From Solwaraspora sp. WMMD791 (lineage in GTDB: Bacteria; Actinomycetota; Actinomycetes; Mycobacteriales; Micromonosporaceae): DNA of 64,000 nt. The stretch covers positions 1,612,001-1,676,000 of the forward strand of contig NZ_CP120737.1 in NCBI RefSeq assembly GCF_029581195.1, given 5' to 3'. Of the stretch, positions 1 to 64,000 are shown piece after piece. Below the pieces are notes generated by a model, which saw only the letters and a list, made by a program, of their open reading frames with translations, made no database searches and had not been told where the DNA came from. Position 1 is the first letter of the stretch. Each line of letters starts with the position of its first letter. Both the position numbers and the translations under genes were made by a program.

Positions 1-162
1 GAACCCCTGCGCGGCGACGACCAGGCCGATCTGCGGCAGGGCGAGACCACGTTCGAGCATCAGCAGCACCGTGACCGGGATCAGCAGCCCGGTGGGCGCC
101 CAGCGCAGACCGTGCAGGACCAGGTAACGCCGGTGGATCTGGCGTACGGTCAGCGCGGTCAC
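1..162 (-). CDS. MFS transporter, N-terminal fragment (cut by window edge)
   Basis: Only the first 54 codons are present; the gene runs off the left edge. It starts with GTG at 162, and its first four bases overlap the stop of the HTH regulator upstream, so the two are co-transcribed and probably translationally coupled. The visible part reads as a short basic head (RQIHRRY), then a first membrane segment containing the GLLIPVTVLLMLERGL stretch. That pattern is typical of the N-terminus of actinobacterial major facilitator exporters encoded next to ArsR-like regulators. The substrate cannot be inferred. The family call rests on a short stretch and on context. Confidence 0.7.
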   Translation of the reverse strand, partial: MTALTVRQIHRRYLVLHGLRWAPTGLLIPVTVLLMLERGLALPQIGLVVAAQGF

Positions 163-788
163 CGCTGGTCTCCGACCGGCTCGTCCCCGCCGAACCCGTC
201 CCGGTCCGCGCCGCCGCCCTTGACGACCCGTGGGAAGGCGTACCGGTAGAGCAGCACCTGCTCGGCCGCCCCGTCGCCGGGCCCAGGGTCGGTGCGGTAA
301 CGCTCGACGACCTCGGCGATCTCGGCGTTGAGTCGACGCAGCTGGTCGGCGGTGAGAGTCAGCCGGGTGTCGGAGTAGTCGGCCGCGTCGCGCCACTGGG
401 CGGAGTAGCCGTCACGGGCGGCGTGCCAGTCCTCGGCGCGCTGGACGAACACCTGCAGGAAGTAGCTGTTGAGCCAGTCGGCGGCGGCGCGCGCGTCCGG
501 GTCGTCGTCGAAGGAGGTATTGCGCCACGAGGTGTTCTGGTGCACCGCCCGCCACCAGCGTTCCCGGCCGGTGCCCCGGGCCGGCTCCTCACGGACCAGC
601 CCGGCATCGGCGAGTTTGCGCAGGTGGTAGCTGGTGGCGCCGGTGTTGGTGCCCAGCTCGTGGGCGAGGCTGGTGGCGGTGGCCGGGCCGTCCAGGCGCA
701 GCGCGCCGAGCAGCCGCAACCGCAGCGGGTGGGCCAGGCTGCGGACCTGGTCTCCCGTGAGCCAGACCGTCGACAGTTGCTCGTCCAT
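159..788 (-). CDS. ArsR-like helix-turn-helix transcriptional regulator
   Basis: A 209-residue protein starting at ATG 788 (MDEQLSTVWL). Residues about 12-85 form a winged helix of the ArsR/HTH_20 type: SLAHPLRLRLLGAL, then LAHELGTNTGATSYHLRKL as recognition helix, then the wing ending ...RERWWRAV. The C-terminal half is helical and probably serves dimerisation or ligand binding. A further upstream in-frame start exists, but it would translate through the palindrome at 805-849, so 788 is preferred. The gene is followed by the MFS transporter with a GTGA overlap, suggesting a regulator controlling its own exporter operon. Ligand unknown. Confidence 0.85.
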   Translation of the reverse strand: MDEQLSTVWLTGDQVRSLAHPLRLRLLGALRLDGPATATSLAHELGTNTGATSYHLRKLADAGLVREEPARGTGRERWWRAVHQNTSWRNTSFDDDPDARAAADWLNSYFLQVFVQRAEDWHAARDGYSAQWRDAADYSDTRLTLTADQLRRLNAEIAEVVERYRTDPGPGDGAAEQVLLYRYAFPRVVKGGGADRDGFGGDEPVGDQR

Positions 789-804
789 GGTCTGCACAAT
801 AGCT

Positions 805-849
805 CTGCAAAGATAGTATGCACAACTTCCGTGCATACTATCTTTGCAG
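805..849. promoter_or_regulatory. Perfect 19-bp inverted repeat, probable operator of the HTH regulator
   Basis: The left arm CTGCAAAGATAGTATGCAC (805-823) and right arm (831-849) are exact reverse complements, separated by 7 nt. The element is AT-rich in a very GC-rich background. It lies 17 bp upstream of the regulator start, where an autoregulatory site would be expected. No T-run follows it, so an operator is more likely than a terminator. Confidence 0.7.
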
Positions 850-871
850 TCAGTCTCCTGCTCAAGACGCA

Positions 872-907
872 GCTGGGCCCGGGTGCGGTACCGCACCCGG
901 GCCCAGC
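872..907 (-). terminator. 36-bp perfect GC palindrome downstream of aspS
   Basis: Two 18-bp arms (872-889 and 890-907) pair perfectly around a central GGTACC. It begins 21 nt after the aspS stop codon in the direction of transcription. There is no poly-U tract, which is common for actinobacterial terminators. It separates aspS from the regulator operator at 805-849. Confidence 0.65.
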
Positions 908-928
908 CCCCAACTGTCGATCAGCAGA

Positions 929-2749
929 TCAGGACGGCTCCACCGGGGCGGCCACCCCGGCCGTACCGGACGCCGGGGTCGGCGCCACACCGGCCGGCGG
1001 CTTCGGCTTCGCGTCCACCCCGGCCTCTGCCCGCTGCTGCGCGGTGATCGGCGTCGGCGCCTGGGTCAACGGGTCGAAGCCACCCCGGGTCTTCGGGAAC
1101 GCGATGACCTCACGGATCGAGTCCACCCCGGCCAGCAGCATGCAGATCCGGTCCCAGCCGAACGCGATGCCGCCGTGCGGCGGCGGGCCGTACTTGAACG
1201 CCTCCAGCAGGAAGCCGAACTTGTCCGACGCCTCCTGCTCGGTGATGCCCAGCAGGTCGAAGACCCGCCGCTGGACGTCCGCCCGATGGATACGGACCGA
1301 GCCACCGCCGATCTCGTTGCCGTTGCAGACGATGTCGTACGCGTACGCCAGGGCCTCGCCGGGCGCGCCGTCGAAGCGGTCCAGCCACTCGTCGGTCGGC
1401 GAGGTGAACGGGTGGTGCACCGCCGTCCAGCCGCCCTCCTCGGTCGGCTCGAACATCGGCGCGTCGATCACCCAGCAGAACGCCCACGCACTCTCGTCGA
1501 TCAGGTTGGCCCGCCGGGCGATCTCGATGCGGGCCGCACCGAGCAGCTCCTGCGCCTCCCGCCGGTTCGTCGACGCGGCGAAGAAGATCGCGTCACCGGG
1601 CTTGGCGCCGACCGCGTCGGCCAGCCCACCCAGGTGCTCGGCCGACAGGTTCTTCGCCACCGGGCCACGCGGCTCACCGGTCTCCGCGTCCAGCACCACG
1701 TACGCCAGTCCCCGTGCGCCACGCGCCTTGGCCCAGTCCTGCCAGCCGTCGAGCTCCTTACGGGTCTGGGTGGCACCGCCGGGCATCACCACCGCGCCGA
1801 CGTAGCCGCCCGCGTCGATCGCCCCGGCGAACACCCGGAACGCCGTACCGCGCAGGAAGTCGGTCAGCTCGGTCAGCTCCACGCCGTAACGCAGGTCCGG
1901 CTTGTCCGAGCCGTACCGGTCCATCGCCTCGTGCCAGGTGATCCGCGGCACCGGGCCGGTGATCTCGTGCCCGGCCAGCTCCCGCCACAACGCGCCGACG
2001 ATCGACTCACCCAGCTCGATCACGTCGTCCTGGGTGACGAACGACATCTCGATGTCCAGCTGGGTGAACTCCGGCTGCCGGTCGGCCCGGAAGTCCTCGT
2101 CCCGGTAGCAGCGGGCGATCTGGTAGTAGCGCTCCATCCCGGCCACCATCAGCAGCTGCTTGAACAGCTGCGGCGACTGCGGCAGGGCGTACCAGGTGCC
2201 GGGCTGCAGCCGCACCGGCACCAGGAAGTCCCGGGCACCCTCGGGCGTCGACCGGGTCAACGTCGGCGTCTCGATCTCCACGAAGTCACGCTCGTGCAGC
2301 ACCGTACGGGCGATCTGGTTGGCCCGCGACCGCAGCCGCAGCGCCCCCGACGGCCCGCTGCGCCGCAGGTCCAGGTAGCGGTACCGCAGCCGTACGTCGT
2401 CGCCGGCGTCGACCTGGTCGTCGATCGGCAGCGGCAGCGGCGCGGCCTCCGACAGTACGGTCAGCTCGGTCGCGGTCACCTCGATCTCGCCGGTGGCCAG
2501 CTCCGGGTTGTCGTTGCCCTCCGGGCGACGGTCGACGGTGCCGGTCACCCGGACGCAGAACTCGTTGCGCAGCGCGTGCGCCAGCTGCATCTCCTCGCGG
2601 AACACCACCTGCACCACGCCGGAGGCGTCGCGCAGGTCGACGAAGATGACACCGCCGTGGTCGCGCCGGCGGGCCACCCAACCGGCGAGCGTCACCGTCG
2701 TGCCGGCGTGCGTCGCGCGCAGGCTGCCGGCGTCATGGGTACGAATCAC
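929..2749 (-). CDS. aspS: Aspartyl-tRNA synthetase
   Basis: 606 residues, normal length for a bacterial AspRS. The N-terminal OB-fold anticodon domain (residues about 1-105; [19 protein letters not shown]) is followed by the class II core. Motif 2 is seen as [20 protein letters not shown] and motif 3 as [15 protein letters not shown] near the C-terminus; the bacterial GAD insertion lies in the middle. The tail after [14 protein letters not shown] is a Pro/Ala-rich extension. The enzyme charges tRNA-Asp in the cytoplasm. In many actinobacteria it is non-discriminating and also feeds GatCAB for Asn-tRNA; that is family knowledge, not visible here. It is transcribed divergently from the antiporter at 2883. 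Confidence 0.97.
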
Positions 2750-2882
2750 GGCACGGAACTCCTCATCGCGGGTACGGACTGCCCCCGCATTGTGTCAGCC
2801 CGGCCGATCCGCTTCGGCGTCGATCCCGGCCATGGCCGGCGTACGATCACTCGAGCCGTCATCCCCGGGGACCGGAGGGCGC

Positions 2883-4100
2883 ATGCTGCTGTTGTCCTTC
2901 GCCGCCGTACTGCTGCTGGCGGTCCTGGTCTCGGCGCTGGCCCACCGCACCATCCTGTCGACCGCCGCGCTGTTCCTGGTCGCCGGTTTCGTCCTCGGTC
3001 CGCAGACCACCGGCGTGCTCGACATCGAGCCCGACTCCCCCATCGTCGCCACCCTGGCCGAGCTGGCACTGTTCGCGGTGCTGTTCAGCGACGGCATGCG
3101 GGTCGGCTGGGGCGACCTGCGCTCGGCGTGGCGGCTGCCGACCCGGGCACTGGGCGTCGGGTTGCCGCTCACCATGGCCGTCACCGCCGTGCTCGCCCAC
3201 CTCGTCGTCGGCCTGGACTGGCCGGAGGCGCTGCTGATCGGCGCGGTCCTCGCCCCCACCGACCCGGTCTTCGCCGCCGCGCTGGTCGGTAACCAGAAGG
3301 TGCCGTACCGGCTGCGGCACCTGCTCAACGTGGAGTCCGGCGCCAACGACGGCCTCGCCCTGCCGTTCGTGATCCTCTTCCTGGCCGTCGCCAGCGGCTC
3401 CACCGATCTGCACCTCGGTGAACTGGCCACCGAACTGGCACTGGGTCTGGTGATCGGCGTCGCCGTACCGCTGGCGGCGATCATGCTGGAGCGGCTGCGC
3501 TGGTTCGGCACCTCGGCGCAGTACGCGCCCCTCAACGGCGTCGCGATCGGTCTGCTGGTGCTCGCACTGGGCCAGCTCACCCACGGCAACCTGTTCCTGG
3601 CGGCGTTCGCCGCCGGCAGCACCATCGCCACCTTCGGGCCACGCCAGCGGGTTGCCTTCAAACACTTCGGCGAGAACATCGCCGAGCTGTTGAAGCTCGC
3701 CGCGCTGCTGGTCTTCGGCGCACTGATCTCGATCGAGTTCCTCGGTGAGATCTCCTGGCCCGGCTGGGTGTTCGCGGTGCTGGCCATCGTCGTGGCCCGG
3801 CCGGTGGCCCTGGCGATCGCCTTCTTCCGCTCCGGCATGCACGCCCGGGAGCAGGTCGCGGCCATGTGGTTCGGCCCGAAGGGGTTCGCCTCGGTGGTCT
3901 ACGGCCTGCTGGTGCTCAACAGCGGCATCGACGCCGCCGACCTGGTCTTCCACCTGGTCGCGCTGACCATCGTGATCTCCATCCTGACCCACTCGTCGAC
4001 CGACGTACTGGTCGCGAACGCCTTCGACGAGACCCGCCGTACCGCCCCCGACCCGCTGGCGTCTGCGGACACCCACCAGGACAGGGGCCGCCCGAGCTGA
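2883..4100 (+). CDS. CPA1-type cation:proton antiporter
   Basis: A 405-residue integral membrane protein starting at ATG 2883 behind a GGAG Shine-Dalgarno. Hydrophobic segments run almost the whole length, about 12 in total. Family signatures include LAPTDPVFAAALV and ESGANDGLALPFVILF, the acidic/Asn-Asp motif of the Na+/H+ exchanger core. The C-terminus is a short hydrophilic tail. The likely role is exchange of Na+ or K+ for H+ across the cytoplasmic membrane for pH and salt balance; ion specificity cannot be read. It stands alone, divergent from aspS and convergent with the membrane protein ending at 4126. Confidence 0.88.
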   Translation: MLLLSFAAVLLLAVLVSALAHRTILSTAALFLVAGFVLGPQTTGVLDIEPDSPIVATLAELALFAVLFSDGMRVGWGDLRSAWRLPTRALGVGLPLTMAVTAVLAHLVVGLDWPEALLIGAVLAPTDPVFAAALVGNQKVPYRLRHLLNVESGANDGLALPFVILFLAVASGSTDLHLGELATELALGLVIGVAVPLAAIMLERLRWFGTSAQYAPLNGVAIGLLVLALGQLTHGNLFLAAFAAGSTIATFGPRQRVAFKHFGENIAELLKLAALLVFGALISIEFLGEISWPGWVFAVLAIVVARPVALAIAFFRSGMHAREQVAAMWFGPKGFASVVYGLLVLNSGIDAADLVFHLVALTIVISILTHSSTDVLVANAFDETRRTAPDPLASADTHQDRGRPS

Positions 4101-4125
4101 CGCCGGGCGGCCCCGTCGCCGGCCC

Positions 4126-4881
4126 TCACCCCGGGATCTTCCATGCGTCCATCCGCAGGCTGACCTCCCCGTCCGGAGAGACCCCGGTGATCTCCAACTG
4201 CACGACAAGCTGCGCCCTGCCCGAGTTGACGGCTGCGGCACGGCTCGTCCAGAGGCAGAGCACCACACCCTGCTGGACCGGCACCTGCGCCTCGGCACCG
4301 AGCGGGGCGATGCGGATCCGTTCCGAGCAGTCGTGCGGAGTGAGCCCCGGCGCGTCGACCTTGCTGCCGCGTACGTCCCGGCCGAGCACCAGGTTGGCCG
4401 GCGCGTTGCTGTAACCGGCTCGCAGCGTGATGTCCGCCTCGGACGACGGCACGTCGGCCCGCGGTTCGTCCAGGTCGGCGTGCATGCTGTCGTTGGTGCC
4501 GGACACTCGCAGCGTCAGGGGCTGCTGCGGGTAGTGGACCGCGTACTGAGTCTGCGCGTCGAGCGTCGGCTGCGCGGTCGGATCGACCGACGGCACATCG
4601 TCGGGCAGTCCAGTGGGCTCAGGCCTGTCCGGCGTCGCGGAGGCCTCGATCGTCGGCTCCGCGCCCGGCTCCGACCCGCCGTCACCGCCGTCCGGCGCAG
4701 TCATCGCATCGACCTCGCCCGCTGTCTGTAGAGCGATCACCGTCGACGTGGCGGCGAGCGCCAACGCGGCCACCGCGAGCACCACCGACACCGCGACCAG
4801 CAACCGCTGAAGCCGGCCGGTCGGTCGCCGCGACGACGAGGCACTGGAAATCGTCGACGGGCTGTCTCCAGAAATCGACAT
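4126..4881 (-). CDS. Membrane-anchored protein of unknown function
   Basis: 251 residues from ATG 4881, which has a good AGGAG site. The layout is a short Ser-rich cytoplasmic head, one transmembrane helix (about residues 25-50, LLVAVSVVLAVAALALAA), a Pro/Glu/Thr-rich linker (about 60-115), and an extracytoplasmic beta-rich domain with two cysteines (HDCSERI and VVLCLWT) that could form a disulphide. I recognise no family. It is divergent from the gene at 5061, which has the same head-TM-linker-domain plan, so the two may act together at the cell surface. Confidence 0.6.
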   Translation of the reverse strand: MSISGDSPSTISSASSSRRPTGRLQRLLVAVSVVLAVAALALAATSTVIALQTAGEVDAMTAPDGGDGGSEPGAEPTIEASATPDRPEPTGLPDDVPSVDPTAQPTLDAQTQYAVHYPQQPLTLRVSGTNDSMHADLDEPRADVPSSEADITLRAGYSNAPANLVLGRDVRGSKVDAPGLTPHDCSERIRIAPLGAEAQVPVQQGVVLCLWTSRAAAVNSGRAQLVVQLEITGVSPDGEVSLRMDAWKIPG

Positions 4882-5060
4882 CTGACTCCTCCATACGCCA
4901 TCGGCCAGGGACGGCCGACAATCACTCGGAGACCTCCGCAGCCGTGTGCACGGTCCGACTTCCGACGCACTCGGAGAGGCCACCGAGCCAGTTGATTGAT
5001 CGAGTAAGGTAATGGTGGCACGACGCCACAATCATCTTCCGTGACCCCGATGGACGAACC

Positions 5061-5744
5061 ATGCCTGACAATGGCAAATCCGCAGGTGAAGACCCTGGCC
5101 GACCAGGCCGGCCGGCGCGGAAAGTATCCGAACGGCTGGCGCTGGCCGGCTTGGTGGTCACCGTGCTGGGGGTGATCGTCGCCGTGTTCGCCTGGCTCTT
5201 TCCGGTCGGACAGCAGGCGACACCCGCGCCGACGACGTCGAGCGATCCAACGGTGACGGTGCCGGCGGTCACGTCGCCCGACGCCCCCCAGGATGGCTCC
5301 CCCGCCACGACCAGGGTCGAATACCTTTCCGCGCTCCCGGCCCACGCCGGCACCACCAATCTGACGGAACTTCCACGCGAACTGCGAGACACCGCCGGAT
5401 TCGATCGGGCCATCATGATCAAATGCCCGAGCAACCAGAGCATCGACAAAGTCAGCAAGGTCACCTATCAGCTCCTTGGCCGATTCGACACGTTCCAGGC
5501 GACCGTTCGGCCGTATTTCGAGAGCCAACCGGACGCCCGGATGCACGTCGAGGTCCTGGTCGGCGAACGCACTCGCGACGGCCGCCTGGCGTGGGCAGTC
5601 GGCGGCGGACAGTACGAGGCGACCGCCGAAGAGCCCAAACCGCTCGACGCGGTCGTCGAGGGCATGCAGGAGCTGGAGATCCAGGTCCGGTGTCAACTGC
5701 CGGACGGGGTGGCGATCCTGGTCGACGCCGCCCTGTACGAGTGA
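5061..5744 (+). CDS. Membrane-anchored protein, possible NPCBM-like C-terminal domain
   Basis: 227 residues: a basic N-terminus, one membrane segment (about 30-50, ALAGLVVTVLGVIVAVFAWL), a Thr/Pro-rich linker, and a C-terminal domain. The YQLLGRFDTFQATV stretch followed by short beta strands and LEIQVRCQLPDGVAILVDAAL resembles the NPCBM carbohydrate-binding fold. That resemblance is by eye and weak. Divergent from the anchored protein at 4126-4881 across a 179-bp gap holding the shared promoters. A GC hairpin follows its stop directly, so it is not part of the urease operon. Confidence 0.55.
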   Translation: MPDNGKSAGEDPGRPGRPARKVSERLALAGLVVTVLGVIVAVFAWLFPVGQQATPAPTTSSDPTVTVPAVTSPDAPQDGSPATTRVEYLSALPAHAGTTNLTELPRELRDTAGFDRAIMIKCPSNQSIDKVSKVTYQLLGRFDTFQATVRPYFESQPDARMHVEVLVGERTRDGRLAWAVGGGQYEATAEEPKPLDAVVEGMQELEIQVRCQLPDGVAILVDAALYE

Positions 5745-5745
5745 C

Positions 5746-5782
5746 GGTCGCCGTCCCACCTGCGCAGGTGGCGTCGCCGACC
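5746..5782 (+). terminator. GC hairpin after the 5061 gene
   Basis: The core is an exact 16-bp palindrome (CCACCTGCGCAGGTGG, 5756-5771), extended by imperfect pairing on both sides. It starts 2 nt after the stop codon and separates this gene from the urease promoter. No T-run is present. Confidence 0.55.
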
Positions 5783-5803
5783 CAGTGAGTCGGATACGTG
5801 TAC

Positions 5804-5819
5804 GTAACGTGATTGAAAT
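5804..5819 (+). promoter_or_regulatory. GlnR-box-like sequence upstream of ureA
   Basis: GTAAC-N6-GAAAT lies 58 bp upstream of the ureA start. It matches the GTnAC-N6-GAAAC half of the actinobacterial GlnR consensus except for the last base. Only one such pair is clear; the second expected pair is degenerate. A related sequence lies upstream of urtA at 29765-29803. Confidence 0.4.
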
Positions 5820-5876
5820 GTCAGAATGCCAGCATCTGGCACGACCCAGGTCTCGATCGCTCATGGAGGTCCGGTT

Positions 5877-6179
5877 TTGTTTCTCACCCGGCACGAGCAG
5901 GAGCGACTGCTCATCCACGTCGCAGCCGACGTGGCCTGGAAACGCCGTGAGAGGGGCATCCGGCTCAACCACCCGGAGGCGACCGCGGTGATCACCGCCT
6001 TCCTGCTGGAAGGTGCCCGGGACGGCCGCAGCGTGGCGGAGCTGATGGAGGCCGGGCGCCACGTGCTCGGTCGCGAGGACGTGCTCGACGGAGTGCCGGA
6101 GATGCTCCCCGAGGTGCAGGTGGAAGCCACCTTCCCCGACGGGACGAAGCTGGTGACCGTACACGAGCCGATCTCCTAG
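5877..6179 (+). CDS. ureA: Urease gamma subunit
   Basis: 100 residues, exactly the usual UreA length when started at TTG 5877, giving the family N-terminus [18 protein letters not shown] lies 7 nt upstream of this TTG. An in-frame ATG at 5826 would add 17 residues not found in the family and would ignore that ribosome-binding site, so it is rejected. UreA forms the small structural subunit of the (UreABC)3 urease that hydrolyses urea to ammonia and carbamate in the cytoplasm. First gene of ureABCFGD; ureB follows after 8 nt. Confidence 0.95.
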
Positions 6180-6187
6180 GAGCGAGA

Positions 6188-6607
6188 TTGAGCGCACCAC
6201 CCACGCCGTCGGGCACCGACGGCGGCACAGTCGTTCCCGGTGAACTCGTCCCCGGCGACGGGCCGATCACCCTCAACTCCGGCCGACCGGTGCTGACCCT
6301 GGCCGTGGTCAACACCGGTGACCGGCCGGTGCAGGTCGGTTCGCACTACCACTTCGCCGAGGCCAACCCGGCGCTGGACTTCGACCGCTCCGCCGCCTGG
6401 GGGCACCGGTTGGCGGTGGCCGCCGGCACGTCGGTGCGCTTCGAGCCCGGGGTGGACCGTGAGGTCGATCTGGTGCCGTTCGGCGGTCGGCGGATCGTCG
6501 CCGGGCTGCGCGGCGAGTGCGCCGGCCCGGTCGACGAACGGCGGCCCGGCGCTACGGCGGGCGACACCGCAGCAGGCGACGGCGACGAGGCGGGAGACGC
6601 GGCGTGA
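6188..6607 (+). CDS. ureB: Urease beta subunit
   Basis: 139 residues from TTG 6188, with AGGAG just upstream at the end of ureA. Conserved UreB core: [16 protein letters not shown] near the N-terminus, then [18 protein letters not shown], and the [11 protein letters not shown] equivalent ([13 protein letters not shown]). The C-terminal 25 or so residues are an acidic Gly/Ala/Asp extension beyond the normal domain. Its stop overlaps the ureC GTG start. Structural role: packs against UreC and helps cover the active site. Confidence 0.95.
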
Positions 6608-8340
6608 GCACCCTCGACCGACGGCGGTACGCCGCCCTGCTCGGACCGACCGCCGGTGACCGGATCCGGCTGGCCGACACCAACCTGCTGATCGAGATCG
6701 AAGAGGACCGGTGCGCCCCACCCGGTGCCGACGGCACCCCGGCGTACGGCGACGAGGTGGTCTTCGGCGGCGGCAAGGTGATCCGCGAGTCGATGGGCCA
6801 GTCCCTGGCGACCCGGGCCGACGGCGCCCCGGACACGGTGATCACCGGTGTGGTGGTGCTGGACCACTGGGGCATCGTCAAGGCCGACGTCGGCATCCGC
6901 GACGGCCGGATCGTCGCGCTCGGCAAGGCCGGCAACCCGGACACCATGGACGGCGTTCACCCGGACCTGGTCATCGGGCCGGGCACCGAGATCATCGCCG
7001 GCAACGGCAAGATCCTCACCGCCGGGGCGATCGACAGTCACGTACACCTGATCTGCCCGCAGATCCTGGAGACCGCGCTGGCCAGCGGGATCACCACGAT
7101 CATGGGTGGCGGCACCGGGCCGGCCGAGGGCACCAAGGCCACCACGGTCACCCCCGGTCCGTGGCACCTGGGCATGATGCTGGCCGCGCTCGACCCCTGG
7201 CCGGTCAACGTGCTGCTGCTCGGCAAGGGCAACACGGTCAGCGAGGCGTCGCTGTGGGAGCAGCTGCGCGGCGGTGCCGGCGGCTTCAAGCTGCACGAGG
7301 ACTGGGGCACCACCCCGGCGGCGATCGACGCCTGTCTGCGGGTCGCCGACGCCTCCGGCGTGCAGGTGGCGATCCACACCGACACTCTCAACGAGGCCGG
7401 GTACGTGGAGTCGACCCTGGGCGCGATCGCCGGCCGGTCCATCCACGCCTACCACACCGAGGGGGCCGGTGGCGGGCACGCGCCGGACATCATGCGGGTC
7501 GCGGCGGAGCCGAACGTGCTGCCGTCGTCGACCAACCCGACCCGCCCGCACACCGTCAACACCCTCGACGAGCACCTCGACATGCTGATGGTCTGCCACC
7601 ATCTGAACCCGAGCGTGCCCGAGGACCTGGCGTTCGCCGAAAGCCGGATCCGGCCGTCCACGATGGCTGGTGAGGACATCCTGCACGACCTCGGTGCGAT
7701 CTCGATGATCGGCTCGGACTCGCAGGCGATGGGCCGGGTCGGCGAGGTCATTCTGCGTACCTGGCAGACCGCGCACGTGATGAAGGCCCGCCGGGGCGCG
7801 CTGCCCGGCGACGGCGCGGCCGACAACATGCGGGCCCGGCGGTACGTCGCCAAGTACACGATCTGCCCGGCGGTGGCGCACGGCGTCGACGGCGAGGTCG
7901 GCTCGGTGGAGCCGGGCAAGCTGGCGGATCTGGTGCTGTGGGATCCGGTCTTCTTCGGCGTCCGTCCGCACCTGGTGATCAAGGGCGGCATGATCGCCTG
8001 GGCGCAGATGGGCGACGCGAACGCCTCCATCCCGACCCCGCAGCCGATGCTGCCGAGGCCGATGTTCGGCGCGTACGGCACCGTGCCGGCAGCGACCAGC
8101 CTGGCGTTCGTCGCGCCGGCGGCGATCGACGCGCTGCTCGGCGACCGGCTCGGCATCCGCCGCCGGCTCGCCCCGGTCGCCGACACCCGCAGCCGGGGCA
8201 AGGCCGACATGCCGCTCAACGATGCCACGCCCCGGATCGAGATCGACGCGGACACGTTCACCGTCCGCATCGACGGCGAGGTGGTGGAGCCGGCCCCGGC
8301 CACCGAGCTGCCGATGGCGCAGCGCTACTTCCTGTTCTGA
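6604..8340 (+). CDS. ureC: Urease alpha (catalytic) subunit
   Basis: 578 residues from GTG 6604, overlapping the ureB stop as GTGA. All nickel-site elements are visible: HVH in [12 protein letters not shown], the lysine that is carbamylated (about K229, in GFKLHEDWG), HTDTLNE, the [12 protein letters not shown] loop, and the flap cysteine (about C331, MVCHHLNP). The C-terminus MAQRYFLF is typical. It hydrolyses urea at a dinuclear Ni centre. In this locus it would complete degradation of urea imported by UrtABCDE or released by the guanidine hydrolase at 15812. Confidence 0.98.
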
Positions 8341-8375
8341 TGACCAGTCGACTCGCGCTGACCGGTCGACCGTGA
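8340..8375 (+). other. 11-codon mini-ORF bridging ureC and ureF
   Basis: The ureC stop and an ATG overlap as TGATG at 8338-8342. That ATG opens [11 protein letters not shown], whose TGA (8373-8375) overlaps the ureF GTG (8372-8374). Ribosomes could therefore pass from ureC to ureF by termination-reinitiation without a free gap. Whether it is translated is unknown. Confidence 0.4.
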
Positions 8376-9104
8376 GCGGGCTCGCCACGCTGCTGGTGCT
8401 CGCCGACGGCCGGCTGCCGTCCGGCGGGCACGCCCACTCCAGCGGACTGGAGGCGGCGGTGGTCGCCGGCCGGGTCGCCGACCTGGACAGTCTGGCCGGG
8501 TTCCTTACCGGGCGGCTGGCCACCGGTGGACGTACCGCCGCCGCGTTCGCGGCAGCGGCGGCGGCAGGCGCGGCAGCGGCGGCGGCAGGCGCGGCAGCGG
8601 CGGCGGCAGGCGCGGCAGCGGCGGCAGCAGCAGGCGCGCGGGCGGAGGCGGCTGATGACGCCGCAACCAGGCTGGACGCGCTCGACGAGGGGCTCGACGC
8701 CCGTACCCCGTCTCCGGCGCTGCGCCGCGCGTCGCGGACCCAGGGTCGGGCGTTGCTGCGGGCCGGCCGGGGCATCTGGGCGATGCCGACCGACGGCCGA
8801 CGGGACCGCCACCAGCCGGTCGCGCTCGGCGCGGTGGCCGCCGCCGCCGGGCTCGGCCCGGCCGACGCGGCCCTGGCCGCCGCGTACGGCCTGGTCACCG
8901 GGCCGGCCAGCGCCGCGGTGCGCCTGCTCGGGCTGGACCCGTACGCGGTGCACGGCCTGCTGGCCCGGCTCGCCCCACAGATCGACGCCGTCGCCGCCGA
9001 GACCGCGACGATGGCCGGCTGGCCGGTCGACGAACTGCCCGCCGGGTCGGCCCCCGTTCCGGAGGTCGACGCCGAACACCATGCCACCTGGGAGGTGCGT
9101 CTCT

Positions 9105-9115
<11 letters not shown>
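8372..9115 (+). CDS. ureF: Urease accessory protein UreF
   Basis: 247 residues from GTG 8372. The N-terminal signature [24 protein letters not shown] is that of UreF. The middle (about residues 55-92) is an uninterrupted Ala/Gly tract encoded by a 21-bp tandem repeat, in a helical region that is not normally low-complexity. The later conserved part ([17 protein letters not shown]) is intact, so the gene appears functional. UreF joins UreD and UreG on apo-urease and gates nickel delivery. Its last 11 bases overlap the ureG start. Confidence 0.92.
8551..8637 (+). repeat. 21-bp tandem repeat in ureF coding poly-alanine
   Basis: Three perfect copies of GGCAGCGGCGGCGGCAGGCG-C (8551-8571, 8572-8592, 8593-8613) are followed by a 24-bp variant (8614-8637). 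Each copy adds seven residues, six Ala and one Gly. The perfect copies suggest recent slipped-strand expansion; copy number changes stay in frame. Confidence 0.9.
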
Positions 9116-9901
<786 letters not shown>

Positions 9902-9902
<1 letters not shown>

Positions 9903-9943
9903 TGCACCGGCGCAGCGACCTGTCATCGGAAGCCGCCGGCTGA
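9902..9943 (+). other. 13-codon mini-ORF bridging ureG and ureD
   Basis: The ureG stop overlaps an ATG as TGATG at 9900-9904. This ATG opens MHRRSDLSSEAAG, whose stop overlaps the ureD ATG, again as TGATG (9941-9945). The sequence GCCGGCTGATGC occurs at both ends, suggesting the bridge arose by duplication of the junction. Translation is untested. Confidence 0.4.
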
Positions 9944-10722
9944 TGCGGGCCAGGGCGCGGCTGGTCGCCGAGGTCGACGCCGCCGGGCGGACCCGGCTGG
10001 CCAGCCTGCGCGGCGAACCACCGCTGGTGCTGCGCCGCACCGGCCCCCGGTCGGCCGCCGACACCGACGAGGCCGAGGTGCATCTGGTCGGGGCGGCGGC
10101 CGGCCCGCTCGGCGGTGACGACCTGCGACTGGAGGTCGAGGTCGGGGCGGGGGCGCGGTTGTGTCTGCGTACGGTCGCCGCGTCGCTGGCGCTGCCCGGA
10201 GCCGGCGGCGGCCGGTCGGTGCTGGAGATGGTGGTCCGGGTCGCGGCGGGCGGCGTGCTGCGCTGGCTGCCGGAGCCGCTGATCGCCGCCACCGGCTGCG
10301 ACCACGTCTCCCGGTCGGTGGTGGAGCTCGCCGACGGCGCGTCGCTGGTGTGGCGCGAGGAGCTGGTCTGCGGCCGGGCCGGCGAGGCACCCGGCGACGC
10401 CCGGATCGACACGGTCGTGCGGTACGCCGGCCGGACGCTGCTGCGCACCGACCTGGCGGTGGGGCCGCGCGCCGCCGGCTGGGCCGGGCCGGCGGTGCTG
10501 GCCGGGGCGAAGGCGACCGGTTCGGTGCTGGTGGTACGGCCGCAGTGGGCCGACGATGGCCTGCCGGCGGCCGCCCCGCTGGGGGCGGGCGCGGCGCTGC
10601 TGCCGCTGGCCGGTGGCCCGGCGGTGCTGGTCACCGCGACCGGGCCGACCGCCCATCAGGTCCGCGCCCACCTCGACAGCGCCGCGGCGGGGCGGGGCTC
10701 GGACAGCGTCGCCGCGCGGTGA
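9943..10722 (+). CDS. ureD: Urease accessory protein UreD
   Basis: 259 residues from ATG 9943. UreD (UreH) is poorly conserved in sequence, but the pattern fits: GDDLRLEVEVGAGARLCLRTVAASLALPG near the N-terminus, LRWLPEPLIAATGCDH in the middle (the PEP-x-I motif), and DGASLVWREELVCGRAGE. It binds apo-urease first and recruits UreF-UreG. Last gene of the operon; a hairpin follows two bases after the stop. Confidence 0.9.
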   Translation: MRARARLVAEVDAAGRTRLASLRGEPPLVLRRTGPRSAADTDEAEVHLVGAAAGPLGGDDLRLEVEVGAGARLCLRTVAASLALPGAGGGRSVLEMVVRVAAGGVLRWLPEPLIAATGCDHVSRSVVELADGASLVWREELVCGRAGEAPGDARIDTVVRYAGRTLLRTDLAVGPRAAGWAGPAVLAGAKATGSVLVVRPQWADDGLPAAAPLGAGAALLPLAGGPAVLVTATGPTAHQVRAHLDSAAAGRGSDSVAAR

Positions 10723-10723
10723 A

Positions 10724-10766
10724 TCTAGAAGGATCCGGCCGGTATCCTGACCGGAATTCTTCTAGA
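10724..10766 (+). terminator. Hairpin terminator of the urease operon
   Basis: TCTAGAAGGATCCGG (10724-10738) pairs with CCGGAATTCTTCTAGA (10751-10766) with a single bulge and a 12-nt loop. It starts directly after the ureD stop codon. AT-rich arms are unusual for this genome. Confidence 0.7.
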
Positions 10767-10777
10767 TCCACCGATGG

Positions 10778-11812
10778 GTGGGGCGGAACGTGGACGGTGA
10801 CCGGAGTCCGACGCAGCGCACGCTGACCCGCGACGACGTCGAGCACTACATCGAGTCGTCGTTCGACCGGCCGCCGTCCGTGGTCGACGGTGCGCCGCTG
10901 ACCGGCGGTGGCTTCGCCGCCGTCTGGTCGGTCGAGCTGGCCGACGCGCGCAGCGTGGTGCTCAAGGTCGGCCCGCCACCGCAGGTGCCGCTGCTGCGCT
11001 ACGAGCGCGGGATGATCGCCGCCGAAGCACGCTACCTGCGGCTGGTGGCGGCCCATGCGCCGCAGGTGCCGGTACCGGCGCTGCTGCACCACGGCGTCGA
11101 CCCCGACGGCGGCGGCTGGCTGATCGTCGACCGGCTGCCCGGACGCAACCTGCCGGCTCTCGCCGACTGCGCGGAGCCGCCCGACGACAGCGCCGCCCGC
11201 CACGATCTCGGGGTGGCGTACGCGGCGCTTCACCAGGTCACCGGCGAACGGTTCGGCTACGACGGCGGCCGGGCCAGCGCGGCGACCTGGGCGGCGGCGT
11301 TCACCGCGATCGTCGACGACCTGCTCGCCGACGCCGTCGACTGGTCGGTGCCGCTGCCGGTGCCCGCCGACGAGATCCGGTCACTCGTCGCGCGGCACGC
11401 CGGGCTCCTCGACACGGTACGCCGACCGGCGCTGCTGCACTGGGACGGCTGGGACGGCAACGTGCTCGCCGCCCCGGACGCGCACGGCGTACTGCGGATG
11501 ACGGGCCTGGTCGACGGCGAACGGTTCCTCTACGGCGACCCGGTGATGGATCTGGTGTCGCCACTGCTGTTGCGGCGCGCGGAGCAGGAGCCCGAGCATC
11601 CGTTCCTGCGGGGCTACCGGTCCGCCGCCGGCGACACGGCGGTCGACCTCGACGACCAGGCGGTACGCCGCCGACTCGCCCTCTACCGGCTGCATCTGTA
11701 TCTGCTGATGCTGGTGGAGATGCCGAGCCGGCAGATGGTCGACCCGGGCCGGTCGGAGTTGCTGACCGACCTGCTGGCGCGGGAGTTCACCGCCGCGTCC
11801 GGCCGGGCTTAG
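10778..11812 (+). CDS. Aminoglycoside phosphotransferase (APH)-family kinase
   Basis: 344 residues from GTG 10778; a second GTG at 10790 is equally possible. N-lobe elements: TGGGFAAVWSVEL as the nucleotide loop and VVLKVGP with the ATP-binding lysine. The catalytic loop is LLHWDGWDGNVL, fitting the H-x-D-x4-N brace, with Trp between His and Asp. The later VDGERFLYGDPVMDL carries the metal-binding acidic motif. Members phosphorylate small molecules such as aminoglycosides or homoserine; the substrate is not predictable. Its last 26 bases overlap the convergent gene at 11787. Confidence 0.8.
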   Translation: MGRNVDGDRSPTQRTLTRDDVEHYIESSFDRPPSVVDGAPLTGGGFAAVWSVELADARSVVLKVGPPPQVPLLRYERGMIAAEARYLRLVAAHAPQVPVPALLHHGVDPDGGGWLIVDRLPGRNLPALADCAEPPDDSAARHDLGVAYAALHQVTGERFGYDGGRASAATWAAAFTAIVDDLLADAVDWSVPLPVPADEIRSLVARHAGLLDTVRRPALLHWDGWDGNVLAAPDAHGVLRMTGLVDGERFLYGDPVMDLVSPLLLRRAEQEPEHPFLRGYRSAAGDTAVDLDDQAVRRRLALYRLHLYLLMLVEMPSRQMVDPGRSELLTDLLAREFTAASGRA

Positions 11813-12677
11813 GCGCGAGCCGCGCGTTCGGCATGTGGACGACGCGCAGGAACGCCGGTAGCCGCCATGGTCGGGGCCCGCCGATGACGACGTCGCGGCG
11901 CAGCGCGGCCAGGGCGGTGCTGGTCCGGCCGAACAGCATCAGGTTGAACCGGGCGGGACGGAACCGTACCCGGACGTCGACGGGGTCGTCGGAGGGTGCG
12001 AGCCGGATCCGGCGGTCGCCGAGCACGATCGTCGCGGTCGGTGTGTACGCGGAGCGGAACTGCACCGCGATCGGGTGTTTCGGCATCGGCAGCGTGGTGT
12101 CCAGCAGGACGCCGTAGTCGTGGTGGAGCATGCCGAGGAAGAACTGGTCCCAGTAGAGGGCGGCGTGGTCGTCGGGGATCGGCCAGGGGCGGCGTACCGC
12201 CCGCGCCATGTCCCAGCCGTGCACCAGCAGCTCGTTGACCAGGTGGGCAAGCAGACCGCAGACGGTGACCCGGGCGTCGCCGAGCCACGGCACGGTCGTC
12301 TCCGGCGGCGTGCGGGTGGTCGCCGTCAGGATCGCGTCGATCGCCTCGCCGAGCAGGGCTGCGAGGCGATCGGGCTCACGTTCGGTGAAGTGCCGCAGTA
12401 CGTGGGCGTTGACGTCGGCGACGGTGTCGACGTTCGTGGCGGGCAGGATCGTATCGAGGTCCGGTACCTGCACCGCCATCTCGCTGTCCTCGACGAGCGA
12501 GACGTAGAGCAGCGCGATGCTGAGCACGTGTGCGGCGGAGTCGGCGACCGTCCACTCGGGGGTGGCCATTGCGGTCGGGTCGGTGCCGTCGGTCAGCAGC
12601 GACCGGAACCGGTCACCTTCGACGCGCAACGCAGTCCGGGCAAGCGTCCAGCGCTGCGCGGGGACGGCGTAGGTCAT
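11787..12677 (-). CDS. Maleylpyruvate isomerase-family mycothiol-dependent protein
   Basis: 296 residues from ATG 12677. The N-terminal DinB-like four-helix domain (about 1-170) contains the conserved metal-site histidines: DSAAHVLSIA, then HLVNELLVHGWDMARA, the pattern of mycothiol-dependent maleylpyruvate isomerases. The C-terminal portion (about 190-285) looks like the SCP2-like domain often attached. The reaction is not known; mycothiol dependence is family knowledge. The C-terminal codons overlap the APH-family gene on the opposite strand. Confidence 0.7.
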   Translation of the reverse strand: MTYAVPAQRWTLARTALRVEGDRFRSLLTDGTDPTAMATPEWTVADSAAHVLSIALLYVSLVEDSEMAVQVPDLDTILPATNVDTVADVNAHVLRHFTEREPDRLAALLGEAIDAILTATTRTPPETTVPWLGDARVTVCGLLAHLVNELLVHGWDMARAVRRPWPIPDDHAALYWDQFFLGMLHHDYGVLLDTTLPMPKHPIAVQFRSAYTPTATIVLGDRRIRLAPSDDPVDVRVRFRPARFNLMLFGRTSTALAALRRDVVIGGPRPWRLPAFLRVVHMPNARLAPKPGRTRR

Positions 12678-12733
12678 CGGATCACCGTCGCACCGCCACT
12701 GTCGGCGGCCTTCTTCCAGATTGCGCTGTTCAG

Positions 12734-13534
12734 TCAGGCGCGGCAGAGGATCTCGCCGTGCAGGATGGCGAACCAGCCGTCGGGGGCGTCGGCCCAGCGA
12801 CGCCAGCCGGCGGAGAGACGGTCGAGGTCGGCCGCGGTGGCGGTGCCGGCGGCGAGGACCTGGCGGGCCATCGCGGAGGCGACGATGCGGTCGGACCACA
12901 TCCCGCCCCACCAGCGGCGGTCGGAGTCGGTGGCGTAACACCAGACAGAAGCGCCGGGAGTGATGTCGCGAAAGCCGGCGGCCTGCGCCCAGGAGAGCAG
13001 TCGGCGTCCGGCGTCCGGCTCGCCGCCGTTGGCACGGGCGGTGGCCTGGTAGAGCGCGAGCCACTCGTCGAGCTCGGGGACGGCGGGATGCCAGGCGAAG
13101 CGGTCGTAGTCGCTGTCGCGGGCCGCGACCACTCCGCCGGGCCGGCAGACCCGGCGCATCTCGGCGAGTGCGCGGACCGGGTCGGCGACGTGCTGAAGGA
13201 CCTGGTGGGCGTGGACCACGTCGAACGTGTCGTCGGGGAACGGCAGCTCGTGGACGTCGGCCGTGGTGAAGTCGACAGTCGTGACGCCCCGGGCCTGCGC
13301 TTCGGCGCGCGACAGCGACAGCGCGTCGTCGGTGACCTCGGTGGCGGTGACGCGACCGGGGGCGACGAGGGCGGCGAGGTCCATGGTGATGGTGCCGGGG
13401 CCGGCGCCGATGTCGAGCAGCGTCTGGCCGGGGTGCAGGTGCGGCAGCAGGTACGCCGCCGAGTTCTCGGCGGTGCGCCACCGGTGGGAGCGCAGCACCG
13501 ACTCGTGATGCCCGTGCGTGTATACGGCTGACAT
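12734..13534 (-). CDS. Class I SAM-dependent methyltransferase
   Basis: 266 residues from ATG 13534 (MSAVYTHGHHESVL). Motif I is LLDIGAGPGTITMDLA (about residues 43-58), the acidic post-I residue lies in VTATEVTDDAL, motif II/III in DVHELPFPDDTFDVVHAHQVLQHV, and VCRPGGVVAARD follows. The layout matches UbiE/Methyltransf_11 enzymes. The substrate is unknown. It lies 56 bp upstream of the isomerase-family gene on the same strand and may share its transcript. Confidence 0.85.
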   Translation of the reverse strand: MSAVYTHGHHESVLRSHRWRTAENSAAYLLPHLHPGQTLLDIGAGPGTITMDLAALVAPGRVTATEVTDDALSLSRAEAQARGVTTVDFTTADVHELPFPDDTFDVVHAHQVLQHVADPVRALAEMRRVCRPGGVVAARDSDYDRFAWHPAVPELDEWLALYQATARANGGEPDAGRRLLSWAQAAGFRDITPGASVWCYATDSDRRWWGGMWSDRIVASAMARQVLAAGTATAADLDRLSAGWRRWADAPDGWFAILHGEILCRA

Positions 13535-13578
13535 GCCCCGACAATAGCCCTGGCGTCTCGCTATTCGGGAGCACTTTC

Positions 13579-14322
13579 TCATATGTTGAACGAGCGCATC
13601 CGGTCGGTGCGGCAGCGGCGCTCGGCCGCCTCGGCCGACGCGACGACCCGGGCACGGTCGGCGCGCTCACTCCGGCGCTGGTCGGCGCCGCTGGCCACCT
13701 CACGCCAAGCGACCACCAGCAGCGTCAACACCCCGGCCGTGGCAAAGGACCACCACGCGATCGCCGGTGGATCCGCGCACAGCCCGGCGACAAGAGCGAT
13801 GACCCCCAGCAGGCAGCCGCCGCACCCCACGCTGCCGAAGAACGTGGCGGTCGCGGAATCGATTGGTGACAGCCGGCGCAGCCTCCGGCGGTGGTCGACC
13901 GGCTGCGGAGTCCACAGGGTCATCCCGTACCGGGCCAGGAACTCGTCGGTGACCCTCTGGTCGGTCAGGCTGCCCGGACGCGGGCCGCCGGCCGCGACAC
14001 CGCCGGGCCAACCCTGATCCCGGTACGGAGCCAGATCGACCGGGCGCGCCCTACGCCGGCCCTGCGCCTTCGCCGCCCGGCGGCCCTGCTGGAACCGGGC
14101 CACCTCGGCGAGCCACACCCGCCGGCTGGCCTCCAACGCGGACATCGCCGATTCGAGCGCTGCCGGATCGTCCAGCGACCCGAAGCGCTCCCGCAGGTGG
14201 CGCAGGGTCGTCCCGACGCCGTACGGAGCGTACCGGCGCAGGCAGCGCCGCCAGGCGGTCACCCGCAGGTGCACCGGTTTCGCGGGGTCCCGTACGGCTC
14301 GCGCGTCACTGGCGAAGCTCAC
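13579..14322 (-). CDS. Putative membrane protein with two transmembrane helices
   Basis: 247 residues from GTG 14322, with no clear ribosome-binding site. The N-terminal 150 residues are soluble and strongly basic (several Arg-rich helices such as GRRAAKAQGRRRARP). Two membrane segments follow at about 165-187 (FFGSVGCGGCLLGVIALVAGL) and 192-210, then a charged helical tail. No family recognised. It ends 44 bp before the start of the methyltransferase on the same strand. Confidence 0.55.
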   Translation of the reverse strand: MSFASDARAVRDPAKPVHLRVTAWRRCLRRYAPYGVGTTLRHLRERFGSLDDPAALESAMSALEASRRVWLAEVARFQQGRRAAKAQGRRRARPVDLAPYRDQGWPGGVAAGGPRPGSLTDQRVTDEFLARYGMTLWTPQPVDHRRRLRRLSPIDSATATFFGSVGCGGCLLGVIALVAGLCADPPAIAWWSFATAGVLTLLVVAWREVASGADQRRSERADRARVVASAEAAERRCRTDRMRSFNI

Positions 14323-14374
14323 GGCGGAAAGCTAGCCGCACGGCCGCTGACCTCGCAGCCGGATTCCCGCTGGC

Positions 14375-14563
14375 TCAGCTCGCCCTGGGCGGCCGGTTCT
14401 CCTGGATCCATCGCTCGACGTCGGCCTTCAGCCACACCGAGCCCATGGCAAGTTCGGCGACCGGCTCCGGAAATCCCTTGCTGCGGGTAATCACGTGAAC
14501 CCGTTGACGGGAGACGCCGAGCATGCTCCCGATCTCGGCCGCACCGACCAGTTCAAGGTTCAC
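14375..14563 (-). CDS. AlpA/excisionase-like small HTH protein
   Basis: 62 residues from GTG 14563. The sequence LVGAAEIGSMLGVSRQRVHVITRSKGFPEP followed by a small wing and WLKADVERWIQEN is the MerR-like/AlpA winged-helix plan used by excisionases and small regulators. There is no integrase or other mobile-element gene nearby, so a stand-alone regulator is likely. It is divergent from the XRE regulator at 14631 across 67 bp. Confidence 0.7.
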   Translation of the reverse strand: MNLELVGAAEIGSMLGVSRQRVHVITRSKGFPEPVAELAMGSVWLKADVERWIQENRPPRAS

Positions 14564-14630
14564 GACCTTGATACTGACCGTAGGCTCAAGCCGTTGACAT
14601 AAGCCAACGTCATGATTCACGCTATCGGGT

Positions 14631-15578
14631 ATGACTGGCAGGGGCGGCGGCGGAGGGGCCGCGACGTACGGCGGAAGAACGGCCCGGGCGGCGGGCGCCA
14701 ACGCGCAGGCGGGTGGGACGGCGCTGCTGCGGCGCCAGGTGGGGCGCTGGTTGGCGGCGCTGCGCCACGAGGCCGGGCTGTCCCAGGACACCGCCGCCGA
14801 CAAACTTCACCGGGGCAGCGGCACCCTGTGGCGGATCGAGGCCGGTGACCTGCGGATCCGCTGGAACGCGGCGGACATGTCGGCACTGTGCCAGCTGTAC
14901 GGGGCCGACGACGGGACCACCGAACGCCTGCTCGCCCTGGCAGCGGAGATCGACCGCCCAGCCCGGGGCCGCTGGTGGCACGACGAGCTGACCGGGCCGC
15001 CGGTCGACGCCGACCCGTACCCGACGTTCGAGCAGTCCGCGACGATGATCCGCTGCTACGGCCAGACGATGATCCCGGACCTGCTGCAGACCCCCGGGTA
15101 CGCCGAGGCGGTGCTGAGCTGCCCGGCCGGTCTGCGCAGCGACGACGAGATCGCCGCCCGCCTCGACCAGTTGGCCGCCAGGCAGCGGCACCTGCTGACC
15201 CATCCGCACCCGCCGGCGGTGCAGGTGATCGTCAACGAAAGTGCACTACGGCGTACCGTCGGCGGCCCGGCTGCGATGCGGGCCCAGCTCGACCACCTGC
15301 GCTCGCTCGCGATCACGCCGGGGTTCTCGGTGCGGGTGCTGCCGCATGCCGGCGGCGCGCACGCCGGCATGACCAACTCGTTCACCCTGCTGCGCTTCGC
15401 CGCGACCACGATGGCTCCCGGACGGCAGGTGGCCGCGCCGGGGCTGGTCCGGCTCGGCACCCTGACCGGGACGATGTACCTCGACCAGTTGGCGCACGTC
15501 GCCGCGTACGAGCAGGTCTGGTCCGACCTGGCCACCCGAGCGCAGCCGACACGGAAAGGCAACGGGGCAGCAAAGTGA
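14631..15578 (+). CDS. XRE-family regulator with DUF5753 domain
   Basis: 315 residues from ATG 14631. After a Gly/Ala-rich head, the HTH lies at about 35-85 (WLAALRHEAGLSQDTAADKL, then GTLWRIEAGDLRI). The remainder is the DUF5753 ligand/dimerisation region, recognised by RWWHDEL, the YGQTMIPDLLQTPGYAEAVL stretch and late FTLLRF. Such regulators are usually followed by a DUF397 gene. None is present here: after the stop there is only an 11-codon GTG frame overlapping as GTGA, and then the guanidine riboswitch. Confidence 0.85.
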   Translation: MTGRGGGGGAATYGGRTARAAGANAQAGGTALLRRQVGRWLAALRHEAGLSQDTAADKLHRGSGTLWRIEAGDLRIRWNAADMSALCQLYGADDGTTERLLALAAEIDRPARGRWWHDELTGPPVDADPYPTFEQSATMIRCYGQTMIPDLLQTPGYAEAVLSCPAGLRSDDEIAARLDQLAARQRHLLTHPHPPAVQVIVNESALRRTVGGPAAMRAQLDHLRSLAITPGFSVRVLPHAGGAHAGMTNSFTLLRFAATTMAPGRQVAAPGLVRLGTLTGTMYLDQLAHVAAYEQVWSDLATRAQPTRKGNGAAK

Positions 15579-15618
15579 CCGAAACCACAGCGGCGTCTAC
15601 TCCGAGGTGACTCACCAA

Positions 15619-15760
15619 CGGTGAGGCGCACCTAGGGTTCCGCCGCCGCCGGGCAGCCAGAGACGGGCAGCCGACGACGGGACTGGTCCAAGAGGTGCAG
15701 GCGCTGGACCGCCGACACGGGCGGGCGCGGCGTTCCACGGCGGGACAAAAGCCCGGGAGG
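15619..15760 (+). ncRNA. Guanidine-I riboswitch (ykkC class)
   Basis: The conserved ykkC blocks appear in order and spacing: CTAGGGTTCCG (15632-15642), ACTGGTCCAAGAG (15682-15694), ACACGG (15715-15720) and GGGACAAAAGCCCGGGAG (15742-15759). Variable GC stems lie between them. These blocks are diagnostic of the aptamer that binds guanidinium and switches on guanidine export, transport or degradation genes. It lies 52 nt upstream of the hydrolase start and should control that gene and the following importer. The third G of the usual GGTCCGAGAG is A here. Confidence 0.93.
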
Positions 15761-15790
15761 CAGCCGGATGTCTGGCTGTGCCTCAGCCAG
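15761..15790 (+). promoter_or_regulatory. Probable expression platform of the guanidine riboswitch
   Basis: CAGCC (15761-15765), immediately after the aptamer, can pair with GGCTG (15774-15778). The same GGCTG can instead form a 7-bp stem CTGGCTG/CAGCCAG (15772-15778 with 15784-15790). These are mutually exclusive hairpins placed between the aptamer and the GGAGG ribosome-binding site at 15801. Confidence 0.5.
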
Positions 15791-15811
15791 GCCCTCATTC
15801 GGAGGTGCCCC

Positions 15812-16972
15812 GTGGGCTTCCACCACCATCATCACCACAATCACCAGCACCGCGACGAGCAGCAAGGACCGGAGCTGCACGGCAACTACGGCCCGGAGGC
15901 GGCGTACGCGGTCGCCCGCGAAGCCGAACTGCCCACCACCAAGTGGGAAGAGGAGATCGCCCGCGGCCTGGAGTACGGCCTGCCCGGCGCGGACTCGATC
16001 GTCGACAAGCGGATCCCGACGTTCTCCCGTGGGGAGTTGCCGCACTTCGCCGGGATCAACACCTTCCTGAAGGCGCCGTACGTCGAGGACGTGCGTCGCT
16101 GTGGCGAGTACGACGTGGCGGTGCTCGGCGCACCGTTCGACGGTGGTACGACGTACCGCTCGGGGACCCGGTTCGGTCCACAGGGCATCCGCAAGATCTC
16201 CGCGCTGTACGGGCCGTACTCGTTCGAACTCGGTGTCGACCTGCGCGAGTCGATCACCATCGCCGACCTCGGCGACGTCTTCACCATCCCGGCGAACATC
16301 GAGAAGACCTTCGACCAGATCTCCAAGGCGGTCAGCCACGTCTACTCCTCCGGGGCGTTCCCGGTGGTGCTCGGCGGGGACCACTCGATCGGCTACCCGA
16401 CGGTGCGCGGTGTCGCCGAACACCTCGACGGCAACCTCGGCATCATCCACTTCGACCGGCACGTCGACACCCAGGAGACCGACCTCGACGAGCGGATGCA
16501 CACCACCCCGTGGTTCCACGCCACCGACATCCCGAACGTGCCGCCGAAGAACCTGGTGCAGATCGGCATCGGCGGCTGGCAGGCCCCCCGCCCGGGAGTC
16601 AAGGTCGGCCGGGAACGCGGCACCACGATCATGACGGTCACCGACTGCGTCGAGATGGGCATCGAGGCCGCCGCCGAGAAGGCCCTGGAGGTCGCCTGGG
16701 ACGGGGCCGAGGCGGTCTGGCTGTCGTTCGACGTGGACTGTCTGGACGCCGCGTTCGTGCCCGGCACCGGCTGGCCCGAGCCGGGCGGTTTCCTGCCCCG
16801 CGAGGTGCTCAAGTTCATCCAGCTGATCGCCGAGAAGCCCCTCGCGGGCATCGAAGTGGTGGAGTGCTCGCCGCCGTACGACAACGCCGACATCACCTCG
16901 CTGATCGCCACCCGGGTCATCTGCGACACCCTCGGCTGCCTGGTCCGCGCCGGACACCTGCCGCGCCGCTGA
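15812..16972 (+). CDS. gdmH: Probable Ni-dependent guanidine hydrolase (ureohydrolase family)
   Basis: 386 residues from GTG 15812, 6 nt after GGAGG. The ureohydrolase fold is clear: GAPFDGGTTYRSGTRFGP, metal ligands in GGDHS (H191), HFDRHVDT (D215, H217, D219) and SFDVDCLD (D307, D309). It differs from agmatinases in Arg216 inside the HFDxH motif and in Trp321 (PGTGWPEPGG, usually Thr), changes compatible with a small substrate pocket. The N-terminus begins MGFHHHHHHNHQH, a native metal-binding tail. Gene order with a guanidine-I riboswitch and an importer fits Sll1077-type guanidine hydrolase (guanidine to urea plus ammonia) better than agmatinase. The specificity is inferred. Confidence 0.85.
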   Translation: MGFHHHHHHNHQHRDEQQGPELHGNYGPEAAYAVAREAELPTTKWEEEIARGLEYGLPGADSIVDKRIPTFSRGELPHFAGINTFLKAPYVEDVRRCGEYDVAVLGAPFDGGTTYRSGTRFGPQGIRKISALYGPYSFELGVDLRESITIADLGDVFTIPANIEKTFDQISKAVSHVYSSGAFPVVLGGDHSIGYPTVRGVAEHLDGNLGIIHFDRHVDTQETDLDERMHTTPWFHATDIPNVPPKNLVQIGIGGWQAPRPGVKVGRERGTTIMTVTDCVEMGIEAAAEKALEVAWDGAEAVWLSFDVDCLDAAFVPGTGWPEPGGFLPREVLKFIQLIAEKPLAGIEVVECSPPYDNADITSLIATRVICDTLGCLVRAGHLPRR

Positions 16973-17019
16973 GCCCCAGAAACACCTCCCCCACAATCCC
17001 CTCACGCAGGAGGACATAG

Positions 17020-18048
17020 ATGCGACGTACCGCCAGATCTTCCCGCCGATCCCCCACCCGCCGCCTGGTCTCGGCCGTCTGCGCGGCGATACTGCTGGTC
17101 ACCGCCGCCGGCTGCGGCGACAGCGAGCCCGATGGCGACGGCTCGACCACCGTACGGTTGGGGTTCAGCGCCTGGCCGGGCTGGTTCCCCTGGCAGGTCG
17201 CGCAGGAGCAGGGCCTGTTCGAAGCCAACGGGGTCGACGTCGAGTTGACCTACTTCGACAGCTACACCGACAGCCTGACCGCGCTGGCCACCGGCAACCT
17301 GGACGCCAACAGTCAGACCCTCAACGACACGCTGTCGTCGGTCAGCGGCGGCGCGGCGCAGACCGTGGTGCTGGTCAACGACAACTCGACCGGCAACGAC
17401 CAGATCATCGCCGCGCCGGGAATCGACTCGGTCGCCGACCTGGCCGGTAAGCGGGTGGCGATCGAGGAAGGCACCGTCGACCACTACCTGCTGCTGTTGG
17501 CGCTGGCCGAGGCCGGGCTGAGCGCCGACGACGTCGAGATCAGCCCGCTGCTGACCGACGCGGCCGCCGCCGCGTTCCTCGCCGGGCAGGTCGACGCGGT
17601 CGGGGCGTTCGCCCCGTTCACCACCACCGCGCTGGGCCGCGAGGGCAGCAGGGCGATCGCCACCTCGGCGGACTTCCCCGGCGCGATCCCCGACCACCTG
17701 GTGTTCGACTCGGCGTTCGTGGCCGCGCATCCGGAGCAGGTACAGGCCGTGGTGGACACCTGGTTCGACACCATCGGCTGGATCGCCGACAACCCGGACG
17801 AGGCCGTCGGGATCATGGCGGCCAAGGCGGGGGTCAGCGTCGAGGACTACCGCACGTACGACGCCGGGACGACGATCTTCGACCTGGCCGACAACCAGGC
17901 GGCGTTCGCACCGGGCGACACCCCGGCGAACCTGGACTTCCAGGCCCGGTCGATCGCCGAGTTCCTGGTGGAGACCGGCCTGGTGGACGAGGCACCACCG
18001 TTGGACGGGCTGCTCGACGGACAGTTCGTGGCGGCGGTCTCGCCGTGA
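17020..18048 (+). CDS. ABC importer substrate-binding lipoprotein, probably for guanidine
   Basis: 342 residues from ATG 17020 with a strong GGAGG. An Arg-rich leader ends in the lipobox LVTAAGC (Cys about 31), so the protein is anchored outside the membrane; the RRSPTRR run may also allow Tat export. The rest is an NMT1/SsuA-type periplasmic-binding fold (LGFSAWPGWFPWQVAQEQGLFE, later FAPFTTTALG). The family carries nitrate, sulfonates, taurine or thiamine precursors. Its place 47 bp after the hydrolase and under the same riboswitch suggests guanidine. It overlaps the permease gene by GTGA. Confidence 0.85.
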   Translation: MRRTARSSRRSPTRRLVSAVCAAILLVTAAGCGDSEPDGDGSTTVRLGFSAWPGWFPWQVAQEQGLFEANGVDVELTYFDSYTDSLTALATGNLDANSQTLNDTLSSVSGGAAQTVVLVNDNSTGNDQIIAAPGIDSVADLAGKRVAIEEGTVDHYLLLLALAEAGLSADDVEISPLLTDAAAAAFLAGQVDAVGAFAPFTTTALGREGSRAIATSADFPGAIPDHLVFDSAFVAAHPEQVQAVVDTWFDTIGWIADNPDEAVGIMAAKAGVSVEDYRTYDAGTTIFDLADNQAAFAPGDTPANLDFQARSIAEFLVETGLVDEAPPLDGLLDGQFVAAVSP

Positions 18049-18950
18049 CCGTCACCCGGGATCCGGTGACCGGACACGGCGGCCCGCACGGCGTTGACGG
18101 GGCGGCGACCGACAACGCGGACCGGGCGTCGTGGGGGCCGCTGCCCCGGCGGCGTCCGGCCCGCCGGGTGCCGGCGCTGCTGGCCATCCGTACGCCGATC
18201 CCGGCGGCCGGCCGGTGGACGTTGACGGTCGCCTCGATCGTGGTGCCGCTGGCCGCCTGGCAGATCGGCAGCATGCTGGTCGACGGGCGGCCGGACTTCC
18301 TGCCGTCACCGCTGGAGTCGGTGGCGGCCGGGGTGGAGATGGCCCGTACGGGTCAACTGTGGACCGACACCGCCGCGACCGTCGGCCGGGTGCTGCGCGG
18401 ATTCGGCCTGGCGGTGGCGGTGTCGGTGCCGCTCGGCCTGTTGATGGGCAGCTTCCAGGCGGGTCGAGCGGCGCTGGAGCCGATGATCGGCCTGCTGCGG
18501 TACCTGCCGGCCAGCGCGTTCATCCCGCTGCTGATCATCTGGTTGGGGCTGGGTGAGCCGTCCAAGGTGGCGTTGATCTTCATCGCGACGGTCTTCTTCA
18601 ACACGCTGATGACCGCCAACGTGGTCCGCACCGTGCCGGCCGGGCTGATCGACGTGTCGTACACCCTCGGGGCCCGGCGCTTCGAGGTGCTGCGCAAGGT
18701 GATCGTGCCGCACTCGCTGCCCGGCATGATCGACGCGATCCGGGTCAACGCGGCGGCGGCCTGGAACTTCGTGGTCGTCGCCGAACTGATCAACGCCCAG
18801 TCCGGGCTGGGCTACCGGATCGTCCGGTCGCAACGGTTCAACCAGCTCGACAACATCTTCGCCGTACTGATCGTGATCGCCCTGATCGGCGTGGCGATCG
18901 ACCTGGCCTTGCGGACGACCCGCGACCGGATCGGGAGGTGGGCATCGTGA
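18045..18950 (+). CDS. ABC importer permease, probably for guanidine
   Basis: 301 residues from GTG 18045, overlapping the binding-protein stop. After a soluble 50-residue head come about six membrane helices with the BPD_transp_1 (SsuC/NrtB/TauC) layout. The EAA coupling loop is seen as GLIDVSYTLGARRFEVLRKVIVPHSLPGMIDAIR. It would dimerise and pair with the ATPase encoded next. The long hydrophilic N-terminus is extra compared with a minimal permease. Substrate assigned by context only. Confidence 0.85.
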   Translation: MTVTRDPVTGHGGPHGVDGAATDNADRASWGPLPRRRPARRVPALLAIRTPIPAAGRWTLTVASIVVPLAAWQIGSMLVDGRPDFLPSPLESVAAGVEMARTGQLWTDTAATVGRVLRGFGLAVAVSVPLGLLMGSFQAGRAALEPMIGLLRYLPASAFIPLLIIWLGLGEPSKVALIFIATVFFNTLMTANVVRTVPAGLIDVSYTLGARRFEVLRKVIVPHSLPGMIDAIRVNAAAAWNFVVVAELINAQSGLGYRIVRSQRFNQLDNIFAVLIVIALIGVAIDLALRTTRDRIGRWAS

Positions 18951-19813
18951 CCTCGACCGAAACCGAAGCCACGACCGGTGCCGGGTCCGTGGCCCCGACC
19001 GCCGAGGCGCCACTGGTGCGGCTCGCCGGCGTCGGCAAGGACTTCCGGGCCGCCGCCGGCGGGTCGCTGCGCGCGCTCGACGGCGTGGATCTGGCGGTAC
19101 GCCGAGGCGAATTCGTCTGCCTGGTCGGCGCCTCCGGGTCGGGCAAGTCCACTCTGCTGTCGCTGATCGCCGGGCTGACCACGCCGAGCCGGGGAGCTGT
19201 GCTGCTCGACGGCACGGCGGTGACCGGGCCGGGACCGGACCGGGGGCTGGTGCTGCAGAGCGGTGCCGTCTACCCGTGGCGGACGGTGGAACGCAACGTC
19301 GCGTTCGGGCTGGAGCTGCTGCCGATCAGTCGGGCCGAACGGGCCCGTCGGGTCGCCTGGTACCTGGCCGAGACCGGGCTGACCGGGCTGCGGCACGCGC
19401 TGCCGAAGCAGCTCTCCGGCGGGCAGCGCCAGCGGGTGGCGATCGCCCGCGCGCTGGCCTGTGAGCCGCAGGTGCTGCTGCTCGACGAGCCGTTCGGTGC
19501 CCTCGACGTGCAGACCAAGGAGGACATGCAGCTGTTCGTCCGCCGGGTGTGGGCCGACACCGGCACCACCGTGGTGATGGTGACCCACGACGTCGAGGAG
19601 GCGGTCTTCCTCGGTCAGCGGGTGGTGGTGCTGGCCAGCGACCCGGGCCGGGTCGCCGCCGACCTGCCGGTGGAGCTGCCGCCCGACCGCGACGGCGTAC
19701 CCCGGGACCTGACTGTCAAGCGGCTGCCGGAGTTCCTGGCGCTGCGCGCCGATGTCGAGGACCAGGTCCGCGCCTACCACCAGCGGCACGCCGCCGCCGG
19801 GTCCGGCGGCTGA
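18947..19813 (+). CDS. ABC importer ATP-binding subunit, probably for guanidine
   Basis: 288 residues from GTG 18947, overlapping the permease stop, with GGGAGG 8 nt upstream. Walker A is GASGSGKST, Q-loop region VLQSGAVYPWRTV, signature LSGGQRQRVAIARAL, Walker B VLLLDEPFGALD, and switch histidine MVTHDVEEAVFL. This is the NrtD/SsuB/TauB class. It is the last gene of the riboswitch-led operon; a 49-bp gap then separates it from the convergent ABC-2 gene. Confidence 0.9.
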   Translation: MTSTETEATTGAGSVAPTAEAPLVRLAGVGKDFRAAAGGSLRALDGVDLAVRRGEFVCLVGASGSGKSTLLSLIAGLTTPSRGAVLLDGTAVTGPGPDRGLVLQSGAVYPWRTVERNVAFGLELLPISRAERARRVAWYLAETGLTGLRHALPKQLSGGQRQRVAIARALACEPQVLLLDEPFGALDVQTKEDMQLFVRRVWADTGTTVVMVTHDVEEAVFLGQRVVVLASDPGRVAADLPVELPPDRDGVPRDLTVKRLPEFLALRADVEDQVRAYHQRHAAAGSGG

Positions 19814-19862
19814 CTGGCCGACGACCGCTTCGGCTGCGAGCGATCGACGGCTGACAGCGGTG

Positions 19863-20636
19863 TCACTGCCAGCGGAAGAACCGGGCGGCGACCAGTGTGC
19901 TGAGCACGGTGGCGACGGCCAGGGCGAGCAGGTGGCGTGGCTGCGGCGGCTCACCCGCCCAGGCCGCGCCGACCGCCTGCACCGCGGCCCCGAACGGCAG
20001 CGCCTCACCGACCGTCGCCACCCGGTCCGGCAGGTTCTGCGTCGGCCCGAACAGGCCACCGGTCGCGCCCATCGCGAAGAACGCCGTCAACCCGATCGCC
20101 ACCGACGCGTTGCCGCTGGGCGCGACCGCCGCCACCAGCATCCCGACGGCGTACATGGCGGCTGCGGCGAGGGCGACGACGGCCAGCGTACGGCCGGGGT
20201 TGCCCGGCGGCCGGGCACCGAACGCGACCACCGCGACCCCGAGGGCCAGCCCGACGCCGACCGCCGTCTGCAGCAGGCTCGTGACCACCTGCGCCGCGAG
20301 GACCATCGCCGGGTGGGCCGGCGTCACCGCCAGCCGACGCAGCACCCCGGTGCGCCGGTAGTAGGCGAGGAAGCTCGGCATGTTCACCACCCCGATGGTG
20401 GCGATGATGACGGTGAACACCAGCGGCAGCACGTACACGTCGAGCACGGTGCGGCCGCCGGGCAGGGTCTGACCGCCCTGCGCGCTGACCGCGTTCATCA
20501 CCAGGATCAGCAGCGGCAGCCCGATCGGCACGACCAGGCCGGCGGTGTCCCGGGCCACCATCCGGCACTCGGCGGCGACCAACGCGGCCCAGGCGCGCGG
20601 TCCGGGGCGGCGGGCGACGATCTGCGGCGCGGTCAC
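19863..20636 (-). CDS. ABC-2 type exporter permease
   Basis: 257 residues from GTG 20636, overlapping the stop of its ATPase as GTGA. Six hydrophobic segments are visible, starting with GLVVPIGLPLLILVMNAV and ending with LLALAVATVLSTLVAARFF. The pattern of ABC2_membrane proteins holds, including the amphipathic loop YYRRTGVLRRLAVTPAHP after the second helix. With its ATPase it forms an exporter of a lipid, peptide or antibiotic; substrate unknown. The divergent two-component system at 21546 probably controls it. Confidence 0.87.
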   Translation of the reverse strand: MTAPQIVARRPGPRAWAALVAAECRMVARDTAGLVVPIGLPLLILVMNAVSAQGGQTLPGGRTVLDVYVLPLVFTVIIATIGVVNMPSFLAYYRRTGVLRRLAVTPAHPAMVLAAQVVTSLLQTAVGVGLALGVAVVAFGARPPGNPGRTLAVVALAAAAMYAVGMLVAAVAPSGNASVAIGLTAFFAMGATGGLFGPTQNLPDRVATVGEALPFGAAVQAVGAAWAGEPPQPRHLLALAVATVLSTLVAARFFRWQ

Positions 20637-21412
20637 CACGACCCCTCCTCGGCGTCGCGTTCGGCATCGAACGGCTGGCCGGTCAGGGCGAGAAAGGCGT
20701 CGTCGAGGGTGGTGCACGGTGCTGCCGTCCCCGTGTCGGCGGCGGTGCGTCCGGCCCGCGCGATCAGTCCGGCCGGGCTGTCGAGAGCGATCAGCCGGCC
20801 CCGGTCGATCAGCGCGACCCGGTCACAGAGCCGCTCCACCTCCTCCATCAGGTGGCTGACCAGCAGCACCGTCACCCCGTCGTCGCGCAACTGTTCGACG
20901 AGCGCCCAGATGCGTCGACGGGCCTGTGGATCCAGCCCGGTGGACAACTCGTCGAGCAACGCCACCCGGGGGTTGCCGACCAGCGCCAGGGCGATCGACA
21001 GCCGCTGTTGCTGGCCGCCGGAGAGCTTCTCGAACCGGGTGTCGCGGCGGTCGGCGAGTCCCAGCAGGTCGATCAGCTCGTCGGGGTCGGCGCCGTCTGC
21101 GTAGAAGCTGCGGTACAGCCGGACCAGCTCCCGGACGGTCAGTGCCGCGTGCAGCGCGGCAGCCTGCAGCTGTACGCCGAGCACCTGGCGCAGCCGGGCC
21201 CGGTCCCGCCACGGGTCGAGACCGAGCACCCGCACCCGGCCCCGGTCGGGCCGCCGCAGCCCGGCGATGGTCTCCACGACTGTGGTCTTGCCAGCCCCGT
21301 TGCGCCCCAGTACGCCGAGGATCTCTCCCGGTTCGACGGTGAGGCTCACCGAGTCCACGGCGACGGTCGACCCGTACCGCTTGTGAATGTCCTCGACGGT
21401 GACCGCCGGCAT
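20633..21412 (-). CDS. ABC-2 type exporter ATP-binding protein
   Basis: 259 residues from ATG 21412 with AAGGAGGT upstream. Walker A is GRNGAGKTT, signature LSGGQQQRLSIALAL, Walker B VALLDELSTGLDPQ, with Leu in place of the usual Pro after DE, and switch histidine VSHLMEEVERL. This is the DrrA/CcmA drug-efflux class. It overlaps the permease gene and faces the sensor kinase at 21546 across a 133-bp promoter region. Confidence 0.9.
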   Translation of the reverse strand: MPAVTVEDIHKRYGSTVAVDSVSLTVEPGEILGVLGRNGAGKTTVVETIAGLRRPDRGRVRVLGLDPWRDRARLRQVLGVQLQAAALHAALTVRELVRLYRSFYADGADPDELIDLLGLADRRDTRFEKLSGGQQQRLSIALALVGNPRVALLDELSTGLDPQARRRIWALVEQLRDDGVTVLLVSHLMEEVERLCDRVALIDRGRLIALDSPAGLIARAGRTAADTGTAAPCTTLDDAFLALTGQPFDAERDAEEGSW

Positions 21413-21545
21413 CGCCGTACCTCCTTGATGGGATGTCCGCACGCTATGGCGGCCGGGCCCACCGGCGGATCTGCCGGTGGTCACGGTCGGTGGGGGTGAC
21501 TTCCGGCAGGGGCGGTACGCCGGACCGGCCGCCTAGCATGACGGG

Positions 21546-22673
21546 GTGAGCCGATCCGATCCCCGACCCTGGTCCGGGGTGGTCGGCGTACTGACCTGCC
21601 TGGCCGTCGGTGCCCCGGTGCTGGTGCTGGGTAGCGGCCCGGCCGCCGGCGCGTTCCTTGTCCCGGTCTGGCTGTGGTGGGTGTGTTTCGCCGGTTTCGT
21701 CGTGGCATTGGTGGTCTGCACCCTGCTGGTGGACCGGGTCCGCGACGTCGGCACGCTTCTGGTGTTCGCCGCGCAGGTCGGCCTCGGGGTGACGGTGGTG
21801 CTGATGGCGCCGGCGTTCGGGTGGACGCAGATCCTGCTGGTGTTCGGCGCGGCGGTCAGCACCTACCTGAACCGGTGGCCGGTGACGACCGCCGTGGTCG
21901 GACTCAACACGGTGGTGGCCGCCGGGGCCGCGTACCTCAACTCGGGTGCGGTCGCCCAGGCACTGCTCAACGCGCTGCTGTACGCCCTGCTGCAGGCAGG
22001 CGTCGTGCTGTCGGTGCAGACGTACCTGCGGGAGTTGGCGACCCGGCGCAAACTCGCCGAGGCGCACACCGAACTGCGGGCGGCGACCGCGCTGCTGGCG
22101 CAGGCGACCCGGTCGGACGAACGGCTGCGGATCGCCCGGGAGTTGCACGACCTGATCGGCCACCAGTTGACGGTGCTGACCCTGGAGTTGGAGGTCGCCG
22201 CGCACCAGAGCACCCCGCCGGCGGCCGAGCACGTCGCCCGGGCCCGGCAGGTGGCGCGGGATCTGCTGGCCGACGTCCGTGGCACCGTGGGCGAGCTGCG
22301 CCGGCACGCCCCGGACCTGCGCGAGGCCCTGCAGCGGATCGTCGCGGAGCTACCGGAGCCCGCCGTGCATCTGCGGGTCGACGACGGCATCGCCGTCGAC
22401 GAGGCGCGGGTCACCGCGCTGGTCCGCTGCGTGCAGGAGGTGGTGACCAACACCATCCGGCACGCCGAGTCGGCCAACCTGTGGATCGAGATCAGCGACG
22501 ACGACGGCACGATCCGGCTCACCGCCTGGGACGACGGCCGGGGCGCCGGCGGCGAGGTGCGACCCGGCAACGGGCTGTGCGGGATGCGGGAGCGGGTCGA
22601 GGCGCTCGGCGGACGGGTGTCGTTGGATGGCGGGCGGGGCTTCCGGGTGCGGGCCGAGGTGCCGGCGGCATGA
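21546..22673 (+). CDS. NarL-system sensor histidine kinase
   Basis: 375 residues from GTG 21546. Five or six N-terminal membrane helices (about 10-160) have almost no extracytoplasmic loop, as in DesK-type intramembrane sensors. The HisKA_3 box is ERLRIARELHDLIGHQLTVL (phospho-His about 200). The ATPase has VQEVVTNTIRHAESAN (N-box), WDDGRGAG and GNGLCGMRERVEALGG. It is coupled to the response regulator by an ATGA overlap. Beside an ABC-2 exporter, such kinases usually sense membrane stress or the exported molecule. Confidence 0.9.
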   Translation: MSRSDPRPWSGVVGVLTCLAVGAPVLVLGSGPAAGAFLVPVWLWWVCFAGFVVALVVCTLLVDRVRDVGTLLVFAAQVGLGVTVVLMAPAFGWTQILLVFGAAVSTYLNRWPVTTAVVGLNTVVAAGAAYLNSGAVAQALLNALLYALLQAGVVLSVQTYLRELATRRKLAEAHTELRAATALLAQATRSDERLRIARELHDLIGHQLTVLTLELEVAAHQSTPPAAEHVARARQVARDLLADVRGTVGELRRHAPDLREALQRIVAELPEPAVHLRVDDGIAVDEARVTALVRCVQEVVTNTIRHAESANLWIEISDDDGTIRLTAWDDGRGAGGEVRPGNGLCGMRERVEALGGRVSLDGGRGFRVRAEVPAA

Positions 22674-23353
22674 CCGGTGGCCGCGTGACCGGTGGCCGCG
22701 TCATCAGCGTCTGCGTCGTCGACGACCAGACCCTGGTCCGCCAGGGCATCCGCAGCCTGCTGGAGCTGGCCGACGACGTCGTCGTGGTCGCCGAGGCCGG
22801 CGACGGGCAGACGGGGGTCGCGGCGGTCGAGCGGCACCGGCCCGACGTGGTCCTGCTCGACCTGCGGATGCCCGGCCGGGACGGAATCTGGGCGCTACGG
22901 ACGTTGCGCGAGCGCGGGGTCGACGTGCCGGTGCTGGTGTTGACCACCTTCGACGATGACGAACTGGTCCTGCAGGCGTTGCGCGCCGGGGCGCGGGGCT
23001 ACCTGCTCAAGGACGTGACGCTCGCTCAGCTGATCGGCGCGGTGCGCACGCTCGCCGCCGGGGGGACGCTGGTCGCGCCGGCGATCACCGACCGGCTGCT
23101 GCGGGCGGTCGCCGCCGGTGACGTGCCGGCGGCCGTGGACCGCGACGCGCCGCCAGTGCAGGAGTTGACCGAACGGGAACGCGAGGTGCTGCGGCTGATC
23201 GCCACCGGCTACTCCAACCGGGAGATCGCCGAGGCGCTGTTCCTCGCCGAGGGCACCGTCAAGAACCACGTGTCCGCCGTACTGCTGAAGTTGGGCACCC
23301 GCGACCGCACCCGCGCCGTGCTGCGTGCTCTGCACCACGGCCTGCTCGGCTGA
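22670..23353 (+). CDS. NarL/LuxR-type response regulator
   Basis: 227 residues from the ATG overlapping the kinase stop. Receiver domain: acidic pair VVDDQ, phospho-acceptor Asp in VVLLDLRMPG, Thr in VLVLTTFDD and Lys in GYLLKDV. The C-terminal LuxR HTH is LTEREREVLRLIATGYSNREIAEALFLAEGTVKNHV. The N-terminus has the short direct repeat TGGRVTGGRV. Probable targets are the divergent ABC-2 exporter and its own operon. Confidence 0.92.
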   Translation: MTGGRVTGGRVISVCVVDDQTLVRQGIRSLLELADDVVVVAEAGDGQTGVAAVERHRPDVVLLDLRMPGRDGIWALRTLRERGVDVPVLVLTTFDDDELVLQALRAGARGYLLKDVTLAQLIGAVRTLAAGGTLVAPAITDRLLRAVAAGDVPAAVDRDAPPVQELTEREREVLRLIATGYSNREIAEALFLAEGTVKNHVSAVLLKLGTRDRTRAVLRALHHGLLG

Positions 23354-23368
23354 GCAGGGAGCGACCGC

Positions 23369-23761
23369 TCAGGCCGGGCCGACCAGGTCCCACCGGTTGC
23401 CGGCGACGTCGAGGAAGACCACGACCTTGCCGTACGGTTCGGTGCGCGGCGCGGTCACGAACCGTACGTCGTGGTCGATCATCCGTTGGTACGCGGCGTC
23501 GAAGTCGTCGACCCGCAGGAAGAACCCGACCCGGCCGGCGGCCTGGTTGCCGACCGCCGCCCGCTGTGCGTCGCCGTCGGCGCGGGCCAGCAGCAGGCCG
23601 GTCTCGGCACCGGGCGGGCGCACCACCACCCACCGTTTGGGGCGGCCGTCGTTGGTCGTCGACGGGGTGTCCTCGACCAGCTCGAACCCGAGGACGCTGG
23701 TGAAGAACGCGATGGCCGGGTCGTAGTCGTCGACGATGATCGCGGTGAGCGAGATGTGCAC
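23369..23761 (-). CDS. VOC-family (glyoxalase-like) protein
   Basis: 130 residues, two beta-alpha-beta-beta-beta modules: MHISLTAIIVDDYDPAIAFF starts the first and VGFFLRVDDFDAAYQRM the second, ending in VVVFLDVAGNRWDLVGP. Potential metal ligands H2 and E in the strands are present. VOC proteins include glyoxalase I, bleomycin-binding proteins and dioxygenases; no specific role can be assigned. Single gene, convergent with the response regulator. Confidence 0.85.
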   Translation of the reverse strand: MHISLTAIIVDDYDPAIAFFTSVLGFELVEDTPSTTNDGRPKRWVVVRPPGAETGLLLARADGDAQRAAVGNQAAGRVGFFLRVDDFDAAYQRMIDHDVRFVTAPRTEPYGKVVVFLDVAGNRWDLVGPA

Positions 23762-23791
23762 GCCCGCAGCGTAGGCATCAGGCGTCAGACG

Positions 23792-24295
23792 TCAGGCGTC
23801 AGGTGGCGGGGCTGCGGGGGTGCGGCGGCGGGCACCGGGGCCGGGCCGGGGCAGGGCGTCGCGGGGGCTGGCCAGGTCGTGGCCGGCGGCGCAGCGCATG
23901 GTCACGCCGACCTGGGCGCCGCAGTCGCGGTGGGCCACGGTCAGCGCCGAACCGTCCGGGTCGGCGCAGTACCGGTCACCCCACTGCAGCAGGGCGATCA
24001 GCACCGGCCACAGGTCCAGGCCTTTGCCGGTGAGCCGGTACTCGTAGCGGTGCCGCTCCCCCGGCTCCTGGTACGGGTGCCGGCGCAGCAGGCCCTGGTC
24101 GACCAGCATGGCGAGCCGGTTGGTGAGCACCTGGCGGGGAACGCCGGTGCGTTCGCGCATCTGGTCGAAGCGCCGTACGCCGTTGAAGACCTCGCGGAGC
24201 ACGACGACGGTCCACCGTTCGCCGAGAATCTCCATGGTGCGGGCGATGGTGCAGTTGTCGATGGACCAGTCGAGTGCGGTAGGTCTCACCGTCAC
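23792..24295 (-). CDS. HxlR-family transcriptional regulator
   Basis: 167 residues from GTG 24295 (another GTG at 24289 is possible). The HxlR signature NCTIARTMEILGERWTVVVLREV is near the N-terminus, with the conserved Cys often used for redox or aldehyde sensing. The winged helix continues through GVPRQVLTNRLAMLVDQGLL and YRLTGKGLDLWPVL. The C-terminus is Pro/Ala/Arg-rich. It is divergent from the thioesterase at 24343 across only 47 bp, so it may regulate that gene and itself. Confidence 0.88.
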   Translation of the reverse strand: MTVRPTALDWSIDNCTIARTMEILGERWTVVVLREVFNGVRRFDQMRERTGVPRQVLTNRLAMLVDQGLLRRHPYQEPGERHRYEYRLTGKGLDLWPVLIALLQWGDRYCADPDGSALTVAHRDCGAQVGVTMRCAAGHDLASPRDALPRPGPGARRRTPAAPPPDA

Positions 24296-24342
24296 CAGCC
24301 TAGGTCTCGTTGACAGACCCAGCAACCGGCTGACAGCCTGCA

Positions 24343-24879
24343 ATGATGACGCAGACTCAGCAGCCGGCACCGGACGCGACGCAGCGCAGCCGTACCTTCT
24401 CGTGGACCGACCCGGCGGCGGTCCGGCTGGCCGCGTTGAACGGCCTCGACGGCCTGGACCAGCTGCGGGCGATGGCCTCCGGTGAGATCCCCGCCCCACC
24501 GGTGCTGGTGATGCTGGGCCTCGAAGGCCTGGAGCCCGAGCACGGCCGGGTGGTCACCACGCTCACGCCGCAGGAGTTCCACTACAACGCCCTGGGCACG
24601 GTGCACGGCGGCATCATCTCGACGCTGCTGGACACCGCAGCCGGCTGCGCGGTGCACTCGGTGCTGCCGGCCGGGACGAGCTACACCTCGATCGACCTGA
24701 ACGTGAAGTTCCTGCGCCCGGTGACCCTCGCCTCGGGCACGCTGCGCTGCGAGGGCACCGTTGTGCAGCGCGGGCGGCGCACCGCGTACGCCGAGGCGAA
24801 GCTGACCGACGCCGCCGGCCGGCTGGCCGCCCACGCCACCTCGTCCTGCCTGCTGTTCGAGCTACCGCCGACGACCTGA
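24343..24879 (+). CDS. PaaI-type hotdog thioesterase
   Basis: 178 residues from ATG 24343. The hotdog helix and active-site region is HYNALGTVHGGIISTLLDTAAGCAV (central part), followed by LNVKFLRPVTLASGTLRCEGTVVQRGRRTAYAEAKL. This is the 4HBT/PaaI class that hydrolyses acyl- or aryl-CoA esters. Substrate unknown. Divergent from an HxlR regulator, a frequent pairing for small catabolic genes. It ends 18 bp before the convergent urtE. Confidence 0.85.
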   Translation: MMTQTQQPAPDATQRSRTFSWTDPAAVRLAALNGLDGLDQLRAMASGEIPAPPVLVMLGLEGLEPEHGRVVTTLTPQEFHYNALGTVHGGIISTLLDTAAGCAVHSVLPAGTSYTSIDLNVKFLRPVTLASGTLRCEGTVVQRGRRTAYAEAKLTDAAGRLAAHATSSCLLFELPPTT

Positions 24880-24897
24880 CCCACTGAGGGGCACAGG

Positions 24898-25599
24898 TCA
24901 CACCGACAGCAGTTGGCGGACCGATTCGTCGCGCAGATCCTCCTTGTCACCGGCCCGGACCACCTCGCCGGCGTCGAGGATGACGAACTGGTCGGCCAGC
25001 CGCAGCGCCAACTCGAGATACTGCTCGACCAGCAGGATCGCCAACCCGGCCTCGGTGTGCAACCGTTCGATGGCCTCCTCGATCTCCACGATGATCGACG
25101 GCTGGATGCCTTCGGTCGGCTCGTCGAGCAGCAGCATCTTCGGCCGGGTGACCAGCGCTCTGGCGATCGCCAACTGCTGCTGCTGGCCGCCGGAGAGGAA
25201 CCCGGCCCGCCGGCGCAGCAGACCGCGCAGCGCCGGGAACAGGTCGAGGGCCTCGTCCAGGGCCGCCTTGTCGGTCCCGGCCGCCTCGATCGCCACCTGC
25301 AGGTTCTCCGCGACGGTCAACTGCGGGAACGTCTCGTGGCCCTGCGGCACGTAGCCGAGCCCGAGCCGGACCCGCTCGTGGGTACGTAGTTTGGTGATGT
25401 CGCGGCCTTCGAAGGTGACCCGGCCGGCGCGCACCGGCAGCACCCCGGTGATCGCCTTCAGCAGGGTGGTCTTGCCGACCCCGTTGCGGCCCATCACGCA
25501 GACCAGCGCGCCGGCCGGGGCCTGCAGGTCGACCCCGAAGAGCACCTGGGCCCGGCCGTAGGAGACGTCGAGGCCCTCGACGGTGAGCATGGCGGTCAC
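24898..25599 (-). CDS. urtE: Urea ABC transporter ATP-binding protein UrtE
   Basis: 233 residues from GTG 25599, overlapping the urtD stop as GTGA. Walker A GRNGVGKTT, signature LSGGQQQQLAIARAL, Walker B LLLDEPTEGIQPSI, the last being a hallmark of UrtE. GHETFPQLTVAENL after the Q-loop also fits. It energises high-affinity urea import together with UrtD. Last gene of urtABCDE. Confidence 0.95.
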   Translation of the reverse strand: MTAMLTVEGLDVSYGRAQVLFGVDLQAPAGALVCVMGRNGVGKTTLLKAITGVLPVRAGRVTFEGRDITKLRTHERVRLGLGYVPQGHETFPQLTVAENLQVAIEAAGTDKAALDEALDLFPALRGLLRRRAGFLSGGQQQQLAIARALVTRPKMLLLDEPTEGIQPSIIVEIEEAIERLHTEAGLAILLVEQYLELALRLADQFVILDAGEVVRAGDKEDLRDESVRQLLSV

Positions 25600-26369
25600 G
25601 GCGACGCCTCCTGAGCGACGGGTTCGGTGTTCTCCTCCCGGGCACGGCCGAGGTAGACCTGTTGCACCCGGGGGTCGGCCTGCACCTGGGCGACGGTGCC
25701 CTCGCAGAGCAGGGTGCCCTCGTGCAGCACGGTGACGGTGCTGGCGAAGCGGCGCAGGAACTCCATGTCGTGCTCGATCACCATCACGGTGTGGTCCTTG
25801 GCGACCTCGCGCAGCAGCTCGCCGGTGCGGTCCCGTTCGCTGCGGCTCATCCCGGCCACCGGTTCGTCGAGCAGCAGCAGGCTGGGCTGCTGCACGATCA
25901 GCATGCCGATCTCCAGCCACTGCCGTTGACCGTGGGAGAGCACCCCGGCCGGGGCGAACGCCAGGTCGGCCAGACCGGTGGTCTCCAACGCCCGCGACAC
26001 CTCGTCGGACACGCCCCGGCGGCGACGCAGCAGGCCGACCAGCGGCCGGCGGAAACTGGCCGCCAGGTCGAGGTTCTCCAGGACGGTGAGCTGCTCGAAC
26101 ACCACCGACGTCTGGAAGGTACGGCCGATGCCGAGCCGGACGATCTGGTGTTCGCGCCGGCCGACCAGTTCCTCACCGTTGAACCGCACCGACCCCGAGG
26201 CCGGCCGGGTGCGGCCGGTGACGACGTCGATCAGGGTGGTCTTGCCGGCACCGTTCGGCCCGATCAGGAACCGCAGTTCACCCGGCTCGACGGTGAGGCT
26301 CAGGTCGGTGACCGCCCGGAACCCGTCGAAGACCACGTTCAGGTCGCGGACCTCCAGTTTGCCGCTCAC
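25596..26369 (-). CDS. urtD: Urea ABC transporter ATP-binding protein UrtD
   Basis: 257 residues from GTG 26369, overlapping urtC. Walker A GPNGAGKTT, then GRTFQTSVVFEQLTVLENL, signature LSHGQRQWLEIGMLIVQQPSLLLLDEPVAGM (central part), where QWLEIGM and PVAGM are typical of UrtD rather than LivG. Switch histidine VIEHDMEFLR. The C-terminus has a 15-residue Glu-rich tail. Confidence 0.95.
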   Translation of the reverse strand: MSGKLEVRDLNVVFDGFRAVTDLSLTVEPGELRFLIGPNGAGKTTLIDVVTGRTRPASGSVRFNGEELVGRREHQIVRLGIGRTFQTSVVFEQLTVLENLDLAASFRRPLVGLLRRRRGVSDEVSRALETTGLADLAFAPAGVLSHGQRQWLEIGMLIVQQPSLLLLDEPVAGMSRSERDRTGELLREVAKDHTVMVIEHDMEFLRRFASTVTVLHEGTLLCEGTVAQVQADPRVQQVYLGRAREENTEPVAQEASP

Positions 26370-27583
26370 CGCTGGTCACCTCCGACCGAAGCGGTCGCGG
26401 TCGGCTGCGCCTGCGCGGGCGCCGAGATGTCGCCGGCGGCCGGCGAGACCGGGGCCGCGCCCGGTGGGCCGCCGGTGGACCGGCCGGGCCAGCGGTGCCG
26501 TACCGCCGACCAGCCGTCGGCGAGCAGCCCGGCCAGGCCCCGGGGTGCCCACATCATCACCGCGATGAACAGGCCACCGAGCAGGTAGAGCCAGCCCGAC
26601 GGCCACTGCTCGCTGAGCACCGTACTGCCGTAGTTGAACAGGATCGCCCCGCCGACCGCACCGACCAGCGAGAACCGCCCGCCGATGGCGACCGCGACCA
26701 GCATCTCGATCGACGGCACCACACCCAGGTCGGCCGGGCCGAGGATACCGACCACCGGCACGAACAACGCGCCGGCGATTCCGGCCATCGCCGCCGACAG
26801 GGCGTACACCAGGGTCTTGACCACGGCCGGGTCGTAGCCGAGGAACCGGACCCGGTCCTCGCCGTCGCGGATCGCGACCAGCAGCTTGCCGAACCGGGAG
26901 TGGGTGAGCTGCCAGGCGGCCAGGAACACCAGGCCGAGCGCGCCGACGCAGACGTAGTAGACGATCCGTTTCTGCGCCGGGTCGTACAGGTCCAGGCCGA
27001 AGAAGAACTGGACGTTGGTCAGGCCGTTGGTGCCGCCGGTGAGGCCCTGCTGGCCGACCAGCAGGATCACGAACGCGGCGGCCAGGGCCTGGGACAGTAC
27101 GGCGAAGTAGGCGCCCCGGACGCGTTGCCGGAACACCAGGGTGCCGAGGATCAACGCGACGGCGGTGGGTAGCACCACCACCATGGCCAGGGCGAAGAAC
27201 GGGTTACGGAACGGCGCCCAGATCGCCGGCAGGGTCTCCACCCCGCTCCACACCATGAAGTCGGGCAGGTTGCCCTCGCCGGCGTCGGCGAGTTTGAGGT
27301 ACATGCCCATGGCGTAGCCGCCGAGGCCGAAGAAGACGCCCTGGCCGAGGGTGAGCATGCCGCCGCGCCCCCAGGCCAGGTAGATGCCGACCGCGACGAT
27401 GGCGTAGCAGAGGTACTTGGCCAGCAGGTCCAGCCGGAACGGGCTGAGCGCCAGCGGCGCGACGACCAGCAGCACGACGCCGACGGTGACGAAGACGGCC
27501 GGGCCGGGCCACCGGGCGGCCGGGCGGGCGGTGAAGCGGGCGGCCGGCCGGGTGACGGCACCGGGCGTACGGGCGGCGCTCAT
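26366..27583 (-). CDS. urtC: Urea ABC transporter permease UrtC
   Basis: 405 residues from ATG 27583. About ten membrane helices; the family markers are ICYAIVAVGIYLAWGR-like YAIVAVGIYLAWGRGG, GQGVFFGLGGYAMGMYLKL and FDWFFGLDLYDP-like QFFFGLDLYDPAQK. The C-terminal 40 residues are a Pro/Ala-rich cytoplasmic extension. Partner of UrtB in the membrane. The start overlaps the end of urtB as ATGA. Confidence 0.95.
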   Translation of the reverse strand: MSAARTPGAVTRPAARFTARPAARWPGPAVFVTVGVVLLVVAPLALSPFRLDLLAKYLCYAIVAVGIYLAWGRGGMLTLGQGVFFGLGGYAMGMYLKLADAGEGNLPDFMVWSGVETLPAIWAPFRNPFFALAMVVVLPTAVALILGTLVFRQRVRGAYFAVLSQALAAAFVILLVGQQGLTGGTNGLTNVQFFFGLDLYDPAQKRIVYYVCVGALGLVFLAAWQLTHSRFGKLLVAIRDGEDRVRFLGYDPAVVKTLVYALSAAMAGIAGALFVPVVGILGPADLGVVPSIEMLVAVAIGGRFSLVGAVGGAILFNYGSTVLSEQWPSGWLYLLGGLFIAVMMWAPRGLAGLLADGWSAVRHRWPGRSTGGPPGAAPVSPAAGDISAPAQAQPTATASVGGDQR

Positions 27584-28455
27584 GTCAGCGCCCGGGAACG
27601 GAGGACGAACATGCCCTGTGGACGGAACTGGAGGAAGGCCACGATCACCGCGAAGACCACCACCTTGGCGAGGCTGGCATCGGTCCAGAATTCGACATAG
27701 CTGTTGATGACGCCGAGGGCGATCGCCGCGATGACCGCGCCGCGCAGCTGCCCGAGCCCCCCGGCCACGACGACGAGGAATGCGTCCACGATGTAGTAGG
27801 TGCCCAGCGACGGCCCGACCGGGCCGATCAGGGTCAGCGCCACCCCGGCGACGCCGGCCAGGCCGGAGCCGATGAAGAAGGTGAGCTGGTCGACCCGGTG
27901 GGTCGCCACCCCGGTCACCGCCGCGAGTTGACGGTTCTGCATCACCGCCCGCATCCGTCGGCCGTACGAGAGTTTGCTGAGGTAGAGCGAGATCGCCACC
28001 ACGCAGGCGACCGCGAGGACCATGATGAAGATCCGGTTGTACGGCAGCCGTACGCCGGCCACGTCGATCCCGCCGGTGAGCCAGCCGGGCGCGGTGACCT
28101 GCACGTTCGGCGCACCGAAGATGTCCCGGGCGAGCTGCTGCAGGATCAGGCTGACGCCGAAGGTGAGCAGCAGGGTGTCCAGGGGCCGACCGTAGAAGCG
28201 CCGGATCACCAGGCGTTCCAGGATCAGGCCCATGGTGCCGGCGATGAGGAACGCGACCGGCAGGGCGGTCGGGACGGCCTGCGCCCCGACCAGCCCCTGC
28301 AGCATGTACGCGGTGTAGGCGCCCGCCAGGATGAACTCCCCGTGGGCCATGTTGATGACGCCCATCTGCCCGAAGGTGAACGTCAGGCCCAGCGCGATCA
28401 GGAGCAGCACCGCTCCGATGCTCGCGCCGATGACCAGTTGGTTGAGTACCGCCAT
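27580..28455 (-). CDS. urtB: Urea ABC transporter permease UrtB
   Basis: 291 residues from ATG 28455, 8 nt after GGGAGG; an in-frame GTG at 28464 sits inside that ribosome-binding site and is rejected. Markers: LIALGLTFTFGQMGVINMAHGEFILAGAYTAY (part), LDTLLLTFGVSLILQQLARDIFG and MRAVMQNRQLAAVTGV, all typical of UrtB. It lies 33 bp after urtA on the same strand. Confidence 0.95.
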   Translation of the reverse strand: MAVLNQLVIGASIGAVLLLIALGLTFTFGQMGVINMAHGEFILAGAYTAYMLQGLVGAQAVPTALPVAFLIAGTMGLILERLVIRRFYGRPLDTLLLTFGVSLILQQLARDIFGAPNVQVTAPGWLTGGIDVAGVRLPYNRIFIMVLAVACVVAISLYLSKLSYGRRMRAVMQNRQLAAVTGVATHRVDQLTFFIGSGLAGVAGVALTLIGPVGPSLGTYYIVDAFLVVVAGGLGQLRGAVIAAIALGVINSYVEFWTDASLAKVVVFAVIVAFLQFRPQGMFVLRSRALT

Positions 28456-28488
28456 GGCGGGCACCTCCCTCCGCTTGCTACCGACCGG

Positions 28489-29712
28489 TCAGGACAGGCC
28501 TTCGGCCCAGTCGTACCCGGTCAGGTACGGGTCCGGCTTGATGGGTTCGCCGGAGTTCCACACCTCCTGGATCTGGCCGTCGGGCTGCACCACGCCGATC
28601 CGGGCCGTCTTGTAGACGTGCTGGTTGTCGCCGTCGATGGTGACCTTGCCTTCGGGGGCGTCGATGCTGATCCCGCCGGCGGCTTCCTTGACGGCTTCGA
28701 CCTCGGTGGTGCCGGCGGCCTCGACGGCGGCGGCCCACAGGTAGACGGCGTTGTAGCCGGCCTCCATCGGGTCGGAGGTGACCTTCTCGGCGCCGTACTT
28801 GGCCTTGAACGCCTCGACGAAGGCGGTGTTCCGTTCGCCTTCGGTGGTCTGGTAGTAGTTCCAGGCCACCAGGTGTCCGGCGACGTTCTCCGGGCCGATG
28901 CCGACGACCTCCTCCTCGGCGACGCTGACCGAGACGGTCGGCATCGTGTCGGCGGTGATGCCGGCGCTGGTCAGCTGCTTGAAGAAGGCGACGTTGCTGT
29001 CACCGTTGAGGGTGTTGAAGACCGCGTCGGGCTTGGCCTGCTGGAGTTTGTTGACCACGGTGCTGTACTCGGTGTGGCCCAGCGGGGTGTACTCCTCGCC
29101 GACGACCTGCATCCCGTTGGCCTCGGCGTACGCCTTGATGATCTTGTTCGCGGTGCGCGGGAAGACGTAGTCGCTGCCGACCAGGAAGATCGTCTGGTGG
29201 CCCTGCTCCTTGAGGTAGTCCAGGCCGGGCACGATCTGCTGGTTGGTGGTCGCTCCGGTGTAGAAGATGTACGGCGAGCTCTCCAGCCCTTCGTACTGCA
29301 CCGGGTACCACAGCAGCGCCTTGTTGCGCTCGAAGACCGGCAGCATCGCCTTGCGCGAGGCCGACGTCCAGCCACCGAAGACGGTGGCGACCTTGTCCTG
29401 GGATATGAGTTTCTGTGCCTTCTCCGCGAACGTGGGCCAGTCCGAGGCGCCGTCCTCGACGACGGGTTCGATCTGCTTGCCCAGTACGCCGCCGGCGGCG
29501 TTGATCTCCTCGATCGCGAGCAACTCTGCATCGCGTACGGTGACCTCGCTGATGGCCATGGTGCCGCTCAGCGAGTGCAGGATGCCGACCTTGATGGTGT
29601 CGGAGTCAGCGCCGCCACCCGAGGACGTGGGGTCCTCGGCACAGGCGGTCGCGGCGACCAATGTCGACAATATACAGAGTGCGGCGAGGCCGCCCCGGAA
29701 GCGTCGTGGCAT
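28489..29712 (-). CDS. urtA: Urea ABC transporter substrate-binding lipoprotein UrtA
   Basis: 407 residues from ATG 29712. The signal peptide ends with the lipobox LVAATAC (Cys about 24). The mature part is the type I periplasmic fold of the amide/urea-binding subfamily: [54 protein letters not shown] and [12 protein letters not shown], the last characteristic of UrtA/AmiC proteins. It captures urea outside the cell. First gene of the urt operon, with a GlnR-like site in its promoter. Confidence 0.95.
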
Positions 29713-29764
29713 CCAACTCCCCTTCAGCCGAAGTTGTGGGTGCCACGAAACGTAGGGAGGCGGA

Positions 29765-29803
29765 GTTTCACGAATCTCGACGTATCGATTTCCAACGCGT
29801 TAA
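29765..29803 (-). promoter_or_regulatory. GlnR-box-like sequence upstream of urtA
   Basis: On the minus strand the order is TTAAC-N6-GAAAT, then 6 nt, GTCGA-N7-GAAAC. This approximates the a1-b1-a2-b2 arrangement of actinobacterial GlnR sites, with one extra base in the second spacer. It lies 53-91 bp upstream of the urtA start. Its first half closely resembles the ureA site. Confidence 0.42.
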
Positions 29804-29843
29804 GCCCGCCTCACCGCGAACCTGAACGTTCGGTGAGGCGGGC
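29804..29843 (-). terminator. Hairpin terminator after the desaturase gene
   Basis: GCCCGCCTCACCG (29804-29816) pairs with CGGTGAGGCGGGC (29831-29843), and the inner GAAC/GTTC extends the stem past one bulged C. It lies 66 nt beyond the stop of the desaturase and ahead of the urtA promoter, insulating the two units. Confidence 0.75.
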
Positions 29844-29908
29844 CGTACGCTGCGTGTCAGCAGGCTGGGCTGTTTCCTGGTGGCCGTCGGCCGGGCCGTA
29901 CCCGCAGG

Positions 29909-30850
29909 TCAGCGGCCGCGGGCGCGGCGCTCCTCGCGACGGGCCTCGAACCGCGCGGCGGCGGTCTCCAGCTGGTCCATCTGCGCGGCCAGCTGCTCCC
30001 GGGCCGCCTCACCGTCGGCGTCCAGCCCGGTGACGTTCCAGATGTCCCACTGGCGCAGCACCGGCGCGAGCACCTCGTCGCGGTGCTGACGCAGGTCGTA
30101 GATGCCGGCCAGGGCGATCGCCACCGACTTGCGGGCGAAGCCGTCGATCCCGGCACCGGGCATCTGGAAGTCGGCGACCACGTCGGCGACCGCCCGCATC
30201 GCCTGACTCGGCGCCAGCTCGAACGCCGCGCCGAGCAGGTTGCGGTAGAACATCATGTGCAGGTTCTCGTCGGCGGCGACCCGGGCGAGCAGCCGCTCGC
30301 AGTGCGGGTCACCGGTGGCCTTGCCGGTGTTGCGGTGCGAGATCCGGGTCGCCAACTCCTGGAACGACACGTACGCCAGGGAGTGCAGCACCTCGTCGCC
30401 GTGGACGTTGGCGTACCCGTTGGACATGTGCTCCATCCGGGCCCGCTCCAACGCCACCGGGTCGACCGCCCGGGTCACGGTCAGGTAGTCACGGATGGCG
30501 ATGCCGTGCCGCCCCTCCTCGGCGGTCCACCGGTGCACCCAGGTACCCCAGGCACCGTCGCGACCGAACAGGCTGGCGATCTCGTGGTGGTAGGACGGCA
30601 GGTTGTCCTCGGTCAGCAGGTTGACGATCAGCGCGGTCCGCGCGATGTCGGGGATCTGCGAGTCGGTCGGCGACCACGGCTCGCCGCCGAGCAGTCCGTC
30701 GAAGGTGCGCCCCTCACTCCACGGCACGTACTCGTGCGGGAACCACTCCTTGGCCAGACCGAGATGCCGGTTGAGGTTGTCGGCGACCACCGGTTCGAGC
30801 TCGATGAGCAGCGCGGTCTGGGACATCGGGGCGGTGGCGGCGACGGTCAA
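29909..30850 (-). CDS. Acyl-ACP desaturase (ferritin-like diiron enzyme)
   Basis: 313 residues from TTG 30850, which has GGGAG 7-8 nt upstream; an internal ATG at 30826 is the alternative. The FA_desaturase_2 fold shows two diiron half-sites: TAEEGRHGIAIRDYL and, after the intervening ligand in SFQELATRISH, VAADENLHMMFYR. It resembles mycobacterial DesA1/DesA2, soluble enzymes that introduce a double bond into acyl-ACP. The C-terminus is a charged coiled coil. Regulation is probably through the 35-bp palindrome just upstream; a hairpin closes the unit. Confidence 0.88.
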   Translation of the reverse strand: MTVAATAPMSQTALLIELEPVVADNLNRHLGLAKEWFPHEYVPWSEGRTFDGLLGGEPWSPTDSQIPDIARTALIVNLLTEDNLPSYHHEIASLFGRDGAWGTWVHRWTAEEGRHGIAIRDYLTVTRAVDPVALERARMEHMSNGYANVHGDEVLHSLAYVSFQELATRISHRNTGKATGDPHCERLLARVAADENLHMMFYRNLLGAAFELAPSQAMRAVADVVADFQMPGAGIDGFARKSVAIALAGIYDLRQHRDEVLAPVLRQWDIWNVTGLDADGEAAREQLAAQMDQLETAAARFEARREERRARGR

Positions 30851-30873
30851 CGACTTTCTCCCAACACGACAAC

Positions 30874-30908
30874 AACCTACGGCTACGTAACTTACGCAAC
30901 CGTAGGTT
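30874..30908. promoter_or_regulatory. 35-bp nested palindrome, probable operator of the desaturase gene
   Basis: Symmetric about C30891: AACCTACGG/CCGTAGGTT outer arms (30874-30882, 30900-30908) and CGTAA/TTACG inner arms, with 15 of 17 base pairs matching. It lies 24 bp upstream of the TTG start, overlapping the expected promoter. The size fits a TetR-type repressor, as for fatty-acid desaturase control; the repressor gene is not in the window. Confidence 0.65.
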
Positions 30909-30969
30909 ATCCGCTGCCGTCGCCGCCACTTCTCCCAGCGGAATTACGGCTAACGTGATTGGTTGTCCG

Positions 30970-32331
30970 CTATGTCGCTGACCCGGAGGTCATCGGTGCC
31001 GGGCCGGAGACCACCGGAGCGAGATCTCCCGGGGCCGGCAGCCAGGCGTCGGCCGCCGCCGCGACCTGCTCCCCCGACCGGATGTCCTTGACGCTGTCCG
31101 GCTCGCCGTCCACCCCGAGGAACCAGACGTACGGAATGCCGCGCCGCTGCGCGTACCGGATCTGCTTGCCGAACTTGGCCGCCGACGGTGACACCTCGGC
31201 CGCGATCCCCCGACGGCGCAGCGCGTCGGCCACCCGGTTGCCGGCCGGCCGATCGGCCTCGGCCGGCAGCGCCACCAGCACGCAGGTCGGCACCGGGCGG
31301 GAGATCGACAGCGCGTCGGCACCGAACAGCAGCCCCAGCAGCCGGGACACCCCGATCGAGATGCCCACCCCAGGGAAGCGGTCCGCCCCGGCCGAGGCGA
31401 GATCGTCGTAGCGGCCCCCCGAGCAGATCGAGCCGAACCGCTCGTACCCCTGCAGTTGGGTCTCGTAGACCGTACCGGTGTAGTAGTCCAGCCCTCGGGC
31501 GATCCGCAGATCGGCGACGCACAGGCCGGGCGCGTGCGCGGCCGCCGTCTGCAGCACCGCGACAAGCTCTGCCAGCCCTTCGTCGAGCAGCGGGTGCGCG
31601 ACACCGAGGCCGCGCACCGCGTCGTCGATCGAGGCGTCCGGCGCGGAGATCTCCGCCAGTGACAGGCAGGCCTTCGCCTGGCTCTCGCTGGCACCGGCCG
31701 TGCTCATCAGCAGCTCGGCCACCCGCTGCGGGCCGAGCTTGTCGAGCTTGTCGATCGCCCGCAGCGCGGCGTCCGGATCGGTCAACCCGATCCCCCGGTA
31801 GAAACCTTCGCAGACCTTGCGGTTGTTGACCTGGATCCGCACCGGCGGGATCGGCAGACTCGCCAGCGCGTCACCGATGATCAACGGAAGCTCGGCCTCG
31901 TGGTGCGGCGCCAACTCGTCGCGGTCGACGATGTCGATGTCGGCCTGCAGGAACTCACGGTAACGGCCCTCCTGCGGTCGCTCCCCGCGCCACACCTTCT
32001 GAATCTGGTAGCGGCGGAACGGGAACTGCAGCTTGCCGGCGTTCTCCAGCACGTAGCGGGCGAACGGCACGGTCAGGTCGAAGTGCAGCCCGAGGGCGTC
32101 GTCGCCGGTCTGCGCGTCCGGATCGGCCTGCAGCCGACGCAGCAGGTACACCTCCTTCGAGGTCTCCCCCTTGCGCAGCAGTTGGTCCAGGGGCTCGACC
32201 GCGCGGGTCTCCAGCGGGGCGAACCCGTACAGCTCGAAGGTGCGGCGCAGCCGGTCGATCACGTACTGCTCGATCATCCGCTGCGGGGGCAGCCACTCCG
32301 GGAAGCCGGAGATCGGCCGGGGCTTGCTCAT
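30970..32331 (-). CDS. hisS: Histidyl-tRNA synthetase
   Basis: 453 residues from ATG 32331, with AAGGA 8 nt upstream; a GTG at 32349 overlaps the preceding stop and would add six residues. Class II HisRS: N-terminal ISGFPEWLPPQR, motif 2 YQIQKVWRGERPQEGRYREFLQADIDIV (part), HisA-type LRIARGLDYYTGTVYE and motif 3 GVGISIGVSRLLGLLFG. The C-terminal anticodon domain follows. It is of the longer archaeal/eukaryote-like HisRS branch judging by the N-terminal sequence, which is an impression only. Coupled to the MBL gene upstream. Confidence 0.95.
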   Translation of the reverse strand: MSKPRPISGFPEWLPPQRMIEQYVIDRLRRTFELYGFAPLETRAVEPLDQLLRKGETSKEVYLLRRLQADPDAQTGDDALGLHFDLTVPFARYVLENAGKLQFPFRRYQIQKVWRGERPQEGRYREFLQADIDIVDRDELAPHHEAELPLIIGDALASLPIPPVRIQVNNRKVCEGFYRGIGLTDPDAALRAIDKLDKLGPQRVAELLMSTAGASESQAKACLSLAEISAPDASIDDAVRGLGVAHPLLDEGLAELVAVLQTAAAHAPGLCVADLRIARGLDYYTGTVYETQLQGYERFGSICSGGRYDDLASAGADRFPGVGISIGVSRLLGLLFGADALSISRPVPTCVLVALPAEADRPAGNRVADALRRRGIAAEVSPSAAKFGKQIRYAQRRGIPYVWFLGVDGEPDSVKDIRSGEQVAAAADAWLPAPGDLAPVVSGPAPMTSGSAT

Positions 32332-32345
32332 CAGGTGCGTCCTTG

Positions 32346-33062
32346 TCACAGTCCGGTACGGCGGGCCGGCGCGGCGGTGTCGCCGCCAGCGGCCTCCTTG
32401 AGGTACGGGTTGCTCACGCGTTCCCGGCCGATGGTGGTGGCCGGGCCGTGGCCGGGGAGCACCACGGTGTCGTCGGCCAACGGCAGGATCTTGTCGCGCA
32501 GGCTGGTCATCATCGACGGCATGCTGCCGCCGGGCAGGTCGGTGCGGCCGATGGAGCCGGCGAACAGCACGTCACCGGAGAGGCAGACCTGCTCGGCCTC
32601 CCAGGGCGAGCCGGTGCCGGGCAGCCGGAACAGCACCGATCCGCCGGTATGGCCGGGGGCATGGTCGACGCTGATCTCCAGGCCGGCGAGCAGCAGCGTG
32701 GCGCCGTCGGTCAGTTCGGCCACGTCGTCGGGTTCGCTGTACGGCAGCCGACCGCCGAACATCGCGGTCAGGTCGGCCGACAGGCCCTTGGCCGGGTCGG
32801 CGAGCATCTCCCGGTCGCCCGGATGGACGTACGCGGTGATACCCCGCGCCCCGCAGACCGGCGCCACCGAGAAGGTGTGGTCGAGATGGCCGTGGGTGAG
32901 CAGCACGGCGGCCGGCTGCAGCCGGTACTCGTCCAGTGCCTGCTCCAGCTGGTCCAGTACGCCGATGCCGGGGTCGACGACGACACACTGCTCGCCCGGC
33001 CCGGTCGCCACCAGATAGCAGTTGGTGCCGAAGGCCTGCGCCGGGAAACCAGTGATGAGCAC
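32346..33062 (-). CDS. MBL-fold hydrolase (glyoxalase II-like)
   Basis: 238 residues from GTG 33062. The zinc-binding set is complete: THGHLDHT, the later DHAPGHTGGS histidine, SGDVLF aspartate and LPGHGP histidine. This order and the 230-residue length fit hydroxyacylglutathione hydrolase-like enzymes; in actinobacteria the thiol substrate is uncertain. It sits just upstream of hisS, a conserved neighbourhood in actinobacteria, and they share a GTGA-type overlap if hisS starts at 32349. Confidence 0.87.
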   Translation of the reverse strand: MLITGFPAQAFGTNCYLVATGPGEQCVVVDPGIGVLDQLEQALDEYRLQPAAVLLTHGHLDHTFSVAPVCGARGITAYVHPGDREMLADPAKGLSADLTAMFGGRLPYSEPDDVAELTDGATLLLAGLEISVDHAPGHTGGSVLFRLPGTGSPWEAEQVCLSGDVLFAGSIGRTDLPGGSMPSMMTSLRDKILPLADDTVVLPGHGPATTIGRERVSNPYLKEAAGGDTAAPARRTGL

Positions 33063-33355
33063 GCCCCTGCCTCCTCCCGGCCTGCCCGCACGACGGGTCG
33101 GGCAGCACCGTGGCCGAGCCTAACGGTCGGTGGCACCGGACGTGCGGTGGCACACCTGCCGGGCCGGCGCGCACACCGGCAGACGCATCCGTCACAATGA
33201 TGATCTCCGATTGGATACGGAGCGGACCTCATACAACAATTTCCCAGCGGATACCCGTACACTCTGGCGGGCATGTGGCGTGGCGCACCGCAAAGGCGCC
33301 CGGATCCGGCGCGCCCGCCACTGGACGCGGGGACGAACACGAAAGGGGAGCACGG

Positions 33356-34270
33356 GTGGCTTCCAGCAGGGACCGGCAGCGCAAGTTGGCGCGGGCGAAG
33401 CTCGACCGGCAGATGGCCCGGCGTGCCGCCAGCGCGCGGCGCAAGCGGCGGATCCGCGCCGGGTTGGGTGCCGGCCTCGCGGTGCTGGTGATCACCGCCG
33501 GTTCGGCCTGGGCCCTCGGTGCCTTCGACCGCGAGCCGGAGACCACCACGGAGGCGGGCAGCACCTGCACCTGGACGCCGCAGGACCCGGCGGCCAACAG
33601 CAACCTGACCGACGTCGGGACGCCCGAGTCCGTCAACCCGCCGAACCGTGGCGTCCAGCCGATGACGATCACCACCAGCATCGGTGAGCCGATCACCGTG
33701 GAGCTCGACCTGGCCGCCGCCCCCTGCGCGGCTGCCAACTTCGCCCACCTGGCCAGCCGTAACTTCTTCGACGACACCACCTGCCACGAGATCACCGACG
33801 AGGGCGCCATCCTCTGCGGCGACCCGAGCGGCACCGGGCAGGGCGGGCCGACGTACTCGTACTTCAGCGAGAACGTGCCGGTCGCACCGCAGGTGGACCC
33901 GTCGGCGGACCCGACCGTGGATCCGGCGGACCAGCCGCCGCTCTACCCGGCCGGTACGGTGGTCGCGGTCGGCGTGCCGCAGGGCACCAATGGCAGTCAG
34001 TTCAAGATTTTCTTCAAGGACTTCACCACCGAGTTCCCCAGCTACCCGATCATCGGTAAGGTCACCGCCGGCATGGCCACGGTCGACCAGATCGGCGCGC
34101 TCCCCCGGGTGGACAATGGCAGCGGGGCGCAGGTGAAGCCGGAGACCGACGTCGTCATCCAGAGTCTGACCGTCGGCGAGCCGGTCGAAGAGCCGTCGCC
34201 GTCGGCCAGCCCGGAACCGGACCCGTCGGCCAGCCCGGAACCGGACCCGTCGGCCAGCACCGCGTCCTGA
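33356..34270 (+). CDS. Membrane-anchored cyclophilin-like protein, catalytic residues degenerate
   Basis: 304 residues from GTG 33356 with GGGGAG upstream. A basic, coiled cytoplasmic head (about 1-38), one membrane helix (about 39-60), then a cyclophilin-type domain. Compared with its neighbour, the segment around the catalytic arginine reads CHEITDEGAILCGDP instead of CHRMFPGMLQCGDP, and NGSQFKIFF replaces NGSQFFFIY. The key Arg and Phe are therefore lost, and peptidyl-prolyl isomerase activity is doubtful. The tail is a repeat of PSASPEPD units. Probably acts outside the membrane as a chaperone or binding protein. Confidence 0.8.
   Translation: MASSRDRQRKLARAKLDRQMARRAASARRKRRIRAGLGAGLAVLVITAGSAWALGAFDREPETTTEAGSTCTWTPQDPAANSNLTDVGTPESVNPPNRGVQPMTITTSIGEPITVELDLAAAPCAAANFAHLASRNFFDDTTCHEITDEGAILCGDPSGTGQGGPTYSYFSENVPVAPQVDPSADPTVDPADQPPLYPAGTVVAVGVPQGTNGSQFKIFFKDFTTEFPSYPIIGKVTAGMATVDQIGALPRVDNGSGAQVKPETDVVIQSLTVGEPVEEPSPSASPEPDPSASPEPDPSASTAS
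34199..34258 (+). repeat. 24-bp tandem repeat at the 3' end of the first cyclophilin gene
   Basis: Two full identical 24-bp units (34199-34222, 34223-34246) and a half unit (34247-34258) encode PSASPEPD repeats in the disordered C-terminus. Identity between copies suggests recent slippage. Confidence 0.9.
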
Positions 34271-34314
34271 CGATGACAGTCAGCACCAGATAACCCGATT
34301 CCAGGAGGACCACC

Positions 34315-35142
34315 GTGACGTCGACCAGGGAGCGGCAGCGGGCCGCTGCTCGGGCCCGCCTCGAAAAGGAGATGGCCGAGCGCGCTGCGGCTGCCCGCAA
34401 GCGCCGCCAGTTGCAGGCCGGTATCGGTGCCGGTGTCGCCCTGCTGCTCGTCGTGGCCGGCACGGTGTGGCTGGTCGCCAGCCTCGGCGACGACGAGACC
34501 GAGACCCCGCAGGCCGACAGCGATCCGGCCGGCACCACCTGCGTGTGGAACGAGATCCCCGCCGAGCAGCGCAGCCCCACCGTCAAGGACGTGGGACTGC
34601 CGCCGACCACCACCCCACCGGACACCGGCACCCAGGTGATCACGCTGGACACCAACTTCGGTGAGGTCCAGGTGACGATGAACCTGGCCGAGGTGCCGTG
34701 CACGGCGGCCAGCTTCAGCCACCTGGCGAGCAACCAGTTCTGGGACAACACCAAGTGCCACCGGATGTTCCCGGGCATGCTGCAGTGCGGTGACCCGAGC
34801 GCCACCGGCGAGGGGTACCGGGACAGCGACGGCACCGGCGGGCCGAGCTACCAGTACGCCAACGAGAACCTGCCGGTCGACGACCGGCCCGCCTACCCGG
34901 CCGGGGTGGTGGCGATGGCCAACAGCGGTCCGGACACCAACGGCAGCCAGTTCTTCTTCATCTACCAGGACGTCGAACTGAGCCCCGACTACACGGTCGT
35001 CGGGCAGGTCACTCAGGGTCTCGAGGTGATCCAGGAGGCGACCGAGGCCGGACACGACGGCGCGTTCGACCCGTCCCCCGGCGGCGGTCACCCCAACAAC
35101 GACATCCTGATCAACAGCTTGACCGTCAGCGAACCGCAGTGA
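34315..35142 (+). CDS. Membrane-anchored peptidyl-prolyl cis-trans isomerase (cyclophilin)
   Basis: 275 residues from GTG 34315 with AGGAGG upstream. Same plan as the preceding gene: basic coiled head (about 1-38), one membrane helix (about 39-60), extracytoplasmic cyclophilin domain. Active-site elements are kept: CHRMFPGMLQCGDPSATG with the catalytic Arg, GVVAMANSGPDTNGSQFFFIY, and DYTVVGQVTQGLEVI. It likely assists folding of secreted proteins. The 38-residue heads of both paralogues are alike (RERQR..AARARLEKEMAER), pointing to tandem duplication. Confidence 0.9.
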   Translation: MTSTRERQRAAARARLEKEMAERAAAARKRRQLQAGIGAGVALLLVVAGTVWLVASLGDDETETPQADSDPAGTTCVWNEIPAEQRSPTVKDVGLPPTTTPPDTGTQVITLDTNFGEVQVTMNLAEVPCTAASFSHLASNQFWDNTKCHRMFPGMLQCGDPSATGEGYRDSDGTGGPSYQYANENLPVDDRPAYPAGVVAMANSGPDTNGSQFFFIYQDVELSPDYTVVGQVTQGLEVIQEATEAGHDGAFDPSPGGGHPNNDILINSLTVSEPQ

Positions 35143-35176
35143 CCGTGCCGCGGTAGCGGTCAGCCTGCGGACCACC

Positions 35177-35220
35177 GGGTCCGGTTCCTCCGTCGGTACG
35201 CCGACGCGGGAACCGGACCC
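35177..35220. terminator. Bidirectional terminator between cyclophilin and relA genes
   Basis: Perfect 12-bp outer stem GGGTCCGGTTCC/GGAACCGGACCC (35177-35188, 35209-35220) encloses a second perfect stem CGTCGG-TACG-CCGACG (35191-35206). It lies between two convergent genes ending at 35142 and 35253. Confidence 0.85.
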
Positions 35221-35252
35221 GATGGCGTCTGTGCCGGAGAGCCGGCGGGATC

Positions 35253-37772
<2,520 letters not shown>

Positions 37773-37947
37773 CGGCCTCCCTCACCTCTGCCGGATGTGA
37801 GCCGACCGTATCCGGCCGGACTGCTGCCGCGCTAGCCAGGGGGAACCGCCCCTGACTGACAGGGACCGCAATATTACCCGTCCGGCCTGTGCCGTGCCCG
37901 CCAGCCGGGCCGGTCGTGACGAACGGATCACCGTACGCGGGGGAAGG

Positions 37948-38511
37948 TCACACCCGCCACAACGCGTGCACCGGGCGGGGGGCCAGCCGTTCCCGGCCGG
38001 CAAGGAACCCCAACTCCAACAGTACGGTGAAACCGGACACCGTACCGCCGGCGCGTTCCACCAGGTCGAGGGTCGCCCCGGCGGTCCCGCCGGTGGCGAG
38101 CACGTCGTCGACGACCAGGACCCGCTGGCCGGCGGTGAAGGCGTCCTGGTGCACCTCCAGCACCGCTTCGCCGTACTCCAGGGCGTACGCGGCGGCGAAC
38201 GACGCGCGAGGCAGCTTGCCCGCCTTGCGGACCGGCACCACGCCGGTGCCGGTGGCGTAGGCGATCGCGGCGGCGAGCACGAAGCCGCGGGCCTCGATGC
38301 CGGCGACCACGTCGAACGAGTCCGCCCCGTGGTGGGCGATGATGCCGTCGATCACTTCACGGAAGACCGGACCGTCGGCGAACAGCGGCATCAGGTCCTT
38401 GAACACGATGCCGGGCTTGGGAAAATCGGGTACGTCGAGCACTCGGCTGGCCACCAGTGCGGCAGCCTCGGGTCCGCTGTCCCCGATTGCCACCGAGGGG
38501 GTCTGCGTCAC
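37948..38511 (-). CDS. apt: Adenine phosphoribosyltransferase
   Basis: 187 residues from GTG 38511, which has AGGGA 5-6 nt upstream; a GTG at 38529 would add six residues without a ribosome-binding site. Family features: VLDVPDFPKPGIVFKDLMPLF at the start, AGIEARGFVLAAAIA, VRKAGKLPR, and the PRPP motif VLVVDDVLATGGTA. It salvages adenine to AMP. It lies between secF and relA; 175 bp separate it from the relA start and hold only the relA promoter region. Confidence 0.95.
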   Translation of the reverse strand: MTQTPSVAIGDSGPEAAALVASRVLDVPDFPKPGIVFKDLMPLFADGPVFREVIDGIIAHHGADSFDVVAGIEARGFVLAAAIAYATGTGVVPVRKAGKLPRASFAAAYALEYGEAVLEVHQDAFTAGQRVLVVDDVLATGGTAGATLDLVERAGGTVSGFTVLLELGFLAGRERLAPRPVHALWRV

Positions 38512-38615
38512 CTGCGTCCCTTTCCTCACGGATTGTGCCGCGTGGTGGGCGGTACGGGCACCCCTACGGAACCGCTGGTGTGCCCGTACCGGCCGATATG
38601 TCTACCTCTGGTGCG

Positions 38616-39830
38616 TCAGCGACGCTTCGCGCCGCTGGGTCGTTTCCGGTTGCCGCCGCCACCCGGCCGGCCGCCCCGGCCGCCACCGGACTGGCGCTTG
38701 CCGGCGGGCCGGGCACCGGCCTTGGGCGCGGTGCCGGCGAGCGCCTCGTCGGCCTGGGCGTCGGTGGCGGTGTCGGCGACGGCCGCCTCGTCACCGGTGG
38801 CCGCCTCGGTACGCGCGGCGGCCCGACGGGTCGGCCCGCGCTCGGCCAACGAGGCCCGCTTGGCCTGCACCCGCTGGGCGTGCAGCTTGTACTTGGGCTC
38901 CTGCTCCTTGAGCACCGTCACCAGCGGCGAGGAGACGAAGATCGACACGAAGAAGGCCGCGCCCATACCGACGAAGAGCACCAGACCCAGGTCCTTGAGC
39001 GTGCCGGCACCGAGCAGGCCGGCTCCGATGAACAGCAGACCACCGACCGGCAGCAACGCCACGATCGAGGTGTTGATCGACCGCATCAGGGTCTGGTTGA
39101 CGGCGAGGTTCGCGGCCTCCCCGTAGGTCTGGTTGCTGCCGCCGGTGACGCCGCGGGTGTTCTCCTGGATCTTGTCGAAGACCACGACGACGTCGTACAG
39201 CGCGAAACCGAGAATCGTGAGGAACCCGATGATCGTCGACGGGGTCACCTCGAAGCCGGACGCCGAGTAGATACCGGCGGTCAGCACCAGGTCGATCACC
39301 AGGCCGATGACCGCCGCGATCGCCATCCGCGCCTCGAAGCGCAGCACCAGGTAGATGGTGACCAGCACCATGAAGACCAGCAGGCCGAGCAGCGCCCGCT
39401 GGGTGACCTGACCACCCCAGGCACCGCTGACCCGGCTGTCGCTGATCGCCTCCTGCTCGATGCCGAGCCGCTCGGCGAGCCCCTGCTTGAACGCCTCGGT
39501 CTGCGTGGAGTCGAGCTCGCCGGTGCGGAACAGGTAGGTGGTGCCGCCGACCTCCTGGCCGGAGACCACTTCCAGCGGCTCGGCGGTGTCGAGTTCGGCG
39601 AGCTCGGCGTCGAGGGCGTCCTCGGCCTCCAGCAGGGTGCCGACGCTCGACGGCACCTGGAACTCGTTGCCGCCCCGGAAGTCGATGCCGAGGTTGAAGC
39701 CCCGGATCGCGAAGCTGGCGATCGACAGGACGATGACGACAGCGGCGATCACGAACCAGGTGTTGCGCCGCGGGATGATCGGGAGATTGGCCTCGCCCCG
39801 GTAGAGGCGGCCAGCGAATCCGCTGCTCAT
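38616..39830 (-). CDS. secF: Protein translocase subunit SecF
   Basis: 404 residues from ATG 39830, one base after the secD stop. Six membrane helices: the first at about 25-45, the other five after residue 150. Signatures: FRGGNEFQVP after TM1, then LGFALYDVVVVFDKIQENTRG and LRSINTSIVALLPVGGLLFIGAGLLG. The C-terminal 100 residues are a long basic Gly/Arg/Ala-rich cytoplasmic tail, well beyond the conserved core. With SecD it uses the proton-motive force to pull secreted proteins outwards. Confidence 0.95.
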   Translation of the reverse strand: MSSGFAGRLYRGEANLPIIPRRNTWFVIAAVVIVLSIASFAIRGFNLGIDFRGGNEFQVPSSVGTLLEAEDALDAELAELDTAEPLEVVSGQEVGGTTYLFRTGELDSTQTEAFKQGLAERLGIEQEAISDSRVSGAWGGQVTQRALLGLLVFMVLVTIYLVLRFEARMAIAAVIGLVIDLVLTAGIYSASGFEVTPSTIIGFLTILGFALYDVVVVFDKIQENTRGVTGGSNQTYGEAANLAVNQTLMRSINTSIVALLPVGGLLFIGAGLLGAGTLKDLGLVLFVGMGAAFFVSIFVSSPLVTVLKEQEPKYKLHAQRVQAKRASLAERGPTRRAAARTEAATGDEAAVADTATDAQADEALAGTAPKAGARPAGKRQSGGGRGGRPGGGGNRKRPSGAKRR

Positions 39831-39831
39831 C

Positions 39832-41730
39832 TCAGGCCTCCTTGACGCGCGGGTTGCGGATCGGGGTCTCGTCCTCGGTCTTCACCGCGCGGCCGAGGCC
39901 ACTGACCCGGGGCGACAGGAACGCCTTGGTCCGGGCCAGCATCGACATGATCGGGTGCCGGAAGAGGAACACCACGACCAGGTCGAGGACGGTGGCGAGG
40001 CCGAGGGCGAAGGCGAAGCCCTTCACCGTGCCGACCGAGACGATGTAGAGCACGACGGCGGCCATCAGGGTGATCGCATTGGCCGAGATGATCGTCCGCC
40101 GGGCCCGGATCCAGGCCCGGGGTACGGCGCTGCGCGGACTCCTGCCCTCGCGTATCTCGTCCTTGAGGCGTTCGAAGTACAGCACGAACGAGTCGGCCGC
40201 GACACCGAGCGACACGATCAGACCGGCGATCCCGGCCAGGGTGAGGGTGAAGCCGATCTGCCGGCCGAGCACCACCAGCGCGCCGAAGACCAGCAGCGCC
40301 GACAGGATCAGGCTGAGGAAGATGACGATGCCGAGCATCCGGTAGTAGAAGAACGAGTAGACCGCGACCAGCAGCATGCCGATGCCGGCGGCCAGCAGAC
40401 CGGCCCGCAGGTGCTCGGTGCCGAGGGTGGCGGAGATGCTCTGCGCCTCCTGCTGCTCGAAGGTCAGCGGCAGGGCACCGTAGCGCAGGTTGCTGGCGAG
40501 CTCGTTGGCGGTGGCACCGGTGAAGTCACCGGTGATCTGCGAGTCACCGGTGAGCACACCCTGGATCTCCGGTGAAGAGATCACCTCGTTGTCGAGCACG
40601 ACCGCGACCCGGCACTTGCCGTCCTGGCCGAGCGCGCTGGCGTCGCACTCCTGGTCGGTGTTGTTGAACGCCTCGCGGGTCAGCTCGGTCCAGGCCCGCT
40701 GCCCGGAGCCGGTGAAGTTGAGGCTGACCACCCACTGGCCGGTGGTCTGGTCCACCACGCCACTGGCGTCGCTGACGTCGGTGCCGACCACCTTGGCCTC
40801 GTCGAGGAAGTACTTGATCAGCCCTTCGCAGGCGACGACCTGCTGCGACTCGTCCCGGATCGAGCCGGCCTGGCGCAGCAGCAGCTTGTCGCAGGTCACG
40901 TACGGCACGTTGTACTGCACCGTGGCCGGCAGCACCCGTACCTCGGCCGGGGTGAGCTCGCCGAACGGGGCGAGCGTGTCGGCCAGCGACGGGTCGGCGC
41001 TGAAGTCGGCCGGGGCCTGCAGGCCGGTCGCGGCGGCCCAGGCGGCCTCGCCCACCTTGGCCTGGACGGCGGCCAGGTCGGCCGGGCCGTCGTCGGTGGC
41101 GTCGGGGGCCGGCGTCGCCGACGGGCTGGTGCCGGCGCTGGGGCTCGGGTCGGGCGACGCGCTCGGATCCGGCTGGGCCATGCCGCCCTCGCCGCCGGCC
41201 GACGGGCTCGCCTCGGCCTCGGCCTCGGGGGACGCCGCCGGGTCCGGCGACGGGGAGTCCCCCGGTGCCGGCGACTCGCCGCCCTCGGCTGCCTCGCTCG
41301 GGCTCGGGCTGGCCTGCGGCTGCGCCGGCTCGCCACCGTCGGTCGCCTTGAGCACCTTGCGGAAGCGCAGCTCAGCGGCGTTACCGATCTCGGTGAGGTC
41401 GCGGTTCTGGCCGGGCAGCGACACGACGATGTTGCGGTCGCCCTCGGTCACCACCTCCGCCTCGGACACGCCGAGGCTGTTGACCCGGTTCTCGATGATG
41501 TCGCGGGCCTGCTCCAGCGAGGCGGCCGGCGGCGCGCTGCCGTCCTCGGTGGTGGCCTCCAGGGTGACCCGGGTGCCGCCGATCAGGTCCAGGCCGAGTT
41601 TCGGCTCGAGCCGTTCCTGCCAACTGCCGCTCGCTCCGGCGAAGAACACCAGAAGGTAGAGGACGGCGAAGATGAGCCCGAGAGCGGCGAGCTGCCGCCC
41701 GGGGCGCATCTGTCCCTGAGGTGGTGCCAC
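39832..41730 (-). CDS. secD: Protein translocase subunit SecD
   Basis: 632 residues from GTG 41730, with AGGA five bases upstream. TM1 (about 13-33), then the extracytoplasmic P1 domain beginning KLGLDLIGGTRVTLEA. Residues about 130-215 are a low-complexity Pro/Ser/Glu/Ala insertion (PSPSEAAEGG, DPSASPDPSPS) that splits the ordinary domain. The conserved core resumes with GLQAPADFSA and includes FTGATANELASNLRYGALPL, then five C-terminal helices with LGVAADSFVLYFERLKDE. It acts with SecF. YajC is encoded 184 bp upstream. Confidence 0.95.
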   Translation of the reverse strand: MAPPQGQMRPGRQLAALGLIFAVLYLLVFFAGASGSWQERLEPKLGLDLIGGTRVTLEATTEDGSAPPAASLEQARDIIENRVNSLGVSEAEVVTEGDRNIVVSLPGQNRDLTEIGNAAELRFRKVLKATDGGEPAQPQASPSPSEAAEGGESPAPGDSPSPDPAASPEAEAEASPSAGGEGGMAQPDPSASPDPSPSAGTSPSATPAPDATDDGPADLAAVQAKVGEAAWAAATGLQAPADFSADPSLADTLAPFGELTPAEVRVLPATVQYNVPYVTCDKLLLRQAGSIRDESQQVVACEGLIKYFLDEAKVVGTDVSDASGVVDQTTGQWVVSLNFTGSGQRAWTELTREAFNNTDQECDASALGQDGKCRVAVVLDNEVISSPEIQGVLTGDSQITGDFTGATANELASNLRYGALPLTFEQQEAQSISATLGTEHLRAGLLAAGIGMLLVAVYSFFYYRMLGIVIFLSLILSALLVFGALVVLGRQIGFTLTLAGIAGLIVSLGVAADSFVLYFERLKDEIREGRSPRSAVPRAWIRARRTIISANAITLMAAVVLYIVSVGTVKGFAFALGLATVLDLVVVFLFRHPIMSMLARTKAFLSPRVSGLGRAVKTEDETPIRNPRVKEA

Positions 41731-41914
41731 GGCGGTCCTGTCTCCCTGCGCAGTTCGGCCGCTGGGCACCGGGGCGGCAGCGGTTGACGCCACCGGTGGA
41801 CGCGGCGGTGGGGTGGTCGTCCTACCGGTCGCGACCGCCCGTCGGGGCGACCGTGACCGGCAACACAACGATCAGTATCTTCGATGTAACGAAATCGTGG
41901 TGACCCGGGGTGGG

Positions 41915-42265
41915 TCAATCCTTGGTCGGCACCTCGTCCGCCACGGCCGACTCGGTCACCGTGGGCACGTCGGTCTTCTGCACGACCCGGGCGATCGCCG
42001 GTCGGGCGTACCGGGCGTGCACGCCGGGCGACACCTCCAGCATCACGGTCTCGTCGTCCATGCTCGAGACGGTGCCGTACAGGCCGCCGATGGTGACCAC
42101 CTCGTCGCCGGGGCCGATCGACGACTGCATCTGCTCGGCTTCCTTGCGGCGCTTCTGCTGCGGCCGGATCATCATGAAGTACATGACGCCGAAGAGCAGG
42201 GCGATCATCAGAATCGGCATGAAGCTGGTGCCGGCACCAGCAGCGCCGTCTTGTGCCTCGAGCAC
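41915..42265 (-). CDS. yajC: Preprotein translocase subunit YajC
   Basis: 116 residues from GTG 42265, 8 nt after GGAAAGG; the open frame runs further upstream but without a better site. One membrane helix (about 17-37, PILMIALLFGVMYFMMIRPQQKRRKE) is the classic YajC signature, followed by IGPGDEVVTIGGLYGTV. It is an accessory of SecDF. The 145 bp upstream, to the ruvB stop, contain its likely promoter. Confidence 0.92.
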   Translation of the reverse strand: MLEAQDGAAGAGTSFMPILMIALLFGVMYFMMIRPQQKRRKEAEQMQSSIGPGDEVVTIGGLYGTVSSMDDETVMLEVSPGVHARYARPAIARVVQKTDVPTVTESAVADEVPTKD

Positions 42266-42411
42266 AACAACAACCTTTCCGTCAGCCACCCGCAGGGCCG
42301 GTACGCTCTGCGGAGGCAGGATCTCACGTGCCGTACAGACCGCGGCGAGTCTAGTCGGTGTGACTGAGAACCCAGTGGTCGGCACTGATCACGTTCAGAT
42401 CACGAGATAAT

Positions 42412-43500
42412 CTAAGCCTCGAAGTTGAACAAATCCGGCTTGTCAGGCACGGTGCCACGGGTAGAACCGGTGCCGGAGCCAGGCCCACCGAGCGCTCCCG
42501 GCGGCGGCACCCGGCCCAGATGCCGCCACGCCGCCTCGGTCGCCACCCGCCCCCTCGGCGTACGGGCCAGCAGGCCCGCGCGCACCAGGAACGGCTCGCA
42601 CACCTCCTCGACGGTGTCCGGCTGCTCCCCCACCGCGACCGCCAGGGTCGACAGCCCGACCGGGCCACCACCGAACGAGCCGATCAGCGCGCCCAGCACC
42701 GCCCGGTCCAGCCGGTCCAGACCGAGTTCGTCGACGTCGTACACGGTCAACGCCGCCCGCGCCGTCTCCCGGTCGACCACCCCGGCCGCGCGGACCTCGG
42801 CGTAGTCGCGGACCCGGCGCAGCAGCCGGTTGGCGATCCGGGGAGTACCCCGGGACCGGCCGGCGATCTCCACCGCGCCGTCCGGGGTGATCGGCACCGA
42901 CAGGATGCCGGCGGACCGGTGCAGCAGCACCTCCAGATCGGCCGGCTCGTAGAAGTCCAGATGCGCGACGAACCCGAACCGGTCCCGCATCGGACCGGTC
43001 AACAGGCCCGCCCGGGTGGTCGCGCCGACCAGGGTGAACGGCTCCACGTCCAGCGGGATCGCCGTCGCACCCGGCCCCTTGCCGACCACCACGTCGACCC
43101 GGAAGTCCTCCATCGCGCTGTAGAGCAGCTCCTCCGCCGGCTTGGCGATCCGGTGGATCTCGTCGATGAAGAGCACGTCGCCCTCGGCCAGGCTGGTCAG
43201 GATCGCCGCCAGGTCACCAGAGCGCTCGATCGCCGGGCCGCTGGTCACCCGGATCCCCGCGCCCAGCTCGGCCGCGACGATGTTGGCCAGCGTCGTCTTG
43301 CCCAGCCCCGGCGGCCCGCTGAGCAGGATGTGGTCCGGCGGCGTACCCCGACCCATCGCCCCCTTCAGCAGCAGGTCCAGCTGGTCACGGACCCGGTGCT
43401 GGGCGATGAACTCGGCCAGCCGGCGGGGTCGGACGCTGACCTCCGCGTCGCGTTCGGCGTCGCTGGCGTACGCCGACACCAGCCCGGTGTCGTCGCTCAC
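42412..43500 (-). CDS. ruvB: Holliday junction branch migration ATPase RuvB
   Basis: 362 residues from GTG 43500. AAA+ ATPase: Walker [12 protein letters not shown], Walker [11 protein letters not shown], sensor 1 [11 protein letters not shown], arginine finger region [10 protein letters not shown]-terminal winged helix [20 protein letters not shown]. The last 25 residues are a Gly/Pro-rich extension. It drives branch migration on RuvA. The start overlaps the stop of a repeat-made mini-ORF that links it to ruvA. Confidence 0.96.
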
Positions 43501-43571
43501 CTGGACCTGCCCTCGTCGCTCACCCGGGTCCTACCCACGTCGCTCACCCGGGTCCTACCCTCGCCGCTCAC
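43497..43571 (-). repeat. Tandem ~24-bp repeat / 24-codon mini-ORF at the ruvA-ruvB junction
   Basis: GTGAGCG-containing units start at 43571, 43547, 43523 and 43500 (spacing 24, 24, 23). Each has an AGGACCCGG-like ribosome-binding site before its GTG. The first GTG overlaps the ruvA stop, the last is the ruvB start. The first three are in one frame and encode three copies of an SxxGRTRV-like octapeptide, ending in a TGA that overlaps the ruvB GTG. Confidence 0.75.
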
Positions 43572-44170
43572 CGGGTCCTGCCCAGCAGTCGGATCGCCTG
43601 CTTGAGCAGCACCGGCACCGGCGGCGGCGGTCCGTCGAGACTCTCAGCCACTGCCGCGACCGCCTGATCGGCCTGACCCGCCGTCCAGCCCAGCCCGATC
43701 AGGCCCTGACGCACCTGCTCCGGCCAGGAGCCCCGGGTGACCCCGGCGGCGCCGTCAGCACCCACCGGCACCGGCCCGATCCGGTCGCGCAACTCCAGCA
43801 CCAGCCGCTCCGCGCCCTTCTTGCCGATGCCGGGCACCCGGGTCAGCGCCGCCGTGTCGGCGTTCGCGATCGCCGAGCGGACCGCGTCCGGAGTGAGCAC
43901 CGACAGCACCGCCTGGGCCAGCCGGGGGCCTACCCCGCTGGCCGTCTGCAGCAGCTCGAACAGCTGCTTCTCGGCGTCGTCAGCGAAGCCGTAAAGGGTG
44001 AGCGAATCTTCCCGGACCACCAGACTGGTGGCCAACCGGGCCTGCTCACCCTGGCGCAGGTTGGCCAGCGTGCCGGGCGCGCAGTGCACGGACAGGCCCA
44101 CCCCGCCGACCTCGATCACCGCACTGTCCGGCGCGACCGCCAGCACCACCCCGCGCAGACTCGCGATCAT
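43568..44170 (-). CDS. ruvA: Holliday junction DNA helicase subunit RuvA
   Basis: 200 residues from ATG 44170, overlapping the ruvC stop as ATGA. Domain I OB-fold starts [25 protein letters not shown]; domain II helix-hairpin-helix motifs are [13 protein letters not shown] and [18 protein letters not shown]; domain III (about 150-200) is the RuvB-binding helix bundle. It holds the four-way junction for RuvB. Confidence 0.95.
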
Positions 44171-44694
44171 CGGTTCCCTCCGGTCCGGGCCGCGCGCTGT
44201 GCGGCGGCCAGCCGGTCATGCGTACCACCTCGCCAGACGTGGCAGATCGCCAGGGCCAGGGCGTCGGCGGCGTCGGCCGGGCGTGGCGGGCTGTCCAACC
44301 GCAGCAGCCGGGTGACCATCGCCGTCACCTGCGCCTTGTCGGCCTGGCCGGAACCGGTGACTGCCGCCTTCACCTCACTCGGGGTATAGGTCCGCACTGG
44401 CAGCCCGGCCCGCGCGCCGGCCAGCACGGCCACCGCGCTCGCCTGCGCGGTGCCCATCACGGTACGCACGTTGTGCTGGCTGAACACCCGCTCCACCGCC
44501 ACGGCGTCCGGTTGGTGCTCGGCGACCAGGGCGGTCAACCGCTGATCCAGCAGCAGCAGCCGGTCCGGCAACTCGGCACCCGGATCGGTCTGCACCACGT
44601 GGTAGGCGACCATCCGGCACGGCCGCCCCGGCACGCCCTCCACCACGCCGACCCCGCACCTGGTCAGTCCAGGGTCGACCCCGAGCACCCGCAC
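44167..44694 (-). CDS. ruvC: Crossover junction endodeoxyribonuclease RuvC
   Basis: 175 residues from GTG 44694, with GGGGAGGAG upstream. RNase H-like fold with catalytic acids in [10 protein letters not shown] (D7), VAVERVF (Glu), and the C-terminal [12 protein letters not shown] pair. It cuts Holliday junctions after RuvAB migration. First of ruvC-ruvA-ruvB, which continues in actinobacterial order towards yajC-secD-secF. Confidence 0.95.
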
Positions 44695-44820
44695 ACCGCT
44701 CCTCCCCGAACCGCCGCGTCGACACGTACGTGTGTTCGACACCCTAACGAACGGCCCACGGGGATGATCGACCCGACACGCCTGTCGACACGCCTGGGCA
44801 GACCGTTCCGCACTCGGCGC

Positions 44821-44871
44821 GTCAGCCCCGTCGGCGAGTCAGCCCCGTTGGCGAGTCAGCCCCGTTGGCGA
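44821..44871. repeat. 17-bp tandem repeat beyond the B12-binding gene
   Basis: GTCAGCCCCGTYGGCGA occurs at 44821-44837, 44838-44854 and 44855-44871, and a related GTCAGCCGTTGGCGA follows at 44875, which is the end of the coding sequence (stop included). The repeats look like copies of the gene's own 3' end. Confidence 0.75.
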
Positions 44872-44875
44872 GGAG

Positions 44876-45499
44876 TCAGCCGTTGGCGAGCGCGGCCCGT
44901 AGCGCGCCGGCCAGCGACCCGACCGCGACCACCTGCGGCGGCAACGGGTGCGGCCAGCCCGGCCCGGCCGCGCAGCGGCGCAGCGCCGGGAAGTCCCGGC
45001 CCAGCCGGACCAGCGGCGCGGTCCGCGCGGTCACCGTCGTCTGAGCCCAGACGATCACGGTACGCGGCTGCCAGCGGCGGACCGCGTCGGTCAACGCGGT
45101 CCACGGCAGCGCCGCGCCGAGCAGCAGGCAGTCGTACCCGCGTTCGCGCAGCCCGGCCGCGATCGCGTGCAACGCGAGGCTGTGCTGCTCACGCTCGACG
45201 GCGGCGAGCAGGGCACCGCTGGGCATCAGCACCCGGCCCCGGGTACGGCAGCTGCGGTCGAGCCCGGCCCGAATCCCCTCGGAGAGGGTGTGTTCGGCGG
45301 CGATCGCCGGACCGGAGTCGCCGGCGCCGGTGCCGGCGAGCAGCGGCAGGCAGATCCGCTGCCATGTCGGTACGACTCCGTCGGCGGCGATCCGCTCGAC
45401 GATGAGCGTGGCGATCCGGTCAGCGTCATGGTCGTCGACGGCCGACCGGATCCGGGCCACCGTGTGCCATGCCGCCACCGACGTGTGTTCCGCCTGCAC
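44876..45499 (-). CDS. B12-binding domain protein (CarH/MerR-like, no DNA-binding domain seen)
   Basis: 207 residues if started at GTG 45499; the frame stays open to 45904, but that extension is Pro/Arg-rich and not recognisable. The first part (about 1-90) resembles the helical B12-capping domain (IATLIVERIAADGVVPTWQRICLPLL). Next comes a Rossmann-like cobalamin domain with EREQHSLALHAIAAGLRERGY, where the E-x-H matches the upper-ligand position in CarH-type sensors, then WQPRTVIVWAQTT. Light or cobalamin sensing is possible. The MerR HTH normally present is missing. Start and role are uncertain. Confidence 0.6.
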   Translation of the reverse strand: MQAEHTSVAAWHTVARIRSAVDDHDADRIATLIVERIAADGVVPTWQRICLPLLAGTGAGDSGPAIAAEHTLSEGIRAGLDRSCRTRGRVLMPSGALLAAVEREQHSLALHAIAAGLRERGYDCLLLGAALPWTALTDAVRRWQPRTVIVWAQTTVTARTAPLVRLGRDFPALRRCAAGPGWPHPLPPQVVAVGSLAGALRAALANG

Positions 45500-45821
45500 C
45501 AGGCCCGACCCCCAGCGATTCGACTTCCGTTCGCCTGGGGGTTCGCTGGCGGCCCCCGCCCCGGATGCACCCGACACCAGGTCGGTCGCACCTGTTCGGG
45601 AAAGTCGGCGAGCACTCGGTGCTCTGGACCCCGGGGCGTCCGCCCGGATCTCCCATCCGGTTCCCCGATCGGGGATGCGGTCCGGCGGGACCGCGGGCGC
45701 TCGACCGGGCCGGGTCGCCCTCTTCGCGGGGCGACGGGGACATCGCACGAAGGGGGCTGCCGGGTGACCCGGCGCACCGGTGAGCTGCGGGGAGCGGTGA
45801 GGCGCGACGCCCCGGGGTCGT
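45500..45821. other. 322-bp stretch without an assignable gene
   Basis: The minus-strand frame of the B12 protein remains open here, but the encoded sequence is Pro/Arg/Gly-rich. An exact 14-bp palindrome TCCCCGATCGGGGA lies at 45662-45675. Either an N-terminal extension or a long leader; I cannot decide. Confidence 0.4.
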
Positions 45822-46181
45822 TCAGCAGGGACCCGGAAGGGTCCCGGTCGGGTCCCCCGAGGCGGGGGCGACGGTGGGATTGCCCGCCCCGGGGGTGCTT
45901 TCACGGGGACACGCCTGGCTCCCCTGGTTGTTGGCCGCCGCCCTGGTGACGACCCCGGGTCGGCACAGCGCGTCGCGGTAGGCCCGTACGGCGACCACGC
46001 TGCCGTGCCGCTGCGGGTCGTCGCTGATCTCCCGGCCGTAGAGCGTCACCCACGACAGCCACTCCGGGGACGGCCAGACTTCCTCGACCCGCAGCCGGAC
46101 CGGGCGGTCGGCGTCCAGGTGGTCGCACTGGCGCAGCGCCACGAGGTCGCCGGGGCACACCCGCACTTCACCGTCAGGCAT
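45822..46181 (-). CDS. Hypothetical protein, downstream partner of the 46174 gene
   Basis: 119 residues from ATG 46181, overlapping the upstream gene by 8 bases. The first 70 residues look folded (MPDGEVRVCPGDLVALRQCDHLDADRPVRLRVEEVWPSPEWLSWVTLYG in part), small beta-rich, perhaps OB/SH3-like. The last 45 are Pro/Gly/Ala-rich and may be disordered. A GGAA-capped 7-bp hairpin (GGGACCC/GGGTCCC, about 45828-45845) lies inside its 3' end. No family recognised. Together with the next gene it is divergent from the XRE-DUF5753 regulator. Confidence 0.55.
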   Translation of the reverse strand: MPDGEVRVCPGDLVALRQCDHLDADRPVRLRVEEVWPSPEWLSWVTLYGREISDDPQRHGSVVAVRAYRDALCRPGVVTRAAANNQGSQACPRESTPGAGNPTVAPASGDPTGTLPGPC

Positions 46182-46701
46182 CGTCGAGCGCTCCGTACGA
46201 CTCGGCGGACTCGTCCCGGCCGTCGTGCGGGTAACCGTCGGGCATCAACCCGGAAAGATGCAGTACGGCACGGATCCGCCGGGCGTTGGCCGGCTCCCAC
46301 CGGTCCAGGATCGCGATCGCCCGCAGAAACGGACGGCAGGGTCCGGGGACGCCGCCGCAGCGGTGGCACTCCCCGGTGGTCCGGTTCGGCAGGTGTGTCC
46401 TGGCCGTCGAGTTCGCGTCGTGGATCGCCCGGGACAGCTCCGGCGACCGGACCGCTCCGGGTGCCCCGCCGGACCCGGTGGGAGCCGGCGCGACACCCCG
46501 GGCACCGGTCAGCCGAAACGGCCAGCCCTGATCCGGATCCGTCTCGCCGGGATTCCGCTTCGGCAGCGGCGGCCGACCTGGAGTAGGAGCGGACGGAAGG
46601 TCGTCCACATTCCTCTCGTTCGGCATGTCGTCCGGGCATTGCTGGAAAGATCGATATCGGCCGAGGCGGGGTTCACCACCGATTCCGTCGTTCCTGATCA
46701 T
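46174..46701 (-). CDS. Hypothetical Cys-containing protein divergent from XRE regulator
   Basis: 175 residues from ATG 46701 with GAGGGGG upstream. The first 80 residues are disordered (Pro/Gly/Arg). The C-terminal half carries ECHRCGGVPGPCRPFLRAIAILDRWEPANARRIRAVLHLSG (in part): two CxxC-like cysteines followed by two helices, perhaps a small zinc-stabilised module. No known family. It shares a 125-bp divergent promoter region with the XRE regulator at 46827, a layout common to XRE/DUF397-linked unknown genes in Micromonosporaceae (impression, not searched). Confidence 0.55.
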   Translation of the reverse strand: MIRNDGIGGEPRLGRYRSFQQCPDDMPNERNVDDLPSAPTPGRPPLPKRNPGETDPDQGWPFRLTGARGVAPAPTGSGGAPGAVRSPELSRAIHDANSTARTHLPNRTTGECHRCGGVPGPCRPFLRAIAILDRWEPANARRIRAVLHLSGLMPDGYPHDGRDESAESYGALDDA

Positions 46702-46826
46702 GCTTTCCCCCTCGGGTGGAGTCGACCGGGGTCGTACTTCCGTCGATTTCCACCCTGGACTGTGCGCCCCCTCCGACGGAAGATGACTACAGGGGTCGCA
46801 TAGAGCAGTACCGCACTGAAGAGTCC

Positions 46827-47639
46827 GTGACGAAGATTGAGGAACGTGAGGGGCTTGTGGTTGCCAGCGAGTATCTGATATCCGAGTTGCGCCGCACGCG
46901 CGAGATGTTGGGCCTGACGCAGGAGGCGTGGGGAGCGCGGATCCGGTTCTCCGCGCAGCACGTCAGTTCAATTGAGCGCGGGATCAGGGCGGTGCTTCCT
47001 GACTACATAAGAGCTGTCGATCGAGCGTTCGGCACCAACTTCACCCACTTCTACCAGGAGTACGTGGTCGGAGACTCCTCGCCGATCTGGTTGCGACCGT
47101 GGCTGGAACACGAGCGCGAGGCCACCTTGCTGCGCTACTTCCATCTGGCGGTCATCCCCGGACCGCTCCAGACGGAGGCATATGCACGCGCGATCATCGG
47201 CACCACGTGTTCGGGTGCTGCGGCAGAGGATGCCGTTGCGGCCCGGATCGCTCGATGGGGGGTCATCACCCGGGACGACAACCCGCCCCGAGTCGTCGCC
47301 ATCCTTGATGACGCGGTGCTTCGCAGGCCGGTCGGCGGCATGGTAGTCATGCACGAGCAGTTGACCACACTGGTCGACGCGATCGAGCGGCCCAACATCA
47401 GCGTATTCGTTGTCCCGGCGCATGTCGGGGCGTATGCCGGATTGGACGGGCCGGTGGAACTGGCGACGACCCACGGGCGGACCGTCGGAGTGAGGGATGC
47501 GCCCGGCGCGGGCGACGTGGTGGAGGATCCCACCACAGTAGATGCGCTCGAACGTCAGTGGGAAGCGATCCGGGAGTATGCTCTGCCGCAAGACCAGAGC
47601 CTCGACCTGATCATGAAAGCAGTGGAGACATGGACGTGA
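46827..47639 (+). CDS. XRE-family regulator with DUF5753 domain
   Basis: 270 residues from GTG 46827, the start closest to the conserved VASEYLISELRRTREMLGLTQEAWGARI; the frame extends up to 46716 without recognisable sequence. HTH about 18-70, then DUF5753 with WLRPWLEHEREATLLRYFHLAVIPGPLQTEAYARAI in part, and the usual C-terminus WEAIREYALPQDQSLDLI. Base composition is less GC-rich than the neighbourhood. Followed by a DUF397 gene overlapping its end, the normal pair. Confidence 0.87.
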   Translation: MTKIEEREGLVVASEYLISELRRTREMLGLTQEAWGARIRFSAQHVSSIERGIRAVLPDYIRAVDRAFGTNFTHFYQEYVVGDSSPIWLRPWLEHEREATLLRYFHLAVIPGPLQTEAYARAIIGTTCSGAAAEDAVAARIARWGVITRDDNPPRVVAILDDAVLRRPVGGMVVMHEQLTTLVDAIERPNISVFVVPAHVGAYAGLDGPVELATTHGRTVGVRDAPGAGDVVEDPTTVDALERQWEAIREYALPQDQSLDLIMKAVETWT

Positions 47640-47818
47640 CCACGCCGAGCTGGCGCAAGTCGAGCCGCAGCAACGGCAGCAGCAACTGCGTCGAGGTCGC
47701 CGACAACCTCCCTGGCCGCGTCCTCGTCCGGGACACCAAGAACCGCGACGGCGGCACCCTGACCTTCACCCCGACCGCCTGGACACACTTCGTCGAACTG
47801 ACCAAAGCACCCGACTGA
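47630..47818 (+). CDS. DUF397 protein (first copy)
   Basis: 62 residues from ATG 47630, starting inside the end of the XRE gene. The DUF397 pattern is complete: WRKSSRSNGSSNCVEVADN, then VLVRDTKNRDGGTLTFTPTAW and FVEL. These small proteins are partners of XRE-DUF5753 regulators in actinobacteria; mechanism not established. An 87-bp block (47714-47800) is identical to the second copy at 48112-48198. Confidence 0.9.
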   Translation: MDVTTPSWRKSSRSNGSSNCVEVADNLPGRVLVRDTKNRDGGTLTFTPTAWTHFVELTKAPD

Positions 47819-47858
47819 GGCTACGTATCGATCCCAGCGCGAGCCCCGGCTCATCAGG

Positions 47859-48041
47859 ATGGGTCCGGGGCTTCGCCGTGTCTCGGCCAGCCCACGAGAC
47901 GCGCCACTGAACATCGGCACAGCTACTCTGCGTAGCGTCCTCGGGCACCTGAAGCTAGCCTGGGAGGAGATTGACGCGCTGGCCCTGCCCGTGGTCCAGT
48001 CCCGCGACCTGATCCTGAGGATGCTGCATGAACACAAGTGA
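47859..48041 (+). pseudogene. C-terminal remnant of a duplicated XRE-DUF5753 gene
   Basis: The frame ending at 48041 reads WEEIDALALPVVQSRDLI near its end, aligning with WEAIREYALPQDQSLDLI at the C-terminus of the regulator encoded at 46827. Nothing of the HTH or the remaining DUF5753 region is present. As in the intact pair, the DUF397 ATG lies just inside its end. This indicates a tandem duplication of the module with deletion of most of the second regulator. Confidence 0.7.
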
Positions 48042-48216
48042 GCCGCGCTGGCGGACGAGCACCCGCACCACCGGCACCGGCAACTGCATCGAGGTCGCTG
48101 ACAACCTCCCAGGCCGCGTCCTCGTCCGGGACACCAAGAACCGCGACGGCGGCACCCTGACCTTCACCCCGACCGCCTGGACACACTTCGTCGAACTGGC
48201 CAAAGCACCCAGCTGA
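48028..48216 (+). CDS. DUF397 protein (second copy)
   Basis: 62 residues from ATG 48028. Same length and pattern as the first copy (WRTSTRTTGTGNCIEVADN, then an identical VLVRDTKNRDGGTLTFTPTAW and FVEL). The first 25 residues have diverged while the rest is nearly identical at DNA level, suggesting gene conversion or very recent duplication. Its own regulator is reduced to a fragment, so it may now pair with the upstream regulator. Confidence 0.88.
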   Translation: MNTSEPRWRTSTRTTGTGNCIEVADNLPGRVLVRDTKNRDGGTLTFTPTAWTHFVELAKAPS

Positions 48217-48230
48217 GCCCAGCGGCATCA

Positions 48231-48291
48231 GCGAGTGGAGGGTTGGGGTACGTAATTCCGCGAGAATTACGTACCCCAGCCCTCCACTCGC
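48231..48291. terminator. 28-bp-arm hairpin with AT-rich core
   Basis: 48231-48258 pairs with 48264-48291 over 28 positions with one G-T wobble and a 5-nt loop. The core TACGTAATTC/GAATTACGTA is unusually AT-rich. It lies between the DUF397 gene and the convergent yebC, so it can terminate both. It may also be a dispersed palindromic repeat. Confidence 0.7.
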
Positions 48292-48351
48292 GAGCGTTCG
48301 GCGGCTGCCGCAGGGGCGGGACCGGCAGAGAAGCTGCCCAATGGCAGGCTG

Positions 48352-49101
48352 TCAGCCAACGGCGGCCATGATCTCGTCGGAGACGTCGAAGTTCGCGTAG
48401 ACGTTCTGCACGTCGTCGCAGTCCTCCAGCACGTCGATCAGCTTGAAGATGCGGCGGGCGCCTTCCTCGTCGAGCGGCACGTTCACGCTGGGCACCAGGG
48501 AGGACTCGGCCGACTCGTAGTCGATGCCGGCGTCGACCAGCGCGGTCCGTACGGCGACCAGGTCACCCGGCTCGCTGACCACCTCGAAGGCCTCGCCGAG
48601 GTCGTTGACCTCCTCCGCACCGGCGTCGAGGACGGCCATCATGACGTCCTCCTCGGTGTGCTCGCCCTTGGGGACGATCACCACACCCTTGCGGGAGAAC
48701 AGGTAGGAGACCGAACCGGCGTCGGCCAGGGAGCCGCCGTTGCGGGTCAGGGCGGTACGCACCTCGGTCGCCGCCCGGTTACGGTTGTCGGTCAGGCACT
48801 CCACGAGCAGCGCGACACCGTTCGGCCCGTACCCCTCGTACATGATGGTCTGCCAGTCGGCACCGCCGGCCTCCAGGCCGGAGCCGCGCTTGACCGCCCG
48901 GTCGATGTTGTCGTTCGGGACCGAGCTCTTCTTGGCCTTCTGGATGGCGTCGTACAAGGTGGGGTTGCCGGCCGGGTCACCCCCGCCGGTCCGGGCGGCG
49001 ACCTCGACGTTCTTGATCAGCTTCGCGAACATCTTGCCGCGTTTGGCGTCGATGACCGCTTTCTTGTGCTTGGTCGTCGCCCACTTGGAGTGGCCGGACA
49101 T
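48352..49101 (-). CDS. yebC: YebC/PmpR-family regulator or translation factor
   Basis: 249 residues from ATG 49101, giving the family start [23 protein letters not shown]. Three-domain YebC fold with conserved [22 protein letters not shown] and [22 protein letters not shown] (in part). YebC proteins were described as transcription regulators and more recently as factors relieving ribosome stalling at prolines. An imperfect stem CTGCC-CAAT-GGCAG at about 48334-48347 follows its stop. Same strand as pdxT-pdxS 30 bp upstream. Confidence 0.95.
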
Positions 49102-49131
49102 GTGCACCTCCGTCGCTTCCCACCTGCGGGG

Positions 49132-49746
49132 TCAGTCTGCCGCAGCAGCCATCTCCACGAACAGTTGGTGGACGCGACGGTCGCCGGTCAACTCTGGGTG
49201 GAAGGCCGTGGCGAGCAGATTGCCCTGCCGAACCGCGACAATCCTACCTGTGGCCGCTCCGGCGGCCACCCGGCCCAGCACCTCGACGTCGTCGCCGACC
49301 CGTTCCACCCACGGCGCGCGGATGAACACCGCGTGAAACGGCGGATCGCCGAGGCCGTCGATGGTCACCGGGGCTTCGAACGAGTCCACCTGCCGGCCGA
49401 ACGCGTTACGGCGCACCGCCATGTCGATGCCGGCGAAGGCGCGCTGGTCGGCCCGGCCGTCCAGGATCTCCTCGGCGAGCATGATCATGCCGGCGCAGGA
49501 GCCGTACACCGGCATGCCGGCCGAGATCCGCTTACGGATCGGCTCCAGCAGGTCGAACTCGACCGCCAGCTTGCTGATCGTGGTCGACTCGCCGCCCGGC
49601 ACCACCAGGGCGTCGACCTGCTCCAGCTCGACCGGGCGGCGGACCGCTCGGGCGCTCGCGCCGCACTCGGTCAACGCCCGCAGGTGCTCCCGGACGTCAC
49701 CCTGCAGGGCGAGGACCCCGACGCGCACACCGCTGTCCGTGCTCAC
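49132..49746 (-). CDS. pdxT: Pyridoxal 5'-phosphate synthase glutaminase subunit
   Basis: 204 residues from GTG 49746, overlapping the pdxS stop as GTGA. Class I glutaminase: [26 protein letters not shown], nucleophile in [11 protein letters not shown], and the His/Glu pair in [11 protein letters not shown]. It releases ammonia from glutamine for PdxS. Confidence 0.96.
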
Positions 49747-50714
49747 CAGCCGCGCTCGGCGAGCCGGTGCGGAACGGGAATGTCGTCGACGTTGATGCCG
49801 ACCATCGCGTCGCCGAGGCCCCGGGACACCTTCGCGAGCACGTCCGGGTCGTCGTAGAAGGTGGTGGCCTTGACGATCGCCGCCGCCCGCTGAGCCGGGT
49901 TGCCGGACTTGAAGATGCCCGAGCCGACGAAGACCCCTTCGGCGCCGAGCTGCATCATCATCGCGGCGTCCGCCGGGGTGGCGATCCCGCCGGCGGTGAA
50001 CATGACCACCGGCAGCTTCCCGGTCTCGGCGACCTCCTTGACCAGGTCGTACGGGGCCTGCATCTCCTTGGCGGCGACGTACAGCTCGTCGGGTGACAGG
50101 GAGGTGAGCCGGCGGATCTCGCCGCCGATGCGCCGCATGTGGGTGGTGGCGTTGGAGACGTCGCCGGTGCCCGCCTCGCCCTTGGAGCGGATCATCGCCG
50201 CACCCTCGGTGATCCGGCGCAGGGCCTCGCCGAGGTTGGTCGCGCCGCAGACGAACGGGACGGTGAAGGCCCACTTGTCGATGTGGTTGGCGTAGTCGGC
50301 CGGGGTGAGCACCTCGGACTCGTCGACGTAGTCGACGCCGAGTGCCTGCAGCACCTGCGCTTCGACGAAATGTCCGATCCGGGCCTTGGCCATCACCGGG
50401 ATGGAGACCGCGGCGATGATGCCGTCGATCATGTCGGGGTCGCTCATCCGGGACACCCCGCCCTGGGCGCGGATGTCGGCCGGCACCCGTTCGAGGGCCA
50501 TCACGGCGACCGCGCCGGCGTCCTCGGCGATCTTGGCCTGCTCGGGCGTGACCACGTCCATGATCACCCCGCCCTTGAGCATCTCGGCCATGCCGCGCTT
50601 GACCCGGGCGGAGCCGGTGACCGCAGCGGGTGCGGTGCCGGGAACGGCGGTGGTGGCGGTGCCGGGAACGGCGGTGGTGGCCGCTGCGGCGGACGGGTCG
50701 ACGGTCTCGGACAC
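49743..50714 (-). CDS. pdxS: Pyridoxal 5'-phosphate synthase lyase subunit
   Basis: 323 residues from GTG 50714, about 25 longer than the core because of an Ala/Thr/Pro-rich N-terminus encoded by two direct 24-bp copies (TTAVPGTA twice, about 50633-50680). The (beta/alpha)8 barrel follows: [62 protein letters not shown] (part), and [16 protein letters not shown]. It makes PLP from ribose 5-phosphate, glyceraldehyde 3-phosphate and ammonia. Coupled to pdxT. Confidence 0.96.
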
Positions 50715-50822
50715 GGCGGATCGGCTCCTCGGCGACGGTACGGAGAGGGACGTTGCCGATGCTACGCCCGCCGACAGGGTCCACCGACAGCCAATCGACA
50801 AGCCGGTGGCCTGCCCTGTGGC

Positions 50823-51365
50823 CTACCTCACGGCGGTGTCGCCGCCACCGCTCACCGGCGGCGACGACGACAGATCCGGGTCCCGGGTCAGCGTCGGGTC
50901 GTCGATGTCGAAGTACCGCGGCTCGTCGTGGCGGCGGCCGAAACGCAGCAACCGCACCAGCGGACGCCGCCGGGCCAACAGCGCGTCCCGCACCAGATCG
51001 GTGTGCAGTTGGCGGGCCAGCACCAGACGCCTGCTCGCCACCACCACCGCCTCGGTCGCCGGGTCGTCGCCGACCAGGGCGGTCGCCCGCAACTGCCGGG
51101 TCAGGTCGTTCTCCGCCGCCTCACGCTCCTCCGGGGAAGCGGCGTCGAGGGCGATCCGGGCCGCCGCGTACAGCTCGACGCCGTACTGCTCCTCGGCGAG
51201 CACGGCGGCCGCCGCCGCCCGGCGCAGCAGGTGGGCGTCGAGGGCACGGGCGGCCGCCGCCACCCGCACGTGGAGCCGGTCGACCCGGGCGGCCGTCCAG
51301 GTGAGGTACGCCGACGCCAGCACGACCGCGACACTCACACCGACCACCCACCGCATTCCCGGCAT
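50823..51365 (-). CDS. Membrane-anchored helical protein of unknown function
   Basis: 180 residues from ATG 51365. One N-terminal membrane helix (about 5-23, [18 protein letters not shown]), then long Ala-rich helices ([29 protein letters not shown] in part) vaguely like the LemA antiparallel bundle, and a disordered tail with acidic [15 protein letters not shown]. It sits between pimA and pdxS in a conserved operon and may belong with cell-envelope functions. No firm family. Confidence 0.6.
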
Positions 51366-51399
51366 CGTAGTGCCGCCCGTGGGTCCGCCGTGGGCCCGC

Positions 51400-52560
51400 T
51401 CACCGTGGCTCCGCCCACTCCTGGTACAGCACCCGGCCGTCGGTGGCCTCGATCGCGGCGGCGTACACCTCCAACACCCGGCGGGCCACCACCGGCCAGT
51501 CGAAGCCCGCCACCACCTGCCGGGCGTGCGCGGCCAGCGCCGACCGGCGGGCCTCGTCGTCGAGCAGATCGGTGATCACCTGGCCCAGGGCCACCGCGTC
51601 GCCGGTGGGGAACAGTTCCCCGGCCCGACCGCCGTCGAGCACCCGACGGAAGGCGTCCAGGTCGCTGGCGACGACCGCCGCTCCGGCGGCCATCGCCTCG
51701 GTCAGGATCATTCCGAACGATTCGCCCCCAGTGTTGGGCGCCACGTACAGATCGACGCTGCGCAGCATCCGGGCCTTGTCGGACTCCGACACCAGCCCGA
51801 GGAACGTGACCCGGTCGTGCAGGCCGGCGGGAATGTCTGCGTACAGGTCGGCGGGCCGGCCCGGACCGGCCACCAGCAGCCGCAGGCCGGGCCGGTGCGG
51901 TGCCATCGCTACGAACGCGCGGCGCAACAGCCCGAAACCCTTGCGCGGCTCGGTGAACCGGCCCAGGAAACCCAGGGTGCCGCCGCTGCCGGGCGCACAC
52001 TCGCCGGGCCAGCCGGGCAGCGGTTCGGCGTCGGCGAACTTGGCCACCGCCACCCCGTTGGGGATCTCCACCGCTCCCCCGTCGAGGTGTTCGACCTGCA
52101 CCTTGCGGGCCAGGGCCGACACCGCGATCCGGGCGGTGATCTTCTCCAGCACCAGTTGCAGCACACCCTGCGCCGCCGCCAGCGCCCGCGAGCGGGTCAT
52201 CGCGGTGTGGAAGGTCGCCACCACCGGGCCCCGGGCGCAGAGCACCGCCAGCAGACTCACGCTCAACGCGAACGGCTCATGCACGTGCAGGACGTCGAAC
52301 TCGCCCCGGTTGAGCCAGCGCCGGACCCGGGTGGTCACCACCGGCCCGAAGCTGACTCGGGCCACCGAACCGTTGTACGGCACCGGCACCGACCGCCCGA
52401 CGGCCACCACGTACGGCGGCAGGTCCGCGTCCTCGTCCGCCGGGGCCAGCACGCTGACCTCGTGGCCGAGGCCGATCAGCGCCTCAGCGAGATCGATGAC
52501 GTGGTTCTGCACCCCACCGGGAACATCCAGGGAGTACGGACACACGATGCCGACCCGCAC
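51400..52560 (-). CDS. pimA: Phosphatidylinositol alpha-mannosyltransferase PimA
   Basis: 386 residues from GTG 52560, five bases after GGAGG; a GTG at 52572 is the alternative. GT-B fold, GT4: VGIVCPYSLDVPGGVQNHVIDLAEAL (part), HVHEPFALSVSLLAV, VATFHTAMTRSRAL, the phosphate-binding GFLGRFTEPRKGF and the E-x7-E motif ESFGMILTEAMAAG. It transfers the first mannose to phosphatidylinositol at the inner membrane face. It follows patA by 12 bp. Confidence 0.93.
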   Translation of the reverse strand: MRVGIVCPYSLDVPGGVQNHVIDLAEALIGLGHEVSVLAPADEDADLPPYVVAVGRSVPVPYNGSVARVSFGPVVTTRVRRWLNRGEFDVLHVHEPFALSVSLLAVLCARGPVVATFHTAMTRSRALAAAQGVLQLVLEKITARIAVSALARKVQVEHLDGGAVEIPNGVAVAKFADAEPLPGWPGECAPGSGGTLGFLGRFTEPRKGFGLLRRAFVAMAPHRPGLRLLVAGPGRPADLYADIPAGLHDRVTFLGLVSESDKARMLRSVDLYVAPNTGGESFGMILTEAMAAGAAVVASDLDAFRRVLDGGRAGELFPTGDAVALGQVITDLLDDEARRSALAAHARQVVAGFDWPVVARRVLEVYAAAIEATDGRVLYQEWAEPR

Positions 52561-52572
52561 GCTGGCCTCCAC

Positions 52573-53505
52573 TCATCCCGGCCCGGCGACGCCGGTGCCC
52601 GAGCGGCCACGGTCGGTGCCCGGCTGCCCGTCCAGCCAGAGCCGCTGCATCATGTGCCAGTCCTGCGGGTGCCGGGCGATCCCGGCGGCCATCCGGTCGG
52701 CGACCTGCTGGGTGAGCCGGCGTACCCGCTCGTCCAACGAGCCCGACGCCGGGTCGGGCAGCGGCAGCGGACCCTCCAGGGCCCCACGTGCCCGGTCCGG
52801 TTCGAACCACATCGTGGTGACGTACAACGGAGCACCGGTGCGCAGCGCCAGCAGGGCCGGCCCCGCAGGCATCCGGGTCCGACCGCCGAAGAACGTCACC
52901 TCCACGCCGCGCGCGGACAGGTCCCGGTCGGCCAGCAGCGGCACCACGTGGCCTTGCCCGATCCGGTCCAGCAGAACGTCGAAGGGTGGGCGCGGCCCGC
53001 CGGTGGCCGGGACGATCTCCATGCCGAGGCGTTCGCGGGCGGCGACGAACCGGTCGTAGACGCCCTCGGGGCGCAGCCGCTCGGCGACGGTGGTCAACGG
53101 CCAGCCGTTCGCCGCCACCCAGGCACCCGCCGCGTCCCAGTTGCCGGCGTGCGGCAACGCCACCACCGAGCCCTGCCCGGCAGCCACGTTGTCGGCCAGC
53201 ATCTGTGACCCGGCCAGGTCGAACGCGGCGAGCCGCTGCTGACGGCTCAACGACGGCAGCCGGAACATCTCCATCCAGTACCGGGCGTAGGAGCGTACGG
53301 CGTCGCGCAGCAGCAGGTCGAACTCGGCTGCCGGCAGATCGGGTCCGACCACCCGGCGCAGGTTCTCCGCGAGCCGACGTACCGCCGGGCCGCCGCGCCG
53401 GTGGGCCCGGTCGGCACCCGCGCGGAACAGGGCCGCCGCCACCGGCCGGGGCATCGCCCGGACCGCCCGCCAGGCCGCCGCGTAGCCGAACTCGACCGGG
53501 GTCAC
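52573..53505 (-). CDS. patA: Phosphatidylinositol mannoside acyltransferase
   Basis: 310 residues from GTG 53505, overlapping the pgsA stop as GTGA. LPLAT/LpxL-type acyltransferase with the HAGNWD (H-x4-D) catalytic motif, VAERLRPEGVYDRFVAARERLG, and PLLADRDLSARGVEVTFFGG as substrate-binding block. It acylates the mannose of PIM1/PIM2 using acyl-CoA. Position between pgsA and pimA is the conserved PIM order. Confidence 0.92.
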   Translation of the reverse strand: MTPVEFGYAAAWRAVRAMPRPVAAALFRAGADRAHRRGGPAVRRLAENLRRVVGPDLPAAEFDLLLRDAVRSYARYWMEMFRLPSLSRQQRLAAFDLAGSQMLADNVAAGQGSVVALPHAGNWDAAGAWVAANGWPLTTVAERLRPEGVYDRFVAARERLGMEIVPATGGPRPPFDVLLDRIGQGHVVPLLADRDLSARGVEVTFFGGRTRMPAGPALLALRTGAPLYVTTMWFEPDRARGALEGPLPLPDPASGSLDERVRRLTQQVADRMAAGIARHPQDWHMMQRLWLDGQPGTDRGRSGTGVAGPG

Positions 53506-54140
53506 GCGTCGACGCCCTGCGCCGAGCGCGCCAGCTCGGCGCTCTGCCGGTGGACGTGGACGATCCGCTGCCAGACGGTCACCAGCGACAGTGCGGCGAG
53601 CAGCCACAGCGCCGCCGGCAGCCCCCAGCTGACCCCGAGGCCGCTGAGCAGGCCACCGACCCCGACCAGGATCAGCCGTTCGGCGCGTTCGGCGATCCCG
53701 ACGTTGCAACTCATGCCGAGACCCTCGGCGCGCGCCTTCACATAGGAGACGATGCCGCCCGCGACGAGGCAAATCAAGGCCGCCACCGCCCCGGGACGGT
53801 CTCCGCTGACGGCGAGCCAGTACGCCACCGAGGCGAAGATCGCGCCGTCGGCGATCCGGTCCATGCTCGAATCCAGGAACGCTCCGAAGGTGCTGGACCC
53901 ACCGCGCAGCCGGGCCATGGTGCCGTCGAGCACGTCGGTCAACGCCGACAGGGTCACGATCACCAGGCCGGTGATCAGGTGTCCCCGGGCGCCGAAGCCG
54001 ATCGCGCCGACGAGCACACCGACGGTGCCGGCGACCGTGACCGCGTTCGGCGGAATCCCGACACTGAGCAGTCCGCGGGCTACCGGCTCGATCACCCGGG
54101 TGATGCCCGCGCGGACGGACACTCTGAAGATCTTCGCCAT
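53502..54140 (-). CDS. pgsA: Phosphatidylinositol phosphate synthase (CDP-alcohol phosphatidyltransferase)
   Basis: 212 residues from ATG 54140 (MAKIFRVSVRAGITRV, the usual start of this family); a GTG at 54194 is rejected. The CDP-alcohol signature D-x2-DG-x2-AR-x8-G-x3-D-x3-D is exact in DVLDGTMARLRGGSSTFGAF followed by LDSSMD. Six membrane helices. It joins CDP-diacylglycerol with inositol phosphate, the first step to PIMs and lipomannans. Confidence 0.93.
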   Translation of the reverse strand: MAKIFRVSVRAGITRVIEPVARGLLSVGIPPNAVTVAGTVGVLVGAIGFGARGHLITGLVIVTLSALTDVLDGTMARLRGGSSTFGAFLDSSMDRIADGAIFASVAYWLAVSGDRPGAVAALICLVAGGIVSYVKARAEGLGMSCNVGIAERAERLILVGVGGLLSGLGVSWGLPAALWLLAALSLVTVWQRIVHVHRQSAELARSAQGVDA

Positions 54141-54501
54141 GGCGGTCCCACGATAACGGTCGGTGGAAACGGGCGGCACGGTGGCCGTGGACACGGCCCG
54201 GACTCGGTCGCCGAGCGCCGGGATCCGGTGAACGGCGCGTCGCCGCGCGCCGGACTTGTGTACGGCGCGTCGCGGGTGTGGGATCGACTCGTGAACGTGA
54301 GTGAGCTCGCCCGGGCACCGCTCACGTTACCGAGCGGGTCCGTACCGCCCGACGATGTCGCCGTGGAATCACCCCACGGTCATCCCGCGGCCCACCAGCG
54401 GCACCATCGTCGCCGCGGTCGCATCCCACAGGGCACGGCTCCCGCCCCACGGAGCACGGCTCCCGCCCCACGCACGCAGTCAGCCAGGAGGTGCGCACGT
54501 C
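54141..54501. other. 361-bp divergent promoter region, pgsA / EF-G-like gene
   Basis: No convincing gene. The only structure seen is a direct repeat of GCACGGCTCCCGCCCCAC, two copies at about 54433-54471, close to the EF-G-like gene. It should hold the promoters of both divergent units. Confidence 0.6.
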
Positions 54502-56625
54502 ATGGCGCAGAAGAACCACGATCGCAGCGGCGCCGGGGCCGGCACGGCGGTGACCGATCCGGAACGCATCCGTAACGTCGTCGTCGTCGGGCACTCCGGG
54601 GCAGGTAAGACCACCCTGATCGAGGCGTTGCTGGCCGCCTCCGGCGTGATCGGCCGGGCCGGCACCGTACCGGACGGCACCACGGTGTGCGACCACGATC
54701 CGGCCGCCGTACGGCAGCAACGCTCGGTCGCCCTGACCTGCGCGCCCCTGATCCATCAGGAGGTGAAGGTCAACCTGCTGGACACCCCCGGGTACGCCGA
54801 CTTCGTCGGTGAGCTGCGCGCCGGGCTACGGGCCGCCGACGCGGCGCTGTTCGTGGTCAGCGCCGCCGACGGGATGGACGCGGCCACCGCCGCGCTGTGG
54901 GAGGAGTGCGCGGCGGTGGAGATGCCGCGCGCGGTCGCGATCAGCCGCCTCGACCATCCCCGAGCGGACGTCGACGAGGCGGTGGCGCTGTGCCAACGGG
55001 TCTTCGGCGACAACGTGCTGCCGCTGCATCTGCCGATGCTGGCCGACGACGGGGTGCAGGTCGCCGGGCTGCTGGACCTGCTCGCCCGCCAGGTGCTGGA
55101 CTACTCGGCCGGACACCCGCCACAGGTGCGGCCGCCGGACCCGGAGCATCTGCCGGCGATCACCGAGGCCCGCAACGAGCTGATCGAAGGCATCATCGCC
55201 GAGAGCGAGGACGAGACCCTGCTCGACCGGTACCTCGGCGGTGAGCAGCTCGACCCGAAGATGCTCGTCGACGACCTGGAGACGGCGGTGGCACGGGGGC
55301 ACTTCTACCCGGTGCTGCCGGTCTGCGCGCACACCGGCGTCGGGCTCGACGCGCTGCTGTGGCTGCTGACCGCCGCGTTCCCGACTCCGACCGAGCACCC
55401 GTTGCCGGCGGTGACCGGAGTGGACGGATCGCCCCGGCCGCCGCTGCGCTGCGACCCGGGCGGCCCGCTGGTCGCCGAAGTGGTCCGGACCACGGTGGAC
55501 CGGCACCTCGGCCGGGTGTCGCTGGTGCGGGTCTTCTCCGGCACGCTGAGCCCGGACCGGAGGGTGCACGTCGCCGGGCACGGGCTGGCCGACCGCGGCC
55601 ACCCCGACCACGACGCCGACGAACGGGTGGCGCACGTCTACCGTCCACTGGGGGCACAGCTGCAGGAGGTGCCGGTCTGCGTCGCCGGTGACATCTGCGC
55701 GATCACCAAGTCGGGCAGCGCGGAGACCGGCGACACCATCTCCGCCGCCGACGATCCGCTGCTGGTCGAACCCTGGCAGATGCCCGAGCCGCTGCTGCCC
55801 GTGGCGGTGGTGGCGGCGAGCCGGGCCGACGAGGACACCCTGTCACGTAACCTGGGCCGGCTGGTCGCCGGCGACCCGACGCTGCGGCTGGAGCGCAACG
55901 CCGAGACCCAACAGCTGGTCCTGTGGTGCATGGGTGAGGCCCACGCCGACGTGGTGCTGGACCGGCTGCGCGGCGGCGGCGTCGAGTTGACCACCGAACC
56001 GGTCCGGGTGCCGCTGCGGGAGACGTTCACCGTGGCGGCCCGGGGGCACGGCCGGCACGTGAAGCAGTCCGGCGGGCACGGTCAGTACGCCGTCTGCGAC
56101 ATCGAGGTCGAGCCGCTGCCGCCGGGCAGTGGTGTCGAGTTCGTCGACCGGGTGGTGGGTGGCGCCGTGCCTCACCAGTACATCCCGTCGGTGGAGAAGG
56201 GGATCCGGGCCCAGCTGAGCCGGGGCGTCGTCGCCGGTCACCCGGTGGTGGACCTGCGGATCACCCTGGTCGACGGCAAGGCGCATCCGGTGGACTCGTC
56301 GGACGCGGCGTTCCAGACCGCCGGCGCGCTGGCGCTGCGTGACGCGGCGGCCACCGGGCGACCGGTGCTGCTGGAACCGGTGGACGAGATCGCCGTGGTG
56401 GTCCCGAACGGGTTCGTCGGCGCGGTGCTCGGCGACCTGGCCGGTCGGCGTGGCCGGGTACTGGGCACGACACCGACCGACGACGACACCGACCGGACGG
56501 TGGTCCGGGCCGAGGTGCCGGCGACCGAACTGCTGCGGTACGCGGTCGAGCTGCGCTCTATGACCAGTGGCGCCGGCACCTTCAGCCGGGCGTTCGCGCA
56601 CTACGAGCCGGCCCCCGCCAGCTGA
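54502..56625 (+). CDS. Elongation factor G-like protein (EF-G-II type)
   Basis: 707 residues from ATG 54502 with AGGAGG upstream. EF-G architecture: G domain with Walker A GHSGAGKTT (not the GHVDHGKTT of true EF-G), G3 DTPGYADFVGEL, and a G4 reading SRLDHPR instead of NKxD. Domains II-V follow, with VAARGHGRHVKQSGGHGQYAVCDIEVEPL in part and a C-terminal VVPNGFVGAVLGDL. These substitutions match the actinobacterial second EF-G, whose role is unclear. It interrupts the otherwise usual HIT-pgsA neighbourhood. Confidence 0.9.
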   Translation: MAQKNHDRSGAGAGTAVTDPERIRNVVVVGHSGAGKTTLIEALLAASGVIGRAGTVPDGTTVCDHDPAAVRQQRSVALTCAPLIHQEVKVNLLDTPGYADFVGELRAGLRAADAALFVVSAADGMDAATAALWEECAAVEMPRAVAISRLDHPRADVDEAVALCQRVFGDNVLPLHLPMLADDGVQVAGLLDLLARQVLDYSAGHPPQVRPPDPEHLPAITEARNELIEGIIAESEDETLLDRYLGGEQLDPKMLVDDLETAVARGHFYPVLPVCAHTGVGLDALLWLLTAAFPTPTEHPLPAVTGVDGSPRPPLRCDPGGPLVAEVVRTTVDRHLGRVSLVRVFSGTLSPDRRVHVAGHGLADRGHPDHDADERVAHVYRPLGAQLQEVPVCVAGDICAITKSGSAETGDTISAADDPLLVEPWQMPEPLLPVAVVAASRADEDTLSRNLGRLVAGDPTLRLERNAETQQLVLWCMGEAHADVVLDRLRGGGVELTTEPVRVPLRETFTVAARGHGRHVKQSGGHGQYAVCDIEVEPLPPGSGVEFVDRVVGGAVPHQYIPSVEKGIRAQLSRGVVAGHPVVDLRITLVDGKAHPVDSSDAAFQTAGALALRDAAATGRPVLLEPVDEIAVVVPNGFVGAVLGDLAGRRGRVLGTTPTDDDTDRTVVRAEVPATELLRYAVELRSMTSGAGTFSRAFAHYEPAPAS

Positions 56626-56652
56626 CCCACCCCACCTCGCCCCACCCTTTCT

Positions 56653-56717
56653 CGACGATCTTGCAGTTATCGAGAACTTTTTTCCCGAGATGTTCCGCAA
56701 TAAGTGCAAGATCGTCG
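56653..56717. repeat. Palindromic intergenic element between convergent genes
   Basis: CGACGATCTTGCAGTTAT (about 56653-56670) and ATAAGTGCAAGATCGTCG (about 56700-56717) pair at 17 of 18 positions around a 29-nt AT-rich centre with a T6 run. GC content is far below the surroundings. It could terminate both convergent genes or be a REP/MITE-like repeat. Confidence 0.75.
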
Positions 56718-56734
56718 GGGAAGGCGGGGCAGGG

Positions 56735-57274
56735 TCAGCTGGCCGGCCAGGCCTCGGCGAACAGGTCACGGGTGTCGGCCAACAGCTGCGGCAGCACCTT
56801 CGTTCGGCCGATCACCGGCATGAAGTTGGCGTCGCCGCCCCACCGGGGCACCACGTGCTGGTGCAGGTGGGCGGCGATGCCGGCACCGGCCACCGACCCC
56901 TGGTTCATGCCGATGTTGAACCCGTGGGCGTTGCTCACCCGCCGGACCATCCGCATCGCGGTCTGGGTGAAGGCGGCCAGCTCGGCGGTCTCCGCCGTGT
57001 CCAGCTGCGGATAGTCCGCGACGTGCCGGTACGGGCAGATCATCAGGTGACCCGGGTTGTACGGGTAGAGGTTGAGCACGGCGAAGACCCGCTCACCCCG
57101 GGCCACCACCAGGCTCTGCTCGGCGGCACGCTGCGGTGCCAGGCAGAACGGGCAGCCGCCCGGGGCGTCGTACCCGCCGTCGGGACGGTCCGCACCGGAG
57201 ATGTACGCCATCCGGTGCGGCGTCCAGAGTCGTTCGAGGCCATCCGGCCCGGGTTGCCCGGTCGCGCCAGTCAC
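56735..57274 (-). CDS. HIT-family protein, probable Ap4A phosphorylase
   Basis: 179 residues from GTG 57274. The histidine triad is HLHQHVVPRW (H-x-H-x-H), preceded by FNIGMNQGSVAGAGIAAH; CPFCLAP near residue 42 is the zinc-type motif of the Rv2613c-like branch. N-terminal LERLWTPHRMAYI is also conserved there. It cleaves dinucleoside polyphosphates. It lies 52 bp after thrS on the same strand, as in mycobacteria. Confidence 0.9.
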   Translation of the reverse strand: MTGATGQPGPDGLERLWTPHRMAYISGADRPDGGYDAPGGCPFCLAPQRAAEQSLVVARGERVFAVLNLYPYNPGHLMICPYRHVADYPQLDTAETAELAAFTQTAMRMVRRVSNAHGFNIGMNQGSVAGAGIAAHLHQHVVPRWGGDANFMPVIGRTKVLPQLLADTRDLFAEAWPAS

Positions 57275-57326
57275 CTCGTGATCCTACGGGCTCGGCGCGA
57301 CCGGACGACCGCCCCGGCGGGGCGGC

Positions 57327-59336
57327 TCACTCGGCGGCGGTCGGACTGGCGTTGGTGCGTGAGCGCACCACGTCGACGACGTACGCCACCGCCTCCGCCA
57401 GCGGCACACCGTTGCGCTGCGTACCGTCACGGTAGCGGAAGGAGACGGTGCCGGCGGCGACGTCGGCGTCCCCGGCGATCGCCATGAACGGCACCTTCTG
57501 CTGCTGCGCGGTACGGATCTTCTTCTGCATCCGGTCGTCGGAGAAGTCCACCTCGGCACGGATGCCCTCGGCCCGCAGCATCGCCACGAACTCGGCCAGG
57601 TAGTCGCCGTGCTCGCCACGGATCGGGATACCGATCACCTGCACCGGTGCCAGCCAGGCCGGGAACGCGCCGGCGTAGTGCTCGGTGAGGATGCCGAAGA
57701 ACCGCTCGATCGAGCCGAACAACGCGCGGTGGATCATCACCGGCTGCTGCCGGGTGCCGTCGGCGGCCTGATACTCCAGCCCGAACCGCTTCGGCTGGTT
57801 GAAGTCCAGCTGGATGGTGGACATCTGCCAGGTCCGGCCGATCGCGTCGCGGGCCTGCACCGAGATCTTCGGGCCGTAGAACGCCGCGCCACCCGGGTCG
57901 GGCACCAGCTCCAGGCCGGAGTCGACGGCCGCCTGACGCAGCGTCTCGGTCGCTTCTTCCCACTCGGCGGGGTCACCGATGAACTTGTCCGAGTCGTCGC
58001 GGGTCGACAACTCCAGGTAGAAGTCCTCCAGGCCGTAGTCGCGCAGCAGGTCGAGCACGAAGGCCAGCAACGAACGCAGCTCGCCGGGCATCTGCTCCTT
58101 GGTGCAGTAGATGTGCGAGTCGTCCATGGTCAGCCCGCGCACCCGGGTCAACCCGTGCACCACGCCGGACTTTTCGTACCGGTAGACGGTGCCGAACTCG
58201 AACAACCGCAGCGGCAGCTCCCGGTACGACCGCCCCCGCGAACGGAAGATCAGGTTGTGCATCGGGCAGTTCATGGCCTTCAGGTAGTACTGCGCACCCT
58301 CCATCTCCGCCGGCGGGAACATGGTGTCGGAGTAGTACGGCAGGTGCCCCGAGGTCTCGAACAGCTTCGACTTGCTGATGTGCGGGGAGTAGACGAACTC
58401 GTACCCGGACTGCTCGTGCCGCCGACGCGAGTAGTCCTCCAGCTCCCGACGGATGATGCCGCCCTTGGGGTGGAACACCGGCAGGCCGGAGCCGATCTCG
58501 TCGGGGAAACTGAACAGGTCCAGGTCCGCGCCGAGCTTGCGGTGGTCGCGGCGGGCGGCCTCGTCGAGCAGTTTCAGGTACGCCTTGAGCGCGTCCCGGG
58601 TCGGCCAGGCGGTGCCGTAGATGCGCTGCAGCTGCGGGTTGCGCTCGGAGCCCCGCCAGTACGCCGCCGCGCTGCGCATCAACTTGACCGCGCCGATCAA
58701 CCGGGTCGACGGCAGGTGCGGACCCCGGCACAGGTCCGACCAGCAGGTCTTGCCCGAGGTCGGGTCGATGTTGTCGTAGATGGTCAACTCGCCGCCGCCG
58801 ACCTCCATCACCTCGGCGGCGTCGAAGTCGGCGGCCCCTTTGACGTCGATCAGTTCCAGCTTGTACGGCTCGTCGGCGAGTTCGGCGCGGGCCGCGTCGA
58901 GGTCGGCGAAGCGCCGCCGACGGAACCGCTGACCCGACTTGACGATCTCCTGCATCCGCTTCTCCAGCCGGTCGAGGTCGTCCGGCTGGAACGGCTTGGC
59001 CACGTCGAAGTCGTAGTAGAAGCCGTTGACGATCGGCGGGCCGATGCCGAGCTTCGCCTCGGGAAACAGGTCCTGCACCGCCTGGGCGAGCACGTGCGCG
59101 GTGGAGTGGCGCAGCACGGCGAGCCCGTCCGGGGAGTCGATGGCGACCGGCTCCACCCGTACGTCGGCCTCCGGTGACCAGTCCAGGTCCCGCAGCGTGC
59201 CGTCGGGGTCCCGGACCACGACGATCGCCTTCGGGCCGTTCACCGGCAGGCCGGCGGCGGCGATCGCGTCCGCGGCCGTCGTCCCGGCCGGGACCGCGAC
59301 GGGTTCGGCCTGGGGTGGGGCTGCGCTTGCGGACAC
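57327..59336 (-). CDS. thrS: Threonyl-tRNA synthetase
   Basis: 669 residues from GTG 59336. N-terminal TGS domain (about 1-65), editing domain with [16 protein letters not shown] and the later [20 protein letters not shown] (zinc/editing Cys-His), class II core with motif 1 region, motif 2 [15 protein letters not shown]-type segment, and motif 3 [15 protein letters not shown]; the anticodon domain ends the protein (PVQVIGIPI...GTQRNGVP). No T-box leader is visible in the 189 bp upstream. Confidence 0.97.
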
Positions 59337-59525
59337 GACGGACTCCTTCGGTCAGAAACGGTACGGCGACGAGGCCGTTGCCGATGCTAGCGGTCGGCAC
59401 GCGCGCACCGGACGGCGACGCTGCCGGGGCGCGTCGGTGGCACCGGCGGCGGATCTTTACCGCTGCGTTGCTGTCCCGGCGGCGAACTCCTGACGGCGGC
59501 ACCATCGCGGCGTTAGATTGACGCG

Positions 59526-60668
59526 GTGGCTCCCACCGACATGGTCGGCGCGTTGCGGCGCCGCTACGACTCATTTTTCGCCAGTCGGCCGCCGGTGCCG
59601 TTCGCGGTGGTGGACGAGGCCGGGGCGGAACACCACTTCGGGCCGGGTGCGCCCGAGTTCACCATCGCCGTACGGGATCCGCGCGGCGCGCGGGCACTGG
59701 CCGGCCTGGACCAGTTCGCGGTCGCCGTGGCGTACCGGCAGGGCTGGCTCGACCTCGACGGCGACCTGGCCGCGGCGCTGCGGATCCGGGCGTTCTTCAA
59801 CGACCTGCATCCGGTGGCCCGCTTCTCCGGCCTGGTCACCGGGCTGCTGCGGGGCCGGCGGGAGGACGACCGGCGGGCCATCTCCCACCACTACGACGCC
59901 GAGAGCGACTTCTTCCTGACGTTCCTGGACACCCGGCACCGGTGCTACACCGAAGGGGTCTTCATCTCCGACGACGAACCGTTGGAGGACGCGATGACCC
60001 GCAAGATGGACCTGGCGTTGGATGCGATCGGAGTCAAGCCCGGTGACCGGGTGCTGGAGGTCGGCGGCGGCTGGGGGGCGTTCGCCGAGCACGCCGCCCG
60101 CCGGGGCGTCGAGGTGACCACGACGACGCTGTCGCGGGAATCGGAGCGCTACCTGACCGACCTGTTCGACCGGGAAGGACTCGCGGTCCGGGTGGTACGA
60201 CAGCACATCCTCGCGTTCACCGACGACCGTCGTTACGACGCGATCGTCAACATGGGGGTCACCGAGCACCTGCCGGACTACCGCCGCACCCTGCGCAAGT
60301 ACGCCGAACTGCTCGTCCCCGGCGGGCACGTATACCTGGACGCGCTGGCGATGCGGCGCAAGCACGTGGCGTCGGCGTTCATGAAGCGCTACATCTACCC
60401 GGGGCGGTCGGCGCCGCTGCTGCTGCACCAGTACCTGCGGCACGTGGCGCGCTCCCCGTTCGAACTGTGCAGCATCGCCGACGACCGGCACAACTACTAC
60501 CTGACCTGCCGGGAGTGGGCGCGCCGGCTGGACGCCGCCCGCGACGAGATCGTGCAGCGCTGGGGCGAGGCGATGTACCGGCAGTTCCGGATCTTCCTGT
60601 GGGGCTCGGCCGCCGGCTTCGACACCGGGCTGGTGCAGGCGTACCGCTGGGTGCTGCGGCTGCCCTGA
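59526..60668 (+). CDS. Cyclopropane-fatty-acyl-phospholipid synthase-family methyltransferase
   Basis: 380 residues from GTG 59526. The CFA synthase plan: an N-terminal lipid-binding part, the AISHHYDAESDFFLTFLD motif, CYTEGVFISDDEPLEDA, SAM motif VLEVGGGWGAFAEHAA, and YDAIVNMGVTEHLPDY. It transfers a methylene or methyl group from SAM to unsaturated acyl chains, so it could act on the product of the desaturase at 29909. Divergent from thrS; 40 bp ahead of the GH3 gene. Confidence 0.85.
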   Translation: MAPTDMVGALRRRYDSFFASRPPVPFAVVDEAGAEHHFGPGAPEFTIAVRDPRGARALAGLDQFAVAVAYRQGWLDLDGDLAAALRIRAFFNDLHPVARFSGLVTGLLRGRREDDRRAISHHYDAESDFFLTFLDTRHRCYTEGVFISDDEPLEDAMTRKMDLALDAIGVKPGDRVLEVGGGWGAFAEHAARRGVEVTTTTLSRESERYLTDLFDREGLAVRVVRQHILAFTDDRRYDAIVNMGVTEHLPDYRRTLRKYAELLVPGGHVYLDALAMRRKHVASAFMKRYIYPGRSAPLLLHQYLRHVARSPFELCSIADDRHNYYLTCREWARRLDAARDEIVQRWGEAMYRQFRIFLWGSAAGFDTGLVQAYRWVLRLP

Positions 60669-60708
60669 GGGATCGACGACGGTACCCGCGCGTGCGTACG
60701 CTCCGCCC

Positions 60709-62631
60709 GTGCGTACCCTCCGCCTGCCGCTGCCCCGCCGCCGCACCCGCACCCGCGTCCTGATCGGCGGCCTGATCGTCGCGCTGCTGGCCGGCGGGCT
60801 GGCCGTGGCCGGGCTGACCGCCGCGTCCGGGCCACCGGCGGGGTCGGACGCCGCCGCGCCTGCGGGCACGCCGCCGGCCGACGTGACCTACCGGGATCCG
60901 CACGTCCCGGTCGACGCACGGGTGGCCGACCTGCTCGCCCGGATGACCCTCGACGACAAGATCGGCCAGATGACCCAGGCCGAACGCGCCTCGGTGACCC
61001 CGGACGACCTCACCCGGTACCGGTTGGGTTCGGTGCTTTCCGGCGGCGGTTCCGCCCCCACACCCAACACCCCGGCCAGCTGGGCGGACATGTACGACCG
61101 GTTCCAGGACGGCGCGCTGGCCGCCCCGCTGGGCGTGCCGGTCATCTACGGCGTGGACGCGGTGCACGGCCACAACAACGTGGTCGGCGCGACGATCTTT
61201 CCGCACAACATCGGCCTCGGTGCCGCCGGCGACCCCGACCTGGTCGAACGGATCGGCCGGGCGACCGCCACCGAGATGCGCGGCACCGGCATCCCCTGGA
61301 ACTTCGCCCCCTGTCTCTGCGTGGTCCGCAACGACCGCTGGGGCCGCGGCTACGAGTCCTTCGGCGAGACCCCCGCCCTGCCCAGCGCCATGACCAGCGT
61401 GATCACCGGGATGCAGGGGCCGTCGCTGGCCGACCCGACGTCGGTGCTGGCCACCGCCAAGCACTACCTGGGCGACGGCGGCACCACCGGCGGGGTCGAT
61501 CAGGGCGACACCGAGCTGCCCGAGGCCGAGCTGCGCCGCGTCCATCTGCCGCCGTTCCAGGCCGCGATCGCTCGCGGCGTCGGCTCGATCATGGTCTCCT
61601 ACAACAGCTGGAACGGCAGCAAGCTGCACGGCCACCGGTACCTGGTCACCGACGTGCTCAAGACCGAACTCGGCTTCACCGGCTTCGTCGTGTCGGACTG
61701 GAACGGCATCGACCAGATAGACGGCGTACCGGGGTTGAGCGCGGCCGACGTCCGCCAGGCGGTCAACGCCGGGATCGACATGGCGATGGTGCCGACCGAC
61801 TGGCGACGCTTCATCGACCTGCTTCGCACGGAGGTCGAGGCCGGTCGGGTCGCCATGGACCGCGTCGACGACGCGGTCCGGCGCATCCTGACCAAGAAGG
61901 TCGAGCTCGGCCTCTTCGAGCGGCCGTACGCCGACCGGTCGCTGACCGCCAGCATCGGTGCCCCGGCGCACCGGGCGCTGGCCCGGGAGGCGGTGGGGGC
62001 CTCCCAGGTGCTGCTGCGTAACACCGGCGGGATCCTGCCGCTGGACCCGGCCGGCAACCGGATCTTCGTCGCCGGCAGCAACGCCGACGACATCGGCCAC
62101 CAGAGTGGCGGCTGGACCATCACCTGGCAGGGCGGCAGCGGCCCGATCACACCGGGCACGTCGATCCTGGCCGGGATCCGGGCGGCGGTGGACCCTTCCA
62201 CACAGGTCACCTACGACGCCACCGGCACCGGGATCGACAGTTCCTACCGGGTGGCGGTCGCGGTGGTCGGGGAGACGCCGTACGCCGAGGGCGAGGGCGA
62301 CCGGCCGGCGGCGATGGGGCTGCGCGACACCGACCTGGCGACCATCGAACGGCTGCGGGCCGCCGGGGTACCGGTGGTGGTCGTGCTGGTCTCCGGCCGG
62401 CCGTTGGACGTCGCCGGGCAGGTGTCCGGCTGGGCCGCGCTGCTCGCGTCGTGGCTGCCCGGCACCGAGGGCGCAGGCGTCGCCGACGTGCTCTTCGGGG
62501 TCCGCGCGCCGACCGGGAAACTTCCGCTCACCTGGATGGCCGGTGCCGACCAGCAGCCGATCCACGACGGTGACGGACAGTCGCCGCTGTACCCGTACGG
62601 CTTCGGGTTGACCTATCCCTCGGCGGACTGA
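60709..62631 (+). CDS. Secreted glycoside hydrolase family 3 enzyme (beta-glucosidase type)
   Basis: 640 residues from GTG 60709. An Arg-rich head and one hydrophobic segment (about 18-38) form a signal peptide or anchor. GH3 barrel: DDKIGQMTQAER, PVIYGVDAVHGHNNVVGATIFPHN (part), KHYLGDGGT and the nucleophile in GFVVSDWNGID. The C-terminal sandwich carries the likely acid/base in EGEGDRPA and ends in YPYGFGLTY. This two-domain form resembles exo-1,3/1,4-beta-glucanases. It degrades glucans outside the cell. Confidence 0.92.
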   Translation: MRTLRLPLPRRRTRTRVLIGGLIVALLAGGLAVAGLTAASGPPAGSDAAAPAGTPPADVTYRDPHVPVDARVADLLARMTLDDKIGQMTQAERASVTPDDLTRYRLGSVLSGGGSAPTPNTPASWADMYDRFQDGALAAPLGVPVIYGVDAVHGHNNVVGATIFPHNIGLGAAGDPDLVERIGRATATEMRGTGIPWNFAPCLCVVRNDRWGRGYESFGETPALPSAMTSVITGMQGPSLADPTSVLATAKHYLGDGGTTGGVDQGDTELPEAELRRVHLPPFQAAIARGVGSIMVSYNSWNGSKLHGHRYLVTDVLKTELGFTGFVVSDWNGIDQIDGVPGLSAADVRQAVNAGIDMAMVPTDWRRFIDLLRTEVEAGRVAMDRVDDAVRRILTKKVELGLFERPYADRSLTASIGAPAHRALAREAVGASQVLLRNTGGILPLDPAGNRIFVAGSNADDIGHQSGGWTITWQGGSGPITPGTSILAGIRAAVDPSTQVTYDATGTGIDSSYRVAVAVVGETPYAEGEGDRPAAMGLRDTDLATIERLRAAGVPVVVVLVSGRPLDVAGQVSGWAALLASWLPGTEGAGVADVLFGVRAPTGKLPLTWMAGADQQPIHDGDGQSPLYPYGFGLTYPSAD

Positions 62632-62748
62632 CCGGTCCGACCACGGCGGGGTGCCGCAGCCGGAGCGCGGGGGCGCCGGGTCCGGAGCGCGGGGGTGCCG
62701 GGCGGGGCGTGCCGGCCGCCGACTTGCCAAGGGCAGTACGGTCGTGAG

Positions 62749-63438
62749 GTGGCTACGGTGCTGTTGGTCGAGGACGACCACGTCGTGCGCGGCGCCATGT
62801 TGCGCTCGCTGGCCGACCGGGGACACGCGGTCCACGCCGTCGGCACGGCCCTGGACGCGCTGCGTCGGGTCGCCGCCGAAACCCCTGACCTGGTCGTTCT
62901 CGACCTGGGCCTGCCCGACCTGGACGGTGCCGACGCGCTGCGGATGCTGCGCGGCATCACCGACGTGCCGATCATCATCGCCACCGCCCGCGACGACGAA
63001 CAGGCGATCGTTCGGCTGCTGCGGGCCGGTGCCGACGACTACATGGTCAAGCCGTTCACCGGCGCCCACCTCGACGCCCGGATCACCACGGTGCTGCGCC
63101 GGGCCGGCCGGGCCAGCCGCTCGGTCCCGCCGGCCGTGCACCAGGTGGGTGGCCTGCGGGTCGACGTCGGGGAGCGCAGCGCGACGCTGGACGGCGAGGC
63201 CCTCGCGCTGACCCGCAAGGAGTTCGACCTGTTGGCCTACCTGGCCGCCCGGCCAGGTCGGGTAGTGTCCCGCCGGGAGCTGTTGGAGGAGGTATGGCGG
63301 CAGCCGTCGGTCGGCGAGGACCAGACCATCGACGTTCATCTTTACTGGCTTCGCCGCAAAATGGGCGAATCCGCAGCGAAGCCGCGTTACCTGCGCACCG
63401 TGCGGGGGGTCGGCTTCCGGTTGGTGGTACCCGACTGA
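62749..63438 (+). CDS. OmpR-family response regulator
   Basis: 229 residues from GTG 62749. Receiver: VEDD acidic pair, phospho-acceptor D52 in VVLDLGLPD, Thr in IIATARDD and Lys in DYMVKPF. C-terminal winged helix: LDGEALALTRKEFDLLAYLAARPGRVVSR (part) and IDVHLYWLRRKMGE...RTVRGVGFRL. Partner of the kinase that starts 2-3 bases after its stop. Confidence 0.93.
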   Translation: MATVLLVEDDHVVRGAMLRSLADRGHAVHAVGTALDALRRVAAETPDLVVLDLGLPDLDGADALRMLRGITDVPIIIATARDDEQAIVRLLRAGADDYMVKPFTGAHLDARITTVLRRAGRASRSVPPAVHQVGGLRVDVGERSATLDGEALALTRKEFDLLAYLAARPGRVVSRRELLEEVWRQPSVGEDQTIDVHLYWLRRKMGESAAKPRYLRTVRGVGFRLVVPD

Positions 63439-63440
63439 GG

Positions 63441-64000
63441 TTGGCACTGGCCTACCTCGGGGCCGGCATGACGTCGATCATCGCGCTGGTCTTCCTGATC
63501 CCGCTGGGGCTGCAACTGCAGCAGGAGACCCGGGAACAGGCCCTCGCCGACGCCGCCCGCCGGGCCGCCGTGGTGCGCGGCGCGCTGACGATCAGCAACG
63601 ACCCGGAATCGGTCCGCCAAGCGGTCGCCAACCTCGGCGAGAGCGCCGAGCGGCAGCCCGTCGTGCACGGGCTCGACCTCGGCGGTACGCCCCGGGCGAG
63701 CACCCGCGACGTGGCCGACACCGCCGCCGGCACCGAGCCCGTGGTGGTGGCCACCGACGGCGGGGTGCTGCACCTCGAGCCGGTGACGGTCGGCGAGGCG
63801 GTGACCGTCGTCGAGGTGTTCGTCGCCGACGCCGAGCTCAACCAGGGCGCCACCGGCACCTGGCTGTTGCTCTTCGGCATCGCCGCTGGCCTGGTGGTCT
63901 GCTCCGTCATCGTGGTGGACCGGATCGCCGCCCGAGCGGTCGCCTCGGCCAAGGGCCTGGTCAAGGCGGCGATGGCGGTCGGGGACGGCGACCTGGGGGT
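63441..64000 (+). CDS. Sensor histidine kinase, N-terminal part (cut by window edge)
   Basis: The frame from TTG 63441 stays open to the window end (186 codons). It has TM1 (GMTSIIALVFLIPLGLQL), an extracytoplasmic sensor region of about 110 residues beginning QQETREQALADAARRAAVV, then TM2 (WLLLFGIAAGLVVCSVIVV) and the start of a HAMP domain (RIAARAVASAKGLVKAAMAVGDGDL, in part). The kinase core lies outside the window. A CTG at 63435 overlapping the regulator stop could also serve as start. Signal unknown. Confidence 0.85.
   Translation, partial: MALAYLGAGMTSIIALVFLIPLGLQLQQETREQALADAARRAAVVRGALTISNDPESVRQAVANLGESAERQPVVHGLDLGGTPRASTRDVADTAAGTEPVVVATDGGVLHLEPVTVGEAVTVVEVFVADAELNQGATGTWLLLFGIAAGLVVCSVIVVDRIAARAVASAKGLVKAAMAVGDGDLG

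Follow-up and report, generated by a model that had tools for sequence, protein, structure and literature searches.

Gene content of the locus

The 64,000-nucleotide stretch of Solwaraspora sp. WMMD791 analysed here (contig NZ_CP120737.1, positions 1,612,001 to 1,676,000; the window) carries a Guanidine-I (ykkC) riboswitch motif followed on the same strand by gdmH, a predicted guanidine hydrolase gene, and by the genes for a substrate-binding protein (SBP), a permease, and an ATPase of an ABC importer (Table 1). A separate urease operon, ureABCFGD, lies at 5.8–10.7 kb on the plus strand, about 5 kb upstream of gdmH, and its UreG has a His-rich stretch ahead of the P-loop. Neither the urease operon nor the His-rich start of GdmH appears in the earlier note on this DNA, which was written from the sequence alone.

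Table 1. Coordinates of features in the window.
Feature	Position	Strand	Evidence and remarks
ureA, urease gamma subunit	5826..6179	+	PF00547, 149.9 bits
ureB, urease beta subunit	6188..6607	+	PF00699, 140.4 bits
ureC, urease alpha subunit	6604..8340	+	PF00449 and PF01979
Frame containing ureF	8222..9115	+	PF01730, 90.7 bits; frame limits, not gene start
ureG (approximate start)	9123..9902	+	PF02492
ureD (approximate start)	9943..10722	+	PF01774, 95.6 bits; in longer frame 9751–10722
Guanidine-I (ykkC) riboswitch aptamer	15621..15761	+	RF00442 match and P1 covariation
Expression platform, aptamer to start codon, 52 nt	15760..15811	+	Shine–Dalgarno (SD) sequence GGAGGTG
gdmH, guanidine hydrolase (guanidinase), predicted Ni-dependent type	15812..16972	+	PDB matches, PF00491; 386 aa, GTG start
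His-rich GdmH tail, residues 4–13, HHHHHHNHQH	15821..15850	+	Sequence; recurs in relatives
SBP, SsuA family	17020..18048	+	TIGR01728, 229 bits (cut-off 163.5)
ABC permease, BPD_transp_1	18045..18950	+	PF00528; 4-nt overlap with SBP gene
ABC ATPase, taurine/nitrate type	18947..19813	+	PF00005; 4-nt overlap with permease gene; longest frame from 18938, GTG at 18947 taken as start

For comparison we surveyed 80 fetched gdmH loci, 56 of which are non-Nitrospira. UreC is found within the flanks of 12 of the 80, on the same strand in 11. Of 150 genomes sampled from the window's family, 29 (the window's own genome included) have GdmH relatives of at least 88% identity, and 7 more have only a relative of 59–66% identity.

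The Guanidine-I aptamer

The RF00442 covariance model matches the leader over its full length (model positions 1–107) with 52.3 bits and E = 8.9e-9 in a 301-base search, in which the runner-up Rfam family reached E = 1.6. This is also the only RF00442 match at E ≤ 10 in the 6.93-Mb genome. The earlier note had placed four conserved ykkC blocks here and proposed a covariance-model search; the blocks are present (CTAGGGTTCCG, CTGGTCCAAGAG, CACGG, and GGGACAAAAGCCCGGGAG), and the search gives a match, though below the Rfam gathering cut-off of 63, which is a curation threshold and not a biological property. Because of this score, a default Rfam scan of the window does not list Guanidine-I. The shortfall is likely due to two long peripheral loops, which carry insertions of 25 and 19 bases in the RF00442 alignment. 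Among 12 hand-picked riboswitch loci, the 3 of 3 tried from the same genus (L096, L100, L101) also fall short of the cut-off, and 9 of 9 from outside the genus pass it with 66.8–87.2 bits.

The P1 helix covaries across 42 distinct sequences, with 27 both-side-changed cells versus 6.7 in shuffles, both-side changes in 4 of 6 pairs, and a covariation score reached by 0 of 500 shuffles; the outermost counted pair is open in 38 of the 42. With the riboswitch model the motif is detected in the window and in 58 of the 80 fetched loci, a census in which 42 rows are the model's training sequences and one further match of 29.6 bits is uncounted. By motif and covariation, then, the RNA is a Guanidine-I switch motif, and guanidine is its predicted ligand.

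Other Rfam matches in the window are to 5_ureB_sRNA and ASdes. The former, antisense within ureC, probably reflects coding conservation.

A His-rich start of GdmH

The N terminus of GdmH reads VGFHHHHHHNHQH. We counted the tail in 108 of 117 sequences (excluding 9 distant ones without the YGPEA anchor), choosing start codons with a bonus for lying 40–66 nt after the aptamer, so that the choice favours riboswitch spacing, and assigning L029 and L032 to the riboswitch group by hand. On these terms, where the switch lies immediately before gdmH, 62 of 70 loci have at least two His within residues 2–9; the proportion is 5 of 14 in other loci and 0 of 24 in Nitrospira-type loci. On a tree of 116 rows (L122 excluded), tail and riboswitch changed 11 times each. 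This leaves only 3 independent pairs on supported branches, of which 2.5 on average agree in direction, a number too small for a test. An AlphaFold model of GdmH (mean pLDDT 47.7, from 15 close rows) was too poor to judge the tail.

There is a nearly even chance that the His run does not serve metal binding, and that drifting, G-poor CAC/CAT codons here keep the riboswitch-adjacent start region unstructured. Of 368 codons at positions 2–9 (46 distinct starts), 227 lack G, versus 36.6% of codons in the core; the run length differs among members of the genus, from 4 to 7 consecutive His; and loci with the switch directly upstream have the tail more often. However, His accounts for 116 of the 227 G-free codons versus 11% in the core, so there is a bias in residue too, and short starts that otherwise differ keep their His (GHLHH, MHWH, MHYH, GFNHHHH). 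It is a more speculative idea, and on balance an unlikely one, that actinobacterial guanidinases bear their own nickel-collecting tail, in which the His cluster would hold Ni for the active site. After Met removal the tail often begins H2N-Gly-Phe-His or H2N-Gly-His, both of which are metal-binding N-terminal motifs. Such a candidate Ni tail may do part of the work of the Hyp-type delivery proteins in the Synechocystis operon.

Searches of the 6.93-Mb genome gave no match to HypA or to UreE_N. Of the 42 GdmH genomes searched, 24 have HypA, among them 21 of the 37 outside Nitrospira (window included); HypA stands alongside a strong tail in L004, L005, L016, and L039 and is absent from the window genome, L007, and L008. 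As a simple replacement for HypA the tail is not supported, HypA presence showing no visible relation to tail length across the 42 genomes.

The leader and its mode of switching

The earlier note put the aptamer 52 nt before the ureohydrolase gene, and this is the distance from the final GGGAG of the aptamer to the GTG start. Of 43 aligned loci, 37 have a gap of 44–63 nt. We lean slightly towards a switch that acts on translation. Without guanidine, the aptamer 3′ strand (AAGCCCGGGAGGCA, 15749–15762) would be occupied elsewhere in the leader, pairing with the start region (TGCCCCGTGGGCTT, 15806–15819) or with the linker; guanidine would hold this strand inside the aptamer and so expose the start codon.

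Control is perhaps translational, and the folding evidence on it is mixed. A helix of the aptamer GGGAG with the linker is somewhat stronger than with shuffled linkers: 29 of 37 loci, which are related sequences, exceed the shuffle median, and 8 of the 37 reach 10% or better (P = 8e-5, kinship uncorrected), but in the window alone 17% of shuffled linkers do equally well. Of 50 distinct leaders, again related sequences, 34 pair the 3′ strand with the start region more strongly than the mean of their shuffles, 8 of the 50 at 10% or better (P = 1.5e-4, kinship uncorrected), with the best values in Micromonosporaceae. Folding the aptamer locked versus free did not show freeing of the SD (25 of 43 loci, P = 0.23).

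This last result would suit a switch working on transcription through a U-poor or Rho-dependent terminator, to which we give somewhat less than an even chance. Guanidine-I is described as a transcriptional switch in the available portions of published work (PMC12186494, PMC11410670), and the linker contains a hairpin, CTGGCTG/CAGCCAG, at 15772–15790. Against transcription, a scan that requires a T-run found no terminator-like site on the plus strand of the leader, the short gap found in most loci leaves little room, and in members of this genus complementarity between the aptamer 3′ strand and the region of the start codon amounts to −22.6 to −23.0 kcal/mol.

Importer and enzyme

Behind gdmH, the SBP, permease, and ATPase genes of SsuA/NrtA/TauA-type importer families stand side by side, which agrees with the earlier note's importer on the same strand. 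The SBP start region has a lipobox-like TAAGC, read by eye. That the importer belongs to the unit, as the note also proposed, is supported by conservation: among the 56 non-Nitrospira loci, 33 have SBP, permease, and ATPase genes behind gdmH. In some loci without the ABC importer another transporter follows gdmH, namely an APC-type permease (L013 and L026, by Pfam), a sodium:solute symporter (L021, by Pfam; L089, by record annotation), or an L-lactate permease (L092, by record annotation).

The importer probably brings guanidinium in, to judge from this company. That it belongs to the operon as a general nitrogen scavenger with another cargo, for example urea, nitrate, or a sulfonate, is improbable. 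The families are named for sulfonate, nitrate, and taurine, the putative urea SBP model TIGR03427 matches (135.4 bits, below its cut-off of 333.9), and the six solved SBP relatives are taurine, sulfonate, nitrate, pyrimidine-precursor, and unnamed binding proteins; no SBP with a guanidine ligand was found among the solved structures searched. Yet many loci have the importer behind this riboswitch and gdmH, unrelated secondary transporters fill its place in some others, and the corresponding Synechocystis genes are up in guanidine-producing strains, according to the accessible text of PMC8390497. Acidic SBP positions that are invariant in a 65-row alignment (e.g. D103, D121, D127, and D225) fit a cation, a weak argument in the same direction.

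Across solved structures, the scope of this comparison, GdmH is closest to the Nitrospira inopinata guanidinase (9FEK, 723 bits), followed by Sll1077 (7ESR/7OI1, 577 bits), and the next ureohydrolase structure scores 189 bits. The likeness to Sll1077-type guanidine hydrolases drawn in the earlier note is thus supported, both motifs it cited (HFDRHVDT and PGTGWPEPGG) are in the enzyme, and the protein lies far closer to two characterised guanidine hydrolases than to agmatinases; placement among true agmatinases, which the note had named as counting against its reading, did not result. Mapped by hand through an alignment with the solved structure, T114 and W321 correspond to N. inopinata T105 and W313, the two positions linked to guanidine specificity, and H230 and E351 agree with the two other residues listed in the 9FEK paper (PMC11410670). 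T114 and H230 are kept in 117 of 117 sequences and W321 and E351 in 116 of 117 (window included). The 9FEK enzyme releases urea from guanidine but hardly any from agmatine, as described in the part of that paper available (PMC11410670).

It is very improbable that GdmH hydrolyses agmatine or some other guanidino compound in place of guanidine, with the riboswitch just a toxicity signal: generic agmatinase models match (PRK02190, 215.6 bits; TIGR01230, 158.7 bits) and the PDB molecule names of the nearest relatives are 'putative/probable agmatinase 2', but neither score reaches its curated cut-off (302 and 174.3), the scores of 9FEK and 7ESR are three to nearly four times that of the next ureohydrolase, and the guanidine-specificity Thr and Trp are kept. 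GdmH very probably splits guanidine.

A predicted guanidine-inducible operon

Taking switch, enzyme, importer, and urease together, we are confident in reading the locus as a guanidine-inducible operon for the use of guanidine as a nitrogen source. Guanidine binding to the leader aptamer would switch on gdmH together with the three importer genes, and the SBP and ABC transporter would import guanidinium. GdmH, with an active-site nickel predicted from close homology, would convert guanidine to urea and ammonium, and the separate urease would take urea to ammonia and CO2.

An enzyme named agmatinase in databases is thus likely to have guanidine hydrolysis as its true job in actinobacteria. The several importer types found at one place may aid the search for guanidine transporters, and the His-tailed actinobacterial enzymes open a question of guanidinase nickel supply to test.

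Comparison with known systems

The system is already known from cyanobacteria and nitrifying bacteria; what is new is the actinobacterial example, and the natural His tail is unusual. In Synechocystis sp. PCC 6803, Sll1077 (GdmH) is encoded with a guanidine riboswitch, hypA, hypB, and sll1080–1082, as given in the available portions of two papers (PMC8390497, PMC12186494). That cassette with Hyp nickel chaperones was already described (PMC8390497), so our locus is a further example. Both have a Guanidine-I switch before gdmH, an SsuA-family SBP, a permease, and an NrtD/SsuB-type ATPase, and in both the urease is separate, being encoded elsewhere in the Synechocystis genome (PMC11410670, in the text available). 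The window's genome differs in lacking a HypA match, where the Synechocystis operon as described has Ni-delivery proteins, in the His-rich N-terminal tail of its enzyme, and in having the urease operon on the same strand at a distance of about 5 kb.

The N. inopinata guanidinase (9FEK) shares the four listed residues and a Guanidine-I switch (PMC11410670). The accessible part of that paper reports no Ni chaperones nearby, a further likeness to our locus, and terms their lack near comammox guanidinases unexpected. N. inopinata differs in having an APC permease between switch and enzyme and, within that account, no ABC importer nearby (PMC11410670), and the Nitrospira-type loci differ in the tail, with two His in residues 2–9 in 0 of 24. 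A parallel for the tail is HypB of Bradyrhizobium japonicum, whose His-rich N-terminal tail is given with 24 His and 9 Ni per monomer, in the available text of PMC7055735. There too a short His-rich stretch lies near the N terminus of a Ni-pathway protein; unlike in HypB, the stretch in Solwaraspora sits on the predicted Ni-type enzyme itself.

Enzyme and riboswitch

The earlier note had proposed that a Guanidine-I (ykkC) riboswitch, a guanidine hydrolase and a dedicated importer lie together in the window. Among solved structures the enzyme, GdmH, matches 9FEK best (723 bits), then 7ESR/7OI1 (577 bits), with proclavaminate amidino hydrolase third at 189 bits, so that as far as sequence tells it is of the guanidine hydrolase type. 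Passages of PMC11410670 describe 9FEK as the Nitrospira inopinata guanidinase, which converts guanidine to urea and yields very little urea from agmatine, assign 7OI1 and 7ESR to the Synechocystis enzyme, and list four residues (T105, H222, W313 and E344) for the N. inopinata protein. These correspond to T114, H230, W321 and E351 in the window, conserved in 117, 117, 116 and 116 of 117 sequences, respectively. The HFDRHVDT arginine pointed out in the earlier note is present in all 117.

No second close gdmH copy was found in the same genome; one other 60-residue stretch has 33% identity. Over the kept columns, GdmH rows of same-family genomes are identical to those from named loci of Catellatospora, Dactylosporangium and further Micromonosporaceae, which points to Micromonosporaceae as the family of the window. 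In one sampled genome of the family there are two genes like gdmH, which share 92% and 65% identity with the window's gene, and in seven others the sole gdmH relative is at 59-66% identity.

Features located in the window
Feature	Position	Strand	Details
ureA, ureB, ureC, ureF, ureG, ureD	5826-10722	+	same strand as gdmH
ureG	9123-9902	+	
5_ureB_sRNA	6781-7073	-	Rfam gathering-level match, antisense within ureC
HTH_31/DUF5753 regulator gene	14631-15578		same strand; ends about 40 nt ahead of the aptamer
Hairpin CTCACC-AAC-GGTGAG	15611-15625		perfect, 6 bp, at the aptamer's 5' edge
Guanidine-I aptamer	15621-15761		RF00442, full-length match, 52.3 bits, E 8.9e-9
gdmH	15812-16972	+	386 aa, PF00491 member
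ASdes	30450-30517	+	Rfam gathering-level match

The proposed riboswitch was borne out by the RF00442 covariance model, which has no other match (E <= 10) in the whole 6.93-Mb single-contig genome, whose bases 1,612,001-1,676,000 make up the window. A default Rfam scan missed it because it scores below the 63-bit gathering cut-off. Among 12 hand-picked loci, a set without very long-loop loci such as L012 and L016, the cut-off was passed by all nine riboswitch loci from outside the window's genus (66.8-87.2 bits) and by none of the three from within it.

When 43 aptamers, 42 of them distinct and the window among them, were aligned, four of the six pairs of the P1 stem changed on both sides (27 cells vs 6.7 in shuffles), and this signal vanished with slid partners. 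The outermost P1 pair is unpaired in 38 of 42 aptamers. A model built from the 43 finds the motif, partly by construction, in the window and 58 of 80 fetched loci (24 Nitrospira-type and 56 others, some of the latter cut by contig ends). It is directly upstream of gdmH in 43 of these loci. In 13 Nitrospira-type loci the distance is about 1.7-1.9 kb, and PMC11410670 places an APC permease in this gap; in L020 and L041 it is further upstream, in L041 before the substrate-binding protein (SBP) gene. In L004 the Guanidine-I aptamer has a cobalamin riboswitch (5546-5679, - strand; 54.7 bits) about 140 nt upstream of it, on the opposite strand.

Mode of switching

In 37 of 43 loci, 44-63 nt separate the end of the aptamer from the start, and a scan of the + strand of the window leader found no terminator-like site. 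Within the window's genus, pairing of the aptamer 3' strand with the start region reaches -22.6 to -23.0 kcal/mol, equalled by 4-6.5% of shuffles; the window is represented in this test by a kept row with an identical leader. Such pairing is stronger than the leader's own shuffle mean in 34 of 50 distinct leaders, and a direct test of Shine-Dalgarno exposure was null. The main rival to translational control is action on transcription, as published work describes the Guanidine-I class (PMC12186494, PMC11410670); on balance we lean slightly towards a gdmH switch that acts on translation.

Transport and the likely fate of urea

An importer follows on the same strand, as had been claimed, with an SsuA-family SBP (229 bits vs a cut-off of 163.5), a permease and an ATPase. 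Its genes overlap by 4 nt each, behind a gap of 47 nt from gdmH to SBP. This order, on one strand, recurs in 33 of the 56 non-Nitrospira loci; the importer genes are ahead of gdmH in two and divergent in one. We inspected the gene after gdmH in 24 loci lacking the importer, with the family checked in five. It encodes an APC-type permease in L013 and L026, a sodium:solute symporter in L021 and (by annotation) L089, and an L-lactate permease in L092 (by annotation); several of the 24 have no evident transporter. Since different transporters are swapped in at one place, we argue that the importer and its substitutes share one cargo.

Of 80 loci, 12 have UreC inside the gdmH flanks, 11 of these on the same strand, and so does L089, a Rubrobacter plasmid locus. 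With urease genes near gdmH, known chemistry would give three ammonia per guanidine in all. The 5_ureB_sRNA match, antisense in ureC, recurs within the ureC of L006 and so probably reflects coding conservation.

A variant cluster in an actinobacterial MAG (L020, 1287-5850) comprises a riboswitch, a distinct ureohydrolase of 370 aa, for which 7ESR is the best PDB match (180 bits), a Rieske oxygenase, a protein of the metallo-beta-lactamase fold and then GdmH. It may serve as a pathway in which an N-substituted guanidine is stripped ahead of hydrolysis. Its metallo-beta-lactamase-fold protein opens with LGWEDLPKS, as does the protein after gdmH in L069.

Nickel supply and the His-rich tail

Searches for HypA (PF01155) and UreE_N (PF02814), with UreE_C and HypB outside their scope, found nothing in this genome at E <= 0.001; in 14 control genomes they matched in seven and two, respectively. 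A separate HypA profile, built from four HypA of other GdmH genomes, found none at 116 gdmH loci (flanks <= 6 kb, many of them shorter, with about 1.5 kb in L096-L124); it matched only its four source sequences, so this control is not independent. UreG has a His-rich stretch near its start, before the P-loop, which in a genome without a UreE_N match suggests that UreG may carry its own nickel store.

The start of GdmH is likewise His-rich. At least two His occur in residues 2-9 in 62 of 70 GdmH with the switch directly upstream, a group in which one species is present as near-copies drawn from two collections; by distinct starts the count is 38 of 46, with 31.5% His in these residues. The same holds for five of 14 other GdmH (two from Chloroflexota, and L020 and L041 with the switch further upstream) and 0 of 24 Nitrospira-type loci. 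Outside the tail, window GdmH is 2.5% His. The tail follows kinship, with 11 changes over 116 tree rows. It might instead be explained at the RNA level, by G-poor codons at the gene start rather than metal, and codons 2-9 are indeed poor in G; however, His makes up half of the G-free codons there vs 11% in the core. Among 37 GdmH genomes that are not Nitrospira, 21 carry HypA, so the tail as a plain substitute for HypA is not supported. In the open-licence literature we found no paper joining guanidinase with histidine-rich, and on ureohydrolases with nickel and a His-rich N terminus the one match was a Helicobacter review.

Relation to known cassettes

The earlier note was right in its observations and, so far as can be judged from sequence, in its interpretation. 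An SsuA-family SBP, a permease and an NrtD/SsuB ATPase under a guanidine riboswitch were already reported in 2021, from Synechocystis as well as a range of microorganisms (PMC8390497), so the window cassette is a further example of a known system; common to both is a guanidine riboswitch over these three importer components.
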